Source: Acidobacteria bacterium Mor1 (GTDB taxonomy: Bacteria > Acidobacteriota > Polarisedimenticolia > Polarisedimenticolales > Polarisedimenticolaceae). Taken from it: DNA of 64,000 nt. Positions 1-64,000 of this stretch are shown piece by piece. The first letter of the stretch is position 1. Every line of letters begins with the position of its first letter. Both the position numbers and the translations under genes were made by a program. Below the pieces are notes generated by a model that saw nothing but the letters and a program-made list of their open reading frames with translations, did no database searches and was not told the origin of the DNA. The stretch lies in NCBI GenBank assembly GCA_001664505.1, contig CP011806.1:718020-782019 (forward strand), in the 5' to 3' direction.

Positions 1-1439
1 TCGCGCCGCCGCGAGACTCTGGCAGAGCGCCTTGCGGCCGGGGCGGAAAGCCTCGGCGGGCAGATCGTCGACGATCCGGACCTGCTCGACGAGATCGCCG
101 ACCTGGCCGAATGGCCGGCGGTGGTGGCCGGCGGCTTCGAAGCGGATTTCCTGGCGCTTCCCAAGGAGATCCTCGTCACCACCCTGCGCTATCACCAGAA
201 GTGCTTCTCGGTGCAGGACGGGGCGGGCAAGCTGCTGCCCGGGTTTCTGGCCGTGGCCAACACCGACCGCGACCCCTCGGGGCACATTCGCCGGGGCAAC
301 GAGTGGGTAGTCAGCGGGCGTCTGGAGGATGCCCGCTTCTTCTGGGCCGAAGATCGCAAGCGTTCCCTGGAGGAGCATGGACGGCGGCTGGAGCAGGTCG
401 TGTTCCACGCCAAGATCGGCACCTACGCCGAGAAAGCCGAGCGGGTCTCCGGTTTGGCCGCGGCCCTGGCCGGGGCGGTCGGACTGGACAAGGCTGCCGC
501 CGTGATCTGTGGCAGGGCTGCCCGGTTGTGCAAGAACGACCTGGTCACCGGGACCGTCGGCGAGTTTCCCGAACTCCAGGGGATCGTCGGCGGACTGCTG
601 CTCCGCGAAGAAGGGGAGCCCGAGTCGCTCTGTTCCGCGGTCTACGAGCACTACCGCCCGCAAGGACCCGAGGACGACCTGCCGGCCAGCGCCGAGGGGG
701 CGGTCGTCGCCATCGCCGATAAGCTCGACACCTCGGTGCGGCTGGTCGCCGCCGGTGAGGTGCCCAGCGGCTCTCGCGATCCCTTCGGACTACGCCGAGC
801 GACCAGCGGCATCTACCGTACCGCCATCGAGCGGGGCTGGCCGATCAGCCTGACCGATCTCAACCGGCTCGCCGACGGCAACGACGCGACCCTGTCCTTC
901 CTTGCCGAGCGGCTACGCAGCTACCTCCGCGAGAGCGGGTGGGCGGTCAACGAGGTGCGGGCGGTGCTGCCCGATGACGGAGATGAAGCGACCGGCTGCA
1001 CCCTTCCCGATATCTCCGAACGGCTGCGGGCGATCCAGACCGTTCGCGCTCGGGAAGACTTCGCCCGCCTCGTGGAACTGACCAAGCGGGTGGACAACAT
1101 CCTGGTCAAGAGCGCCGGCGAGGCCAGTCCGCCGGCGGAGCGGCCGCCGGCGGACTGGAAAGAGCCTGACGAGACCGCGCAGGCGCTTGCCGCAGCCCTC
1201 GAGCGCGGCGAGGCCGAACTCGGCGCGCTGATCGCGAAGCGGGACTACGCCGGGGTGATCGACGGCCTGGCGGCCTTCGCGGCACCGGTGGACCTGTTCT
1301 TCGAGAAGGTACTGGTCAACGATCCCGACGATCCCGCTTCATCCAGCGGCCGCAAGGCGATGCTGGGGAGGCTGCGAAGCCTCTTGATCCGATGCTTCGA
1401 TATCCGGGAACTCGCGGGCCAGGCGGAAAGGAGAGACTG

Positions 1440-1440
<1 letters not shown>
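1..1440 (+). CDS. glyS: Glycine--tRNA ligase beta subunit, 3' part
   Basis: Beta subunit of the two-subunit bacterial glycyl-tRNA synthetase, which charges tRNA-Gly in the cytoplasm. The reading frame is open from base 1, so the N-terminus lies outside the window; 479 codons remain, against roughly 690 for the full family protein. Family-typical stretches include LPKEILVTTLRYHQKCF and the later DPFGLRRATSGIYRTAIE region. The C-terminal part (KRVDNILVKSAGE, then FFEKVLVNDPD) is the helical anticodon-binding region, with the usual FFDxVxVMxED-like sequence slightly changed. The stop overlaps the start of ppdK by one base (TGATG), so the two are probably co-transcribed. The alpha subunit glyQ is expected just upstream. 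Confidence 0.96.
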
Positions 1441-4175
<2,735 letters not shown>

Positions 4176-4228
4176 GTCGCCCTCCGGGGCCCCTTGCAGG
4201 TCCGCTTGCAGGTCCCCATGAATGCGTC

Positions 4229-4257
4229 TTGACGGCTTCGGGGGCGGAGTTTATATT
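4229..4257 (+). promoter_or_regulatory. Sigma-70-type promoter of the H1/DksA-like gene
   Basis: TTGACG at 4229-4234, a 17-base spacer and TATATT at 4252-4257. This predicts a start near 4264 and a leader of about 70 bases before the GTG at 4337. The leader is GC rich and contains partly complementary G/C runs, but I recognise no riboswitch. Just upstream, the 12-base unit cttgcaggtccg is nearly repeated in tandem around 4194-4215. Confidence 0.6.
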
Positions 4258-4336
4258 TGCGCGCCCTTTGGGCCCGGGTTATCGCGGGTCCGGCTGCCGC
4301 CGGGGGCAAGGCGGCACTTGAACTGGAGGTACGCTC

Positions 4337-5332
4337 GTGGCGAAAACCGCCAAGCGCAAGGTCGCGGCAAAGAAGAAGGCCGCCAAGAAAACCACCAAGA
4401 AAGCCGCCCCCAAGAAGACGGTAAAGAAGAAGGCTGCGTCCAAGAAGGCCACCAAGAAGGCAGCGCCCAAGAAGGCCGCCGCCAAGAAGGTAGCCAAGAA
4501 GAAAGTAGCCAAGAAGAAGGCGGCCCCGAAGAAGGCGGCCAAGAAGGTCGCGAAGAAGGCGCCTGCGAAAAAAGCCGCCGCCAAGAAAGCGACTGCAAAG
4601 GTAGCCAAGAAGGCCGCCCCCAAGAAGGTCGACAAGAAGGCCACCAAGAAGGTCGTCAAGAAGACGGCGGCCAAGGCCGCCCCGGCCCCGAAGAATCCGG
4701 CCCCGAAGAAGAAGGCGACGCCTGCTTCGACCAAACCGGCTCCGAAAAAAACTGCAACCAAGTCGAAGGCGACCGAACCGTCGGCCAAGAAGCCGAAGGC
4801 GAAGAAGCCCGTCAAGAGAAGGCCGCTGACATCCCAGATGAAGCACTACGAGGAGTTGCTGCTCCAGAAACAGCGGGAGCTGACCCAGGCGTATCACGCC
4901 TCCAAGGGTGACACCCGAGCACGGCTCGACGACGGAACCGAGGATTACATCGACTACGCGGTCAGTTCCTACGCGAGGGAGTTCCTGCTCTCGCTGAGCG
5001 AGCTCGATCGCGAACAACTCCGCCTGGTCGACGACGCCCTCAAGCGTTTGCGGCGAGGGGACTTCGGCATTTGCCGCCCCTGCGGGGAACCGATTGCCGA
5101 GAAGCGTCTCGAAGTCGCTCCCTGGGCACCGTACTGTATACAGTGTCAATCCCTCGACGAGCAGGGCCTGTTGAGCGATTCGCCGGCGGCACGCCAGTCC
5201 GACGACGATGACGATATCGACGACGACTCGACAGAGGCAGATGCGGAGGACGAGGGGGACGAGGACTCCTACGCCGATGCCGACGATGACATCGAGGACG
5301 ACGACTCGCTGGACGATGACGACGACGACTGA
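4337..5332 (+). CDS. Histone H1-like / DksA-TraR zinc finger protein with poly-Asp tail
   Basis: A three-part 331-residue protein. Residues 1 to about 165 are almost only Lys, Ala, Pro and Thr in AAKK/APKK units, like the C-terminal arm of eukaryotic H1 or bacterial H1-like proteins, and should bind nucleic acid. Residues about 168-275 are a DksA/TraR domain: a helical hairpin carrying DYIDYA, which fits the DxxDxA tip motif of DksA, then a C4 zinc finger (CRPCGEP...YCIQC). Residues about 280-331 are an Asp/Glu tail. DksA acts in the RNA polymerase secondary channel with ppGpp; action of this protein on polymerase is inferred from the motif. The start is GTG 4337, with GGAGGT seven bases upstream. 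The repetitive AAG codons give strong strand bias. It could instead be mainly a nucleoid protein. Confidence 0.85.
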   Translation: MAKTAKRKVAAKKKAAKKTTKKAAPKKTVKKKAASKKATKKAAPKKAAAKKVAKKKVAKKKAAPKKAAKKVAKKAPAKKAAAKKATAKVAKKAAPKKVDKKATKKVVKKTAAKAAPAPKNPAPKKKATPASTKPAPKKTATKSKATEPSAKKPKAKKPVKRRPLTSQMKHYEELLLQKQRELTQAYHASKGDTRARLDDGTEDYIDYAVSSYAREFLLSLSELDREQLRLVDDALKRLRRGDFGICRPCGEPIAEKRLEVAPWAPYCIQCQSLDEQGLLSDSPAARQSDDDDDIDDDSTEADAEDEGDEDSYADADDDIEDDDSLDDDDDD

Positions 5333-5393
5333 CGGATAGCGCCCTCGTCACCCGCGGTCCGAGTCCCGAAGCGCGTCGCGCAACGGGACCACC

Positions 5394-8300
5394 ATGAGTA
5401 CGCCCCCGACGCCACAGGCGCCAAAGCGGCCCAAAGGGCCCGGAGCAAAACGCCCCCGCACCGGGCGGGCGCGGCGGTTGTTGCGTCGGCTGCTCTGGGG
5501 GGTCGCCGCGCTCCTGGTCGTTTGCCTTACCTCCCTGTTTCTGCTCAGAGACCGCCTCGACGGGTGGGTCCGGGACCGCATCCAGCACGAGATCGAGCAG
5601 GCGCTGCCCGACGCCCGGGTCTCCCTGGACCGGGTCGACATCGGATTCTACGGTCCACGGCTGGACTTTCATGGTTTCTCGCTGGAGTTGGACGGCCTGC
5701 CTGACCGGATCTCTTTCGAGAAGGCCAGGATCCGGCCCAAGCTGAGCGGTTTTGGCGGCCTGCTGGCGCGGCGCATCCACCTCTCCGAGGTGACGATCCA
5801 ACGACCGGACGTCGTACTCACGGCCGAGGGCCTCGCGCGTCTGGGAGCGGGACCCTCCGAGGAGGGGAGCGAGCCCGCCGAGTTTCCCGATCTCAGGATT
5901 CGCCGCTTTGACGTGAGCCAGGGGGCCTTCACCTATGAAGACAGGAGCATCCCGCTCACCCTGGAACTGACGGACCTGGACCTGGATGCCCGGGGTCGGG
6001 TTCTGGCCGACGGCGGGCGGGGTGGCGTGCGCCTCTCGGCGACGGTGCTCCACAGCCCTATCGAGCGCCCGCTCCCGCTGAAGATCCGGGCCGAGCTCAA
6101 CTACAGCGGCCAGCGCCTCCAGCTCAGCGGCCTCCACGCCGAGGGGGACGGGGTGCGGCTGGACGGCAACGCCGTACTGTTCCTCAGCGACCCGTTCCGG
6201 GTGCGTGGCGAAACCCAGGTGCAGGCGGACCTTGCGACCATCGCTCCCGTACTGGATGAAGCCTGGCGGGATCTGCGGGGACGGGTCGAGGGCCCGTTGA
6301 GTTGGTCCTATGCCGATGGTGAAGGCTTCCGGCTCGACGGAGAGCTGGTCGGTCAGCGGGTTCGCTACGGCGACCTCAGCGCCTCACGCCTCTCGACCCG
6401 TCTGGAAATCACACCCGGCCGCCTGCGTTTCGGCGAACTGGATCTCGACGCCTGGGACGGCTCCGTTCGGGGAGAACTGGAGCTGGCTCTCGACGGCCCG
6501 ATCCGCTTCGAGGCGGACGTCGAGGGCCGGGGGCTCGATGCCCACAGCCTGGGGAGCCTGGCCGGCCTGCCGTTGCCCTTCGCCGCCCGGGCCGATGCCG
6601 TAGCCCGGCTGTCCGGCCTCGTCGACCGGAGGAGCACCTGGCGGGGTGGAGGCAGCGCGACCTTCCAGGGGGACCCGGACGATGCGCAGCCGATCCCACT
6701 GGACGGCGCTGGCGATTTCACCATCGTCGACGGAGTGCTGAGCGCCTCCGCGCCGGCGGTGCAGGCGGCGGGTGCTGCTCTCAGCTTCGGTCTCGAGGCG
6801 GATCTCGGCGGTGACGGCCGAGGCTGGGTCGAACTGGACGGCGAGACCAGCAACGCAGCCTCGACCCACCGGGCGACCCTGGCGGTACTCGAATCCCTGG
6901 ATGTGGAAATCCCCGCCGACCTTCGCCGGCCGATCACCGGCCGCGGCCCGCTGGACGTGCGGGTGGGCTTCGGCGGCGAGCCGGACGCCGGCGGTGGCCG
7001 GGTCGACCTCGGTCTCGAGTTCACGGCCGGCAGCCTGGACGGAACCGCCTTCGACCGGCTCTCACTGGATCTGGCCCTGGCCGGAGATCAACTCAAGATC
7101 GAGTCACTCGACGCCGAGGCGCCGGACTGGCAGCTCCGGGGCGCGCTCTCCTACGACCTCTCCAACGATACGATCGAGCGGCTCGAAGGGGAGGCCGAGG
7201 AGGTCCAGCTTCCGGTCCTGCTGGGATTGATCCCCGAGGCGCCCGCGGTCGAGGGCACCCTCAGCGGCTCGTTGCTGCTTGCGGGCCCGTTGAACCGTCT
7301 GACCGGCGAGGGCCGGGTGGCGATTTCCGAGCTGCGCTGGGAGGGGGAGTACCTCGAACGCCTCGAGTCTCCGGTGCGGGTGCTCGATGGCGCCTGGACT
7401 CTCCCTGAGCTCACCGCCGCCGGACCTGCGATCCGCCTGGGCGGACAGGTGGCCTTCGCTCCCGACGGAGACCGGATCGAGATCGAGTTACGGGACACGT
7501 CGCTGCAGCTCGACGCCCTGAGCGCCCTCCAGGGTGCGGGGGTCGAAGGAACGTTGGATCTCGACGGCCGCCTGCAATTATCGGGGGGGAGCTCCACGGG
7601 AGAGATCGGCGTCGAGGCGCGCGGCCTGATCGCCTCGGGGATCGATCTCGGCTCCGCCAGCGGCGTCATCCGCCCGGAGAGCGAGCGGGTCGTGGCCGAG
7701 CTCAACGCACCCCGCCGCAGCGCCCGCGCCCAGGCCACCCTCGGCCTGGGAAGCGACCTGCCCCTGGAGGTCCAGGTGCAGCTGGACGGCAGCGACTTCG
7801 ATCTGATCGACCAGGATGGCTACGGCGGAGCCTGGGTCCGGCTCGACGGCGAACTGCGCTACGCCGCGGCACTCGGAGAGACCCGCCCGGCGGACCTGGC
7901 CGGCGTGTTCAGCGGTATCGAGCTCCACCTCGGCAGCCGTGTCTTGCGCAGCGGCGAACCCTGCCAGGCCCACCTGGACGGCGACCGCCTCTCGGTGGGT
8001 CCGATGCGGCTCGAGGGGGACGGGACCGCCCTGGAGCTGGCGCTGCTCTACGAGTTCGGTAGCGCGGCCCTCGATGGTTACGGCCGTGGAAACCTCGACC
8101 TCGGGGCGGCGGCGGCGCTGGTTCCCGAGCTGCGCGCCGCAGGTCCCGTCGATGTGGATCTGCGCCTGAGCGGAACCGGAGAGGCGCCGAGACTCGACGG
8201 GTCCCTATCGCTCGAAGGGGGCAGGCTGCGGCTCCTCGGCTTCCCGCACACCCTCGAGCAAACCAGCGCCCGCATCGAGTTCGGAGGGGACACCGCGCGC

Positions 8301-11300
8301 CTCGAGCGGCTGGAAGGCATCCTCGGCAGCGGTGAAGTCACCGGGAGCGGCGAGGCGCGCCTGGAGGGCCTCGCCCTGGGTGACCACCGTTTCGAGCTCA
8401 GCGCCCGCTCGCTGCGGATCCGCTTCCCCGACGAGTTTCGCGGCATCTATGACGGCGAGTTGGTCCTGGGCGGCGACGCCGATCAGTCGACCCTGTCGGG
8501 AACCGTCAACGTGCTGCGAGGGATCTACAGCCAGGACTTCGAACTCTTCTCGCTCCTCGGGGTCGGAACCCGGGAGGTCGCGGCCAGCGATGAAGGATTG
8601 CTGCCCGACGTGGGCCTCGATATCCGGCTGGTGGCGCGAGACGGCATCTGGATGAAGAACGATCTGGCCGACGTCGAGTCCCGCTTCGACCTGCGGCTCG
8701 GCGGCGACCTGAACCGGCCCGAGCTGTCAGGCCGCCTGACCCTGCTCGAGGGTGGGGAGCTGCGTTTCCGGGATGTCGACTACACCATCACCTCGGGCAG
8801 TCTCGACTTCGTCGAACTGGACAGCTGGCTGCCCGAGATCGAGATGCGCGCAGAGACGACCGTCCGCGAATACGCCGTCTTCCTGCGCATCTCCGGGACC
8901 GTCGATCAGTTCGAGTACGAGTTGACCAGCTCACCGGATCTTTCTCAGCAGGACATCATCGCGCTGCTGACCACCGGAAAGACCATGCAGGAGTTGAGCG
9001 CCGAGTCGGGAGGTTCCGGCTTCACCGGCGATCTCGCCGCCAACTACTTCGCCGGTGCGCTGACCGGCACGTTCAGCAAACAGCTGCAGCGCCTGCTTGC
9101 CGTCGAGCGCCTGCGCATCGACCCGCTGCTGGCCCAGGAAGACGCCGAGCCGACCGCCCGGGTCACCATCGGAAAGGAGGTCGCCGACGACCTGTTCCTG
9201 ATCTATTCCACCGACATCGGTGCCGAGGAACGCCAGCTCTATCAGGTGGAGTGGCAGGCCTCGCGCAAGATGCGCGTGATCGCCGAGCGGGACGTCACCG
9301 GCGCGCTGGGAGGGGACGTGCGCTTCCGGGAGCGCTTCTGGTGGAAGCGCCCTGCCTCCGCACCCCGAGCAAAGAAGAAGTCCGGCGCGTCCGAAGCCGG
9401 CGCCGACGGCAAAGAGACGGTGCAGGTCGCCTCGGTACGGTTCGAGGGCATCGGCGACGATGCGGCCGCCGAGCTGCGCAAGAAGCTGTCGATCGCCCGC
9501 GGCACCCCTTACCGCCGCTCGGTGGCCATCGAAGGCGCCGAGGCAATCCGGCGCTACTACGCCGGGCAGGCGCGTATCGAGGCGGAGGTCGGCTGGCGGA
9601 CCGAGGGGCCGGAGGACCGGCCGACGGTGGTCTACAGCATCGTGCCCGGGCGGGTGACCGAGGTCGTGCTGGCCGGCATCGACCGCAAGCATGAGAAGCG
9701 CATCCGCGAACTGCTCGAGGATCACTGGGTCGAATCGATCATCGGCGAGGACCTGCTCGACGATGCGGCGGAGATCATCCGGGACTACTTCCAGGAGCGC
9801 GGCTTCTACACCGTCGACGTCTCGGTCGACGAGACCCTGGACGACGGCCTGCATCGGGTCGAGTTCGTGATCGATACCGGCAAGACCGTGCGCATCCGGT
9901 CGGTCGAGATCGAGGGCGCCGAGGCCATCGACGAGGACCGGCTGCGCCGCCAGTTCCTTACCGGCCGCCGCACCCTGTTGCAGCGCTCGGCGATCCTGCC
10001 CCGGGTGTTGCGGGAGGACCTGGCCGCGCTGCGCACCCTGTACCGCAACGAGGGCTTTCTCGAGGTCCTGATCGACCAGCCGCGGGTGCGGCTCTCGGCG
10101 GAAGCGGACCGGGCCGACGTGACCATCCGCATCGAGGAAGGACCGCGGTTCTACATCAGGACCCTCGAGTTCGAGAACCCCGACGGGGAGCTGCCCTACA
10201 GCCGCGCAGAGCTTCTCGAGTGGTCCGGACTGGCGACCGGGAAGGTCTACTCTCCGCCGGAACTGCTCGAGGCCGAGAGCCGCCTACGCAGCGCTCTCGA
10301 CAGCCGCGGCTATCCGACTGCCCGGGCACGGGGCCGGGTCGAACTGGGCGAGGCGGAGGCGCGCATTCGCTTCACCATCCGCCCCGGACAACAGCTGCGC
10401 ATCCAGGAAGTCGCCCTGCGCGGCAACGACCTGACCAAGGACCGGATCATCAAGGGGGAACTCGAGCTCGAAGAGGGGGATCTGATTTCCCGGGACACCT
10501 TGCTGCGCAACCAACACCGTCTCTATCGCCTGGGGATCTTCCGCAGCGTCGACGTGGGCTACGAACCGGTCGACGGGGGAGAGCCGGGTCAACAGCGGGT
10601 GGTCGTCGACATCGAGGAGGCCCAGCCGCTGAGCCTGACCGTCGGTGCCGGTTTCGACAGCGAAGCCGGCCTGCGGGGCAATCTGGCCCTCAGTCACGAC
10701 AACATCGGCGGATGGGATCGCACCGCCGGTTTCCAGGCCAGCGTCAGTGACCTGCAGCGCCGCGGACAGGTCACCTTCGGCGAGCCCAGGCTGTTCGGCT
10801 TCGATCTGCCGACCGTCGTCAGTCTCGGCCAATCGGATACCGAGGAGAACGACTTCACCGTCAAACGCCGCTCGGTCGGTGTCCGCATCGACCACCGGCT
10901 GTCGCCACGCTGGAACGCCTTCGGCCGCTACGCCTTCCAGCGAGTCGACCTACGAGACGTCGTCGATCCGCTCCGCGTGCAGGAAGAGAAGCTCGAAGAT
11001 GTGGTGCTCGGGGACGTGAGTTACGGTCTGCTGCTCGACAGCCGGGACGATCCGTTCCTGCCGACCCAGGGACAGTACGCCACCATGGAGGTGCAGCTCT
11101 TCGCCGAACCCTTCGGCTCGGAGCAGGAGTTCCTCAAGGGCTTCTTCCAGAACACCTACACCCACACCTTCGGCAACGGGCACACCTTCGCCACCGCGAT
11201 CCGCGTCGGCTTCGCCCGGCGGCTCGGGGCCACCACCCGGGTGCCGCTCTCCGAGCGTTTCTTCGCCGGGGGAGATTCCACCCTGCGCGGCTTCGACCGC

Positions 11301-11600
11301 GATACCGTCGGTCCGCGGATCGGCGACGTCGCCGCCGGCGGCGAGGGGTTGCTGCTGCTCAACCAGGAGTGGCGCGTTCCGCTGTGGGGCCGCCTCAAGG
11401 GCGTGCTGTTCTACGACGCCGGCAACGTGTTCGACCGAGCAGGAGATATCGACCCCTTCGACCTGCGGCACGTGCTGGGCCTGGGGGTGCGTCTCGAGAC
11501 GCCGATCGGACCGCTGCGCCTCGAATACGGCAGCAAGCTCGACCGGGTAGGCGACGAGTCCCGGGGAGAGCTCTTCATCGCCATCGGATCGGCGTTCTAG
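5394..11600 (+). CDS. TamB-like / five-POTRA Omp85 (BamA/TamA) fusion protein
   Basis: A 2068-residue envelope protein. A basic N-terminus leads into one membrane anchor (about residues 32-51), then a long AsmA/TamB-type beta-rich region with repeated LDG..GxL patterns. The conserved TamB C-terminal (DUF490) region spans about 930-1318, including RGIYSQDFELF, GGELRFRDVDYTI and SQQDIIALLTTGKTM. After a short Lys/Ser/Ala linker (about 1322-1340) come five POTRA-like units (about 1343-1418, 1419-1497, 1498-1585, 1586-1666 and 1667-1745), then a 16-strand-type barrel with the L6 motif STLRGFD and a terminal Phe (AIGSAF). TamB normally spans the periplasm and works with a separate TamA or BamA; here both are one polypeptide. 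Five POTRAs is the BamA number (TamA has three). I saw no frameshift or stop at the junction. Confidence 0.9.
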   Translation: MSTPPTPQAPKRPKGPGAKRPRTGRARRLLRRLLWGVAALLVVCLTSLFLLRDRLDGWVRDRIQHEIEQALPDARVSLDRVDIGFYGPRLDFHGFSLELDGLPDRISFEKARIRPKLSGFGGLLARRIHLSEVTIQRPDVVLTAEGLARLGAGPSEEGSEPAEFPDLRIRRFDVSQGAFTYEDRSIPLTLELTDLDLDARGRVLADGGRGGVRLSATVLHSPIERPLPLKIRAELNYSGQRLQLSGLHAEGDGVRLDGNAVLFLSDPFRVRGETQVQADLATIAPVLDEAWRDLRGRVEGPLSWSYADGEGFRLDGELVGQRVRYGDLSASRLSTRLEITPGRLRFGELDLDAWDGSVRGELELALDGPIRFEADVEGRGLDAHSLGSLAGLPLPFAARADAVARLSGLVDRRSTWRGGGSATFQGDPDDAQPIPLDGAGDFTIVDGVLSASAPAVQAAGAALSFGLEADLGGDGRGWVELDGETSNAASTHRATLAVLESLDVEIPADLRRPITGRGPLDVRVGFGGEPDAGGGRVDLGLEFTAGSLDGTAFDRLSLDLALAGDQLKIESLDAEAPDWQLRGALSYDLSNDTIERLEGEAEEVQLPVLLGLIPEAPAVEGTLSGSLLLAGPLNRLTGEGRVAISELRWEGEYLERLESPVRVLDGAWTLPELTAAGPAIRLGGQVAFAPDGDRIEIELRDTSLQLDALSALQGAGVEGTLDLDGRLQLSGGSSTGEIGVEARGLIASGIDLGSASGVIRPESERVVAELNAPRRSARAQATLGLGSDLPLEVQVQLDGSDFDLIDQDGYGGAWVRLDGELRYAAALGETRPADLAGVFSGIELHLGSRVLRSGEPCQAHLDGDRLSVGPMRLEGDGTALELALLYEFGSAALDGYGRGNLDLGAAAALVPELRAAGPVDVDLRLSGTGEAPRLDGSLSLEGGRLRLLGFPHTLEQTSARIEFGGDTARLERLEGILGSGEVTGSGEARLEGLALGDHRFELSARSLRIRFPDEFRGIYDGELVLGGDADQSTLSGTVNVLRGIYSQDFELFSLLGVGTREVAASDEGLLPDVGLDIRLVARDGIWMKNDLADVESRFDLRLGGDLNRPELSGRLTLLEGGELRFRDVDYTITSGSLDFVELDSWLPEIEMRAETTVREYAVFLRISGTVDQFEYELTSSPDLSQQDIIALLTTGKTMQELSAESGGSGFTGDLAANYFAGALTGTFSKQLQRLLAVERLRIDPLLAQEDAEPTARVTIGKEVADDLFLIYSTDIGAEERQLYQVEWQASRKMRVIAERDVTGALGGDVRFRERFWWKRPASAPRAKKKSGASEAGADGKETVQVASVRFEGIGDDAAAELRKKLSIARGTPYRRSVAIEGAEAIRRYYAGQARIEAEVGWRTEGPEDRPTVVYSIVPGRVTEVVLAGIDRKHEKRIRELLEDHWVESIIGEDLLDDAAEIIRDYFQERGFYTVDVSVDETLDDGLHRVEFVIDTGKTVRIRSVEIEGAEAIDEDRLRRQFLTGRRTLLQRSAILPRVLREDLAALRTLYRNEGFLEVLIDQPRVRLSAEADRADVTIRIEEGPRFYIRTLEFENPDGELPYSRAELLEWSGLATGKVYSPPELLEAESRLRSALDSRGYPTARARGRVELGEAEARIRFTIRPGQQLRIQEVALRGNDLTKDRIIKGELELEEGDLISRDTLLRNQHRLYRLGIFRSVDVGYEPVDGGEPGQQRVVVDIEEAQPLSLTVGAGFDSEAGLRGNLALSHDNIGGWDRTAGFQASVSDLQRRGQVTFGEPRLFGFDLPTVVSLGQSDTEENDFTVKRRSVGVRIDHRLSPRWNAFGRYAFQRVDLRDVVDPLRVQEEKLEDVVLGDVSYGLLLDSRDDPFLPTQGQYATMEVQLFAEPFGSEQEFLKGFFQNTYTHTFGNGHTFATAIRVGFARRLGATTRVPLSERFFAGGDSTLRGFDRDTVGPRIGDVAAGGEGLLLLNQEWRVPLWGRLKGVLFYDAGNVFDRAGDIDPFDLRHVLGLGVRLETPIGPLRLEYGSKLDRVGDESRGELFIAIGSAF

Positions 11601-11613
11601 TCGCCGGCTCGCC

Positions 11614-11667
11614 CCAGAAAAAGGAGAGCCCGCAGCCGCCGAGGGGGGATTCGACGAAAGCGGGCTC
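11614..11667 (-). terminator. Candidate terminator downstream of the sigma-region-4 gene
   Basis: The inverted repeat gagcccgc (11626-11633) / gcgggctc (11660-11667) has a 26-base loop. On the minus strand the stem is followed by cctttttct. It lies between two convergent genes and fits the end of the minus-strand gene better than the plus-strand one. The long loop lowers confidence. Confidence 0.45.
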
Positions 11668-11719
11668 CAGGGGAGGAAAAAAGGAATCTCAGGATCAGGT
11701 GTTTGTCATGTCCATGCGT

Positions 11720-12079
11720 TTAGACGAGGGAGAAGCGAACCTGCCCTTGGTACTGCTGGAGAATCTCCCGCAGCTTGCGTTTGGCATCGCGCTCCAGTTG
11801 GCGCACCCGCTCGCGGCTCAGGCCGAGGCTCTTGCCGATCTCCTCGAGGGTCAACTCCTTGCCGCCCAGAAGACCGAAACGATTGCGGATGATGTGGCGC
11901 TCGCGCTCATCCAGGGAGACCAACGCCTCACGCACCAGGCTGCGAACTTCCTGGCCGTAGATGCGGTCTTCCTGACTCGCCGTGGATTTGTCTGCGAGCA
12001 GCGCCGAGAGGCGACACCCTTCATCGTGATCCACGAACTCATCGATCGAACGCTCTTTCATCAAAAGCGGAATGAGCAT
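11720..12079 (-). CDS. Stand-alone sigma-70 region 4 (plus part of region 3) protein
   Basis: 119 residues resembling only the C-terminal third of an RpoD/RpoH-type sigma factor. SLDERERHIIRNRFGL and LTLEEIGKSLGLSRERVRQ are the region 4.1/4.2 helix-turn-helix that reads a -35 element. No region 2 (core binding, -10 recognition) is present, and the sequence before the ATG does not continue a sigma-like frame. The start is well supported: on the minus strand GGAGGT precedes the ATG by four bases. It may be a -35 reader that needs a partner, a regulator binding core or anti-sigma factors, or a degraded sigma gene that kept a good ribosome site. The gene is monocistronic, facing away from mutL. 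Confidence 0.8.
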   Translation of the reverse strand: MLIPLLMKERSIDEFVDHDEGCRLSALLADKSTASQEDRIYGQEVRSLVREALVSLDERERHIIRNRFGLLGGKELTLEEIGKSLGLSRERVRQLERDAKRKLREILQQYQGQVRFSLV

Positions 12080-12446
12080 CGAACCTCCAGTTCCCCTCGC
12101 GCCATGTACAACGCAACTCCCGTGCCGGGAATTCCGAGCCGGGCCCGAGAGCCGGTTCGCCGCGGATTTCGTGCAGCATTCCCCGTTTTTCGCCTGTTTT
12201 TGCCACTGTTTCGTCCGTTTTGAGAGACACCTGCGTACCCTACTGATTCCATAGGGTTTACAGGGTTAGGCCGTTCCGGCCCCGGCGGATGCCGGTCTGA
12301 CATCCCGAAGCGGCACGGCCGCGCAAAAATGGCGCGCCGGCGCCCTCCGTTTCCTGCAGCATTCGCGATGCTAGAATCGCGTCCTTCCCCCGGGTTCAGG
12401 GGTTATCCCGGGCGGCCGCGCCCATCTCACGTTCGGAGCTCCATCC
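12080..12446. other. Divergent intergenic region between sigma-like gene and mutL
   Basis: 367 bases without a gene. It holds the mutL promoter described separately and a T/A-rich patch (about 12185-12260) upstream of the minus-strand gene. I found no convincing minus-strand -35/-10 pair. The small frames here do not resemble proteins. Confidence 0.5.
12364..12381 (+). promoter_or_regulatory. Extended -10 promoter of mutL inside an inverted repeat
   Basis: TGCTAGAAT (12369-12377) is an extended -10 element with no clear -35. It is enclosed by the perfect inverted repeat CGCGAT (12364-12369) / ATCGCG (12376-12381). A start near 12384 would give a leader of about 63 bases. The symmetric flanks could be an operator, but no repressor is identified. 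Confidence 0.4.
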
Positions 12447-14312
12447 TTGGGTCGAATCAAGCGCCTCGACGATCACCTGATCAACCGGATAGCCGCGGGG
12501 GAGGTTGTCGAGCGGCCTGCCTCGGTGCTCAAGGAGCTGGTCGAGAACAGTCTCGACTCCGGGGCGCGCTTCATCGACATCGTCGTACAGAGCGGCGGCA
12601 AGCGGTCGATTCGTATCGACGATGACGGTTGCGGCATGGAGGCGGACGATGCCCGTCTGGCCCTCGAGCGACACGCCACCAGCAAGCTCCGCACACCCGA
12701 AGATCTGGACGCCATCCGCACCCTCGGGTTTCGCGGTGAGGCCTTGCCCAGTATCGCGGCGGTCTCCTGCTTCACTCTCAGCACCGCCACCGAAGATGGC
12801 GCCGGCACCGAGATTCGAGTAGAGGGTGGGGACATCGTCGAGACCACCGAGGTCGGTCGGCCACGCGGAACCACCGTGCGCGTCGAACGATTGTTCTTCA
12901 ACGTGCCGGCGCGACGGAAGTTCCTCAAGGCGGACGCCACCGAGCTGTCCCACATCGTGCGCCATGTCACGCGCTTCGCCCTGGTCAACCCGACGGTCCG
13001 CTTCCGTCTGGCCAGCAAGAACAAGACCCTGCTCGACGCCCCGGCCGCCAACGATCTGCTGGAACGCATCGGCCAGATTTACGGCGAGGCCTTCGTCGAG
13101 AAACTGTTGCCCTTTGAAGCCTCGGCCACCGATCGCTCGATCCAGGGCTTCGCCGGCCGACCGGCAGAGACCCTGCCGCGCCGGGACATGCAGCACGTGT
13201 TCGTCAACGGCCGCGCCGTTCAGGACCGGGTGCTGATGCATGCCCTGCGGCAAGCCTACGGCAACACCATGCCGCGGGACCGGCATCCGGCGATGTTCCT
13301 GTTCATCGACCTCGACCCTGCGCTGGTTGATGTCAATGTCCACCCGCAGAAGAGCGAAGTCCGTTTCCGGGATTCCGGAGAGATGCACCGCACCGTGCGG
13401 GAGGCGATCGGCTCCGCACTTTCCCAGGAGCGGGCCGTGCCTGAGCTTTCCGATCTGCGACCCCAGGCCGGGCTGCCCGAAGTGGGTCGCGGAACAGGGG
13501 CCGCCGGGGCGGGGCCGCTTGCGGCGCACCGAAGCGGCGTCGGCGAAGCCCTTGCCGGCTACACCGCCCGTGTGCCCCTGGACGGGTCAGCCATGGACCG
13601 GTCAGCCATGGACCGGTCAGCCATGGACCGGCCGCCGATGGGCGGCGCCCCCGCGAGACAGGCTCCGGGAGCGCCACCCGGATCCGAGTTGCCCTGGCCG
13701 ACCTCTCCGGCGCCGGCGCCGGAGATGCTTCGAGAGGGATCGGCCAAGGTGATCGGCCAGTACCTGGACGCCTACATCGTGGCCCAGGATGACCGGGGCC
13801 TGCTGGTGCTCGATCAACACGCGGCCCATGAGCGGGTGCTGTTCGAAAAGTTCCTGGATGCCGCCGACCGGGGCGAGGTTGAGATCCAACGGCTGGCCTT
13901 CCCGATCACCCTCGAACTGACCCGGGAGGAGACTCTACTGCTCGAGGGAGAGCAGGAGGAGTTCCGCCGGCTGGGCTTCCTGATCGAGCCCTTCGGCGCG
14001 ACCACCTGGCGCATCGACGGCATCCCCGCGGTTACCGGGGAGCTCGATCCCGGATCGCTGCTGCGGGAGCTGATCGGCGATGCCGCCCAGGTGCGGAGCG
14101 CCGCTTCGGACGTGGCGGTACTGCGCCGCCGGCTGGTGACCAACGCCGCCTGCCAGGCTGCGATCAAGATCAACCACCGGCTGACCCGGGAGGGGATGCA
14201 GAAGCTGGTCGATGACCTCTACGGCCTGCGCAGCCCCACGACCTGTCCTCACGGGCGGCCGCTGATCTTCCGGGTCGCCCGGGAGCAGATCATGCGGGCC
14301 TTCGATCGCTGA
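12447..14312 (+). CDS. mutL: DNA mismatch repair protein MutL
   Basis: 621 residues. The N-terminal GHKL ATPase has INRIAAGEVVERPASVLKEL, the DDDGCGM loop and GFRGEALPSIAAVS. The C-terminal dimerisation domain contains DQHAAHERVLFE, which fits the DQHA(x2)E(x4)E endonuclease motif, with ACQAAIK, CPHGRP and a final FRVAR. The protein is therefore probably a nicking MutL, as in bacteria that lack MutH; this is inference from motifs. The start is TTG 12447, supported by the family N-terminus GRIKRLDDHLINRIAAGEV; CGGAG lies about ten bases before it. The linker contains a short tandem repeat (listed separately). No mutS is in the window. Confidence 0.96.
   Translation: MGRIKRLDDHLINRIAAGEVVERPASVLKELVENSLDSGARFIDIVVQSGGKRSIRIDDDGCGMEADDARLALERHATSKLRTPEDLDAIRTLGFRGEALPSIAAVSCFTLSTATEDGAGTEIRVEGGDIVETTEVGRPRGTTVRVERLFFNVPARRKFLKADATELSHIVRHVTRFALVNPTVRFRLASKNKTLLDAPAANDLLERIGQIYGEAFVEKLLPFEASATDRSIQGFAGRPAETLPRRDMQHVFVNGRAVQDRVLMHALRQAYGNTMPRDRHPAMFLFIDLDPALVDVNVHPQKSEVRFRDSGEMHRTVREAIGSALSQERAVPELSDLRPQAGLPEVGRGTGAAGAGPLAAHRSGVGEALAGYTARVPLDGSAMDRSAMDRSAMDRPPMGGAPARQAPGAPPGSELPWPTSPAPAPEMLREGSAKVIGQYLDAYIVAQDDRGLLVLDQHAAHERVLFEKFLDAADRGEVEIQRLAFPITLELTREETLLLEGEQEEFRRLGFLIEPFGATTWRIDGIPAVTGELDPGSLLRELIGDAAQVRSAASDVAVLRRRLVTNAACQAAIKINHRLTREGMQKLVDDLYGLRSPTTCPHGRPLIFRVAREQIMRAFDR
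13586..13630 (+). repeat. 15-bp tandem repeat, three perfect copies, in the MutL linker
   Basis: The unit gtcagccatggaccg occurs at 13586-13600, 13601-13615 and 13616-13630. It is in frame and encodes SAMDR-type repeats in the disordered linker between the ATPase and dimerisation domains, so copy number can change without breaking the frame. Confidence 0.9.
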
Positions 14313-14322
14313 TCCCGCCGAG

Positions 14323-14351
14323 TTGACGGACCGCAGAGCGTCCCGTATAAA
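14323..14351 (+). promoter_or_regulatory. Promoter abutting the transglycosylase start codon
   Basis: TTGACG (14323-14328), a 17-base spacer, TATAAA (14346-14351). The ATG begins only eight bases after the -10, so the mRNA would start at or within a base or two of the start codon. There is no room for a Shine-Dalgarno sequence. Confidence 0.65.
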
Positions 14352-14359
14352 TCGTTAAC

Positions 14360-15070
14360 ATGCGTGTTTCCAACCGTTTGGTGCTCCAGGCCCTCGTCGT
14401 GGCCGCCTCCCTGGGGTTCGCCGCAGGGGGCGGGCTCATGGCGGATGACTGGGTCGAGTTCCACAACGGACGGATCCTGCGGGTCCAGGCCGCCGTTCTG
14501 GACGGTGCCACCCTGCACCTGGATCTCGGAGGGGGAGGCACCCTCAGCGTGCCGCTGGCCCGGGTCGCCCGGCTCGAGACCGTGATCGAGGACGAGCCCT
14601 CCGAGGCCGAGCCTGCCTCCGACCTCGCCGCGGCGGCCGGCTCCGACGAAGATCCGCCCCGATGGCGCCATATGGCCGGCGAATATGCGGATTTGATCGC
14701 GAAAACCGCAAAAAAGCACAACCTGGACCCGATGCTGCTGGCCTCGGTGGCCCACGCCGAGTCCCGCTTCAACCCGTTGGCAATCTCCCACGCCAACGCC
14801 CGGGGCATGCTGCAGCTGATCCCCGCCACAGCCGAGCGATTCGGGGTCGAGGACGTGTTCGATCCCGAGCAAAACGTCGACGGCGGGGCTCGGTACCTGC
14901 GCTGGCTCCTCGACCGCTACGAGGGGGATACCGCCCTGGCGCTGGCGGCCTACAACGCCGGAGAGGGCGCCGTGGACCGCTATGACGGGGTTCCGCCCTA
15001 TCGGGAGACCATCAAGTACGTCTCGGGGATCCTGGACAATCTCCTGGCCGAGGAGCTGCCCACCCGCTAA
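14360..15070 (+). CDS. Exported lytic transglycosylase (SLT domain)
   Basis: 236 residues. Signal peptide at about residues 1-28, then a small beta-rich segment (residues about 29-75) and an acidic linker. The SLT/goose-lysozyme-like domain (about 110-230) has catalytic Glu in HAESRFNP, the GMLQLIPATA motif and AAYNAGEGAV. Such enzymes cleave the MurNAc-GlcNAc bond of peptidoglycan in the periplasm with 1,6-anhydro formation. The short N-terminal segment VEFHNGRILRVQ resembles the small domain in other envelope proteins that start DWVxLxNGxxL; its role is unknown. The start is fixed by the promoter just upstream, which suggests a leaderless transcript. It is transcribed separately from mutL. 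Confidence 0.92.
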   Translation: MRVSNRLVLQALVVAASLGFAAGGGLMADDWVEFHNGRILRVQAAVLDGATLHLDLGGGGTLSVPLARVARLETVIEDEPSEAEPASDLAAAAGSDEDPPRWRHMAGEYADLIAKTAKKHNLDPMLLASVAHAESRFNPLAISHANARGMLQLIPATAERFGVEDVFDPEQNVDGGARYLRWLLDRYEGDTALALAAYNAGEGAVDRYDGVPPYRETIKYVSGILDNLLAEELPTR

Positions 15071-15141
15071 GCCCCCCACCGCCTTGGTCCGGCCGTGTCA
15101 CCAGGCCTTCACCCGTCCCCGGCTCCCAGCTTCCCGGCCCT

Positions 15142-15183
15142 CCCCGTTGCCTCTTTCCGGCGCCCCGTTGCCTCTTTCCGGCG
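15142..15183 (+). repeat. 21-bp tandem duplication upstream of the PATAN gene
   Basis: ccccgttgcctctttccggcg is repeated perfectly at 15142-15162 and 15163-15183, in the non-coding stretch between the transglycosylase and the next gene. No promoter hexamers are obvious in it. Confidence 0.9.
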
Positions 15184-15227
15184 GAAGTCCTATGTATTGG
15201 CCCGGGAGTAGTCTCCAGGACGAGGGC

Positions 15228-16700
15228 ATGGAATCCAGTTTCAGTAGCCACACGCTCGCGGAAGTCTTTCGGGACCTCTACCGCGGAGAACAGTCGGGTG
15301 TCCTGCACCTGACCCGGGGCGACGTTGAAAAGCGCCTCTACTTCGACCGCGGGATGCTGGTCTATTCGGAGTCTCCGGTGGCCGAGGAAGACCTCGGGCG
15401 CCGGTTGGTCCACGAGGGCAAGATCTCCTCGGGCGCGCTCAACGAGGCGGAAGCCGCCATCAGTGAGAGCAAGGACCTGGCCCAGACCCTGATCAACCGG
15501 GGCCTGATCGGCAAGGAAGCGCTCTCCCATACCGTCCAGTTCATCGTCGAGCGCACCGTGCAGTCGGTCTTTCAGTGGGAAGGCGGCCAGGCACGCTTCA
15601 GCGAGGGCTGGTTCGCCCAGGACATCGTCGAGGGAGACATCCTCAGCACCTTCGAGTCGATCCTGCGCGGCGTCTCGCGGATGACCGACTTCGAGCCGGT
15701 AGGGGAGGCCCTCCGGGGCACCGCCAGCCGCCTGCGCTTGCGGGAGCAACTCCCCGTCCCGGTGGAGCGTCTCGCGCTCTCCCGGTCCAACGGGTACATC
15801 CTGTCCCGGATCGACGGGGCGTCGACGGTGCGGGACATCCTCTCGCTGCTGGAGCCTCACGAAGAAGATCAGGCGATGCGTTTCCTGTACGGCCTCTTGG
15901 TCATGGGCGTACTGGAATGCGAGCCGCCTGTGAGTGAGGGGCCGTTCAAGATCACCGACCTGTTGCGGGATCACGCCGACAGCGTGGCCCTCGAGACCCA
16001 GCAGGAGAAGATGATCGAGGCGACCTATCACCGCATCCAGGGGCTCAATCACTATCAGCTGCTGGACGTGACCCCCGAGGCCACCCGCCAGGAGATCGAG
16101 CGGGCCTACGAGGACGCGAAGCGCCCCTTCAGCCGGGATCGAATCACCCCGAAGGTGCGGGAGAAGCTGCGGAGCCAGCTGGCGGTCGTGGAGAGCCGGC
16201 TGGTCGAGGCGTTCCTGACCCTGAGCAACTCCGATTCGTCCCGCCAGAGCAGCCAGGAGGCGGACGACGAGGTCCGCGGCGGCGACCTGTTGATGCGGGT
16301 CGAGGCGGACAAGACCGCCGGCGCCAAGGAGGCCGACGAGGCCAAGAAGGTCGCCGAGCAGTACTACCTGAAGGGGCGGAAGTTCCTGCGGGACGCCGAC
16401 TACTACAACGCGATCCAGTACGGGAAACTGGCGATTTCCTACTGCTCCGAGGACGCCCGCTTCTACTTCCTGCTGGCCGAGTGCCAGACCCGCAACCCGG
16501 ATGCCCGCTGGCAGCGGATGGCCGAGAAGAACTTCTGCAAGGCCACCGAGCTCGACCCCTGGAACCCGGACTACTGGCTGAATCTGGGCCGGTTCTACAA
16601 GCACCGGGGGCTAACCCTGAGGGCCCGCAAGCAGTTCGAGGAAGTGCTGAAGATCGCCCCGTCCCACGAGGAGGCGGTCTCGGAGCTCAAGGCGCTCTGA
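15228..16700 (+). CDS. DUF4388 (PATAN) / J-domain-like / TPR protein
   Basis: 490 residues, cytoplasmic. The N-terminal part fits DUF4388/PATAN: short strands (GVLHLTRGDVEKRLYF, FDRGMLVYSES), helices, and the typical VFQWEGGQARFSEG. Residues about 265-330 resemble a J domain (YQLLDVTPEATRQEIERAYE) but the HPD tripeptide is absent, with RPFSRDR in that place, so Hsp70 stimulation is doubtful. The C-terminus has two or three TPR-like helical pairs (about residues 375-490). I start at ATG 15228, preceded by AGGACGAGGG; ATG 15192 is an alternative adding 12 residues. PATAN proteins often join two-component or motility networks; the function here is unknown. A second PATAN protein lies at 60821-62092. 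Confidence 0.8.
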   Translation: MESSFSSHTLAEVFRDLYRGEQSGVLHLTRGDVEKRLYFDRGMLVYSESPVAEEDLGRRLVHEGKISSGALNEAEAAISESKDLAQTLINRGLIGKEALSHTVQFIVERTVQSVFQWEGGQARFSEGWFAQDIVEGDILSTFESILRGVSRMTDFEPVGEALRGTASRLRLREQLPVPVERLALSRSNGYILSRIDGASTVRDILSLLEPHEEDQAMRFLYGLLVMGVLECEPPVSEGPFKITDLLRDHADSVALETQQEKMIEATYHRIQGLNHYQLLDVTPEATRQEIERAYEDAKRPFSRDRITPKVREKLRSQLAVVESRLVEAFLTLSNSDSSRQSSQEADDEVRGGDLLMRVEADKTAGAKEADEAKKVAEQYYLKGRKFLRDADYYNAIQYGKLAISYCSEDARFYFLLAECQTRNPDARWQRMAEKNFCKATELDPWNPDYWLNLGRFYKHRGLTLRARKQFEEVLKIAPSHEEAVSELKAL

Positions 16701-16775
16701 CACCCGGCCCTTTTTGCGGCCCCTAGCCCCCATGTCCCCATTCTCGGCCCCTATTAGGGCCCTTTCTCGGCCTCG

Positions 16776-16835
16776 GTTTCGGTCCGAGTTTCGGTCCGAG
16801 TTTCGGCCCAGGTTTAGGACCAGGTTTCGGCCCAG
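16776..16835 (+). repeat. 12-bp degenerate tandem repeat, five units
   Basis: The unit gtttcggtccga and variants (gtttcggcccag, gtttaggaccag) run in five adjoining 12-base copies between the PATAN gene and the fatty-acid operon promoter. The rest of 16701-16887 is GC rich with palindromic ggcccctattagggccc just before the array. Confidence 0.85.
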
Positions 16836-16887
16836 GGCCGCCCGGGTGGTTCGATTCCGCTCGGGTGGATCGATTCGGGCCAGGAAT

Positions 16888-16915
16888 TTGACGAAAAAGG
16901 GCCGGGTGCTATAAT
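16888..16915 (+). promoter_or_regulatory. Promoter of the yceD-rpmF-fab operon
   Basis: TTGACG (16888-16893), a 16-base spacer, perfect TATAAT (16910-16915). The expected start near 16922 gives a leader of about 17 bases before ATG 16939. No FapR- or FadR-like palindrome is evident. Confidence 0.7.
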
Positions 16916-16938
16916 CCGCCGTTCGTCCGGCAGGCGTT

Positions 16939-17460
16939 ATGTTCCTGGAATTAAGCAACATAGGCCCCGATGGGTTCGAGTTGGATCGAACCTTCGAGGC
17001 AATCGAGTTGTCCTTAGGGCCCAATGAGCCGGTGACGGCGGGGCCTGTACGGATCCAGGGGGCAGGGCGCCGGGAGCGGCTCGGGGTTCGCCTGGAGGCA
17101 AGTCTCGATGCGCAGGTCGAATTGACCTGTTGCCGTTGCCTGGATCCCTACCGGATGAAGATCGAGGATCGCTTCTTCCTGATTCTCACCGGCGACGCCA
17201 TGGAGCTGCCGTCGGGAGAGCAGGAGGTGCCTGACGACCGAGTGGCCATGTTCCACGCGACCGAAGGCAAGGTCCGGGTGGAGGATATCTGCACCGAGCA
17301 GATCTACCTTCATCTTCCGTTGAAGCCGGTCTGCCGGGAAGATTGCGCGGGGCTCTGCCCCGAATGCGGGACGAACCGGAACCGGGAACAGTGCAGTTGC
17401 CGCGAGCATGCGGTGGACCCGCGGCTCGCACCGCTGCTAAAATTCCGAGATTCCGAGTAG
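16939..17460 (+). CDS. yceD: YceD/DUF177 family 23S rRNA accumulation protein
   Basis: 173 residues. The DUF177 core is recognised by ELTCCRCLDPYRMKI in the middle and LKPVCREDCAGLCPECGTN near the end, giving paired cysteines (CCRC and CxxDCxGLCPxCG) that may bind zinc. Family members affect 23S rRNA accumulation and almost always sit upstream of rpmF, as here (45-base gap). First gene of the fatty-acid operon. The leader is short, and only a weak GGCAGG-type ribosome site precedes the ATG. Confidence 0.93.
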   Translation: MFLELSNIGPDGFELDRTFEAIELSLGPNEPVTAGPVRIQGAGRRERLGVRLEASLDAQVELTCCRCLDPYRMKIEDRFFLILTGDAMELPSGEQEVPDDRVAMFHATEGKVRVEDICTEQIYLHLPLKPVCREDCAGLCPECGTNRNREQCSCREHAVDPRLAPLLKFRDSE

Positions 17461-17505
17461 CGGGGTGCCGAGTGGGACTCCGAGTAGCGAGAACAGGACG
17501 AAATC

Positions 17506-17688
17506 ATGGCTAACCCGAAGCGCCGTCACTCCAAAGCCCGCCGCGACAAGCGTCGCGCCCATGACGCCCTGCCGCGTCAAGGCCTGTCGAACTGCCCGAA
17601 CTGCCACGAGCGCAAGCTCCCGCATCGGGTCTGTCCGCACTGCGGCTATTACAAGGGCCGCGAAATCGTCAAGGTGTCGGCGATCTAG
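17506..17688 (+). CDS. rpmF: 50S ribosomal protein L32
   Basis: 60 residues beginning [17 protein letters not shown], the classic L32 N-terminus, followed by a zinc ribbon with CPNC and CPHCGYY. The length is normal. It lies in the conserved yceD-rpmF-(plsX)-fabH order, but plsX is missing: fabH follows after 24 bases. The intervening 17456-17495 stretch holds three near copies of ccgagtag. Confidence 0.97.
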
Positions 17689-17712
17689 TCGGCCGTAGCG
17701 AATCGGACCGGA

Positions 17713-18804
17713 TTGAGTTCGCGCCGCGCCATCATCACCGGCACGGGAATGAGCGTTCCCGAGCAGGTGCTGACCAACCGAGAGTTGGAGCAACGGGTCG
17801 AGACCAGCGATCAGTGGATCGCGACCCGCACGGGCATCCACGAGCGCCGCATCGCCGCCGAGGGGGATCTGCTCTCGGACTACGCGACCGAGGCCTCCCG
17901 TCAAGCACTGGAGAACGCCGGCGTCGACCCGCTCGACGTCGACCTGATCCTGCTTGCCACGGTCACGCCGGACATGCCCATCCCCGCGACCGCCTGCACC
18001 ATCCAGCACAAACTCGGATGCCGCAACGCCACTGCTTTCGACATGCAGGCAGGGTGCTCCGGCTTCATCTTTGCCCAGTCGGTGGCCAAGCAGTTCTTGC
18101 TGACCGAGCGCTACCGGCATGTGCTGGTGATCGGCGCCGAGTTGCTCAGCAAGTACGTCAACTGGGAAGACCGCACGACCTGCGTGATTTTCGCCGACGG
18201 CGCGGGCGCGGTGCTGATGAGCCAGGGGAGTCTCGAGGAAGAGGGCAGTCTCGAGGGAGAGGGCAGTCTCGATTCAGAGAGAGGCCTGGAGGCGGAGGGA
18301 GAAGGGGAATCCTCGACCGAAACCGCCGCAGACAAGTCCCCGCGAGGGGTGCTGGCCTCGGCGATGCACACCGACGGCAGCATGGCGGACTTCATCTGCC
18401 GTCCCGGAGGCGGCGTCATGCACCCGCCGAGCCGGGAGATGATCGACGAAAAACTTCACTTCATACGGATGCGCGGCAACGAGACTTTCAAGATGGCGGT
18501 CCGCTCCATCGAAGAGGTCTGCCGCGAGGTGCTGGACGCCGCGGGGCTCACCCCCGGCGACGTCGACTGGTTCATCCCGCATCAGGCCAATCGCCGGATC
18601 ATCGACGCCGTCGGAAACCGTCTCGGCGTTCCCGCCGAGCGCTGTTACCTGAACATCGATCGTTACGGCAACACATCGGCGGCCTCGATCCCCATCGCCC
18701 TCCACGAGGCGGTGCAGGAGGGCAAGGTCCGCCGGGGGGATGTGGTGCTGATGGCCGCCTTCGGCGCGGGCCTGACCTGGGCCGGGTCGGTGGTGCGCTG
18801 GTAG
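17713..18804 (+). CDS. fabH: Beta-ketoacyl-ACP synthase III with extra acidic segment
   Basis: Starts fatty-acid chains by condensing an acyl-CoA with malonyl-ACP. Catalytic Cys in AGCSGF (about residue 115), His in PHQANRR (about 290) and Asn in GNTSAAS (about 320). Start is TTG 17713 (SSRRAIITGTGMSVPEQVL), with only a weak ribosome site. Length is 363, about 35-45 more than usual: between GAGAVLMSQ and RGVLASAMHTDG, normally joined by a few residues, lies a Gly/Ser/Glu-rich insert (about residues 172-212). Its first half consists of three 18-base repeats. All catalytic residues are intact, so the enzyme is probably active with a surface loop enlarged. Confidence 0.95.
   Translation: MSSRRAIITGTGMSVPEQVLTNRELEQRVETSDQWIATRTGIHERRIAAEGDLLSDYATEASRQALENAGVDPLDVDLILLATVTPDMPIPATACTIQHKLGCRNATAFDMQAGCSGFIFAQSVAKQFLLTERYRHVLVIGAELLSKYVNWEDRTTCVIFADGAGAVLMSQGSLEEEGSLEGEGSLDSERGLEAEGEGESSTETAADKSPRGVLASAMHTDGSMADFICRPGGGVMHPPSREMIDEKLHFIRMRGNETFKMAVRSIEEVCREVLDAAGLTPGDVDWFIPHQANRRIIDAVGNRLGVPAERCYLNIDRYGNTSAASIPIALHEAVQEGKVRRGDVVLMAAFGAGLTWAGSVVRW
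18226..18279 (+). repeat. 18-bp in-frame tandem repeat inside fabH
   Basis: Three 18-base units encode GSLEEE, GSLEGE and GSLDSE. Copies share ggcagtctcga with a few changes. They lie in the FabH insert and the following 60 bases look like decayed further copies (Glu/Gly/Ala/Ser rich). Confidence 0.9.
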
Positions 18805-18875
18805 CTTGCCTCCGGCTCGCCCCCACTGGTAGTTTGGCGCCTGAGATTGTTGGTCGGCCCGACGGTCGGCCGCCG

Positions 18876-18980
18876 GCCAGTCGGTCGCCAGTCGGTGGCC
18901 AGTCGGTTCGAGAGGAGTCGATTCGAGAAGAGTCGATTCGAGAGGAATCGATTCGCCAGTCGACTGATTCGCCAGTCGAC
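18876..18980 (+). repeat. Compound tandem repeats upstream of fabD
   Basis: Three 11-base units (gccagtcggtc/g/t, 18876-18908) run into three 15-base units (tcgagaggagtcgat and variants, 18908-18952), then two copies of a unit starting tcgccagtcgac (18953-18980). The array ends ten bases before the fabD ribosome site region. It can be read in frame with fabD, giving SRFERSRFEK-like peptides, but I treat it as non-coding. Confidence 0.85.
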
Positions 18981-18999
18981 TCGAGAGGACCTGACTAAC

Positions 19000-19947
19000 A
19001 TGGCAGAACGATACGCGTTCCTCTTTCCCGGCCAGGGCTCCCAGGCGCCCGGCATGGGGAAGGAACTCTGTGAGGCCTACCCGGAGAGCCGCCAGGTCTT
19101 CGAGGCCGCGGACAGCGCACTGGAGACCGAGCTCTCCAAGACCTGCTTCGAAGGGACCAAGGAACAGCTGGCGCTGACCGAGACCACCCAACCGGCGATC
19201 CTGACCGTCTCCACGGCGGCGCTGCGCGCCCTCGAGGCACGGGGCCTTCGCCCCGCCGCAGTGGCCGGACACAGCCTCGGTGAGTACAGCGCCCATGTCG
19301 CCGCGGGAACTATCGATTTCGAGGACGCCGTGCGAGCGGTACGCCTGCGCGGCCGCTTCATGCAGGACGCGGTTCCGGTGGGTCTCGGCGCCATGGCCGC
19401 AATCCTCGGCGGGGACACCGCCATGGTGGAAGAGGCCTGCCGCGTCGAGGCGGGCGACGAGATCTGTGCGGCGGCCAACCTCAACAGCCCCGGCCAGGTC
19501 GTGATCGCCGGGCACCGTACCGCCGTCGAGCGTGCGGTGGAGCGCCTCAAGGGAGAGGGCATTCGCAAGGCCGCCTTCCTACCGGTGAGCGCGCCGTTCC
19601 ACTGCGATCTGATGCAGCCCGCCGCCGAGAAGCTGGCGCCGGTGCTCGCCGCCATTGACTTCGGGGATTCCGATATCCCGGTCTATGTCAACGTCGATGC
19701 CGAGCCGGTGCAGGACGGCTCCGCCGCGCGGCGGGCCCTGATCCGCCAGGTCGCCTCCACCGTGCGCTGGCATGAGTTGATCGAGCTGATGGTCAAGGAC
19801 GGGATCGAAACCTTCGTCGAGGTCGGCCCGGGCCGCGTACTGGCCGGCCTGATGCGCCGAATCCACAAACCCGCCAAGGTGCTGACCGTCGAGGACCCCG
19901 CCGGGGTCGAGGCGGCGGTTGAAGCGCTGGGAGGAAACCAGGCATGA
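19000..19947 (+). CDS. fabD: Malonyl-CoA--ACP transacylase
   Basis: Transfers malonyl from CoA to ACP for elongation. 315 residues from ATG 19000: MAERYAFLFPGQGSQAPGMG, the standard N-terminus. Active-site Ser in AGHSLGEYSA (about residue 92), His in SAPFHCDLM (about 201), Arg region around VRLRGRFMQ. GAGAGGAC just before the ATG can serve as ribosome site. An upstream in-frame TTG at 18847 would add about 51 residues read from the repeat array, with no family support. Overlaps fabG by four bases (ATGA). Confidence 0.96.
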   Translation: MAERYAFLFPGQGSQAPGMGKELCEAYPESRQVFEAADSALETELSKTCFEGTKEQLALTETTQPAILTVSTAALRALEARGLRPAAVAGHSLGEYSAHVAAGTIDFEDAVRAVRLRGRFMQDAVPVGLGAMAAILGGDTAMVEEACRVEAGDEICAAANLNSPGQVVIAGHRTAVERAVERLKGEGIRKAAFLPVSAPFHCDLMQPAAEKLAPVLAAIDFGDSDIPVYVNVDAEPVQDGSAARRALIRQVASTVRWHELIELMVKDGIETFVEVGPGRVLAGLMRRIHKPAKVLTVEDPAGVEAAVEALGGNQA

Positions 19948-20723
19948 GCACGTTCGAGGGGCCGGCGACTTCCGAGGGCCCAGCGTCTTTCGAGGGCAAG
20001 GTCGCCCTGGTGACCGGAGGGTCCCGCGGGATCGGCCGGGGCATCTCCCAGGCACTGGCCGACAGCGGTGCCGAGGTGGTCGTCGCGGCCCGGGGACTCG
20101 AGGGGGCAGAGCGAACCGCTGCCGAGATCGTCGAGTCGGGCGGCAAGGCCCGGGGCATATCACTGGATATCGGCGACGACGCTTCGGTCGAGGCCGGGGT
20201 CAAAGCCCTGGTCAGCGACTATGGTACAATCCCGCTTCTCGTGAACAACGCAGGGATCACCCGCGATAACCTGTTGTTGCGCATGAAGAAAGACGAATGG
20301 GATCATGTTATCGGGACCAACCTGACGGGCATCTACCGGATGTGCCGCGCGGTGGTTCCTAGCATGGTAAAGAAACGCTTCGGACGCATCGTCAACGTCA
20401 CCTCGGTGGTCGGGTCGATGGGGAATCCCGGCCAGTCCAACTACGCAGCGTCCAAGTCGGGGATTGAAGGATTCTCACGTAGCCTCGCTCGCGAACTCGC
20501 CTCACGGAACATCACCGTCAACTGCGTCGCTCCCGGTTTCATCGAGACCGACATGACGGCGGACCTGGGCGAGGACACGCGCAAGAAGCTACTGGATCAG
20601 GTTCCGATCAAACGTCTCGGAACCCCGCAGGATGTGGCTGCCGCCGTGAGCTTCCTGCTGGGAGACGGGGCGAGCTACATCACCGGCTGTACGCTGGAAG
20701 TCAACGGCGGCATGTACATGTAA
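19944..20723 (+). CDS. fabG: 3-oxoacyl-ACP reductase
   Basis: NADPH-dependent short-chain dehydrogenase that reduces 3-oxoacyl-ACP. 259 residues. The nucleotide motif GGSRGIGRG lies at about residues 25-33, NNAG follows VNNAGITRDNL, and the catalytic set is Ser in NVTSVVGSMGN, Tyr in SNYAASK and the following Lys. The N-terminus is 15-18 residues longer than typical and internally repetitive (FEGPATSEGPASFEGK). That repeat gives another example of local duplication in this operon. Starts within the fabD stop. Confidence 0.96.
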   Translation: MSTFEGPATSEGPASFEGKVALVTGGSRGIGRGISQALADSGAEVVVAARGLEGAERTAAEIVESGGKARGISLDIGDDASVEAGVKALVSDYGTIPLLVNNAGITRDNLLLRMKKDEWDHVIGTNLTGIYRMCRAVVPSMVKKRFGRIVNVTSVVGSMGNPGQSNYAASKSGIEGFSRSLARELASRNITVNCVAPGFIETDMTADLGEDTRKKLLDQVPIKRLGTPQDVAAAVSFLLGDGASYITGCTLEVNGGMYM

Positions 20724-20756
20724 TCGCCCTCGGGCGACTCAACCACAGTCAGTAAC

Positions 20757-20783
20757 TTGCCGGAAACGTCAAAGCTCCGGCAA
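20757..20783 (+). terminator. Hairpin between fabG and acpP
   Basis: The perfect inverted repeat TTGCCGGA (20757-20764) / TCCGGCAA (20776-20783) has an 11-base loop. No T-run follows, so it may be an mRNA-stabilising or attenuating hairpin rather than a terminator; it would allow higher acpP levels by processing. The rest of the 156-base gap is unusually A-rich for this genome. Confidence 0.35.
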
Positions 20784-20879
20784 ACTGAAAGTAGCAATAA
20801 GCAAGCAGCAATTAGAAGTTGCAAGTGATGAAAGCGTCGGAAAGCGGGCATCCCGCGGACGGCGTGGAGGTAGAAATTC

Positions 20880-21116
20880 ATGGCTTCGGTCGCAGAAAAG
20901 GTCAAACACATCATCGTGGAGCAACTGGGAGTCGATGAGGAGGAGGTCAAGGAAGCGGCCTCGTTCGTCGACGATCTCGGTGCGGATTCCCTCGATGTCG
21001 TCGAGCTGGTCATGGCTCTCGAAGAAGAGTTCGGAATGGAGATCAGCGACGAGGACGCCGAGAAGCTGTCCACGGTCAAAGAGGCAATCAGCTACATCGA
21101 AAGCAAACAGAAGTAG
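20880..21116 (+). CDS. acpP: Acyl carrier protein
   Basis: 78 residues, acidic. Phosphopantetheine attachment Ser37 in [15 protein letters not shown]. It carries growing acyl chains among the Fab enzymes encoded on both sides. Strong ribosome site GGAGGT nine bases upstream of the ATG. Length and helix pattern are standard. Confidence 0.98.
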
Positions 21117-21266
21117 CAAGTTGCTTGAGCTTTCTGCGGCCGCGGCGCGAGTTCCTCCGGGGGCCGTCGCGGCTGCTTTGTGTCTGGCCGAAACAGCTCC
21201 GGCCGATCCAAGTCCGGCCTCGTTGAACGGGAGGTCGGCAGGCAGCGAAGAAAGGATGCGTCGCGG

Positions 21267-22505
21267 ATGAAGCGTCGAGTCGTCGTCACCGGCATGGGCG
21301 TCCTCTCGCCTCTGGGCCACAGCACCGGGGAAACCTGGAACGCGCTGGTCGAGGGGCGGAGCGGCATCGGCCCGATCACTCATTTCGATCCGGAAGCCTA
21401 CCCGACCCGCATCGCGGGGGAGGTCAAGGACTTCGACGTCTCCAAGTTCCTCGACAAGAAGGCGGCCCGCAAGATGGACCGCTTCAGCCACTTCGCTATC
21501 GCCGCCACCAAGGAGGCGCTGGAAGACGCCTCGCTCACCATCGACGAGAGCAACGCCGAGCGCATCGGCGTCTACCTCGGGTCGGGCATCGGCGGTCTGC
21601 CGCTACTGGAAGAACAACACAAGGTCTTGATGGCGCGAGGGCCGCGGCGCATGTCGCCGTTCTTCATCCCCGGCATGATCGTCAACCTGGCTGCCGGGCA
21701 GGTGTCGATTTTCTTCGGCGCCAAGGGACCCAACCTGGCGGTCGCCACCGCCTGCGCCACCGGCTCTCACGCCATCGGCGAATCCTTTCGGTTGATCCGC
21801 GAAGGCTATGCCGACGGTATGATCTGCGGCGGCACCGAGGCGGTGATCACCGAAATGTCCGTCGGCGGCTTCTGCGCCATGAAGGCGATGTCCACCCGCA
21901 ACGACGAACCGGAACGGGCCAGCCGTCCCTTCGACAGCGAGCGGGACGGCTTCGTCATGGGAGAAGGCGCAGGCGTCCTCATTCTCGAGGAGCGGGAGTA
22001 TGCGATCTCCCGTGGGGCACGGATCCTGGCCGAGGTGCTGGGCTACGGCATGTCCGGCGACGCGTACCACATCTCCGCACCCTCGGCCGACGGCGACGGA
22101 CCGATCCGGGCCATGCGCATCGCGTTGAACGATGCGAATCTCTCGCCCGACTCGATCGACTACATCAACGCCCACGGCACCTCGACTCCCGCCGGTGACA
22201 AGGCGGAGACCCTCGCGGTCAAGAAGGTTTTCGGCGATCACGCGCAGAAGCTCGCTTTCGCCTCGACCAAGTCGATGACCGGGCACCTGCTCGGAGCGGC
22301 CGGGGGGCTGGAGACCGCCGTCAGCGTCCTCGCGGTTCACCACGACGTCATCCCGCCGACGATCAACTACGAGAACCCGGACCCCGAGTGCGATCTCGAC
22401 TGCGTGCCCAACGAGGCACGCCGCACCGAGGTCAACGTGGCGCTGAACAACTCCTTCGGCTTCGGCGGCACCAACGCCACCCTGATCCTGGGCAAGCACC
22501 GCTAA
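21267..22505 (+). CDS. fabF: Beta-ketoacyl-ACP synthase II
   Basis: Elongating condensing enzyme. 412 residues from ATG 21267 (MKRRVVVTGMGVLSPLG). Catalytic Cys163 in VATACATGSH, His in NAHGTSTPAGD and His in KSMTGHLLGAAGG; the NNSFGFGGTNA end motif is present. An upstream in-frame start at 21180 would precede the family N-terminus and is not favoured. Last gene of the operon, 150 bases after acpP. No convincing terminator follows in 22506-22605. Confidence 0.97.
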   Translation: MKRRVVVTGMGVLSPLGHSTGETWNALVEGRSGIGPITHFDPEAYPTRIAGEVKDFDVSKFLDKKAARKMDRFSHFAIAATKEALEDASLTIDESNAERIGVYLGSGIGGLPLLEEQHKVLMARGPRRMSPFFIPGMIVNLAAGQVSIFFGAKGPNLAVATACATGSHAIGESFRLIREGYADGMICGGTEAVITEMSVGGFCAMKAMSTRNDEPERASRPFDSERDGFVMGEGAGVLILEEREYAISRGARILAEVLGYGMSGDAYHISAPSADGDGPIRAMRIALNDANLSPDSIDYINAHGTSTPAGDKAETLAVKKVFGDHAQKLAFASTKSMTGHLLGAAGGLETAVSVLAVHHDVIPPTINYENPDPECDLDCVPNEARRTEVNVALNNSFGFGGTNATLILGKHR

Positions 22506-22605
22506 CCGGCAGCACGGCGGGTTCGGCCGGGCAGGCCGGCGTTCTTGAGACTCGGAGCGAGCATCGAACTCGGGGAGCTCCGTGGACCGACGCGCCGGAC
22601 TCGGC

Positions 22606-24633
22606 CTACGCCAGACGCCGCTCGTTGCGGTACCAGCTAGCGAGATCCTTGCGTCCGAGGCGCCACAGCAGCCCCAGCGGCGCCCTACCGCGGCATCGAG
22701 CCAGACCTCCGTGCTCCCCGCGCTGATGGTGAAAGCGGCACAAGCAGATCCGATTCGCCGGGTCGCTGGGGTCCCCGCCACGGGATCGGTACTGCACGTG
22801 GTGATCCTCGAGGTTGCGGCGTGACGTGCACCCCGGTGCGGCGCAGCGCCAACCATCCCGCACGTAGATCGCTTCAGCCCGGGGTTTGGCCCCCTGGCGC
22901 CTGTCCCAGGTGGCGGAGAAGTCCTCGAGCATCGCCAGCAGCCCGACCCAGGCGGGCACTCGCCGGCACCTGGAGGTGAACTGCCATGCCATGTGAACCG
23001 CGACGGCGTGTTCCCCGGGAGAGGGCTCCGTATCCCAGGGGAGTTCTTCCGCCGCCCTCCCGATTAGCCGCCGCGCGGATTCGATAGCGCCGAGGAGTTC
23101 GTCGGCAAGACCGGACTCGAGGCGGAACCGGAGGAAAACGTCCGAGGACGTGCCAGCCCGCGAGCACCGCTCGACGGCCGCGTTGGTGTCCCCGACGCGC
23201 AGCTCCAGTGCACGATGCCAGCTCTCGTCGGTCGGCGGGGCCGCGGAAGCTGCGTCTGAGGGCCTGGGCCCGAGGCCAAGCGCCGCAACCTCGTCCCGCA
23301 AGCGCTTGACGGTGACCTCGCGGGCCCGTCGAACCCAGGCGTCGCGAATGCCAGGGTCTTTCGCCGCCGGCGCCCCATGGCCTCCAGGCATGCGCTCCGA
23401 CCGTCCTATCGCCCGAAGCGCAAGGAGCGCTGCCTCCGTTCCCAGTTGACCGGACTCGTACGCTTCCTCGAGAGTCGGCACCCTCGTCGCTCGGCGCGCG
23501 ATACGAGCCCGGGTTTCGAGGGAGGTGCGCGACATTCCGAGACGTTCTTCGGCGTAGTGCCCGGCACAGGAGAATCCCAACTGCCGCCATGCACCACGGC
23601 GGCTCATCTCGGCGAGCACGCGGCCCAGCCTGCGCTCCAGCTCGCCGACCAGAGCCAGCAACCGGCGCAGCCGGTCGTGTAGCCCGGCCGGATCCGTAGG
23701 TGACCCGGCGGCGCGCAGCCTCATGAAGTCTCGCAACGCAGCGTCCTGGAACATCAACCCGAGCACCGATGCGTCATCGCTCGGTGGAGTCAGCAATGAC
23801 CAACGGCCGGAGGATCGCTCGAGCAGGGCCTCGATCTCGGCACGGGACGGGGAACGACGCAGGGGTTCCGCGACGACGTCGGGTGGATGGGGGCCGGCGT
23901 GAGCCTCAGCCAGCATCGCCTCGAGGAACTCGCTCACAGGAAGGTCCGACCCGCTGACCGCTCTGAACAACTTGAGGCAGGCGTCAAACGCATCTCTTAT
24001 CGAGGAGGGCAATCCGATCCGCACGAGCCGCCTATCGGTGTCGGAGGTTTCGGCGCGCGCCCCCTCAGAGTCTCCCGAAGCCGGTGCCTGCTGCTTCGCC
24101 GCGCCGATCGCGCCACGCAACTCCCGAACGGTCATCGAGCGGGCGCGAGCCAACCAAGTGTCGAGGGTCCCTTCGCTGGCGACATCCAGCACCAACGTCG
24201 CAGCAACCCACCCGAGAGGGCGCTCGCCATCGCTCCCATCGAGGGCCTGGCCGAGGCGGGGGAAGCGCTCCAGCCCGCGACCGAGCCGCGCCATATCTCG
24301 CAGCCAGCGGCCGCTTCGTCCGAGGCACTCCCGGGTGTAGTCGTCGCAACGGGCGTGGCCGAATAGGACCCAGATCTTTTTCTCGACCACCTGGGCGGCT
24401 GCCTTGGCGACCAACGGCACAACCTGATCCGCCGCTTGCCGAAGAAGCAGCGTTGCGGTGTCGAGCTGAAACACGTCTCCGGCTTGCCGGAGCCAATCGC
24501 TGTGCGGGTCGAGTCCGGGGAGAGGCACCGAACCCGAGCCGGAGGCACCTCTTCGGGAGCCGGGCGCACCGAGTCGGGATGAGCGTTGTGCGGCTCGTGA
24601 CCCTGATTGAGTGGAGTGATTCACTCGAAGCAT
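22606..24633 (-). CDS. HNH endonuclease-like protein with duplicated helical domain
   Basis: 675 residues. The last 84 residues hold an HNH module: CAAPGC, then EDHHVQYRSRGG, ANRICLCRFHHQ, with cysteines that could bind structural zinc. Upstream is a DUF222-like helical domain present twice: one copy at about residues 65-195 (YTRECLGRSGRWLRDMARLG ... ARSMTVRELRG), one at about 320-470 (YAEERLGMSRTSLETRARIA ... AREVTVKRLRD). Proteins of this kind are often found in many copies per genome; whether they cut DNA is not known. It is transcribed opposite to the fab operon and shares no operon. The ATG start has no clear ribosome site; GTG three codons later is an alternative. Confidence 0.8.
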   Translation of the reverse strand: MLRVNHSTQSGSRAAQRSSRLGAPGSRRGASGSGSVPLPGLDPHSDWLRQAGDVFQLDTATLLLRQAADQVVPLVAKAAAQVVEKKIWVLFGHARCDDYTRECLGRSGRWLRDMARLGRGLERFPRLGQALDGSDGERPLGWVAATLVLDVASEGTLDTWLARARSMTVRELRGAIGAAKQQAPASGDSEGARAETSDTDRRLVRIGLPSSIRDAFDACLKLFRAVSGSDLPVSEFLEAMLAEAHAGPHPPDVVAEPLRRSPSRAEIEALLERSSGRWSLLTPPSDDASVLGLMFQDAALRDFMRLRAAGSPTDPAGLHDRLRRLLALVGELERRLGRVLAEMSRRGAWRQLGFSCAGHYAEERLGMSRTSLETRARIARRATRVPTLEEAYESGQLGTEAALLALRAIGRSERMPGGHGAPAAKDPGIRDAWVRRAREVTVKRLRDEVAALGLGPRPSDAASAAPPTDESWHRALELRVGDTNAAVERCSRAGTSSDVFLRFRLESGLADELLGAIESARRLIGRAAEELPWDTEPSPGEHAVAVHMAWQFTSRCRRVPAWVGLLAMLEDFSATWDRRQGAKPRAEAIYVRDGWRCAAPGCTSRRNLEDHHVQYRSRGGDPSDPANRICLCRFHHQRGEHGGLARCRGRAPLGLLWRLGRKDLASWYRNERRLA

Positions 24634-24790
24634 TGTATGAAGGGCAGGGGACGGAAGGCAGTGGTCAAGGAGGTTCCCGGGTTCGCGATCGAAAACGAAA
24701 ACAACGCGCCAACACCTGGATCGTCGTGCAACGCACCACCACGATGAATGGTGCGAAGCACTACCTCAACGGGCATCACCCCCCACCAAC

Positions 24791-24818
24791 GAAAAGAGGC
24801 CGCCGAAGGCGGCCCCTC
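24791..24818 (-). terminator. Terminator of the gapII gene
   Basis: On the minus strand GGCCGCC-TTC-GGCGGCC is followed by TCTTTTCG. It lies 35 bases past the gapII stop. A second small hairpin (ggcgc-ctca-gcgcc, 24822-24835) sits between it and the stop. The remaining 24634-24790 holds no gene I can support. Confidence 0.7.
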
Positions 24819-24852
24819 TGCGGCGCCTCAGCGCCGGGCTACGAACGAAGCG

Positions 24853-25926
24853 CTAGACTTCGTCGTAGAAGTAGTCCTTCAGGCACTGCACTCTCTCCTC
24901 GTAATCATCCGGGTAGATGAACCAGGTCGCCGCGGCGATCGACGAGAGCAGCGAGTTACCGTCCTGGGGCGTGAAGCAGTAGCCGACGATCTCGTGGTCG
25001 TTGCGCACCGTCAGGGTCGGGGCCGACACCACCGTCACATTGAGAATGCGGCCGTAGTGGCCCTGGTCGCGGCCGAAGGAGAACACCGCGTTGGCCGAGC
25101 TCTTGTAGGTGATGGCCATGCGGTCGTTGGCGTCGATGCGCTCACGCAGCTTCTCGACGGTCGTGGGGTTCTTGACCCGGATGTCGAAGTAGATGGTGTG
25201 CATGTACTGGGTGTTGAGCTTGATCGCCGACGAGAACAGGTTCAGGTCGTGGCCCATGGTGTTGAACAGGTGCCAGGCATCCCGGGCGTGGTGGGTGCCG
25301 AAGCGGGCGTCCTTGTGCTTGCCGACCTGGGGGGAGGGGACGAAGCTGCCGTCCTGGGAGATGTCGTTGGAGCGGCGCATGCAGATGAAGCGCCCCTCGA
25401 CGACGTTTTCCGGGCCGCCGTCTTCCAGCGCCAGGGTGTCGATCAGGATCGACAGGTTGTGGGTGTTGCAGGACACGACCTGGATGTATTGATCCTCACC
25501 CCGCTTGAGGGTGTTGTCGTTGATGCCCCGGGCGTAAGGCTTGCCGAAGCCGAACTCACTGCCCTGGGCGATGAAGCCGAGGGTGTTGTTGGCGAATTTC
25601 TCGTAGTACTGGGACTTGTTCTGGGTGCCGACACCCGACGGGGTGCAGTCGATCACGACCGCGGCCCGTTCGATCGCTTCCTCGGTTTCGTAAGAAGGTT
25701 CCATGCCCAGATCCTGGAAACCCTTGACCGAGGGGCTGTCGGTGACCAGCTTCGCGCCGCGCTTGATCAGGTTCACCACCTTGGAACGGTCGGTCAGCAG
25801 CGGCGTCCGCTTGTGGAAGGTGACCTCCTCGAGGCCAAGGGCATCCTTGTACTCGGTGAGCAGTCCGGTAAGCGGCTCACCGATGGTTCCGGTGCCGACG
25901 ACATGCACGATGGGGCGCACACCCAT
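24853..25926 (-). CDS. Archaeal-type (type II) glyceraldehyde-3-phosphate dehydrogenase
   Basis: 357 residues, matching archaeal GAPDH rather than the bacterial GapA fold family. Dinucleotide motif VGTGTIG near the N-terminus, DCTPSGVGTQNK, and catalytic Cys153 in VVSCNTHNL; archaeal enzymes usually read SCNTTGL, so His-Asn replaces Thr-Gly after the active-site turn. DARFGTHHARDAW and MHTIYFDIRVK fit the archaeal C-terminal half. It oxidises glyceraldehyde-3-phosphate to 1,3-bisphosphoglycerate with NAD(P)+. Start ATG 25926 has AAGGAG eight bases upstream; upstream extension is unsupported. Whether a classical gapA also exists elsewhere cannot be seen here. Confidence 0.88.
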   Translation of the reverse strand: MGVRPIVHVVGTGTIGEPLTGLLTEYKDALGLEEVTFHKRTPLLTDRSKVVNLIKRGAKLVTDSPSVKGFQDLGMEPSYETEEAIERAAVVIDCTPSGVGTQNKSQYYEKFANNTLGFIAQGSEFGFGKPYARGINDNTLKRGEDQYIQVVSCNTHNLSILIDTLALEDGGPENVVEGRFICMRRSNDISQDGSFVPSPQVGKHKDARFGTHHARDAWHLFNTMGHDLNLFSSAIKLNTQYMHTIYFDIRVKNPTTVEKLRERIDANDRMAITYKSSANAVFSFGRDQGHYGRILNVTVVSAPTLTVRNDHEIVGYCFTPQDGNSLLSSIAAATWFIYPDDYEERVQCLKDYFYDEV

Positions 25927-26019
25927 GATCTGACTCCTTCTCGGAGGGCCTAAACAGGGCGAAATCCGAGGATTAGTGGTGAATCGATTGTTCCGCCCCA
26001 GAAGGGCTGCAGACCCGCT

Positions 26020-26048
26020 AGTATCGCAAGGGGGATTTTGCTTGTCAA
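26020..26048 (-). promoter_or_regulatory. Promoter of gapII
   Basis: Minus strand: TTGACA (26048-26043), 17-base spacer, GATACT (26025-26020). The leader would be about 85 bases. It is back to back with the hprK promoter, 18 bases apart. Confidence 0.65.
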
Positions 26049-26066
26049 AGGCCATCGGCGGGCTCC

Positions 26067-26096
26067 TTGACAGCCCCGGCCGGCGACTCCTATGAT
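26067..26096 (+). promoter_or_regulatory. Promoter of hprK
   Basis: TTGACA (26067-26072), 18-base spacer, TATGAT (26091-26096). Start expected near 26103. The divergent arrangement with gapII leaves only 18 bases between the two -35 boxes, so one bound regulator could affect both. Confidence 0.65.
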
Positions 26097-26134
26097 GCCA
26101 AAGGTCTAGCCCCTTCAACGACTTGGAGCCATTG

Positions 26135-27175
26135 GTGGGACAGCACGAAAGCTGCGCCATCCCGACGATGCTGGTGCGCGAACTGCTCACCGACGAGTCG
26201 GCCGAAAGCCTGGGGCTGTCGTTGATCGGCGGCGAGTCCGGCCTGGACAACGTGATCAACCGGGCCCGGATCCAAAAGCCCGGCCTCGCCCTCGCCGGCT
26301 TCCTCGAATACATCCACGCCGGCCGGGTCCAGGTACTGGGCAAGTCCGAGATGACCTTTCTCGGCGAGCGCACCCCGGCGGAGCGGGGCCGCATCATCTC
26401 CCAGCTCTGCCGCCACGGGGTCAGCTGCTTCGTGCTGACCACGAATCTCGAGCCGCCCGAGGAACTCTGCGAGCAGAGCGAACATCACCAGGTGCCGGTT
26501 CTCGGAACCGAGCTTTCCTCCTCCGAGGCGATCGACCGGCTGACCCGCTATCTCGAAGACCGCCTGGCGCCTCGTTCGGTAACCCACGGCGTGCTGCTCG
26601 ACGTTTACGGCCTGGGTGTCCTGCTCCTCGGCGACAGCGGCATGGGCAAGAGCGAGTGCGCCCTGGACCTGGTGGTTCGCGGCCACCGGCTGGTCTCCGA
26701 CGACGTGGTGGAGATGAGGCGCCGCGGCGGCATGATCGTCGGCACCGGTCCTGAGTTGACCCGCTACCACATGGAGCTGCGCGGGGTCGGCATCATCAAC
26801 GTCAAGGACCTGTTCGGCGTGGCCTCGGTCCGCCACAGCAAGTACGTCGAGTACGTCATCCGCCTCGACCCCTGGCAGCCTGGGAAGCGCTACGACCGTC
26901 TCGGCCTCGACGAGCAGGGCTACGACGTGCTCGGCATCGAGTTGCCCTACGTCGAGATGCCCGTGGGTCCCGGCAGGAACCTGTCGGTCCTGATCGAGGT
27001 AGCGGCCCGCAACCACCTTTTGAAGCTCAAGGGGTATCATCCTGCTCGTCAGCTGGCCCGCAAGCTGGGCGAACAGCTCCAGCCCGGCCGGTTCGAGGAC
27101 GCCCCGGAGGTCGAGCCGGAAGAGGAAGAGGTCCGGGCCAACACCCGCAGCCCTGAACGGGACGAGGAAGACTGA
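26135..27175 (+). CDS. hprK: HPr kinase/phosphorylase
   Basis: Phosphorylates HPr on Ser46 and reverses it, linking carbon state to regulation. 346 residues from GTG 26135. N-terminal domain (IPTMLVRELLTDESAESLGL), then the P-loop GDSGMGKSECAL at about 166-177, GHRLVSDDVV, and the HPrK signature around LRGVGIINVKDLFG. GGAG six bases before GTG 26135 supports this start; TTG 26123 or ATG 26168 are possible. The acidic C-terminus (EPEEEEVRANT) is longer than usual. rapZ starts two bases after its stop. Confidence 0.94.
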   Translation: MGQHESCAIPTMLVRELLTDESAESLGLSLIGGESGLDNVINRARIQKPGLALAGFLEYIHAGRVQVLGKSEMTFLGERTPAERGRIISQLCRHGVSCFVLTTNLEPPEELCEQSEHHQVPVLGTELSSSEAIDRLTRYLEDRLAPRSVTHGVLLDVYGLGVLLLGDSGMGKSECALDLVVRGHRLVSDDVVEMRRRGGMIVGTGPELTRYHMELRGVGIINVKDLFGVASVRHSKYVEYVIRLDPWQPGKRYDRLGLDEQGYDVLGIELPYVEMPVGPGRNLSVLIEVAARNHLLKLKGYHPARQLARKLGEQLQPGRFEDAPEVEPEEEEVRANTRSPERDEED

Positions 27176-27177
27176 CC

Positions 27178-28041
27178 GTGGAACGACTGGTGATCATCAC
27201 GGGCCTGTCCGGTTCCGGAAAGTCCCTGGCCGCCCAGGCCTTCGAAGACCTCGGCTACTTCTGCGTCGACAACCTGCCGGTGGCGCTGATTCCCCGTTTC
27301 TACGAACTGATCCAGCGCAGCGCCGAGCAGATTCCCCGTGCGGCCCTGGTCGTCGACATCCGCGAGAAGGACTTCCTCGACCACGTACCCGAGGCGCTCA
27401 AGGAGTTGCGCAACCTCGGGGCTCCGGTGAAGGTCACCTTCTTCGAGTGCGAGGACGAGATCCTCAAGCGCCGCTTCAGCACGACCCGGCGTCCGCATCC
27501 GATGGCCGCCACCTCGGGGTCCCTGGAGCAGGCGATTCACGATGAGCGCAAGGCGTTGGCGGCCCTGCGCGCGGAAGCGGACCGCATCATCGACACCAGC
27601 CGCTTCACCGCCCACGAACTTCGCGCGTTCCTGAAGAACGCCTACGGCGACCAGGAAGCGACCCGGGGCCCCAACATCAACGTGATGTCCTTCGGCTTCA
27701 AGTACGGGCTGCCTTCGGAAGCGGACCTGGTCTTCGACGTGCGCTTCCTGCCCAACCCGTACTTCGTCGAGGATCTGCGCCCGCTCAACGGCCGCAACGA
27801 GCCGGTGCAGGAATTCCTGGAGAGCAAACCCGAGACTCACGAGTTCCTCGGACGGCTCAAGACCTTCCTCGACTTCCTGATGCCGCTGTACGCGGCCGAG
27901 GGGAAGACCTATCTCACCATCGCGGTCGGCTGCACCGGCGGAAAGCACCGTTCGGTGATGCTGGCCGAAAGACTGCTCGAACACTTCAGTCAGACCGACC
28001 GGCCGGTCAGCGTCAGCCACCGGGATCTCGGCAAGGAATAG
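27178..28041 (+). CDS. rapZ: RNase adapter / nucleotide-binding protein RapZ
   Basis: 287 residues. P-loop GLSGSGKS at residues 9-16, FCVDNLPVALIPRF, and the C-terminal CTGGKHRSVMLAERL motif. In enteric bacteria RapZ binds GlmZ sRNA and RNase E and senses glucosamine-6-phosphate; elsewhere its role is less known. GTG start with a two-base gap after hprK. Clustering of hprK, rapZ and PTS genes is widely conserved and supports joint function in carbon or envelope precursor control. Confidence 0.94.
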   Translation: MERLVIITGLSGSGKSLAAQAFEDLGYFCVDNLPVALIPRFYELIQRSAEQIPRAALVVDIREKDFLDHVPEALKELRNLGAPVKVTFFECEDEILKRRFSTTRRPHPMAATSGSLEQAIHDERKALAALRAEADRIIDTSRFTAHELRAFLKNAYGDQEATRGPNINVMSFGFKYGLPSEADLVFDVRFLPNPYFVEDLRPLNGRNEPVQEFLESKPETHEFLGRLKTFLDFLMPLYAAEGKTYLTIAVGCTGGKHRSVMLAERLLEHFSQTDRPVSVSHRDLGKE

Positions 28042-28049
28042 AGGATCGC

Positions 28050-28469
28050 ATGCTCGGATTGATCGTGGTGACCCACGGCGGCGTCGCCGAAGAATTGGTT
28101 AAGGCCGCCAAGAAGATCCTGGGGGAGGTCGAATCCCTCGAAGCCGTCTCCATCGACTGGGACGACGACGTGAGCGACGCCACCACCCGGGTCGAGAAGG
28201 CGATCAAGCAGGTCGACCAGGGAGAGGGCGTGCTGGTGCTGACCGACATGTTCGGCGGCACCCCGACCAACCTGTCCCTGGCGTTGCTCGAACCCGGCCG
28301 GGTCGACATCGTCACCGGGGTCAACCTGCCGATGCTGATCAAGTTCACCAACCACCGTGACCAGTACGCCCTGACCGACGCCGCCGGCCATATCGCCGAG
28401 CAGGGCCGTCAGGCGATTCACGTAGCGTCGGAACTGCTCGAGCGCAGCACCGACGGAGAACCGAATTGA
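28050..28469 (+). CDS. PTS mannose-family EIIA domain protein
   Basis: 139 residues, a single mannose-type IIA domain. The phosphorylated His is His9 in LIVVTHGGVAEEL. LTDMFGGTPTNLSLAL and GVNLPMLIKF are typical. It normally receives phosphate from HPr-His15 and passes it to EIIB, but no EIIB, EIIC or EIID is encoded here. It is therefore probably a regulatory phosphate acceptor. It overlaps ptsH by four bases. Confidence 0.92.
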   Translation: MLGLIVVTHGGVAEELVKAAKKILGEVESLEAVSIDWDDDVSDATTRVEKAIKQVDQGEGVLVLTDMFGGTPTNLSLALLEPGRVDIVTGVNLPMLIKFTNHRDQYALTDAAGHIAEQGRQAIHVASELLERSTDGEPN

Positions 28470-28735
28470 CCGAGGTAACCGTTCAGATCCAGAACCGGCT
28501 GGGGCTGCACGCCCGGGCCGCCGCGAAATTCGTCCACCTGGCCAACAGCTTCGAGGCCCGCATCTCGGTGACCAAGGACGGCGCCCGGGTCGACGGCAAA
28601 TCGATCCTGGGCCTGCTTACGTTGGCCGCCGCCAAGGGCACCAAGCTGCAGTTGGCCGCTGACGGCAACGACGAAGAAGCCGCCATCGAGGAGCTGGCCA
28701 AGCTGGTCCGCAGCGGGTTCGGCGAGGGCAAGTAG
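28466..28735 (+). CDS. ptsH: Phosphocarrier protein HPr
   Basis: 89 residues. His15 in NRLGLHARAA is the EI phosphorylation site and Ser46 in DGKSILGLLTL is the HprK site, so both control inputs encoded by the neighbours can act on it. The start is TTG 28466, overlapping the EIIA stop (TTGA). The gene ends directly at the ptsI start. Confidence 0.96.
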   Translation: MTEVTVQIQNRLGLHARAAAKFVHLANSFEARISVTKDGARVDGKSILGLLTLAAAKGTKLQLAADGNDEEAAIEELAKLVRSGFGEGK

Positions 28736-30514
28736 TTGTCCGAGCGCCTCGAGGGACTGGGGGTTTCCGCCGGCGTCGCCGTCGGGACCGCGGTGCTGCT
28801 GCATGCTCAGACCGTCCCCGTGGTGCCCAAGCCGGTTCCGCCGGAGCGGGTCGCCGATGAGATCCAGCGCTTCCACGACGCCCGGGCTCAGGCCCGCAAA
28901 GAGATCGAGAGTCTGAGAGAGCGGGTCCGCGACCAGCTCGGCGAGCAGTACGCCGGCATTCTCGATGCCCAGCTGCTGATCGTCGACGACCGGCGGCTGG
29001 TCTCGTTGACCGCCCAGAAGATCCGCATCGGCCGGGTCTCCGCCGGTTGGGCCCTCTCCGAGGTCTCCGGAGAGTTCCTGCGGGCCTTCGATCAGGTCGA
29101 GGACGAGTACATCCGGGAGCGCGGGGGAGAGCTGCGGGACGTCCAGCAGCGACTGCTGCGCATCCTCGGCGGCAACCAGACACCCAAGACCGAGATGCGC
29201 GACGGCCCCAAGGTGATCGTCGCCCACAACCTGGGTCCAACCGACGCCATCGCCCTGGCTCAGCAGAACGTCGTGGGCCTGGCCACCGACGTGGGGGGCC
29301 GCACCTCCCACATGGCGATCCTGGCCCAGGCGCTGTCTCTGCCCGCGGTGATCGGCCTCCACGACGCCAGCTCCCGGGTTCAGGACGGCGACCCGCTGAT
29401 CCTCGACGGAGACCGCGGGCACCTGGTGCTCGATCCGGAACCCGCCGAGGTGGACTCGGCCCGGGAACGGATCGACGCCCACCTGGCTCGCGAGACCGCC
29501 ATGGTCGCCGCCAGCGGACTGCCGGCGATCACCCGGGACGGGGTCGAGGTGGTGCTGCGGGCCAACATCGAATTCCCCGAAGAGATGCGCATGGCCCAGC
29601 GCTTCGGCGCCCAGGGTATCGGGCTCTACCGTTCGGAGTTCCTGTTCCTCTCTCGTGCGCCCGAGCTACCCACCGAGGAGGAGCACTACCAGACCTATCT
29701 CTCGATCGGCCAGGCCTGCGATCCCCACCCGGCGATCATCCGCAGCCTCGACCTGGGAGGGGAGAAGTACTTCCACGAGGTGCTGGCCCAGAGTGAGCCG
29801 AACCCGGTGCTCGGTCTGCGGGCGATCCGCCTTTGCCTCAAGCGCCCGGACATCTTCCTGCCGCAGCTTCGCGGGTTCCTACGCGCCGCCGCCGAGTGCC
29901 GGCTGCAGTTGATGATTCCGCTGGTGACCCGGGCCGAGGAGATCACCGCCGTACGGCAGCTGCTCAAGGAGCAGGCGGAGATCCTGCGGGCCGAGGGCAA
30001 GGCGGCCAACCCGGACGTGCCCCTGGGCATCATGATCGAGGTCCCCGCCGCCGCCCTGGCTGCCGACATCTTCGGCCAGGAAGCGGACTTCTTCAGCATC
30101 GGGACCAACGACCTGATCCAGTACGCCCTGGCCGTGGACCGGGGCAACGAGTCGGTCAGCCGGCTCTACGAGCCGCTGCACCCGGCGGTGATTCGCATGA
30201 TCCGCATGGTGGTGGAGAGCGCCGACCGCAACGGCATCCCGGTGTCCCTCTGCGGTGAGATGGCGGCCGACCCCCGCTACGCCGGCCTTCTGGTGGGCCT
30301 GGGCCTGCGGGAGCTGTCGATCCAGCCCCGGTCGCTGGGCCCGGTGCGCCAGCGCATTCGTGAACTGGACGGCGACCACCTGCGCCGGATCGCCGCCGAC
30401 GCCGGCAAGTGCGGCTCCGCCTCGGAGGTCGAGAGCCTGCTGGCTCATGAACTTGCCGCCGATGCCCCGGAGCCCGTGGACGAGGACCCGGCCATGGACC
30501 GCAACGCCGGCTGA
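28736..30514 (+). CDS. ptsI: Phosphoenolpyruvate--protein phosphotransferase (EI)
   Basis: 592 residues, standard EI without the GAF domain that marks EI-Ntr. Takes phosphate from PEP onto His near residue 191 (GGRTSHMAILA) and gives it to HPr. The PEP-binding barrel has GIGLYRSEFLF, SLDLGGEKYF, GTNDLIQYALAVDRGN and the active-site Cys in SLCGEMA. The start is TTG 28736, immediately after ptsH. Last gene of the phosphorelay cluster. Confidence 0.96.
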   Translation: MSERLEGLGVSAGVAVGTAVLLHAQTVPVVPKPVPPERVADEIQRFHDARAQARKEIESLRERVRDQLGEQYAGILDAQLLIVDDRRLVSLTAQKIRIGRVSAGWALSEVSGEFLRAFDQVEDEYIRERGGELRDVQQRLLRILGGNQTPKTEMRDGPKVIVAHNLGPTDAIALAQQNVVGLATDVGGRTSHMAILAQALSLPAVIGLHDASSRVQDGDPLILDGDRGHLVLDPEPAEVDSARERIDAHLARETAMVAASGLPAITRDGVEVVLRANIEFPEEMRMAQRFGAQGIGLYRSEFLFLSRAPELPTEEEHYQTYLSIGQACDPHPAIIRSLDLGGEKYFHEVLAQSEPNPVLGLRAIRLCLKRPDIFLPQLRGFLRAAAECRLQLMIPLVTRAEEITAVRQLLKEQAEILRAEGKAANPDVPLGIMIEVPAAALAADIFGQEADFFSIGTNDLIQYALAVDRGNESVSRLYEPLHPAVIRMIRMVVESADRNGIPVSLCGEMAADPRYAGLLVGLGLRELSIQPRSLGPVRQRIRELDGDHLRRIAADAGKCGSASEVESLLAHELAADAPEPVDEDPAMDRNAG

Positions 30515-30657
30515 TTCGAACCTCGCCGCGGCGCGTCAAAAGCCCGTCCCCAGGGCGTTCCTGTGATATCGTGATGCCACGCGGAACGCCCGCCGGGGCC
30601 GTTGACCGCGCTCGCGTGTCCACGCGGCGCTCCGCGGAAGAGCCCAGGAGTATCGGC

Positions 30658-31605
30658 TTGAGCAACGCGTCCCGAAAGACGACCTACAAACTCGGAGAGG
30701 TTTGCGAGGTCACCGACACCCAGCCCTACGTGCTGCGCTTCTGGGAAAGCGAGTTCCCCCAACTTCGGCCGAAGAAGGGGCGCTCCGGGCAGCCGGTCTA
30801 CCGGCGCAAGGATGTGGACATCATCCTGCGCATCAAGCAGCTGCTCCACGACGAAGAGCTCAGCATCGGCGACGCCCGGGAGAAGCTCGCCGAGGAGTTG
30901 GGGGAAGACGGCAAGGGGCAGTTCTCGCTGCTGGAAGCGATCGAGAAGGAACCCGCCGCCGCGGATGGCTCGAAGACTGCCGGCAAGGAAGCCAACGCCG
31001 TAGAAGCCGCCTCGGAAGCTGTCGAGGACGCCGAGGAAACCGCGGAGGCCACCGCCTCGCGATCCGGCCCGAGAGGTCTTCCGTCACGCCAGGGCGGAGA
31101 CTGGGTCGAGCGGGATCGCTACAACGATGCCGTTCAGGAGATCGCCCGGCTCAAGCGGGAGATCGCCGACCTGGAGTCCCAGGGCCAGGCCCACGCAGGA
31201 GAGTTGGAGACCCTGCGCCGGGCCAACGCCGGGCTCGAGGAACAGATCGGCAGCGCGCCCGATGCAGGCAAGGTCGCCGAACTGGAACGCACCTGCGACT
31301 CCCTGCGCAGCCGAGCCCAACAGGTCGAAACCCTGGAGGAGACCTGCCTGGAGCTACGCGGCCGGGCCGAGCACGCCGAGGCCTCACTCCAGGAAATGCA
31401 GTGCCAGATCGAGCGCGACCGGTCCGAGAGACCCGAAGCCGGGGCCTACCGGGAACGGGCCGAAGCGGTGGCCAGCCGCCTCGAGGGGCTCCTGCGCCAG
31501 CTCGACACCACGGAAGAGTCCGACAGCTCCTCCAAGGGAGCCAAGGCGTCCGACGACCCTCGCAGCAGCGACAGCACCGGCTCTCAGTCCAGCCTGGGCC
31601 TCTGA
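30658..31605 (+). CDS. MerR-family regulator with coiled-coil C-terminus
   Basis: 315 residues from TTG 30658, which has AGGAG seven bases upstream; an ATG at 30571 lies too far from a ribosome site. The N-terminal winged helix reads YKLGEVCEVTDTQPYVLRFWESEFPQL, with QPVYRRKDVDIILRIKQLL, the MerR subgroup commonly next to IHF-alpha and tRNA-Pro genes. From about residue 100 on, the protein is Ala/Glu-rich linker and then a long predicted coiled coil (about 145-285) ending in a Ser/Asp tail. No effector-binding cysteines are seen. It probably dimerises through the coil. tRNA-Pro follows downstream, matching the usual neighbourhood. Confidence 0.88.
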   Translation: MSNASRKTTYKLGEVCEVTDTQPYVLRFWESEFPQLRPKKGRSGQPVYRRKDVDIILRIKQLLHDEELSIGDAREKLAEELGEDGKGQFSLLEAIEKEPAAADGSKTAGKEANAVEAASEAVEDAEETAEATASRSGPRGLPSRQGGDWVERDRYNDAVQEIARLKREIADLESQGQAHAGELETLRRANAGLEEQIGSAPDAGKVAELERTCDSLRSRAQQVETLEETCLELRGRAEHAEASLQEMQCQIERDRSERPEAGAYRERAEAVASRLEGLLRQLDTTEESDSSSKGAKASDDPRSSDSTGSQSSLGL

Positions 31606-31629
31606 TTTACGCCGGTCATGCCGCCTCCC

Positions 31630-31658
31630 TTGAAGGGATCGCGGCCCCGCGATAGCAT
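31630..31658 (+). promoter_or_regulatory. Candidate promoter of tRNA-Pro(GGG)
   Basis: TTGAAG (31630-31635), 17-base spacer, TAGCAT (31653-31658). The spacer contains the inverted repeat atcgcggccccgcgat. A TAGCAT -10 is also used at the apt promoter. Confidence 0.4.
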
Positions 31659-31742
31659 GGCCGAACTCGAAAGCGGGACCGATCCTTGACGGTCCGGCGT
31701 TTCTGAGCGGCCCGTACCCCCGGGCCTTGCATTTCCGAAGGT

Positions 31743-31819
31743 CGGGACGTGGCGCAGCCTGGTAGCGCACTTGCTTGGGGTGCAAGGGGTCGCCAGTTCA
31801 AATCTGGCCGTCCCGACCA
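31743..31819 (+). tRNA. tRNA-Pro(GGG)
   Basis: Cloverleaf: acceptor CGGGACG/CGTCCCG, D arm GCGCAGCCTGGTAGCGC, anticodon loop TTGGGGT with anticodon GGG, T arm GCCAGTTCAAATCTGGC, encoded CCA. C1-G72, as expected for bacterial tRNA-Pro. Confidence 0.98.
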
Positions 31820-32038
31820 ATTCAAACCCTCACCATCGCCGGCCTCATGAGAGGGCGCTTCTCGCACGTTGCTGCGTTTCCGCTGCGCCGAATCCGGCCG
31901 GTGCAAAACCGGCCTGCGGGCTTGGGTTACGCTTTTCCGAATACTTCAGTCGGAGGTGGCCATGAGCTCGCCGCGGTCCTTGGTGATCGAGTCTTGCCTG
32001 TTCATGCTTCAGGGTCTTTCCGCAGAGCGGTCACTGAC

Positions 32039-32704
32039 ATGGGCTACGTAAGGACTTGCGTGCTCATCTCCGGGCTCATTCTGGGCTTGTCATCCTCGGT
32101 CTTCGTCGGAGCAGCCCTGGCCGGCGCGGAGAGCGGGGCAGGGCGCGTCCTCGAGGCGACGTACCCGCTCTGGGGCTGGGCCTACGAGGGGCTCTCATGG
32201 CGGCTGCCCCGGCTCGAACAGGTACCGGGGTACTGGGTGTTGAACGAGATCATGGGTCGTCACAAGGCCAGCGTGGCCCATGAGGGGGGCTACTGGCACT
32301 TCTGGGGAGTCGGCTACAGCGGCACAGGACTGGTCGGGCTGCTGGAAGAGGACCCACCACACACCCTCGCCCCCCGAATTGTTGAGTGTTACGCTCAACC
32401 GTACGAAGACTGCGTTGGGCCGGACGACGAAATTCGAGCGGCCTACTACGATCTCCCGTGCCGACCGGAGGGCTTCGAAGAACACGACACCGCGATCATC
32501 TGCCGACTCGACGATGCAAGCACCGTCGAGTTCCGCGCCACGGTCATGAACGGGTCCTGCATCCACCAGGCTCTCCACGACGGATTCAATCGCAAGATGC
32601 TCTCCTTGCTGGTGACCCACGGAAACTGGCCGCCGAGGAACGGTCCGGAGCGCCTCGTCCCGTCGGAGTACGAGAAGTACATCGACACCGTTTGGAGTCG
32701 GTAG
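32039..32704 (+). CDS. Exported protein of unknown function
   Basis: 221 residues from ATG 32039. A signal peptide (about residues 1-29, hydrophobic ISGLILGLSSSVFVGAALAGA) is followed by a soluble domain rich in Trp and Tyr early (YPLWGWAYEGLSW) and containing five cysteines (ECYAQPYEDC, LPCRPE, ICRLDD, GSCIHQ), which could form disulfides outside the cytoplasm. I recognise no family. The upstream 31820-32038 stretch has no gene; the reading frame continues upward into the tRNA but that part is not protein-like. The neighbour at 32752 is also exported. Confidence 0.6.
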   Translation: MGYVRTCVLISGLILGLSSSVFVGAALAGAESGAGRVLEATYPLWGWAYEGLSWRLPRLEQVPGYWVLNEIMGRHKASVAHEGGYWHFWGVGYSGTGLVGLLEEDPPHTLAPRIVECYAQPYEDCVGPDDEIRAAYYDLPCRPEGFEEHDTAIICRLDDASTVEFRATVMNGSCIHQALHDGFNRKMLSLLVTHGNWPPRNGPERLVPSEYEKYIDTVWSR

Positions 32705-32751
32705 AGTTGCGCCGACACGCAGACGAAGTCGCTGAGACGTGTGGAGGCCTG

Positions 32752-33228
32752 ATGTTCTGGACCCGCTACGTCGTGATCCCCGCCATGCTGGCCGCATGTC
32801 TGGCCACACCCGTACTGGCCCGTGGTGGCGAGACCGCGATCGGGGTCCGCGGCGGCGATCACACCGGGGCGACCTTTTCGGCCGTCCTCCCTGTCGTGAT
32901 GGGGCCGGCGCTGTTCGCCGAGGTCGGGGCGGGTGTCGCGGGGCCCTTCGACGATGCGTTCGAAGTCACCGGTCAGCTTCGCCACTACTTCACCCCCGCC
33001 GCCGAGCAGCAACCCTTCGCGCTCTACTGGTCGCCCGGCGCGCGGTTCGTATTCGGATCCGAAACCCGCGCCGGCCTGCAGGTTCCTCTCGGAGTGAGCG
33101 CGTTGATTCCTGCCGGGAGCCGGCGCTGGGAAGTGTTCCTCGAGGTCACGCCGACCCTGGACTTCGCTCCCAGGACGGAAGGGGATGTGTACGGCGCCGC
33201 AGGCCTGCGCTACCACTTCGATCGATAG
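32752..33228 (+). CDS. Small outer-membrane-barrel-like exported protein
   Basis: 158 residues. Signal peptide ending near ATPVLA (residues 1-23). The rest alternates hydrophobic and polar residues with many Gly, aromatic and Phe positions (LFAEVGAGVAGPF, LRHYFTP, YGAAGLRYHFD), the pattern of a small beta barrel. GGAGG lies six bases before the ATG. No named family is recognised. It ends 23 bases from the convergent DUF3857 gene. Confidence 0.6.
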   Translation: MFWTRYVVIPAMLAACLATPVLARGGETAIGVRGGDHTGATFSAVLPVVMGPALFAEVGAGVAGPFDDAFEVTGQLRHYFTPAAEQQPFALYWSPGARFVFGSETRAGLQVPLGVSALIPAGSRRWEVFLEVTPTLDFAPRTEGDVYGAAGLRYHFDR

Positions 33229-33250
33229 CAACCGATTCCGCAGCTCGCGC

Positions 33251-35251
33251 CTAGTCGAACCACAGCGAAGCCCCGCCCGCCTTCTTCGACCGGGAATAGA
33301 TCTTCCGCAGCGCCCGGAACGCATCGGGCTCGAAACGGGTCCGGGACAGCTCCATCCGGCACTCGCCGTGGATCTCGTCCCCCTCCCGCTCGAAGGAGGT
33401 GCGGACGGCGAAACCGTCTCCCTCGGCCTCGGTCGCTTCCGGTAGACCCACCAGCGGGTCGGCCCCCTTGACCACCGTGCGGAAATGAATCGTCTGGGGA
33501 TGCTCGTAGACCACCGGCACCTTGCGCCGGCCCAGAGCCACCGAGGGCATCAGCGATTCGGCTCCCTGGAACATCGGCAGCACGGTGTGCTCGCCCGCCT
33601 CGATCAACGTCGGGTGGGTCCAGGTCACGACCTCGACGTAGGCGCCGTCATCCCGCTCAGGCTCGACGGTGTAGGCCACCTCGCCGGCGTCGATCCAGCG
33701 GCGCTTGATGCTCTCCTCGATCAGCTTGCGGCGATCCTCCGACGACCGGGCCTGGACCGCCCGGCGCCAGGTGGCGTGTTCACCGTAGTAGCGGGTGGTG
33801 CGTTCGAAGCTGAGGCCGCCGTCTTCGCCGATCTCGGTCAGCAGCTCCCGTTCGATGCGATGGTCCTGGGGGCGCCGCCCGGGCAGCGTCACGATCTGCG
33901 ACTTCTCGCCGTCGATCAGCAGAGCCTGTTTGCCGGCCAGGGCGCCGGAGATCCAGCCGAAGGAGGTGTAGTCGTCGGTGGTGTCGACGAACACGACCCG
34001 CCCGCGCCCTTCGACCTCAGCCACCGCAGGCTCCACACTCTCGGGCACTTCGATCCCCTCGGGCAGGGGCACCGCGGTGATGTAGTGGTTGAAGGCCAGC
34101 AGCGACGGCAGGTCCTCGGCCACGGTGCCGCTACTGGTGGCATGGATCAGCACCGGGTAGGCCTCGACCTTCTGGGTGGCCAGCATCGCCTGCAGCAGTG
34201 TGCCCATATCCTTGCAGTCGCCGTAGAGGTTGGTGTGGGTGTCCGCGGCCGGGCGAGGCTTGTAGCCTCCGATGCCGACCTCGTTGTCGACGTAGCGCAC
34301 CTTGTCCCGCACGAAATGCGCGGTGACGCGCAGACGATCCAGGAAGTTCTCGCCGGCGTCGGCGAAGAGCCCCGATGCTGCGGTCGAGATCTCGGCAGAA
34401 GGGGAGTCCATCCCGGCCGAAAGCTCCTCGTACCACACGGACAGCCCCTTCCAGTCGCCGAAGGCGGGAGCAATGGTGTCCGCGCCGGCCGGGGGAATGA
34501 CGTTGACCGCCAGCAGCGGGGACTCTTCCAGAGGGCGGGGCCCCATGTCGGCATCGTCCATCGGCTGCAGATCGGTCATCTCCCACGCGTAGTGGCGCCC
34601 GCCGCCACCGATCCGCGGGTCGGGACCCGCGGCCCGCAACCAACGGTGCTCCACCGTCCAACCCGCAGGTACCGTCAGTTCCAGCCGCGCCATGTCGGTG
34701 GGGACCGAGGCGTGAAAGAACTCGTAGGTCCCCAGCTCGTAGGGGCGCTGGTTGGCCAGGAACTCGTAGAACATCATCGACCCACGCTTGGCGTCGGGGA
34801 GCGCTACCACCCGGGCCTTGGCGTCGTTGAGGAAGTTGTCGCCGACCTTGATATCGATGAAGTCCCGCTTCTTCGAACGCTTGACCTTCTTGCCGTCGGG
34901 GGGCAGGTGCCACGCCCGGCTCTGGGTAATGTCGGTCTCCTGGTTGAACGGGAAGTAGTCGACGGAAACCTCGGAGAGGGAGCTCAGCACCTGGCTGGCG
35001 CTGCGCACCCGTTCCTGAAAGGTGCCGTCGGGCAACACGGTGATCGAACGCTCCCGCAGGATGACCCGCTCGGAGAACTCCTTGGCGCCGATCGCGGGCA
35101 TCGGCGGCGCCTCCCGCTTGATCGCCGCGGCCCACGGCGGCAGTGAGGGGCCGGCCGACACCGGCTCGAGCAAACCGGCGCTCAGCACCAGTACGAGGGC
35201 GCAGGCGGCAAGGCCGCCAAAGCGCCGAGCAGGCCGCGTGACCGAGTTCAT
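33251..35251 (-). CDS. DUF3857 and transglutaminase-like exported protein (catalytic residues present)
   Basis: 666 residues. Signal peptide (about 1-33), an N-terminal DUF3857 beta domain (RERSITVLPDGTFQERVRS ... WHLPPDGKKV), then a transglutaminase core with Cys in NLYGDCKDMGTLLQAML, His in FNHYITAV and Asp in FVDTTDDYTSFG, the expected order Cys-His-Asp, and a C-terminal beta region. These proteins are envelope-located; their substrate is not established. The start overlaps the stop of the upstream paralogue by four bases, so the pair is translationally coupled. Confidence 0.85.
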   Translation of the reverse strand: MNSVTRPARRFGGLAACALVLVLSAGLLEPVSAGPSLPPWAAAIKREAPPMPAIGAKEFSERVILRERSITVLPDGTFQERVRSASQVLSSLSEVSVDYFPFNQETDITQSRAWHLPPDGKKVKRSKKRDFIDIKVGDNFLNDAKARVVALPDAKRGSMMFYEFLANQRPYELGTYEFFHASVPTDMARLELTVPAGWTVEHRWLRAAGPDPRIGGGGRHYAWEMTDLQPMDDADMGPRPLEESPLLAVNVIPPAGADTIAPAFGDWKGLSVWYEELSAGMDSPSAEISTAASGLFADAGENFLDRLRVTAHFVRDKVRYVDNEVGIGGYKPRPAADTHTNLYGDCKDMGTLLQAMLATQKVEAYPVLIHATSSGTVAEDLPSLLAFNHYITAVPLPEGIEVPESVEPAVAEVEGRGRVVFVDTTDDYTSFGWISGALAGKQALLIDGEKSQIVTLPGRRPQDHRIERELLTEIGEDGGLSFERTTRYYGEHATWRRAVQARSSEDRRKLIEESIKRRWIDAGEVAYTVEPERDDGAYVEVVTWTHPTLIEAGEHTVLPMFQGAESLMPSVALGRRKVPVVYEHPQTIHFRTVVKGADPLVGLPEATEAEGDGFAVRTSFEREGDEIHGECRMELSRTRFEPDAFRALRKIYSRSKKAGGASLWFD

Positions 35252-37221
35252 CGCGTGCCCTCGGCGGTCCGGCGGAACTCGACGGCGCTACCGTCCGCCC
35301 GCCGCACCTCCTTGAGGTACTCGTGGAAGGTGCCGTAGTTCGCCGGGCTGATGGCGAGCCCTTTCAACTCGAAGCGCCGCTTGACGGTGTAGCCGTCATC
35401 GGTCCGGGCGAACTCGAGCCGGTAGTCCCCGTAGGGGCTCTTGATGTTGCGGGTCATCGGCGCCTCGGTGGGCTCGAACCCCTCAGGGGCCGAGATCTCC
35501 ATCTCGGTGATGTCGATCCGCGGGAAGTTCAACACCACCGGATGGACCCGCTCCTCGGCGATCAGGTCCGGCACCGGCGGGATATGGGCCCCGTTGATCC
35601 CGAAGCTGTACATCCCGATGTTGTCCCCGATGCCGGCCCCGAAGGACTCCCCGGAGCAGATCAGCTTGAACGGTTCGTTGGGGTCGCCCAGTTCAGGCGC
35701 TTCGGCGGTATCGACCTCGAAGTCTCCATGTTCGCCGCAAAGCCGGTACAGGCGCTCTTCTCGTTCCTTCGGCGACAAGTAGCGCAGGTAGTGGTGCTCG
35801 GAGAACCCGGCCTGGCCGGTGCCTTCCCGTTCCCATTCGATCAGGATCGAGTCGTTGTCTTCTCCGAACTCCATGCGCCCTCGTGTCGTCTGGACGTTCT
35901 GTTCCGCGGGCGTCACCGGGATCTTGATCGGCTCCGGCTTCTTGCGGTTCAGCAGCAGGCCGTCGATGCCGGTGAGGAACCAGGGAACCTGGCCGTAAGG
36001 CAGGCTCGACCCGGGATCGACCAGGGTGAAGGACGCTTCGCCGGGGAGCTTGACCGCGACGACCAGATCGCTGAACTGCCGGGAGTTCATGTACTGGGGG
36101 TTGTAGTAGTTCCGTGTACGGTTGGGCGCGAAGACCAGATAGGCCTCGGCCCCGACCTGCCGGGCAAAGCCGACGAAGAGCTGATCGAGCTGGAAGCTGG
36201 ACGCCGTCCGGTTCTCCAGCACCCACGCCGCGGTGTTGCGGGTCTTCTCGTCGACCTCGGCGGCGGCTTCCCGTTCCTCGGCGGACATCAACGCGTCGTT
36301 GCGGATGTTGACGCTGAGCCAGTCGTAGATCTTCTTGAGCTTGGGGCCGGGGCCGCCCTCCTGGGGCAGGTTCATCTCCTGCATCGCCGCCTGGAGCGGC
36401 TTCTTGCGGGTGAACATCTTGACCGACCCATCCCACTGGTTGGCCACGTTTTTCCAGTACGCCGCAGGCTTCTGCACCGCGCCGGGGCTGCTGTAGTAGA
36501 GGATCAGCGTTGCGCGCACCTCACGGTCCGGCGGCATGTAGTCCTCTTCGGGTACCGGCGGCAGGTTGCGCGCCGAGACCCGCATCCAGTTTCCGTCCCG
36601 GCCGGTGCCGATCTCCAGGCCGTCTCCCCGGGTCACCATCAGCGACGCCGGGAACTTGTCGTAGGGCTTCCAGCTGTACTCGAACGACCGCACCGGCCAC
36701 GCGCGCTGCAGCGGGATGGAGTTATCCGAGATGGAGTCGGAGCGGAGATTGATCTTGTAGCCGTAGTCGATAACCGCTCCGGGCACCACGCCGGGCAGCG
36801 CGCCCTTGAGCACCTGGTAGGTCAACGACTGGCCCTCATACTCGGTCGAGGGCTGCAGCTCCGACTGGGAGAGTTCCAGAACCTGTCCGTCGGGCAGGAT
36901 CGTACGCCCCCACCACTGGAGGATCTTGCCCCGGGCGACGTTGTGGGGGATGACCACGTCGGCCAGGCCCAGTCCCTCCCGGGAGAGGATCTTGGCCCGG
37001 AGGTGGAACTCGACCTCCTCGTTGTAGGCGCGGGATTCATTCCAGTTGGTCTCGCTGACCAGGATCACGCCGTGCTCGGTGCCCGCGGCGGGATCGGCCT
37101 GGATCGCCTTCTCCTCGGCGGTCATGGTCGTGGGGCCCGGCTGGATATCCAGCTTCTTGGCCGCGACGGGCGTGAGAGCGCACAGGGCTGCCAGGAGCAG
37201 CCAGATCTTGACTCGCTTCAT
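35248..37221 (-). CDS. DUF3857 protein with degenerate transglutaminase domain
   Basis: 657 residues from ATG 37221 (MKRVKIWLLLAALCAL signal peptide, AGAGGGG ribosome site). The overall plan matches its downstream neighbour: DUF3857 domain (RAKILSREGLGLADVVI, ILPDGQVLELSQ), transglutaminase-like core, C-terminal beta domain. In the core, however, the Cys segment reads SSFQLDQLFVGFA instead of YGDCKDMGTLLQ, and the His segment reads FSDLVVAV instead of FNHYITAV. The Asp-bearing strand (LVDPGSSLPYG) is kept. It is therefore probably a non-catalytic partner or scaffold; this is inferred from alignment by eye. Confidence 0.82.
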   Translation of the reverse strand: MKRVKIWLLLAALCALTPVAAKKLDIQPGPTTMTAEEKAIQADPAAGTEHGVILVSETNWNESRAYNEEVEFHLRAKILSREGLGLADVVIPHNVARGKILQWWGRTILPDGQVLELSQSELQPSTEYEGQSLTYQVLKGALPGVVPGAVIDYGYKINLRSDSISDNSIPLQRAWPVRSFEYSWKPYDKFPASLMVTRGDGLEIGTGRDGNWMRVSARNLPPVPEEDYMPPDREVRATLILYYSSPGAVQKPAAYWKNVANQWDGSVKMFTRKKPLQAAMQEMNLPQEGGPGPKLKKIYDWLSVNIRNDALMSAEEREAAAEVDEKTRNTAAWVLENRTASSFQLDQLFVGFARQVGAEAYLVFAPNRTRNYYNPQYMNSRQFSDLVVAVKLPGEASFTLVDPGSSLPYGQVPWFLTGIDGLLLNRKKPEPIKIPVTPAEQNVQTTRGRMEFGEDNDSILIEWEREGTGQAGFSEHHYLRYLSPKEREERLYRLCGEHGDFEVDTAEAPELGDPNEPFKLICSGESFGAGIGDNIGMYSFGINGAHIPPVPDLIAEERVHPVVLNFPRIDITEMEISAPEGFEPTEAPMTRNIKSPYGDYRLEFARTDDGYTVKRRFELKGLAISPANYGTFHEYLKEVRRADGSAVEFRRTAEGTR

Positions 37222-37357
37222 CGAAGTTCCCCTCTGGATCGCCCCAGCCGGCCCGGGACGTTCTCCCTCGATGCTACACCGCATCCCAATCCAATTAGGA
37301 AATCCTCGCATTTTTGTCGGTTTGGAACCTGAACGACCGGGTTTCTTCGCGGGTTTC

Positions 37358-37385
37358 TTGACCCGGCCCCTTCCAAGATTACGTT
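37358..37385 (+). promoter_or_regulatory. Weak promoter candidate for bactofilin
   Basis: TTGACC (37358-37363), 16-base spacer, TACGTT (37380-37385). The -10 is poor. GAGGAG precedes the bactofilin ATG. The divergent gap 37222-37424 otherwise contains only an AT-richer stretch near 37290-37330. Confidence 0.3.
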
Positions 37386-37424
37386 TTCCGTATCTCACCT
37401 GTGGGTTAACGAGGAGATACCTAT

Positions 37425-37925
37425 ATGAGCTGGATGAACAAGAAGAACGAGGGTGGCTCGGCGACGGCACCGACCACCCCGAGCGCCCCGGCAGCGTCTC
37501 ACCAGAGCACGCCGGCGGCCCCCCGGGAGAGCGGGACCCTGGTCAACATCGGCAAGTCCGTGCACATCAAGGGGGAGCTGACCGGTAGCGAGGACCTGAC
37601 CATCGAAGGCCGGGTCGAGGGCCAGATCACCCTGAAGAACCACACCGTCCGCGTCGGCGAGAGCGGCCACATCAAGGCCGAGATCCACGCCAAATCGGTG
37701 CTGATCTCCGGTGAAGTGGTGGGCAACGTCACCGCCGACGACAAGATCTCCGTCGCCCGCACCGGGTCGGTGGAAGGGGATATCACCGCGCCGCGAGTCA
37801 TTCTCGAGGACGGCTCCCAGTTCCAGGGCCGCATCGACATGCCGACCGGAGGCAAGACCGCCCAGTTCCCCGAAAAGAACAAGCAGAAGGGCGGCAACGA
37901 GCAGAAGACCGGCACCGGCTCCTGA
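37425..37925 (+). CDS. Bactofilin (polymer-forming cytoskeletal protein)
   Basis: 166 residues. A disordered N-terminal tail (about 1-35, Ala/Pro/Thr), then the bactofilin beta-helix built from short turns: KSVHIKGELTGSEDLTIEGR, VEGQITLKNH, KSVLISGEVVGNV, GSVEGDITAPRV, and a Lys/Gly C-terminal tail. Bactofilins polymerise without nucleotide and act in cell shape, stalks or cell-wall enzyme positioning. It faces away from the DUF3857 pair and precedes glycosyltransferases. Confidence 0.94.
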   Translation: MSWMNKKNEGGSATAPTTPSAPAASHQSTPAAPRESGTLVNIGKSVHIKGELTGSEDLTIEGRVEGQITLKNHTVRVGESGHIKAEIHAKSVLISGEVVGNVTADDKISVARTGSVEGDITAPRVILEDGSQFQGRIDMPTGGKTAQFPEKNKQKGGNEQKTGTGS

Positions 37926-37948
37926 AGCCGGCGGAAATGACGATTCGC

Positions 37949-37984
37949 GGCGGCCGGCCATCCGCAAAACGCGGGGGCCGGCCG
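37949..37984 (+). other. GC-rich hairpin between bactofilin and the glycosyltransferase
   Basis: CGGCGGCC (37949-37956) pairs with GGCCGCCG (37977-37984), enclosing an inner stem CCGC/GCGG around an A-rich loop. No T tract follows. It could be an end structure of the bactofilin mRNA. Confidence 0.4.
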
Positions 37985-38034
37985 TCTGCGTCTCGCCCCT
38001 CGGCTCCTGCTTCTGATAGCATCCTGCGTCCATC

Positions 38035-39003
38035 ATGAACCGGCCTCCCCACACGCCGCCGGCCCTGTCGGTGGTCATTCCGCTCTTTCACGAGGGGGGG
38101 CACCTCCGCGACGTCTTGAAGACCATCTGCGCCGCCCTGGACGCCCTCGACGCGCCCTACGAGTTGGTCCTGGTCGACGACGGCTCCGACGACGACACCT
38201 GGAGCGTGGTCGAGGAAACCGCCGCCGGACGAAACGACACCCGCGGCATCCGCCTGAGCCGCAACTTCGGCAAGGAGGCGGCGCTCTGTGCCGGTCTCGA
38301 GGCCGCCCGGGGACAGGCGGTGCTGGTGATGGACGGCGACCTCCAGCATCCCCCCTCGCTGATCGCCGAGATGTGGAAGCTCTGGAAGGCGGGGGGCGTG
38401 GACGTGGTCGAGGCGGTCAAGGTCGACCGCGGCCGGGAGCCGCTGGTCAACCGGCTCGGCTCGCGACTGTTCTACGGCTTCCTCAGCCGCTTCTCCGGCT
38501 ACGATCTGGACAACTCCACCGATTTCAAGCTGATGGACCGCAAGGTCGTCGAAGCGTGGCTGCGGCTCGGTGAGCGGAACCTGTTCTTCCGCGGCATGAA
38601 CGCCTGGCTCGGCTTCGTGCGGGTGCAGGTGCCCTTCGAGGTGGCCAAGCGTGCCGCCGGGGCGTCCCACTGGTCGCTGCTGCGCCTGGTGCGCCTGGCG
38701 ATCACCGGCGTGACCGCCTTCTCCACCACGCCGCTCCACATCGTGACCTTCACCGGCGGGCTGTTCCTGCTGGCCGCCCTGGGGCTCGGACTCCAGACGC
38801 TGTTCAACAAGCTGGCCGGCCGGGCGGTAGACGGATTCACCACCGTGATCCTGCTGCAGTTGATCATCGGCAGCCTGCTGATGATCAGCCTCGGCGTGAT
38901 CGGCACCTACATCGCGAAGATCTATCGAGAGGTCAAGGGCCGCCCGCGCTTCATCGTGCGGGAGCAGGTCGGCATGGAGGCGGAGTCCGATGAAACGGCC
39001 TGA
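38035..39003 (+). CDS. GT2 family glycosyltransferase with two C-terminal membrane helices
   Basis: 322 residues. N-terminal GT-A fold: LSVVIPLFHEGGHL, LVLVDDGSDDDTW, VMDGDLQHPP (metal-binding DxD), and NFGKEAAL. Two membrane helices follow at about 233-258 and 270-297. This is the layout of DPM1/GtrB/ArnC-like enzymes that make polyprenyl-phosphate sugars at the inner face of the membrane. It overlaps the next gene by 14 bases, suggesting it supplies a lipid-linked sugar to that membrane protein; this link is inferred. Confidence 0.9.
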   Translation: MNRPPHTPPALSVVIPLFHEGGHLRDVLKTICAALDALDAPYELVLVDDGSDDDTWSVVEETAAGRNDTRGIRLSRNFGKEAALCAGLEAARGQAVLVMDGDLQHPPSLIAEMWKLWKAGGVDVVEAVKVDRGREPLVNRLGSRLFYGFLSRFSGYDLDNSTDFKLMDRKVVEAWLRLGERNLFFRGMNAWLGFVRVQVPFEVAKRAAGASHWSLLRLVRLAITGVTAFSTTPLHIVTFTGGLFLLAALGLGLQTLFNKLAGRAVDGFTTVILLQLIIGSLLMISLGVIGTYIAKIYREVKGRPRFIVREQVGMEAESDETA

Positions 39004-41197
39004 TCATCCGGGACCGTGGCTTCTGATCGGCGCCGCCTGCCTGTTCGGGTTGGTGATGTTGTTCCACGAGGTCGGTGCCGGTTCGCCGCCCTCGAAGAAC
39101 GACCAGGTGCTCCACGACGCCATGACCTCCTACGCCGCCCGCCATGGCGGCGAACACTACGTGGTCAATCACTGGTATCCGTCGATCGCCGGCGGTTTCC
39201 CGGTGTTCGCCCACTACCCGCACCTGTCTCACGTGGTCGGCGCGGCGGTGACCCGCCTCCTGCCGATCCACGCCGAACCTCATCAGGTCTACGGGATCCT
39301 CAACTGGCTTGTCCTGTCGCTGATGCCGCTCGGGATCTACGCCGGCATGCGGCGAATGGACTTCGCGCCCTGGGCGGCGGCCTTCGCCGGAGCGATCTAT
39401 CCGTTCGTCATGGCCAACCCCTATCTCGGGATCGGTTGGGAGGCGTTCCTCGACACCGGCTCGGGATTGATGCCGCAACTGTGGGGAGTCTTCTTCCTCT
39501 TCGCCGCCCTGGGCTGGGGCTGGCGGGCAGTTCACGGCGGGCCCCGGGTCATCGCCGGCCTGCTGGTCGCGGCAGCGGCGATGTCCCATTCGGTGTTCGG
39601 CTACATGGCCGCCGCCTCGATCGCCCTGGCGGCGCTGATTCCCTACAAGCAGGTCATCACCGCCCGGCGATTCTTCGGCCTCGGCATCGTCGGCCTGATC
39701 ACCTTGCTGGTCAGCATCTACTTCATCGGCCCGTTCTACCAGCACATCGACCAGGTGTTGAAGAGCCAGTGGGAGGCCACCTGGAAGTACGACGGCATCG
39801 GCCTGATGCCGGCGCTCCAGAAGCTGTGGAACGGAGACCTGTTCGACACCATCGGCCGGGGCATCCAGTCGCTGCCGGGAACCAACCGGATCCTGACCAT
39901 CGCTGTGGGCGTGTCCGCCCTGGTCGGCCTGGTGCAGGGGATTCGACTGCGGGACGGCCGGCGGCTGTGGCTACTGGCCGGGATGCTGCTCTGGTTCGCG
40001 CTCTACGCAGGCCGTACCGCCTGGGGCGGCCTCGTCGATATCCTGCCCTTCGCATGGGGCCTGCCGATGCACCGCTTCGGCTGCGGCGTACAGATCTTCG
40101 GCCTGCTGCTGGCGGGCGTGGCCCTCGAGGACCTGCGCAAGCTGGCGGTGGAACGCCTTGGCGCCAAGGGAGGCGTCGCCGTCGGCGTGTTGCTTGCGGC
40201 GCTCATGGTCTTCCCGGCCGCCAAGCGGGTCGCCTTCGTCCAGCAGAACAAACAGGTGGTGCAGCAGCGGAAGCAGGCGCTGGATCAGGCCGACGATTAC
40301 CGCGCCCTGGGCTCCACCCTGTGGCGAGCGGCCGAGGGCCGGGTCTACGCCGGCATGTACTACAACTGGGGCAAGGACTTCACCGTCGCCGACCTGCCGG
40401 TCTACGCCATGCTCCAACGGGACGGCTTCGACATGATCGGCTACCCGTTCATCGGCATGTCCTATCCCACCGAGTGGATGGTGCGGCAGCCCTACGCCGA
40501 GCGGCAGGACTTCGAGATGTGGGGCATCCGCTGGATCGTAGCGCCCCCCGGGCAGCCGATGCCGCCCTGGGCGGTACCCCGGGCGAGGATGGGCCGCTTC
40601 GCTCTCTACGAGATTCCGGGCAGCACCTACTTCGGCTTCGGCCGGGTCTACCCGCTGCCTTCGAAGATGCTCTCCACCGGCGACGTGGCCACCGCTGAGA
40701 TGACCGAGGTCTACGACATCGGCCAGCAGTGGCTGATGGAGTTCGATCCCGAGAGCGCCCGCTACCTGGCGATGACCGAGTCGATCGAGCCGCTGCCGGA
40801 CACCGGCCCGCCCCAGGGGGAGCTGCTCGAGATGCAGACCCACCGCTCGGGCATCTTCAGCTGCCGGGCCCGGGTCGGCGAACCGACCGACCTGATCCTG
40901 CGGGTGACCTATCACCCCCGCTGGAAGGCCTTCGTCAACGCCGAGCAGGCGGAGATCACCCGGATCTTCCCGGGCTTCATGTCGATCCGGCTGCCTCCCG
41001 GCGAACATGTGGTCGATTTCCGCTACCAGGGGCCCAGCTACCAGAAGTGGCTGTTCACCCTGCCGCTGGCGCTCTTCGCCTGGACGGCGGCCCTCAACGT
41101 GGGCCGCAAGGCCCAGCCCAAAGCCCCCGGACGTCCGCCGGCACCGGAGGGGGATTCCCGGCCGGAAGACCGGGTTGACGCTCCCGAGGGGTCGTGA
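38990..41197 (+). CDS. Multi-pass membrane protein, GT-C-like
   Basis: 735 residues. A first membrane helix at about 10-27, then an extracytoplasmic segment with acidic and aromatic residues (PPSKNDQVLHD, VNHWYPSIAGG), about ten more hydrophobic helices up to about residue 415, a large soluble domain (about 420-690), and a last helix near 688-705. The GPFYQHIDQ, HRFGCGVQIFG and late YHPRWKAFVN segments resemble those in membrane glycosyltransferase-like proteins of the GT-C class. Specific substrate unknown. Its overlap with the GT2 gene argues for transfer of a polyprenyl-linked sugar outside the membrane. Confidence 0.75.
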   Translation: MKRPDHPGPWLLIGAACLFGLVMLFHEVGAGSPPSKNDQVLHDAMTSYAARHGGEHYVVNHWYPSIAGGFPVFAHYPHLSHVVGAAVTRLLPIHAEPHQVYGILNWLVLSLMPLGIYAGMRRMDFAPWAAAFAGAIYPFVMANPYLGIGWEAFLDTGSGLMPQLWGVFFLFAALGWGWRAVHGGPRVIAGLLVAAAAMSHSVFGYMAAASIALAALIPYKQVITARRFFGLGIVGLITLLVSIYFIGPFYQHIDQVLKSQWEATWKYDGIGLMPALQKLWNGDLFDTIGRGIQSLPGTNRILTIAVGVSALVGLVQGIRLRDGRRLWLLAGMLLWFALYAGRTAWGGLVDILPFAWGLPMHRFGCGVQIFGLLLAGVALEDLRKLAVERLGAKGGVAVGVLLAALMVFPAAKRVAFVQQNKQVVQQRKQALDQADDYRALGSTLWRAAEGRVYAGMYYNWGKDFTVADLPVYAMLQRDGFDMIGYPFIGMSYPTEWMVRQPYAERQDFEMWGIRWIVAPPGQPMPPWAVPRARMGRFALYEIPGSTYFGFGRVYPLPSKMLSTGDVATAEMTEVYDIGQQWLMEFDPESARYLAMTESIEPLPDTGPPQGELLEMQTHRSGIFSCRARVGEPTDLILRVTYHPRWKAFVNAEQAEITRIFPGFMSIRLPPGEHVVDFRYQGPSYQKWLFTLPLALFAWTAALNVGRKAQPKAPGRPPAPEGDSRPEDRVDAPEGS

Positions 41198-41227
41198 CAG
41201 ATTAGCGGGCCACAGAGGCGGAAACAC

Positions 41228-42004
41228 GTGCCCGATTCCCCGCATCCGGACCGTCCGGTGATCCTGGTAACCAACGACGATGGCATCGAGGCGCCGGGTA
41301 TCGCGGCGCTGGCCGAAGCTCTGTCCGCGCTCGGTCAGGTGATCGTCGCCGCGCCGGACCGGGAACGCAGCGGAGCCGGCCACGCCTTGACCCTGTCTCA
41401 GCCCTTGCGGGTCCACGATGCCGGGCCGGACCGCTTCCGCATCGACGGAACCCCCACCGACTGCGTCCACCTGGGTGTATTCAACCTCACGCCGCAGAAG
41501 CCGACCCTGGTGGTCTCGGGCATCAATCGCGGCCTCAACGTCGGCGATGACGTGACCTACTCGGGGACCGTGGCGGGCGCTCTCGAGGGCACGCTGCTGG
41601 GCATCCCGTCGATCGCGGTCTCGACAGCCACCGACGACGACGGCAACGTCGCCGACTACGGACCGGCCGCCCGCTTCGCCGTGACCATGGCCCGGCGGGT
41701 GCTGGAACACGGGCTGCCCGAGCGGCAGCTGCTCAACGTCAACCTGCCGCAGGGCGACCCCAAGGGTGTCCGCATCACGCGGCAGGGGACCCGGACCTAC
41801 CGTGCGGCGGTGGTGGAACGATTGGATCCCTCCGGGCGGCCCTACTACTGGATCGCCGGGGCGGACATGACGCCGGCAGGGGAGCCCGACGGCGACCACG
41901 CCGCCATCGACCAGGGCTACATCTCGGTGACTCCGCTCGACGCGAACATGACCGACACCCGCGGCCTCGCACCGCTGGCCGACTGGGAGCTGCCCCTCCC
42001 ATGA
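41228..42004 (+). CDS. surE: 5'/3'-nucleotidase SurE
   Basis: 258 residues. VTNDDGIEAPGI is the SurE metal-binding N-terminal motif, followed by APDRERSGAGHALT and VVSGINRGLNVGDDVTYSGTVA. Removes phosphate from nucleoside monophosphates. The start is GTG 41228. It overlaps pcm by four bases (ATGA); surE-pcm pairing is widely conserved. Confidence 0.97.
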   Translation: MPDSPHPDRPVILVTNDDGIEAPGIAALAEALSALGQVIVAAPDRERSGAGHALTLSQPLRVHDAGPDRFRIDGTPTDCVHLGVFNLTPQKPTLVVSGINRGLNVGDDVTYSGTVAGALEGTLLGIPSIAVSTATDDDGNVADYGPAARFAVTMARRVLEHGLPERQLLNVNLPQGDPKGVRITRQGTRTYRAAVVERLDPSGRPYYWIAGADMTPAGEPDGDHAAIDQGYISVTPLDANMTDTRGLAPLADWELPLP

Positions 42005-42669
42005 ACACCCGCGCCACCGGAGACCGGATCAAGCTGCAGCGGCTGGCTCAACAGCTCGGCTCCCGCGGCATCAAGGACGAGAAGGTCCTGGCCGCCATGC
42101 GCAGCGTCCCTCGCGAACCCTTCGTCGAGGAGGGGTTGCGGGCCCAGGCCTACAGCGAGGCGTCCCTGCCGATCGGGGAACAGCAGACCATCTCCCAGCC
42201 CTGGATCGTGGCCCGGATGTGCGAACTGGCCGGTCCGGACTTCGGCGGTCGCGTTCTTGAAATCGGCACCGGCTCCGGGTACCACGCGTCGGTACTTTCC
42301 AGACTCTTCGAGCAGGTGTACTCGGTCGAACGCATCGTTTCGTTATCGCAGAAGGCGCGAGGAAACGTTCGCGCCCTGGGGATCGAGAACGTACATTTCA
42401 AGATATTCGACGGCGGCTACGGTTGGAGCGAATTCGCCCCCTACAAGGCGGTGATCGTCGCCGCCGCGGCCCCCGAGATACCGACGCCCCTGATCGACCA
42501 GCTCGAGGAAGGGGGCAAGCTGATCGTGCCGCTGGCTGACGAACGCCCCTCGGCCCAGCGGAACCAGAAGCTCGTCCGCGTGATCAAGCGCGAGTCGGGC
42601 AACGTCACCGAGGACCACGGACCCTGCAGGTTCGTTCCCCTGACGGGCAAGTTCGGATGGAGCCGATGA
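42001..42669 (+). CDS. pcm: Protein-L-isoaspartate O-methyltransferase
   Basis: 222 residues. SAM-dependent repair of isoaspartyl residues. PCMT features: IGEQQTISQPWIVARM, SAM motif LEIGTGSGYHASVL, VYSVERI and GGKLIVPLAD. It overlaps surE and the following membrane gene by four bases each, so all three should be translated together. Confidence 0.97.
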   Translation: MNTRATGDRIKLQRLAQQLGSRGIKDEKVLAAMRSVPREPFVEEGLRAQAYSEASLPIGEQQTISQPWIVARMCELAGPDFGGRVLEIGTGSGYHASVLSRLFEQVYSVERIVSLSQKARGNVRALGIENVHFKIFDGGYGWSEFAPYKAVIVAAAAPEIPTPLIDQLEEGGKLIVPLADERPSAQRNQKLVRVIKRESGNVTEDHGPCRFVPLTGKFGWSR

Positions 42670-43301
42670 GCCAACAGACCGAGACGTTCCAGCGACCCAC
42701 GGGCCTGCGCGGCCTGCACTACCGACTCTACGACTGGGTCCTGCACTGGTCGGGCCACAAGCGCGCCACGCCGGCGCTGTTCCTGTTGTCCATGGCCGAG
42801 TCCTCGTTCTTCCCGATTCCGCCCGACGTGCTGCTGCTGTCGATGACGGTGGCCAAGCCGAAGAACTGGATGCGCTACGCCTTCTGGTGCTCGATCGGCT
42901 CGGTGCTCGGCGGCCTGATCGGCTACGCCATCGGCTGGGGGCTGTGGAGCGCGGTATCCGGCTTCTTCTTCGAGTATGTCCCGATGTTCTCGGCGGAGAA
43001 GTTCGACAAGGTCGCCGCCCTCTACGACAAGTGGAACTTCTGGGTGGTGTTCACCGCAGGCTTCACGCCGCTGCCCTACAAGATCATCACCATCGCCGCC
43101 GGCGTGGCCAAGATCAACCTGCTGATCTTCTTCGTCGCCTCGGCGCTCTCCCGCAGCGCCCGGTTCTTCCTGGTGGCCGGCCTGGTCTCCCGTTTCGGAC
43201 CCAAGATCCAGCCCTGGATCGAGAAGTACCTCGGGATCCTGACCCTGGCCTTCGTGGTGCTGCTGGCCCTCGGCTTCTACGCCCTCAAGTTCCTGCACTA
43301 G
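42666..43301 (+). CDS. yqaA: YqaA/DedA-like membrane protein (VTT domain)
   Basis: 211 residues from ATG 42666, which overlaps the pcm stop and has GGAG four bases upstream. About five hydrophobic helices. Conserved features: LSMAESSFFPIPPDVLLL, GSVLGGLIGYAIGWGLW and AGFTPLPYKIITIAAG. DedA/YqaA proteins share the VTT fold and are linked to lipid carrier or undecaprenyl-phosphate handling, though this subgroup is uncharacterised. Confidence 0.9.
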   Translation: MSQQTETFQRPTGLRGLHYRLYDWVLHWSGHKRATPALFLLSMAESSFFPIPPDVLLLSMTVAKPKNWMRYAFWCSIGSVLGGLIGYAIGWGLWSAVSGFFFEYVPMFSAEKFDKVAALYDKWNFWVVFTAGFTPLPYKIITIAAGVAKINLLIFFVASALSRSARFFLVAGLVSRFGPKIQPWIEKYLGILTLAFVVLLALGFYALKFLH

Positions 43302-43358
43302 GGCGGGTTAGGGAGCCCGGCCTCGCCGGGCGAGAGAGCTGGAATCGACGTGGGATCG

Positions 43359-43387
43359 TTGCAGGGCCCCGGGGGCTCTGTTAACAT
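43359..43387 (+). promoter_or_regulatory. Promoter of tRNA-Pro(CGG)
   Basis: TTGCAG (43359-43364), 17-base spacer, TAACAT (43382-43387). It lies 38 bases before the tRNA. A G/C hairpin (gcccggc-ctc-gccgggc, about 43315-43331) ends the preceding operon without a T tract. Confidence 0.45.
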
Positions 43388-43425
43388 CGCGCGGCTTATC
43401 CGCTCACGCGGCAAAGGCAACAGGT

Positions 43426-43502
<77 letters not shown>

Positions 43503-44011
43503 ACTTCAGCCTTTCTTGCAGCTCGATGGCCGAACACCGGCCCAAAGCCCCTCAGCCTCACACCTCGACTTCCATAACCGCTGAACGGAACGAGCGGGCG
43601 CCATATCGAGCGCCACGATTCCTCCTCGAGGCAGGCCACTCGCATCCCGTTTGCGAAGTAGCAGGAGAGCAGCGACAAAAACGGCGACGCCGTGGTCGCG
43701 AGCCAGCAACCACGGCGCCACCTACTGGGGAGAATGTTCTCACCGCCGGCCACCCCCCGAGGGGCTTCACGCCGATCCGTGAGGAGGATCTCGAATCGGC
43801 GCTTCGACGGTCGCGTCCCGTCAGGCCACAGCGAATCGGGGGGCGATCGCCACACGTGACCTTCCGGGGACCGGATCCCCACTTCCTCGCCAGGCCCCGA
43901 TAGCCGACGAGAAGGCGCGTCTCCGGCTGTCCACCACGCATCGAACCTTCTCCGCGACTCCTAGGAAGCCGCTTTTGTACATTAAGGCGTCAAAGGAGGC
44001 TGGAACCGGCA
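43503..44011. other. Non-coding stretch downstream of tRNA-Pro(CGG)
   Basis: About 510 bases without a supportable gene. Both strands have open frames, but they begin inside the tRNA or lack ribosome sites and their peptides (Arg/Pro/Ser rich) look random. The clearest structure is a perfect 9-base inverted repeat, CGCCGTGGT (43688-43696) / ACCACGGCG (43709-43717). No integrase remnant or att duplication of the tRNA end was found. Confidence 0.5.
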
Positions 44012-44039
44012 GTGACCGGAGGATTTTTCTCTCTATAAT
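44012..44039 (+). promoter_or_regulatory. Promoter of the ECF sigma-kinase pair
   Basis: GTGACC (44012-44017), 16-base spacer, perfect TATAAT (44034-44039). Start expected near 44046. It places the sigma gene's start downstream of this point and argues against an upstream start at 43975. The elements look like the main sigma-70 type, not an ECF self-promoter. Confidence 0.6.
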
Positions 44040-44058
44040 CGACGGGTCCACCGGGGCG

Positions 44059-44601
44059 ATGGAGAACTCGAGGGGTATGAGCGGCAGCGACGAGGGGGCG
44101 CTGTACCTGGAGCTGATCTACAAGGAGCTTCGGGCATTGGCAGCCCACTACATGCGCGGGGAGCGACAAGGGCACACCCTGCAGCCGACCGATCTGGTGC
44201 ACGAGGCCTACCTCCGCCTGGCCCGCATCGACCGGGTCGAGTGGAAGGGCAAGTCCCACTTCTTCGCCACGGCGGCACGGCAGATGCGCCGGGTGTTGGT
44301 CGATCACGCGCGCCGAAAGGGCGCCCAGTGCCGGGAAGCCCAGCTGATCACCCTGAGCGACGAGATCATGGCCCTGCCGGCCAGCGTCGACGTGTTGGTG
44401 GTGGACTCCGCACTTGATGGCCTCGCCGCCCGCAACAGCCGCCAGGCCCAGGTGGCCGAACTGCGTTTCTTCGCCGGCATGACCGAGGTCGAGGTCGCCG
44501 AGGCCCTGGGGGTCTCGGAGCGCACGGTGCGGGGGGACTGGCGCGTCGCCCGGGCCTGGCTGGCCAAGGCGCTGACCGAGGGAGACGATGGCGACGGGTG
44601 A
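44059..44601 (+). CDS. ECF-type RNA polymerase sigma factor
   Basis: 180 residues from ATG 44059 (ATG 44077 is also possible). Region 2: YLELIYKELRALAAHYMRGERQG, TLQPTDLVHEAYLRL and GKSHFFATAARQMRRVLVDHARRKGAQ. Region 4: AELRFFAGMTEVEVAEALGV with SERTVRGDWRVARAWL. This is the subgroup paired with Ser/Thr kinases in Acidobacteriota and Planctomycetes (known of the family). It has no anti-sigma gene next to it. It overlaps the kinase gene by 14 bases, so the kinase is the likely control partner. Confidence 0.93.
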   Translation: MENSRGMSGSDEGALYLELIYKELRALAAHYMRGERQGHTLQPTDLVHEAYLRLARIDRVEWKGKSHFFATAARQMRRVLVDHARRKGAQCREAQLITLSDEIMALPASVDVLVVDSALDGLAARNSRQAQVAELRFFAGMTEVEVAEALGVSERTVRGDWRVARAWLAKALTEGDDGDG

Positions 44602-46837
44602 CCACGACCGCGCCTGCGATCTGTTCCTGAGGGCGGTGGACCTGCCCGAAAACGAGTGTGAAGCCCTGCTCGACGTTGAGTGCGCCGGCGACGCCGCCCT
44701 CCGCGCCGAGGTGAAAGGGCTGATCGACGCCGACCGCAAGGCCCGGGACATGCCCGAGCTCAACCCCGGCGCGGCGCCCGACCCAGCGGCGGCGCCACCC
44801 CAACGCATCGGCCCCTACCGCATCATCGAGGAGATCGGCTCCGGCGGCATGGGTGTGGTCTACCGGGCCGTCCGCGAAGAGGGGGTGCGCCTTCAGGTCG
44901 CCCTCAAGCTGATCAAGCTGGGGATGGACACCCGCCAGGTCATCGCCCGTTTCGAAGCTGAACGCCAGGCGCTGGCGCTGATGAGCCACGGCAACATCGC
45001 CCGGGTCCTCGACGCCGGCTCGACCCCTGAGGGGCGCCCGTTCTTCGTGATGGAGCATGTGGACGGCGTCCCCCTCGATGTCTACTGCGGGGAACATCGG
45101 CTCGCCATCGAGGACCGGCTGCGGCTCTTCATCGACATCTGCCTGGGCATCCAGCACGCGCACCAGAAGGGGATCGTGCACCGGGATCTCAAACCCTCCA
45201 ACGTGCTGGTCTGCGAGCAGGACGGGAAGGCGGTGCCGAAGATCATCGACTTCGGCGTGGCCAAGGCAACCGAGGAGCCGCTCACCGAGGCATCTCTCCA
45301 TACCCGGGCCGGCGCCATGATCGGCACGCCGGGCTACATGAGCCCCGAGCAAATCGCCGGCACCGCGGTGGATACCCGCAGCGACATCTACGCCCTCGGA
45401 GTGATGCTCTACCGCATGCTCACCGGTTCGTTGCCTTTCGGGGGCAGCGCGACTCCGGTGGCCGACGAGGAACTGCGGCGGCGGATTCTCCAGGACACGC
45501 CGCCACGGCCCAGCGAGCGTCTGGTCCGGGGCGGGGAACGGGAGCAGGCGCTGGCCGACGAGGTCGGCGGCAAGGTCGGCGAGATCGCCCGGGAGCTGCG
45601 GGGTGATCTCGACTGGATCGTGTTCCAGGCGATGTCCCGGGAGCCCGAGCGGCGCTATGCATCGGCCGAAGGACTGGCCCGCGACCTGACACGCTATCTG
45701 GAGGGGGATCCGGTGGAAGCGCGGCCGCCGAGCCGGCGCTACCGCCTGGGCAAGTTCCTGCGCAAGCACAAGGCCGGGGTCGGCCTCGCCGCACTGGCGC
45801 TCCTGTTGATCGTCGGGGCCGGCGCCGCGGCGGCGTGGGTCACCACTCAGAGCGTCTACGCCCAACGGCAGAGCGAGGTCTCGGAGCTCCTCGTCCAGTC
45901 CCAACAGTTCAGCGGCGACGACCGCTGGGATGAGGCGCGTCCCCCGGCGGAGAAGGCGGTCCAGGTCGCTCCCTGGTTCTGCGCCGCCTGGATCAACCTC
46001 GGGCAGATCCGGCTGAAGAGCGGCGATTACCCGGCCGCCGTCCAGGCCATGGAGGCGGCCTGCGAGTGCGATCCGAAACGGATGGCTTACCGCCTGCAGT
46101 TAGCCGTGCTACACGAGGATGCCGGGGAACATCAGAACGCGGCTGACGAATACAGCCGCATTCTCGAACTCGCCCCGCACTACACCGAGGCACGCTCGAA
46201 CTACGGGGCTTCGCTACTGCGTCTCGGGCGGCCCGCCGAGGCCGAGGTCGAGCTGCGGCAGAGCATCGAACGCAAGGAAACCCCGATGGACCGCAGCAAC
46301 CTCGGAACCGCCCTCTATTTCCTGGCTGCGGCCAAGCGCCAGGAAGGAGACGAGAAGAGGGCGGGGGAGTTGATCGGGGATGCCATCGCCCAGTACCGGC
46401 ACGCGGTGCGGCTGGAAGAGGACTTTGCAGTCCATCGCAGCAACCTCGGAGACGCCCTGGCGTTCGCCGGCGATCCCGAAGGAGCCCGAGCCGCCTACTG
46501 CGACGCCGCCCGTATCGCCGAGGTCGACATGGCCAGAGCGCCGGCGAACCCGCGAGAAACGATGCAGGTGGCCCTCAACACCGCCCAGTGCAACATCGAC
46601 CCGCAGCGGGCCGACGCACTCGCCAGGGCAGCGGTCGACTCCTCGCCCCAGATGTGGAGCCTGCGGGCCAAGCGGGCCAAGGTACTGGCACTCATCGGCA
46701 GCGATCGGCAGACCATCCTGGAGGCGATCGATCAGGCGCTGGAGCGAGGGGCGCCACCGAGTAGTTTCGACGGCGCCCCGGAGTTCCAGTCGCTGTGGTC
46801 CGATGCGGATTTCTTGCGGCGGGTCAGGGCACCGTAG
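44588..46837 (+). CDS. Membrane Ser/Thr protein kinase with TPR repeats
   Basis: 749 residues. A short N-terminal helical region (1-70), a Hanks-type kinase domain (about 75-345) with GSGGMGVVY, the Lys in VALKLIKLG, HRDLKPSNVL, DFGVAKA and GYMSPEQIAG, then a membrane helix (about 398-420) and an extracytoplasmic TPR region (about 425-749) with several 34-residue helical pairs. All catalytic motifs are intact. The ECF sigma factor just upstream is the probable target or partner. The 3' end overlaps the convergent gene by 14 bases. Confidence 0.94.
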   Translation: MATGDHDRACDLFLRAVDLPENECEALLDVECAGDAALRAEVKGLIDADRKARDMPELNPGAAPDPAAAPPQRIGPYRIIEEIGSGGMGVVYRAVREEGVRLQVALKLIKLGMDTRQVIARFEAERQALALMSHGNIARVLDAGSTPEGRPFFVMEHVDGVPLDVYCGEHRLAIEDRLRLFIDICLGIQHAHQKGIVHRDLKPSNVLVCEQDGKAVPKIIDFGVAKATEEPLTEASLHTRAGAMIGTPGYMSPEQIAGTAVDTRSDIYALGVMLYRMLTGSLPFGGSATPVADEELRRRILQDTPPRPSERLVRGGEREQALADEVGGKVGEIARELRGDLDWIVFQAMSREPERRYASAEGLARDLTRYLEGDPVEARPPSRRYRLGKFLRKHKAGVGLAALALLLIVGAGAAAAWVTTQSVYAQRQSEVSELLVQSQQFSGDDRWDEARPPAEKAVQVAPWFCAAWINLGQIRLKSGDYPAAVQAMEAACECDPKRMAYRLQLAVLHEDAGEHQNAADEYSRILELAPHYTEARSNYGASLLRLGRPAEAEVELRQSIERKETPMDRSNLGTALYFLAAAKRQEGDEKRAGELIGDAIAQYRHAVRLEEDFAVHRSNLGDALAFAGDPEGARAAYCDAARIAEVDMARAPANPRETMQVALNTAQCNIDPQRADALARAAVDSSPQMWSLRAKRAKVLALIGSDRQTILEAIDQALERGAPPSSFDGAPEFQSLWSDADFLRRVRAP

Positions 46838-47384
46838 GGGTCACGTTGGTCCCGCCCGACGGACGATGGCTGATGACCTCCGGGTCCTTTTCGATCAGCA
46901 GCTTGCCGTCGGCTCCGTAGGCGTAGACCGTGTACTTATAGCGATCGGCGTCGTAGGACACCGTCGGCTGGGAGGGAGCGGTGCCCCAGAGCACCCCGCG
47001 GCCGATCCTCGGCTCGAGGCGGCGGCCGTTTTCATCCGCCGGAAACCGCAGCGCCACTCGCCCGGCGGGGCTCGGCTCCGCCACCGGCCCCTCGCCCCGG
47101 ATGAAGAAATTGCGGCGGCCCGGGTTCTCGGCTTCCCGCTGGGCGGCCCGCTCCAGCACCTGACGCATCGACTGGCGGCCGGCAGGGCTGCTGATCTTCT
47201 CGGCCATCAGCGGGTCCGGCTTGTCGAACTCCACCGCGACCTCGTGGATCGCCGGGTTGAACGACACGATCTCCCAGGTCACGACATGTCCCTGAACGAC
47301 CGAGACGATCTCGTCGTTGATCACGGGAGCCGGGTGGACGGCTCCCTTGGGCTGGTCCGGAAAGATGATCTGCACCGTGGCCAT
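46824..47384 (-). CDS. Protein of unknown function
   Basis: 186 residues. No signal peptide or membrane segment. The N-terminal third (MATVQIIFPDQPKGAVHPAP, VVQGHVVTWEIVSFNPAIHE) and the C-terminal YKYTVYAYGADGKLLIEKDPEVI look like beta-sandwich strands, somewhat like cupredoxin or Ig-like domains, but no copper ligands are evident. Ribosome site GAGGAG before the ATG is good. Its stop overlaps the kinase stop region by 14 bases on the other strand. Function not recognised. Confidence 0.65.
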   Translation of the reverse strand: MATVQIIFPDQPKGAVHPAPVINDEIVSVVQGHVVTWEIVSFNPAIHEVAVEFDKPDPLMAEKISSPAGRQSMRQVLERAAQREAENPGRRNFFIRGEGPVAEPSPAGRVALRFPADENGRRLEPRIGRGVLWGTAPSQPTVSYDADRYKYTVYAYGADGKLLIEKDPEVISHRPSGGTNVTPTVP

Positions 47385-47755
47385 TGCGTTCTCCTCATTT
47401 TTCCCCCTGGACGGGGCAGCCGGTTTCTCCCGGAACTCGGCGAGGACTCACCCGATGGATTCCCCGGGGCTGGACCGAGAGTACCACCGCGGCTCGCCGA
47501 GCCCCGGGACCGCACGGCGCAAAAGTGGAGACAAACCGGCAATACGAGAAGTATTCCAATTATCCGTGTCCGCCGATGCCCGTCTTCGTCCCGTCTCTCC
47601 GAAACGCCGCTGAAACTGATTGACGCAATCCCATAGTCGAAGTAGGTGAAGGCCAATCCGGGCATGGCATTTTGAAAAATTCGGGAGTTCCCGTGCACCT
47701 GGATGGCCACGTGCGCACGGAGCCCCGCAACCAGAAAGTGAACGTGAGGACCTTT
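47385..47755. other. Divergent intergenic region upstream of the repeat protein
   Basis: About 370 bases between two divergent genes. A TTGACG at 47620-47625 with TAGGTG 17 bases later is the best plus-strand promoter guess, but the -10 is weak. GTGAGGA precedes the ATG at 47756. No repeat or RNA gene is seen. Confidence 0.35.
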
Positions 47756-49081
47756 ATGCGTGTGAACGTGCGACTGCTGATCGCGCTGGCGTTGATCGCC
47801 TGCGTGGCCCCGGCCTTTGCCGAGGAGGCCAAGGACCACTACAAGTGCTACGACGCGAAGCCGCTGAGCAGCTTCAACGGCCCGGATGTCGATCTGGTCG
47901 ACCGTTTCGGCCCGACCCTGGCCGACGTGGTCAAGCTGGACAAGCTCTGCACCCCCGTCGACAAGAACGGCGAGGGCATGGTGGATCCCAACACCCACCT
48001 GGCCTGCTACAGCATCAACGACGACCCGGACTTTGCCGACGCCCAGATGGAGATCTGGAACCAGTTCGGTGAAGAGAGCCTGCGCATCACCCGTGCCGGC
48101 ACCCTCTGTGTCCCGACCGTGATCGACGGTGAGACCGCTTCCGGCGCCGTCGACCACTTCAAGTGCTACCGCGGCGGCACCAAGTTCGACTCGACCATCC
48201 CGTACTCGCCTCGAGACGTCAGCGCCGTCGACCGGTTCCGCACCAACGTCGACACCGCCGAAGCCCCGGTCGCCTTCTGCAACCCGGTCGACAAGAACGG
48301 CGAAGGCATCGGCAGCACCAAGAGCCACCTCGAGTGCTACAACGTCGAGGACCGGGCGCTCCGCCCGCTGAACGAAGTGCTGAACGTGACCAACCAGTTC
48401 GGCAGCCAGCGGATCATCCTCAAGCGGCAGGAATCCCTCTGCGTGCCGACCCGCACCTACGACCACTACACCTGCTACGGCGCCGTCTACAACAACGACG
48501 ACTTCCAGGTGAGCCTGACCGACGAGTTCGGCAACACCACGGCGACGGTGACCAAGGCCGACAAGTACTGCGTGCCGGCCAACAAGAAGAACGAAGGCCT
48601 GGCGGACGCCGACACCGGCCTGACCTGCTACACGATCAACGACCCGGCCGACGTCAACGGTCTGCTGATCGACACCAACAACCAGTTCGGTGACGAGATC
48701 CTGCGGCTCAACAAGGCGCGCACCCTGTGCGTGCCGACCAAGAAGGTCGGCAGCGACTCCCACCTCGATATCGAGCACGTCAAGTGCTACCAGGCCCGTT
48801 CGGGCCGGGACGATATCCCGTTCAACCAGATCACCGTGCCGCTGACCGACGAGTACAGCTCCGACGACGCCACGCTGATCGACCCGGTCTCCTACTGCAC
48901 CATCGTGGACAAGAACGGCGAAGGCGCCCGTTTCGACGCCGCCCGCCTCGAGTGCTACGACATCAGCGACTCCTCGATTCCGCCGCTGGATATCCGCGTG
49001 GACATCGAGAACCAGTTCGGTGAGCAGAACCTGCTGCTCAAGCGGCGCGAGAACATCTGCGTGCCGACCCGTCAGCGCTAG
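47756..49081 (+). CDS. Secreted protein of four ~100-residue Cys repeats (eight half-repeats)
   Basis: 441 residues. Signal peptide of about 22 residues (VNVRLLIALALIACVAPAFA). The mature part is four repeats of about 100 residues beginning HYKCY, HFKCY, HYTCY and HVKCY. Each has two related halves of about 45-50 residues. First halves end in LCTPVDKNGEG-like sequence; second halves have (L/H)xCYxI.D, NQFG and end in LCVPT. Every half carries a CY near its start and a Cys near its end, giving about 16 cysteines, which suits disulfides outside the cytoplasm. I recognise no enzyme motif; surface or matrix structure is a guess. A strong terminator follows. Confidence 0.85.
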   Translation: MRVNVRLLIALALIACVAPAFAEEAKDHYKCYDAKPLSSFNGPDVDLVDRFGPTLADVVKLDKLCTPVDKNGEGMVDPNTHLACYSINDDPDFADAQMEIWNQFGEESLRITRAGTLCVPTVIDGETASGAVDHFKCYRGGTKFDSTIPYSPRDVSAVDRFRTNVDTAEAPVAFCNPVDKNGEGIGSTKSHLECYNVEDRALRPLNEVLNVTNQFGSQRIILKRQESLCVPTRTYDHYTCYGAVYNNDDFQVSLTDEFGNTTATVTKADKYCVPANKKNEGLADADTGLTCYTINDPADVNGLLIDTNNQFGDEILRLNKARTLCVPTKKVGSDSHLDIEHVKCYQARSGRDDIPFNQITVPLTDEYSSDDATLIDPVSYCTIVDKNGEGARFDAARLECYDISDSSIPPLDIRVDIENQFGEQNLLLKRRENICVPTRQR

Positions 49082-49112
49082 GTCCTCCGGGACCTGCGAC
49101 CACGTCCGTGAC

Positions 49113-49144
49113 AGCCACCCGGTCTTCGGACCGGGTGGCTTTTC
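49113..49144 (+). terminator. Rho-independent terminator after the Cys-repeat gene
   Basis: A perfect 12-base stem AGCCACCCGGTC (49113-49124) / GACCGGGTGGCT (49129-49140) with a TTCG tetraloop, then TTTTCTCG. It lies about 30 bases past the stop. The best terminator in the window. Confidence 0.92.
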
Positions 49145-49214
49145 TCGTTCAAAGGCGAATCCAGCCCGAAAACCGGGAGAGGGCGCCGCTCACGGCCGGA
49201 GTGGGGCCGAACGC

Positions 49215-49243
49215 TTGCCAGCGGGCCCCCGGTGCCCTAGCAT
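49215..49243 (+). promoter_or_regulatory. Promoter of apt
   Basis: TTGCCA (49215-49220), 17-base spacer, TAGCAT (49238-49243). Start near 49250; TTGGAGG follows as ribosome site before ATG 49265. Confidence 0.55.
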
Positions 49244-49264
49244 GCCCAGCTTGGAGGCTCGGCG

Positions 49265-49789
49265 ATGCTCGTCAGCGACCTGAAACAGACGATCCGAGAA
49301 GTTCCCGACTTTCCCAAGCCGGGGATCAACTTCTATGACGTCACCACCTTGTTTCGCCATCCCGAGGCGCTGCGGTCCACCGTGCGCCGACTGGTCGAGC
49401 GCTACGAGGGGGATCGCTTCGACGCTCTCGCCGGGATCGAAGCCCGAGGCTTCGTGCTCGCCTCCGCGATGGCCTACGAGCTGGGCAAGGGATTGGTCCT
49501 GATCCGCAAACCGGGGAAACTCCCGGCGGAGACCGAAGCCGAGGAATACAGCCTTGAATACGGGTCCGCCACGATGGAGATTCATCGGGACGCCGTGGAG
49601 AAGGGGCAGCGGGTCCTGGTGGTCGACGACGTGCTGGCCACCGGCGGCACGGCTCGGGCCGCAGGCAACCTCGTCGAACGCCTCGGCGCCACGGTCGAAG
49701 GATTCGCCTTCATGGTGGAGCTCGGGTTCCTGCCAGGTCGTAAAACGCTGGGAGACGAGAGCGTCTTCAGCCTGATCCGGTACGATTGA
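49265..49789 (+). CDS. apt: Adenine phosphoribosyltransferase
   Basis: 174 residues. Salvages adenine with PRPP to AMP. IREVPDFPKPGINFYDVTTL and GIEARGFVLASAMA are Apt signatures, and VLVVDDVLATGGTA is the PRPP-binding loop. RKPGKLP fits the flexible substrate loop. tRNA-Arg follows 13 bases after the stop and may be on the same transcript. Confidence 0.97.
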   Translation: MLVSDLKQTIREVPDFPKPGINFYDVTTLFRHPEALRSTVRRLVERYEGDRFDALAGIEARGFVLASAMAYELGKGLVLIRKPGKLPAETEAEEYSLEYGSATMEIHRDAVEKGQRVLVVDDVLATGGTARAAGNLVERLGATVEGFAFMVELGFLPGRKTLGDESVFSLIRYD

Positions 49790-49802
49790 CCGGTGGATCA
49801 AG

Positions 49803-49879
49803 GGGCCTGTAGCTCAGTTGGATAGAGCAGGAGTTTCCTAAACTCAAGGTCGGGGGTTCGACTCCCTCCAGGCCCACCA
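49803..49879 (+). tRNA. tRNA-Arg(CCT)
   Basis: Acceptor GGGCCTG/CAGGCCC, D arm GCTCAGTTGGATAGAGC, anticodon loop TTCCTAA with anticodon CCT, T arm GGGGGTTCGACTCCCTC, encoded CCA. The first base pair of the anticodon stem is a G27-A43 mismatch; all other stems pair. Confidence 0.96.
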
Positions 49880-49934
49880 TCCCGCAACCGGTCGCGGGGC
49901 CGGGTCCGGCGGGCTAGGCGCTACGGAGTAAGAC

Positions 49935-50600
49935 ATGGCTCGGGGCATTACGCGGAAAGAATTGAAGCAGGACGAGTTCGTCGAAGCGGCGTTCTCCCTG
50001 GAACAGTGGCTGGAAGAGAACTGGCAGACCGTCGCCAAGTGGGCCGTGGCCCTCGTGGTCGTCGGTGTCCTGATCGGCGGGTTCTTCTGGTGGAACGAGA
50101 GCCGGACCGCCGCCGCCAAGTCGCTGCTCGCCGAGGGTATGGGCCATCTCGACAAGGCCGGCTCCGAGGAGGGGACCAGCGCCGACTTCGAGGCAGCGCT
50201 GGAGTCCTTCGAGAAGGCCGCCGGCAAGGGGGGGCCTGCCTCCGACACCGCGACCTACTTCCAGGGGGTGGCTCTGAGCCGCCTCGGCCGCCACGACGAG
50301 GCTGCCGAGATCCTGAGCAAGGCCGCGAACTCCGCGGTCACTCTGGAAGCCGCCGACGCGGCCCGGCTGGCCCGGGTCGACGCGCTGATGGCCGCAGGCA
50401 AGGCCGAGGAAGGCTCCGCGGCGCTCAGGGAGTTGGCCGACGGCGAGGGTGCCTACGCCGGCTATGCTCTGCACCGCCTGGCGGAACTTGCCGAGGAGCA
50501 GGGGAACGACACCGAGGCGCAGGGGCTCTATCAGCGCTTCATCGACGACTTCCCCAACGACCCGCTGGCCGTCACCGCCCGCCAGAAGCTGGAAGAGTAG
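49935..50600 (+). CDS. Membrane-anchored TPR protein (YfgM-like)
   Basis: 221 residues. A short cytoplasmic start (ITRKELKQDEFVEAAF), one membrane helix (about 35-55, AVALVVVGVLIGGFFWW), and TPR-like helical pairs to the end (YFQGVALSRLGRHDEAAEIL, LAELAEEQGNDTEAQGLYQR). This matches the layout of YfgM and similar ancillary proteins that associate with SecYEG or BamB in other bacteria; here the assignment rests on layout only. Confidence 0.8.
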   Translation: MARGITRKELKQDEFVEAAFSLEQWLEENWQTVAKWAVALVVVGVLIGGFFWWNESRTAAAKSLLAEGMGHLDKAGSEEGTSADFEAALESFEKAAGKGGPASDTATYFQGVALSRLGRHDEAAEILSKAANSAVTLEAADAARLARVDALMAAGKAEEGSAALRELADGEGAYAGYALHRLAELAEEQGNDTEAQGLYQRFIDDFPNDPLAVTARQKLEE

Positions 50601-50622
50601 CGTTCGCTAGCGCTGCCCGGGC

Positions 50623-51327
50623 TCAGTAGCGCCGCAGGTCGTGATTGCCGGCGGCGTCTTCACCGGTGACCTTGTAGAACAGCAAGCCCGATTTGAGGCC
50701 CATCTCCGAGTCGTCGACGAATTCCGTCTCTTCGGTGGTTCCGATCTCGAAAGCGCGAATCGAGAAGAAGTACGACGCCCGGTCGTAGCGATAGACGTGG
50801 TACCGCGAGATGTACTCGGGACGGCCATCCATGTCGGTGGTGATCGGATCCCAGACCAGCTTCAGGCCGCCGTTGTCCGCCCAGTCCATCCGTAGGGTGT
50901 CGACCTCGGCCGGGTTGATGCCGTCGACCTCGAGTTCGTAGACCGAATCACCCTCGATCCACTCCACGCCGTTCCAGGCGGAAACGCGCCACTCATGGAC
51001 ACCGTTGGACAGGGGTTTGGGCACGCGGAGCAGGGCGCCTTGTTCGTCCCCGAGCACGGCGAAGGCCCAGCCGGCCGTGTCTTCTTTCTGATCGAAGACG
51101 TGGGAGAAGGTGTCGAATCCGTCGAGACTCATCTCGACACGGAACTTCATCAGGTGGATGTCGTCACCGTCCACGCCGACCCGCAGGATCGGCCGGGCCC
51201 CGACGGTCGCGCCGTCCTCGGGCTCCAGCGGGAAGACCTCCTCGATGACCTGGGCTGATGCCGGAGACCACGCCAGCCCGCAGCAGGCGGCGCACATCAG
51301 CAGACCGATCAGCGTTCTCTGGTTCAC
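50623..51327 (-). CDS. Exported Ig/Fn3-like protein of unknown function
   Basis: 234 residues from GTG 51327, preceded by GGGGGA. Signal peptide about 1-25 (LIGLLMCAACCGLAWSPASA). Two beta-sandwich-like parts: residues about 28-130 (FPLEPEDGATVGARPILRV ... GVHEWRVSAWNG) and about 140-234 (LRMDWADNGGLKLVWDPI ... YHVYRYDRASYF), the second like an Fn3 module. No catalytic motif. It is monocistronic in a minus-strand run before ssb. Confidence 0.7.
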   Translation of the reverse strand: MNQRTLIGLLMCAACCGLAWSPASAQVIEEVFPLEPEDGATVGARPILRVGVDGDDIHLMKFRVEMSLDGFDTFSHVFDQKEDTAGWAFAVLGDEQGALLRVPKPLSNGVHEWRVSAWNGVEWIEGDSVYELEVDGINPAEVDTLRMDWADNGGLKLVWDPITTDMDGRPEYISRYHVYRYDRASYFFSIRAFEIGTTEETEFVDDSEMGLKSGLLFYKVTGEDAAGNHDLRRY

Positions 51328-51510
51328 GATTTCCCCCAAAAAGCGGGCCCGGATTCCACGGGCCGCCCGTGCCCCCGAAGCCCTCTGTATATACACCGCG
51401 CCCGGCGGCGCCGCCACAGCCCGGGCCGGGCGGCGCATACCGGTTTCCTCCCCGGGGAAGGCCGTGGAGGAGCTTCTGGGGGTCGGCCCCGAGGGGCCGT
51501 CAGGCGGGGA

Positions 51511-51942
51511 TCAGAACGGGATGTCGTCTTCGCTGTAGCCGCCACCGTCGACCGGTTCGGCCACCTGGTGGTGCTGAGGCTCCGGATCCATCGGAGCCCG
51601 GTCGGACTCGCCACGGGCGCCGAGCATCTGGAAACGCTGGGCCTTGACCTCGGTGGTGTAACGCTTGTTGCCGTCACGGTCGGTCCATTCGCGGGTCTGC
51701 AGCGAGCCCTCGACGTAGACCGAGCGCCCCTTGCGCAGGTACTCGCCGGCGATCTCCGCCTGCTTGCCCCAGACCACGACCCGGTGCCACTCGGTCCGCT
51801 CCTTGCGCTCGCCGCTCTGGTCGCTCCAGCGCTCGGTGGTGGCCATGGTGAAGTTGGCCACGGCGGTCCCACCCTGGGTGTAGCGCACCTCAGGGTCCCG
51901 GCCGAGGTTTCCGATCAAGATCACTTTGTTGACGCTTGCCAT
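51511..51942 (-). CDS. ssb: Single-stranded DNA-binding protein
   Basis: 143 residues. OB fold: [51 protein letters not shown] and [13 protein letters not shown]-terminal acidic tip EDDIPF binds partner proteins. Linker is short (about 25 residues). AAGGAG lies eight bases before the ATG. It diverges from murJ across a 40-base gap with overlapping -10 elements. Confidence 0.97.
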
Positions 51943-51963
51943 CGATTAACTCCTTGAGCGCCG

Positions 51964-51970
51964 TATTATA
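51964..51970. promoter_or_regulatory. Overlapping divergent -10 elements of ssb and murJ
   Basis: TATTATA reads as TATTAT on the plus strand (51964-51969) for murJ and as a perfect TATAAT on the minus strand (51970-51965) for ssb. Neither has a good -35. The ssb leader would be about 16 bases with its ribosome site; the murJ start at 51983 would be about 7 bases from its transcription start. Confidence 0.6.
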
Positions 51971-51982
51971 GCCCGCCACACG

Positions 51983-53578
51983 ATGAGCGATTCACGGCAA
52001 CTCCTGCGTAGGGTCAGCGGCATCAGTCTCGCGACGATGATGAGCCGCATCCTTGGCTTGTTGCGGGACCAGGTCCAGTCTTACTTCTTCGGCGCCGGTT
52101 TGGTAACCGACGCCTACCTGGCGGCGTTTCGGATCCCGAACCTGCTCCGCGATCTGTTCGCCGAGGGTGCGCTCTCCTCCGCCTTCGTACCGACCTTCAC
52201 CCGGGAACGGGAACACCACGGTGATGAGGCGGCGTTCCGCCTCGCCCGGCGCTTGATGACCCTGATGGGGGTGCTCCTCGGCCTGGTGACCCTGGCGATT
52301 CTGCTCTTTGCCAGAGGAATTCTCAAGCTCTACGTGCCCGGTTTCTCCGGGGAAAAACTGGACCTCGCGGTCGACATGACCCGGATCGTCTCCCCGTTCC
52401 TGCTGTTCGTGGCGTTCGCCGCGGTGGCGATGGGGATGCTCAACACCCACGGCAAGTTCTTCCTTCCGGCTCTCGCCCCGGCCTTTTTCAACCTGTCGGC
52501 CATCGTGGCGGTGATCACCCTGGTCCCGGTCTACCGCTCGCTGGACATCCACCCCGGCCTGGCCCTGGCGACCGGGGCGATCCTCGGCGGAGTCCTGCAG
52601 TTCGCCGTCCAGGTGCCCGCCCTCCACCGGGTCGGATTCCGCTTCCGGCCGGATCTGGCCCTGAGGGATCCGGCCCTGCGCCGGATCGGCCTGTTGATGC
52701 TCCCGGCGACCTTCGGACTGGCGGCAACCCAGATCAACATCCTCGTCGACACGATCCTCGCCTCCCGCTTCGCCGGGGCGATCACCTGGCTGTCCCTGGC
52801 GTTCCGGCTGATGCAGCTGCCGATCGGCCTGTTCGGGGTAGCCATCGCCACCGCCAACCTCGCGCGGGTGTCGGTCGACGCCGCGCGAAACGACCATGGC
52901 GCCATGCGGGACAACCTCGCCGCCGCGTTCCGGACAGCAGCGTTCCTCACCATCCCCGCCACCGCGGGACTGATCGCGCTCCGTGAACCGATCGTGCGGA
53001 TGCTGTTCGAGCACGGCCGCTTCGGCACGTTGGACAGCGAGAAGACCGCCATGGCGGTGCTGGCCTATGCCCTGGGCCTTTCCGCCTACGCCGTGACGAA
53101 GATCCAGGTGCCGACCTTCTACGCTCTGGGCCAGACCCGGCTGCCCGTCATCGCCTCGGCCACGGCGGTCGGCCTCAAGATCGTCTGCAGCCTGCTCCTC
53201 ATCCGCTGGTTGCCCCGGTTCGACATCGACCCGTTTCTCGGCCTGGCGCTCTCGACATCCGTCGCCGCGTGGACCAACTTCGCGATCCTCGCCGGCGGGC
53301 TGCGTCGGCGCATCGGTAGCCTCGGGGGGCGGGGGATTCTCGACACGACCCTGCGAGTCCTGCTGGTCTCCGTGGTCATGGCCTTCGCCGCCCACGAACT
53401 CCACCGGATCGTCGAGCAGGCATGGAGCGGGGGCGGTATCCCCGGCGAGGTTCTGCGCGTGCTGATCGCCGTGGCCACGGGGATGCTGATCTTCTCGGTG
53501 GGCTGCCGGTTGCTGCGCGTTCCCGAGGCGACGCTGGTCTTCGATCGGCTGCGGCGAAAGATCCTCGGGGGAACCTGA
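51983..53578 (+). CDS. murJ: Lipid II flippase MurJ
   Basis: 531 residues, about 14 membrane helices. MVIN/MurJ features: [45 protein letters not shown] and SAFVPTF near the N-terminus, later [17 protein letters not shown]. It flips lipid II for peptidoglycan synthesis. No ribosome site precedes ATG 51983, in keeping with near-leaderless initiation. dtd follows after 25 bases. Confidence 0.95.
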
Positions 53579-53603
53579 AGCTGGTGTATTCTGCTTCGGC
53601 TCC

Positions 53604-54074
53604 ATGAAGGTATTGATTCAGCGCGTGTCGCGCGCCGCCGTGCGCGTCGACGGAGAAACCGTCGGTGCAATCGGAGAGGGGCTGTTGGTCCTGCTCGGCG
53701 TAGAGCAGGATGACGAGGAACAGGACCTCGACTACTACGCGGCGAAGACCGCGGAGCTCCGCATCTTCCGCGACGACGAAGGGCGCATGAATCGCAGCGT
53801 CGAAGAGGTGGCCGGAAGCGTGCTCGTCGTCTCCCAGTTCACTCTCGCTGCGGCCACCCGGCGCGGCCGGCGGCCCTCCTTCACCGGCGCTGCGCCGCCG
53901 GAACGCGCCGACGCCTTCTACCGCAAGTACTGCGCGTTGTTGCGTGAGCGCGGCCTTACCGTCGAGACCGGGCGTTTCCAGGCGATGATGGATGTGGAAC
54001 TGGTCAACGACGGGCCGGTGACCATCCTGCTGGATCCACCCAAAGGCGCCACGACCCAACGGGCCGGCGTCTGA
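53604..54074 (+). CDS. dtd: D-aminoacyl-tRNA deacylase
   Basis: 156 residues. Hydrolyses D-aminoacyl-tRNAs. [26 protein letters not shown] and [10 protein letters not shown] are the DTD motifs, the last one holding the cross-subunit Gly-cisPro active-site element (GP). It ends overlapping the xer start by one base (TGATG). Confidence 0.96.
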
Positions 54075-54985
54075 TGCGCCCGCAACGCAAGACGCCGCCC
54101 CCGTCACCTCAGGGGTGGTTCGCTCAGTATCTGACCTACCTGATCGCCGAACGGGGGCTCAGCCGAAACACCGTCGATGCCTACCGGCGCGATCTACAGA
54201 CCCTCGGACTTCATCTCGGCGAGCGGCGCCTGGAGGAAGCCTGCAGGGACGACCTGCTGGCCGTGCTTCGCGGGATGCAGATCGAGGGACGTTCACCCCG
54301 TTCCGTCCGCCGCTGGATCGTCGCCATGCGCGGTTTCTTCCGCTACCTGCTGGCCGAGAAGGTGATCCAGGAGGACCCGACCGCTCACCTCGATGCCCCC
54401 CGGGCCATGCGCTCCCTGCCCAAGGTGCTCGATTCCGACGAGGTCGATTCGCTGCTGGCCGCCCCGGACCCGGAGTCGGCCTGCGGCGTTCGCGACCGGG
54501 CGATGCTGGAGGTGCTCTACGCCACCGGCCTGCGGGTCAGTGAACTGGTCGGCCTGCGGCTCGGGGATCTTCGGCTTGACGCCCGTCTGCTGCGGGCCAG
54601 CGGCAAGGGGGACAAGGAGCGGGTGGTACCGCTCGGCGTCGAGGCCGACCGGGCGTTGCAGCGCTATCTGGCCGAGTCCCGGCCCGAGATGCTTGCGGGA
54701 CGGCGCTCGGACTACCTGTTCATCACCGGGCGGGGTGGGCCGATGACCCGGCAGGGGTTCTGGAAATTGCTCAAGGGCTACGGGCAGCGAGCGCACATCG
54801 CCACGCCCTTCTCGCCCCACACCCTGCGCCACTCCTTCGCGACCCATCTGCTGGAGAACGGGGCGGACCTGGTCTCGGTCCAGCGGATGCTCGGCCACGC
54901 GGACATCTCCACCACCGAGATCTACACCCACATCAACCGCGAGCGGCTGCAGCGGCTCTACCGGGACTTCCATCCCCGTGCCTGA
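54074..54985 (+). CDS. Tyrosine recombinase, XerC/XerD type
   Basis: 303 residues. SAM-like N-terminal domain (FAQYLTYLIAERGLSRNTVDAY). Catalytic set: Arg in ATGLRVSELVGL, Lys in GKGDKERVVPL, His-xx-Arg in HTLRHSFATHLLENGA, His in MLGHADIST and Tyr in TEIYTHIN. Length fits chromosomal dimer resolution recombinases. XerD is more likely from the wording, but XerC cannot be excluded. Eight-base overlap with cca. It is a housekeeping recombinase, not evidence of a mobile element. Confidence 0.92.
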   Translation: MRPQRKTPPPSPQGWFAQYLTYLIAERGLSRNTVDAYRRDLQTLGLHLGERRLEEACRDDLLAVLRGMQIEGRSPRSVRRWIVAMRGFFRYLLAEKVIQEDPTAHLDAPRAMRSLPKVLDSDEVDSLLAAPDPESACGVRDRAMLEVLYATGLRVSELVGLRLGDLRLDARLLRASGKGDKERVVPLGVEADRALQRYLAESRPEMLAGRRSDYLFITGRGGPMTRQGFWKLLKGYGQRAHIATPFSPHTLRHSFATHLLENGADLVSVQRMLGHADISTTEIYTHINRERLQRLYRDFHPRA

Positions 54986-56288
54986 TCGGGGGGCCGCCCC
55001 TCCCGACCGGATTCGCCTCGGACAACTGCCGGCGGAGATGCGGGGGCCCCTGCGCGAGATCGCAGGCCTGGCCGCCGAACGGGGTGAACGGGCCTATCTG
55101 GTCGGCGGAGTCGTTCGGGACCTCCTGCTGGAGCGGCCGGTCCACGACCTGGACCTGGTTGTCGAAGGGGATGGCCCCGCACTGGCCCGAGCGTTCGCCC
55201 GGCGACGGCAGGGTGAGCTGCGAGAACACCCCCGCTTCGGAACCGCATCGGTGACGATCCGGCAGGACCGGCCCCCCCTCCGCATCGACCTGGCCACCGC
55301 CCGGAAGGAACGGTACGCCCACCCCGGCGCCCTCCCGGAAACCGGGCCGGCAGCCCTGGAACGGGACCTGGCTCGCCGGGATTTCTCGATCAACGCCATG
55401 GCCGTACCCCTGCACGGTAGCGGCGCCTGGCGGGTCGTCGACCCCTTCGACGGGCGGGGAGCCCTGGCGGCCCGCCGCATCCGCGCCCTGCACCCGGCCT
55501 CGTACCGGGACGATGCCACCCGGATCTTCCGCGCCGTTCGATTCGCGGCCCGGCTGCGTTTTCAGCCGGCGGCAGCCGACCGGAGAAGGATCCGGGACGC
55601 CCTCGCCGCAGGAGCCCTCGACCCGATCTCCGGCGCGAGGGTACGGACGGAGCTGGAGAAGATCTACGGAGACCGGCATCCGGCCCGGGCGGTCGCGGGC
55701 CTGGAGCGGCTCGGAGCCCTGGCGGCTCTGCTTCCGGACCATCGATACATCCCGCCGGCCCATCGCCCCCAGCGGCGGCTGGAGCGGCTGGGCCCGGCCC
55801 TCGCGAGCTGGAAACTTTCCCTGACCGCCGCCGGGATCGGGCTCCTTGCCCTGGGCTGGAAGCGGGCAGGGCGCGCCGCCTTCGGCCGCAGGGCCGGACT
55901 ACGGGCGGAGCAGCGGGAAGCGGCGGCCACCGCCCTGGAGCGCTCCTCCCGGCTCCTGCGCTACCTGGAAGGGGAGTCGGCGAGCCGGGCGGGGAGCCTG
56001 CATGCCCGTTGCCGGGCGGAATCGGACATGACCGTCCTGTTGGCGCTGCTCCGGGCGGATACCCGGATCGCGGCCACCCGGGCGCAGCGTTACCTGGAGA
56101 CCTTGCGCCACGCCCGGCCGGCGGTCCGGGGCTCGGATCTGATCCGGGCCGGGGTCCCTGCGGGCCCCTGGATCGCCCGGGCCCTGGCCGCGGGGCTGCG
56201 GGCCCGCCTGGATGGCCGGGCCCCCGACGACGCAGCCGAGGCTGCCCATGCCCTGGCCGTAGCGAGGCGTCTGGCTCGCCGCACTTGA
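54978..56288 (+). CDS. CCA tRNA nucleotidyltransferase / poly(A) polymerase family
   Basis: 436 residues. Class II nucleotidyltransferase: AYLVGGVVRDLLL, HDLDLVVEGDG (catalytic DxD), RRDFSINAMAVPL and DDATRIFRAVRFAARLRF. The C-terminal 200 residues are helical, Ala/Arg rich and diverged. All three tRNAs here encode CCA, so it may repair ends or act on RNA tails. The start is GTG 54978, overlapping xer. Confidence 0.9.
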   Translation: MPDRGAAPPDRIRLGQLPAEMRGPLREIAGLAAERGERAYLVGGVVRDLLLERPVHDLDLVVEGDGPALARAFARRRQGELREHPRFGTASVTIRQDRPPLRIDLATARKERYAHPGALPETGPAALERDLARRDFSINAMAVPLHGSGAWRVVDPFDGRGALAARRIRALHPASYRDDATRIFRAVRFAARLRFQPAAADRRRIRDALAAGALDPISGARVRTELEKIYGDRHPARAVAGLERLGALAALLPDHRYIPPAHRPQRRLERLGPALASWKLSLTAAGIGLLALGWKRAGRAAFGRRAGLRAEQREAAATALERSSRLLRYLEGESASRAGSLHARCRAESDMTVLLALLRADTRIAATRAQRYLETLRHARPAVRGSDLIRAGVPAGPWIARALAAGLRARLDGRAPDDAAEAAHALAVARRLARRT

Positions 56289-56347
56289 GCCCGGAGCGCT
56301 CCAGTGCTTCAATGACCTCGGCGCGGACGTCACCGCGCGGGGGAAAC

Positions 56348-57310
56348 GTGTTCGAAGAAGACAGTTTCGAGGAACCGATTCTGGACCTGGAGCGCCGTAT
56401 CGAAGCGCTCTCCGACACCGGCGACGACCCGGCGACCCGCAACCAGCGGCAGCGCCTGGAGCAGGAACTCCGGGAGATCCGTGAGCGGATCATGTCGGAT
56501 CTGACGCCCTGGCAGAAGACCCTGCTGGCCCGTCACGCCAAACGGCCCTACACCCTCGACTACATCGAACACATGATCGAGGACTTCGTCGAGATTCACG
56601 GAGACCGCAAGTTCGCCGACGACCCGGCGATCGTGGCCGGCTTCGGCGACTTCCGCGGCCGTCCGGTCCTGGTGCTCGGCCATCAGAAGGGCCGGGACAC
56701 CAAGGAAAAGATCCACCGCAATTTCGGCATGCCCCGGCCCGAGGGCTACCGCAAGGCGATGCGGGCGATGAACATGGCGGAGAAGTTCCGCCGGCCGATC
56801 ATCACCTTCATCGACACCCCGGGAGCCTATCCCGGCATCGGAGCCGAGGAGCGGGGCCAGGCCGAGGCGATCGCCTTCAACCTGCGCGAGATGGCCAAGC
56901 TGACCGTCCCGGTGGTCGCCACGGTCACCGGCGAGGGGGGCAGCGGCGGAGCCCTGGCCATCGGCGTAGGCAACCGGGTCAACATGCTGGAGCACTCGGT
57001 CTACTCGGTGATCAGCCCCGAGGGTTGTGCCGCGATCCTCTGGCGGGACCCGTCCAAGAACCGTGAGGCGGCCAAGGCGATGCGTTTGACCGCCCAGCAG
57101 CTGGTCGGCCTCGACATCGTCGATGCGGTGATCAAGGAGGTCTCCGGCGGGGCCCATGTCGATGCGGCGCACCAGGCGGAAATCCTCGGCGACGTCGTCG
57201 ACGAACAGCTGCGCACGCTGGAATCGCTGAACGGCGAGGAGCTGACGGCCCAGCGCCACGAGCGCTTCCGCCAGCTCGGCAAGTTCACCGACGGGGCGTT
57301 GTCCGCTTGA
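56348..57310 (+). CDS. accA: Acetyl-CoA carboxylase carboxyltransferase subunit alpha
   Basis: 320 residues from GTG 56348. Transfers carboxyl from biotin to acetyl-CoA, making malonyl-CoA for the fab genes at 17-22 kb. EPILDLERRIEAL start, GDRKFADDPAIVAGFG, TFIDTPGAYPGIGAEERGQ and GEGGSGGALAIG. GCGGGGGAAAC before GTG is the likely ribosome site; ATG 56312 is possible but adds unconserved residues. The stop lies 26 bases inside the convergent mazG. Confidence 0.95.
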   Translation: MFEEDSFEEPILDLERRIEALSDTGDDPATRNQRQRLEQELREIRERIMSDLTPWQKTLLARHAKRPYTLDYIEHMIEDFVEIHGDRKFADDPAIVAGFGDFRGRPVLVLGHQKGRDTKEKIHRNFGMPRPEGYRKAMRAMNMAEKFRRPIITFIDTPGAYPGIGAEERGQAEAIAFNLREMAKLTVPVVATVTGEGGSGGALAIGVGNRVNMLEHSVYSVISPEGCAAILWRDPSKNREAAKAMRLTAQQLVGLDIVDAVIKEVSGGAHVDAAHQAEILGDVVDEQLRTLESLNGEELTAQRHERFRQLGKFTDGALSA

Positions 57311-58088
57311 CCGCCTGCCAGCGTTCCTCGAGCGCATCGAGATCGCAGTCCTGAACCTGCCGGCCCTCGTCGGCGAGGCTCCGCTCCAGAGCGCGGAAGC
57401 GCTGTTCGAACTTGCGGTTCGCTCGTTGGAGCGCCCGCTCGGGGTCGATCTCCGAGCGGCGCGCCAGCTGGATCGTGGCGAACAGCAGATCGCCGAGCTC
57501 TTCCTCGACCGCATCGGCGTCCCGCTGATCCATCGCCTCACGTAGCTCGCCCATCTCCTCGTCGACCTTGCGCAGCACCGCGGCCGCATCGGGCCAGTCG
57601 AAGCCGACCCGGGCGGTCTTGACCCCGAGGCGCTGCGCCCGCATCAGAGAGGGGAGGGACGCCGGGATCCCGGCCAGGATCGAGTCCCGGGCGGGCTTGC
57701 CTGCCGCCTCCTTCTCCTTGCGCTTGATCTCCTCCCAGTTGCGGAGCACCTCGTCGGCGTCCTCGGCGGTCTCGTCGCCGAAGATATGGGGGTGGCGGCG
57801 GATCATCTTCTCGGCGATCCCGCGCACCACGTCCGGAGCCTCGAAGGCACCCTGCTCCTTGGCCAAGCGGGACAGGAACACGATCTGGAACAGCAGGTCG
57901 CCCAGTTCCTCCCGCAACTCACCCAGATCCCCCTGGTCCAGGGCGTCGGCGACCTCGTAGCACTCCTCCAGCAGGTAGCTGCGGAGGGACTCGAAGGACT
58001 GCTCCAGATCCCAGGGGCAGCCGCTCTCCGGGTCCCGCAGTCGGTCCATGATCGAGACCAAAGTCTCGAATTTATCGACCTGATCCAT
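57285..58088 (-). CDS. mazG: Nucleoside triphosphate pyrophosphohydrolase MazG
   Basis: 267 residues. Two MazG domains: first (about 5-120) with CPWDLEQSFESLRSYLLEE, EECYEVADAL and EELGDLLFQIVF; second (about 150-245) with DEEMGELREAM and EEELGDLLFATIQLAR. Hydrolyses NTPs to NMP and PPi as a housecleaning step. AAGGAG ten bases before the ATG. Shares 26 bases with accA end to end. Confidence 0.95.
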   Translation of the reverse strand: MDQVDKFETLVSIMDRLRDPESGCPWDLEQSFESLRSYLLEECYEVADALDQGDLGELREELGDLLFQIVFLSRLAKEQGAFEAPDVVRGIAEKMIRRHPHIFGDETAEDADEVLRNWEEIKRKEKEAAGKPARDSILAGIPASLPSLMRAQRLGVKTARVGFDWPDAAAVLRKVDEEMGELREAMDQRDADAVEEELGDLLFATIQLARRSEIDPERALQRANRKFEQRFRALERSLADEGRQVQDCDLDALEERWQAVKRTTPRR

Positions 58089-58181
58089 GGCTGGGGGGCT
58101 CCTTGACTCACCCGGGGCCGGACCGCATGTTTGGCCCGGGTCAGGTCACCTGCTCGTAGGGCTAAGGTGCGATCGGCGTGA

Positions 58182-58211
58182 TTGAAACCGCGAGAACGCC
58201 AATGGTACCAT
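58182..58211 (+). promoter_or_regulatory. Promoter of the DUF1844 gene
   Basis: TTGAAA (58182-58187), 18-base spacer, TACCAT (58206-58211). Start near 58218, which supports GTG 58253 as start of the next gene instead of the upstream GTG 58178. Confidence 0.4.
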
Positions 58212-58252
58212 CGGCGCACGAAGCGCTCGAAGCCGAGCCGGTGAGGTTGATC

Positions 58253-58723
58253 GTGAGCGATAGATCGGGTTCCGAGGAGGACGCCAAGCGGCCGATCAAG
58301 GTGGTCGACCGGCGTGCGTTCACTGCCGACGGAGAGCGGCGAGAGGGCTCCGACGACGAAGGGTCGCCGGAGGTCGCAGAGCAGCAGCAGGCCCAGGCGC
58401 CTCCCCCAACGGAGGAGGCACCGGCGGCGGAGGGCTTCGAACACAAGCCCGTCGAAGAGCCGGAAGGGGTCGACTTCACCATGCTGCTCAACGCCATGGC
58501 GCAACCGGCGCTGCTCTTTCTCGGCGAGATTCCCCACCCCGATTCGAATCAGCCCACGGTCGATCTGGTGCAGGCGCGCCTGCAGATCGACATGCTCGAT
58601 CTGTTGCGTGTGAAGTGCCGCGGCAACCTGACCAAGCAAGAGGAAGGGTTGCTGGACCGGGTGCTTTATCAGCTGCGCATGCTCTACGTCACGCGCTCCG
58701 GATCCGCCAACCCACAGCCATAG
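58253..58723 (+). CDS. DUF1844 domain protein
   Basis: 156 residues from GTG 58253, with GAGG seven bases upstream. Start region SDRSGSEEDAKRPIKVVDRR matches the usual 'kVvDrRrf' opening of this family. A Glu/Ala/Pro linker leads to the DUF1844 domain (about 80-150): FTMLLNAMAQPALLFLGEI, VDLVQARLQIDMLDLL and GNLTKQEEGLLDRVLYQLRM. Function unknown; the family is common in Acidobacteriota and Deltaproteobacteria-like groups. Confidence 0.88.
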   Translation: MSDRSGSEEDAKRPIKVVDRRAFTADGERREGSDDEGSPEVAEQQQAQAPPPTEEAPAAEGFEHKPVEEPEGVDFTMLLNAMAQPALLFLGEIPHPDSNQPTVDLVQARLQIDMLDLLRVKCRGNLTKQEEGLLDRVLYQLRMLYVTRSGSANPQP

Positions 58724-58746
58724 CCGCCACGTAGCCGTTCGGCGCG

Positions 58747-60819
58747 GTGTCGAAGCGCTCGTGGGGCCCGGGGTTCGGGTTGAAGCGCGCATTGTTGCTG
58801 CTAGCCGTGGGATTGACGCTGGCCCTCTGGGGCCAGGCGGTGGTCCCGGTGTACGCCCAGGAAGCCGACTCCGGCGTGATTCGCCTGGGAGGCAAGCGTA
58901 CCGCCGACCCTGAACCGGTCGAACAACAGTCCTCCGACTCCGAACAGCATTTCGGCGGCGCCCGCCGTGGCTTCGACTACGACGCGTTCCGCGCCCGCCT
59001 CGAGACCTACTGGTTCCAACGCAAGGCGTTCCTGGCCCACGGCCGTGACGGCGACGCCGACCGCCAGGCGGAGCTGATTCGCGCCTTCTGCCTGGAAGAA
59101 GGGGTCAGCCGGCTGGAGGGGCTCTCCAGCGCATTGATCTCCGAGGCCAAGCGCTACATGCGGGAAGGGGACTACGCCCAGGCGCGCAAGTCGCTTGACC
59201 TGGCCGAGGCCTTCGACCCCGGCCGCCCCCAGATCGCCGTGGCCCGTGCCGCCCTGGCCTACGAGTCCGGACTCGGCTACCTGACCACCGCCGGGGAGTT
59301 CGCGCGGGCGTTGCGGCTGTCGGTCCTCGGATCGGCGAGCAACATGACCTTGCTCAATCAGCTCGCCATCGTGTTGCTCGTTGCCCTCCTGGCCAGCATC
59401 GCGGTCTTCGCGCTGCTGATGATCTATCGCTACCAGGTGCCGTTCCGCCACGAGGTCGAGGAGTGGATGGCCGCTCACGGCAAGGAGCGGTTCGGCCCCG
59501 CAGCCGGCTGGGCGCTCCTGCTCCTGCCGTTCCTGCTCTGGATCGCCGCCGGGTGGGTGGTGGTCTACTGGCTGGTACTGACCTTCCGCTACATGCGGCG
59601 CAGCGAACGGCTGGCCACCGTGACCCTGCTTCTCGGCATCGCCCTGGCTGTGCCCGGCTACCGGGTCGCCATCGCGCTGTACGGCGTGACCGCCGATCCG
59701 GTCGTCCGCACCACGCTGGCCTCGGCCGGAGGCTCCTACGCCCCGGACCGCATCGTGCGGCTGCGGCAACTGGTCGAGCGCTACCCCGACGACCCGATCT
59801 ACCGCTTCCTGCTGGCCGGCCTGTACAAGAACGGCCGCTACTTCGAAGAGGCCTTCGCCGAGTACAAGCAGGTGCTCGACCTCGAGCCGTCGATCCACCA
59901 GGCCCACATCAACATCGGCAACATCTTCTACCTGTCCGGACAGCACGCAGAAGCCAGCGCCGCGTATACCAAGGCGCTCGAGCTGCAACCGGGGTCGCCG
60001 CTCGCGCTCTACAACCTGCACCTGGCCCAGTCGGAAACCTTCCACTTCAAGGATGCCGAGGTCTCCCTGGCCAAGGCCCGCAACCACGACGCCGAGGAGG
60101 TCACCCGCCTGATGACCACCTCGAAGGACAAGGACGGGCGGCCGATGGTCGCCGATGCCGAGGTCCAGCTCGGGGCGATCTGGCAGGCCGCCCTCGAGGG
60201 TCGCGGTTTCGAGCAACGGATGGAACTGCAGTCCGGCGGGGGAGTGGCCTCGATGGCACGCCGCCTGGTCAACCCGGTCTCGATCGCGTCCCTGCTGGCG
60301 ATGATCGCCTGCGTGGTCGTGGGCATCGCGTCGGCGGGCAGCGACCCGGCGCGCCGCTGCATTCGCTGCGGCCGCCCGTTCTGCCACATGTGCAAGAGCC
60401 GGCGTGAGGGCCACGAGTACTGCAGCCAATGCCTGCACCTGTTCGTCATCGGGGACGGCCTCGCTCCCGAGACCAAGACCCGCAAGCTCTACGAGGTCGA
60501 CCGCCATGAGCGGCGCAACCGCACGCTGCGCAAACTGCTGTCGTTCCTGCTGCCCGGCTCGGCCCATCTGCTGCGTGGCCGCTCGGCAAGCGGATGCGTG
60601 CTGATCCTGCTGTGGATCGCCGCCCTGATCAGCTGGCAACCCTCCGCCCTCGTTCCGCTGGAACAGGTGGCCGGAGCCGATCTGCGCCTAGACCTGCTGC
60701 AGGAGGGGGTCGTCCCCGCAGCCTTCGTACTCAACCCCACCGGGGTGCTGGCACTGATTGCCGCCGTCCTGGTCTGGTTCAGCGGCAACATCTGGCGCTG
60801 GCGCCGCCGGGAGCTGTGA
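58747..60819 (+). CDS. Membrane TPR protein with zinc-binding cysteine cluster
   Basis: 690 residues, GTG start. Signal or anchor helix (about 12-36), a soluble helical part, membrane helices (about 203-225, 258-280, 290-310), a TPR region (about 340-440: FLLAGLYKNGRYFEEAFAEY, HINIGNIFYLSGQHAEASAA), another helix near 515, then a cysteine cluster CIRCGRPFCHMC ... YCSQC (about 537-562, B-box or double-zinc ribbon type), and two more helices near the end. Similar zinc-plus-TPR membrane proteins occur beside PATAN genes; the function is unknown. It is separated from the PATAN-GspG gene by one base. Confidence 0.75.
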   Translation: MSKRSWGPGFGLKRALLLLAVGLTLALWGQAVVPVYAQEADSGVIRLGGKRTADPEPVEQQSSDSEQHFGGARRGFDYDAFRARLETYWFQRKAFLAHGRDGDADRQAELIRAFCLEEGVSRLEGLSSALISEAKRYMREGDYAQARKSLDLAEAFDPGRPQIAVARAALAYESGLGYLTTAGEFARALRLSVLGSASNMTLLNQLAIVLLVALLASIAVFALLMIYRYQVPFRHEVEEWMAAHGKERFGPAAGWALLLLPFLLWIAAGWVVVYWLVLTFRYMRRSERLATVTLLLGIALAVPGYRVAIALYGVTADPVVRTTLASAGGSYAPDRIVRLRQLVERYPDDPIYRFLLAGLYKNGRYFEEAFAEYKQVLDLEPSIHQAHINIGNIFYLSGQHAEASAAYTKALELQPGSPLALYNLHLAQSETFHFKDAEVSLAKARNHDAEEVTRLMTTSKDKDGRPMVADAEVQLGAIWQAALEGRGFEQRMELQSGGGVASMARRLVNPVSIASLLAMIACVVVGIASAGSDPARRCIRCGRPFCHMCKSRREGHEYCSQCLHLFVIGDGLAPETKTRKLYEVDRHERRNRTLRKLLSFLLPGSAHLLRGRSASGCVLILLWIAALISWQPSALVPLEQVAGADLRLDLLQEGVVPAAFVLNPTGVLALIAAVLVWFSGNIWRWRRREL

Positions 60820-60820
60820 C

Positions 60821-62092
60821 GTGGCCCTACAGGGAACGCTAAAGGACTTCGGCCTCGCCGATATCTTCCAGCTGATCGGCATTCAGCGGAAGACCGGCAC
60901 CCTGACCCTCGAGAACGACGAGGACACGGTCACCGTACGTTTCAGCGAAGGCCAGGTGGTCGGCGCCGACACCCGCCTGCGCAACCTCGAGGATCTCCTC
61001 GGCTCGGTGCTTGTGCGCACCGGACGCATCACCGAGGCGCAACTGCAGGAGGCGCTCAAGGTCCAGAACGACACGCTGCAGCGCCTGGGCTACGTGCTGG
61101 TCGAACAGCGCTTCATCTCCGAGGAGGACCTGCGGGAAGCGTTGCTGATCCAGGTCACCCAGATGGTGTACCGGCTGTTCCGCTGGCGTGAGGGCCGCTA
61201 CCACTTCGACCCCCAGCAGAAGGTCGAGTTCGAGAAGTTGTTCCAGCCGATCGGCGCCGAGACCATCCTGATGGAAGGCGCGCGGATGATCGACGAATGG
61301 CCGATCATCGAGCGCAAGATCCGCTCGGAGAAGATGGTCTTTCGACGCGCCCCCGCCGCGGCCCGGGTCGCCGGGCTCGACGGCGCGGTCGAGTCGATCA
61401 TCGACCAGGACCTGGAACTCAGTCTCGGCTCCGGCGCCGAAGTTCAGGCTCCCGACCCGGAGATCAGCCTCTCGCCCGAGGAGCGGGACATCCTGCGCAT
61501 GGTCGACGGCAGGGCTTCGGTGCAGGAGATCGTCGACCGCTCGGCGCTGGGTGAGTTCGACACCTATCGGATTCTCTACGAGCTCCTGACCCGGAACCTG
61601 GTTCAGGAGGTCAAGGTGGTCGCCACCGGGGTGACCTCAGGCGCGGCCGCCCGTGCAGGGGTCTGGGTCTCCCGGGCTCTCGTGGGCCTGGTCCTGTTGG
61701 CCTCACTGCTCGCGGTGGCGACCCTGGATCGCAATCCGCTGACCCCCTGGAAGCTGGCGGCGTCCAACGGTTCGACCGATCAGCTCCGGGGCTACGCCAG
61801 CCGGGTGCGCCTGGAGCGCATCGAGGAGGCGATCCGGGTGTTCTACCTGGACATGGGGACCGTGCCCACCGGCCTCGATTCCCTGGCCAGCGGGGGATAC
61901 CTGGAGCAGGCGGACCTGCTCGACCCCTGGGGCCGGACCTACGGCTACGAGCTGGCCAGCGGGGGATACCGGCTGTTCGGCTACGACGCCGCCGGCGATC
62001 CGGACGAGGATCTCAAGGTCAACCGAAAGTTCAGCGCAAGTCAGCGCATGATGCTCGATGGCGCGATATCGTCGCCGACCTCCGGGGGATAG
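60821..62092 (+). CDS. PATAN (DUF4388) protein with C-terminal GspG-like domain
   Basis: 423 residues from GTG 60821. The N-terminal PATAN domain begins ALQGTLKDFGLADIFQLIGI, with TVTVRFSEGQVVGADTR and VYRLFRWREGRYHFDP. A helical middle (about 220-280, ILRMVDGRASVQEIVDRSAL) leads to a membrane helix (about 298-318). The last 100 residues (RLERIEEAIRVFYLDMGTVP, LLDPWGRTYGYE, YRLFGYDAAGDPDEDL) match the core of type II secretion major pseudopilin GspG, without its N-terminal prepilin helix. Probably displays this domain outside the membrane. No other secretion gene is nearby. Confidence 0.85.
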   Translation: MALQGTLKDFGLADIFQLIGIQRKTGTLTLENDEDTVTVRFSEGQVVGADTRLRNLEDLLGSVLVRTGRITEAQLQEALKVQNDTLQRLGYVLVEQRFISEEDLREALLIQVTQMVYRLFRWREGRYHFDPQQKVEFEKLFQPIGAETILMEGARMIDEWPIIERKIRSEKMVFRRAPAAARVAGLDGAVESIIDQDLELSLGSGAEVQAPDPEISLSPEERDILRMVDGRASVQEIVDRSALGEFDTYRILYELLTRNLVQEVKVVATGVTSGAAARAGVWVSRALVGLVLLASLLAVATLDRNPLTPWKLAASNGSTDQLRGYASRVRLERIEEAIRVFYLDMGTVPTGLDSLASGGYLEQADLLDPWGRTYGYELASGGYRLFGYDAAGDPDEDLKVNRKFSASQRMMLDGAISSPTSGG

Positions 62093-62093
62093 C

Positions 62094-62122
62094 TTGACAA
62101 CCCCCGGGCCCCATCTTAACTA
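62094..62122 (+). promoter_or_regulatory. Candidate dnaK promoter
   Basis: TTGACA (62094-62099) lies 17 bases before a poor -10 (TAACTA, 62117-62122). The same stretch reads CTTGACA, nine bases, CCCCATCT (62109-62116), which resembles the sigma-32 heat-shock boxes of enteric bacteria but with spacing shorter than the usual 13-14. No CIRCE element is present. Confidence 0.4.
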
Positions 62123-62132
62123 CCTGCCGTGC

Positions 62133-62148
62133 CCAGCGACGTCGCTGG
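62133..62148. promoter_or_regulatory. 16-bp perfect palindrome in the dnaK leader
   Basis: CCAGCGACGTCGCTGG, fully self-complementary, lies between the promoter candidate and the dnaK start. It could be an operator. A random 16-base palindrome is unlikely, but the binding protein is not known. Confidence 0.5.
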
Positions 62149-62180
62149 ACCTAAATCGAAGACACGCAGGGAGTTAACGG

Positions 62181-64000
<1,820 letters not shown>

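Follow-up and report, generated by a model that had tools for sequence, protein, structure and literature searches.

In Escherichia coli, the TAM (translocation and assembly module) is made of two proteins in a 1:1 ratio (structures 9xdc/9xdd, PMC12800296). TamB has an anchor, a groove and six terminal strands, and its Omp85 partner TamA has three POTRAs and its own signal. In the cryo-EM structures, the last strand of TamB (residues 1251–1259) pairs with strand 1 of the TamA barrel, the POTRAs touch TamB, and a lipid-like density is seen in the TamB groove (PMC12800296). Overexpression of BAM offset the loss of TamAB for the insertion of Ag43 in E. coli, but not for phospholipid transport (PMC12800296).

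Other bacteria have different partners for TamB. In Borrelia, a five-POTRA Omp85, the cell's own BamA, works with TamB in a hybrid BAM–TAM (PMC11361582, PMC13382580), and in a model of this pair the TamB strands complete the BamA barrel (PMC13382580). In Bacteroidota, TamB has a dedicated Omp85 paralog, TamL, which is a separate lipoprotein (PMC12045153). In Acidobacteria, Heinz et al. (2015) described a second BamA, which groups with TamA in phylogeny and occurs together with TamB (PMC4494059). Omp85 barrels with extra N-terminal domains exist, such as patatin-Omp85 (PlpD) and WD40-Omp85; the accessible sections of the survey that lists them describe no TamB and no inner-membrane anchor on an Omp85 (PMC4104836).

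The window analysed here is a stretch of 64,000 nucleotides from the complete genome (5.985 Mb) of Acidobacteria bacterium Mor1. Its sequence places both TAM halves, TamB and its cognate Omp85, in cis on one predicted chain. Like the E. coli TAM, the fusion has a TamB anchor, a groove, six terminal strands and an Omp85 partner in a 1:1 ratio, but it is one chain and has five POTRAs. It shares a five-POTRA Omp85 with Borrelia, where the proteins are separate and the partner is not an additional Omp85 as it is here, and a dedicated paralog with Bacteroidota, where TamL is not fused. The Acidobacteria pair of Heinz et al., from the same phylum and the same gene families, appears to be the split counterpart of this system: the genes are separate, in the order BamA–TamB, and no fusion is mentioned, whereas the window shows a fused gene in the order TamB–Omp85. 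The first-pass annotation knew of no characterised example, and we likewise found no report of a TamB–Omp85 fusion in the open-access literature, although a subscription paper or a domain-database entry may exist.

Anatomy of the fused gene

The gene lies at 5394–11600 (+) and is an open frame from ATG to stop, encoding 2068 residues (approximately 225 kDa). Pfam and AlphaFold2 confirmed the initial reading of an anchor, a TamB region, a linker, five POTRAs and a barrel with LRGF and a terminal Phe in this single frame. The GC3 was 0.81–0.92 throughout, with no step at the junction. The structure was modelled in two overlapping pieces. In the model of residues 1–1150 (pLDDT 82), an anchor helix at residues 33–70 preceded a run of strands with no long interruption. 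The model of residues 869–2068 (mean pLDDT 84) showed the last part of the groove, then helices, the six terminal strands, the linker, five POTRAs and the barrel. Since the pTM values were modest (0.56 for residues 869–2068 and 0.47 for the other piece), the placement of the domains and the docking at the barrel seam are predictions that fall short of being established.

The N-terminal helix (5490–5603), with a maximum Kyte–Doolittle value of 2.9 over 12 residues, is probably a signal-anchor of the uncleaved type. The β-taco groove, comprising residues 74–1180 and about 66 strands, extends over positions 5613–8933. Its strand residues alternate in hydrophobicity (2.66 compared with 1.51 ± 0.14 in shuffled sequences, with none of 1000 shuffles reaching the observed value), as a lipid groove would require. 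Foldseek matched the groove to LPD-3, ApoB100, LptD and TamB (9xdc/9xdd), and from these matches the fold appears to resemble that of bridge-like lipid carriers and of TamAB. The terminal domain of TamB (8946–9338) is made of helices and then six strands ending at residue 1315. The Pfam TamB domain, PF04357, matched residues 978–1315 (E 6e-38, 131.5 bits for a cut-off of 22.4). Together with this domain, the fusion has the predicted anchor and continuous β-taco of a TamB, as well as the C-terminal strand mimic, which is internal here.

The groove does not run directly into POTRA1, a point initially proposed for checking, as the terminal domain (residues approximately 1185–1315) and a hydrophilic, predicted disordered linker (residues 1316–1346, positions 9339–9431, pLDDT about 36–54 over most of its length) lie between them. 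The five POTRAs (9432–10619) correspond to residues 1347–1417, 1421–1494, 1500–1581, 1587–1663 and 1669–1742, as seen in the AlphaFold2 model and in the VIA-align alignment to BamA 24–808, and each is modelled as a β-α-α-β-β unit. PF07244 (POTRA) matched four stretches, the best being residues 1499–1583. The 16-strand barrel (10629–11597), with LRGF in loop 6 and a terminal Phe, was recognised by PF01103 (Omp85; residues 1770–2066, E 4e-43), by AlphaFold2 and by structural matches to TamA and BamA.

The junction

Residue F1315 of the fusion aligns with the final residue of E. coli TamB, F1259. Split TamBs also stop at this very column, where the linker begins. The fusion is thus a complete TamB followed by a linker and a complete POTRA–Omp85. 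Strand 6 of TamB is kept, LGGDVRFRERF in the fusion being aligned with ALDLLYQFEF in E. coli, where this strand pairs with strand 1 of TamA.

No clear signal-peptide-like stretch was seen in the linkers of 59 non-redundant fusions, as judged by the 12-residue Kyte–Doolittle maximum. This maximum was 0.03 in the window's fusion and 1.98 in the highest of the 59; nearly all the separate Omp85s had values of at least 1.9 ahead of their POTRAs, the exceptions being two fragment-like sequences. An Omp85 begun inside the fusion gene would consequently have no export signal.

A proposed single-chain TAM

The fusion is the only TamB found in its own genome. No other large bridge protein was found there, the sole AsmA/YhdP-like match being a weak frame of 747 aa, and no match to an autotransporter domain. 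LptD is present. With the groove matches, the lack of an autotransporter domain and this single TamB without another large bridge, lipid transfer is favoured as the main job of the fusion.

We propose that the fusion probably works as a single-chain TAM, in which lipids would cross from the inner to the outer membrane on a fixed bridge ending in an Omp85 port. In this model, the N-terminal helix would remain in the inner membrane and the β-taco would convey lipid acyl chains through the periplasm in its hydrophobic groove. The Omp85 half, having no signal sequence of its own, would be exported behind TamB, as its tail, and the barrel would presumably be inserted by the separate BamA of the genome while tethered to the inner membrane. 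The terminal strands of TamB would dock at the lateral gate, the open seam of the barrel on their own chain. By analogy with E. coli, the pairing strand should exit on the periplasmic side, and as the 31-residue linker could reach approximately 100 Å to POTRA1, pairing in cis is sterically plausible. The flexible linker would allow the five POTRAs and the barrel to fold around the end of TamB, so that lipids, and possibly some barrel proteins, would be delivered into the outer membrane at the seam. Because the same chain has an anchor for the inner membrane and a barrel for the outer one, the protein should span the envelope at a 1:1 stoichiometry; the span and the fixed pairing put forward in the first-pass annotation are supported as an expectation. 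Several observations argue against a lipid bridge. The genome encodes two MCE (MlaD) proteins, which offer an alternative lipid route, a 2024 review is cautious on the role of TamB in lipid transport (PMC11014939), and TamL of Flavobacterium was reported as an unlikely lipid transporter (PMC12045153).

A stronger form of the model is a tentative possibility. Strand 6 of TamB would be a permanent part of the barrel seam of its own Omp85, forming an intramolecular hybrid barrel, and the Omp85, having lost protein insertion, would be a dedicated lipid exit port in a self-contained bridge that arose several times. The structural matches 7btw_A and 4n75_A, starting at residue 402 of the model, may hint at TamB strands lying at the barrel seam and were not counted as evidence.

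The fusion might instead be mainly an insertase for outer-membrane proteins. It would then resemble a second BAM that has its own periplasmic chaperone groove, and lipids would be secondary. It has five POTRAs and scores above the cut-off of the BamA equivalog TIGR03303 (340.9 bits for a cut-off of 297.15), and the in vitro assembly of OMPs by purified E. coli TAM has been reported (PMC11341756). We consider this reading unlikely, as a canonical BamA is encoded elsewhere in the genome and no autotransporter domain was detected.

Quite unlikely in our opinion is a cut after export, in which the single chain would serve for co-export and 1:1 supply and would then be cleaved in the linker into TamB and a five-POTRA TamA-like protein. 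The basic character of the 31-residue linker, its hydrophilicity and its predicted disorder would suit such a cut, as would its start exactly at the native C-terminus of TamB. Against it, linkers differ in sequence from one relative to another and show no obvious common motif for cleavage, and several fusion lineages converge on one chain.

The single-chain TAM, in which two envelope proteins that are separate elsewhere form one chain here and in many relatives, would make models of outer-membrane delivery directly testable. It offers a one-gene system in which to ask whether the cargo of TAM is lipid, protein or both. There is also a puzzle, namely how BAM inserts a barrel that approximately 1300 residues tether to the inner membrane.

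Lineage of the fused Omp85

The five POTRAs had initially been taken to designate BamA, not TamA, as the fused partner. This part of the proposal agrees with the count of five, compared with three in the definition of TamA, and with the BamA score; the score for TamA was far under the cut-off (NF047950, 128 bits for a cut-off of 625), and that for the TamB of autotransporter TAMs was also under it (NF047952, 53.5 bits for 825). The search for a separate bamA, suggested at the same time, was successful: a canonical BamA is encoded at C1:5.96 Mb, with 461 bits for TIGR03303 and 67 bits for NF047950, thus scoring above the fusion for BamA and below it for TamA. In structural alignments, the Omp85 half was nearly tied between P. 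aeruginosa TamA (POTRA3–5 and barrel; Z 21.7, rmsd 5.5, 526 aligned residues) and BamA (five POTRAs and barrel; Z 20.4).

In a tree of POTRA5 and the barrel, one group (100/100) held the phylum's canonical BamAs, that of the same genome among them. The fused Omp85 grouped with split Omp85s adjacent to TamB, apart from the canonical BamAs (100/100 separation). A second tree agreed; in it, E. coli TamA was a long branch of uncertain placement. On this phylogenetic evidence the fused Omp85 appears to belong to the TamB-partner lineage and would be better named a five-POTRA TamA-equivalent, so the assignment to BamA is not supported. This naming fits the second Acidobacteria BamA branching with TamA (PMC4494059), a description that can now be updated since, in much of the phylum, this protein and TamB form one covalent chain. 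A fusion of TamB with BamA itself, joining the BAM core to the bridge, could be drawn from the five POTRAs and the TIGR03303 match. It is very improbable and largely refuted by the separate BamA, present here and in the fusion-carrying genomes of the class, and by the tree separation.

Two patatin-Omp85 proteins (PlpD-type) are also encoded in the genome, at 7515–10247 (−) of locus L078 and 6762–9098 (−) of locus L080.

Conservation and evolution of the fusion

The survey of fusions covered one phylum, the Acidobacteriota. When genome contigs were searched, a single-sequence query gave no matches and an alignment-based query was needed. One continuous frame over the end of TamB, the POTRAs and the barrel was present in at least about 58 of the 297 near-complete genomes. 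The phylum survey and the ORF analysis of fetched loci together placed the fused form in at least 28 family groups, the latter analysis revealing fusions beyond the approximately 58 of the survey. The architecture was thus recovered in related genomes, as had been asked, and nearly all the near-complete genomes of the window's own class have the same fused frame. The idea that two genes were joined by an error of sequencing, assembly or gene calling, such as a stop or frameshift missed near 9350–9420, has nothing in its favour. It is refuted by full-length fused frames throughout the class and outside it, from dozens of unrelated assemblies, and by an Omp85 half without a separate signal.

In the Terriglobia, Omp85 and TamB are encoded by two distinct genes, Omp85 coming first; in the other split lineages of the phylum, TamB mostly comes first. 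The Zixibacteria locus L110 is split into two overlapping frames. No fusion was found in viral contigs, and plasmids gave only separate BamA-like matches.

A single clade of fusions was rejected both in the POTRA5 and barrel tree (AU test on 41 rows, p 1e-62) and in a tree built independently from the TamB half (AU p 3e-5). On each tree, well-supported branches forced at least three changes between the fused and split states. As the fusions are not monophyletic for either half, joining or splitting occurred several times. These changes may be independent fusions or a fusion followed by fission, and the trees favour neither. The fusion can be regarded as an evolutionary experiment on TAM. If TamB and Omp85 were repeatedly joined at the C-terminus of TamB, then a permanent 1:1 pairing, a full span from inner to outer membrane, and a TamB end close to the POTRAs and barrel of Omp85 would all be compatible with function.

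Some genomes have more than one such system. Two different TamB–Omp85 fusions were seen in G176 and G180 (loci L146/L147 and L149/L150), and other members of the phylum have a fusion alongside a free-standing Omp85 from the same lineage. Besides its fused copy, genome G027 has a second, divergent split TamB/Omp85 pair (contig C102, approximately 65.6–71.1 kb), the TamB match of which contains an in-frame TAG.

Fusions with a single POTRA-like unit were observed at 6204–11771 of locus L066 and 3–3161 of locus L074, so the number of POTRAs varies among fusions. Locus L066 had been a candidate for a POTRA-less fusion, which was rejected when the sequence was read and the one unit seen. Locus L072, a candidate Omp85 with only the terminal domain of TamB, was rejected because of an assembly gap (a run of X).

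The neighbourhood glyS–ppdK–zinc finger–fusion–mutL–slt is conserved within the order and is reduced to glyS–ppdK farther out. The gene upstream of the fusion, at 4337–5332 (+), encodes a DksA/TraR-type zinc-finger protein (PF01258) with a Lys/Ala-rich, histone-H1-like N-terminal tail of approximately 160 residues; its zinc-finger half is kept beside the fusion in many relatives of the class. Directly downstream and antisense, at 11720–12079 (−), lies a 118-aa protein that is mostly a sigma-70 region 4 (PF04545), and this stretch is kept in order-level relatives.
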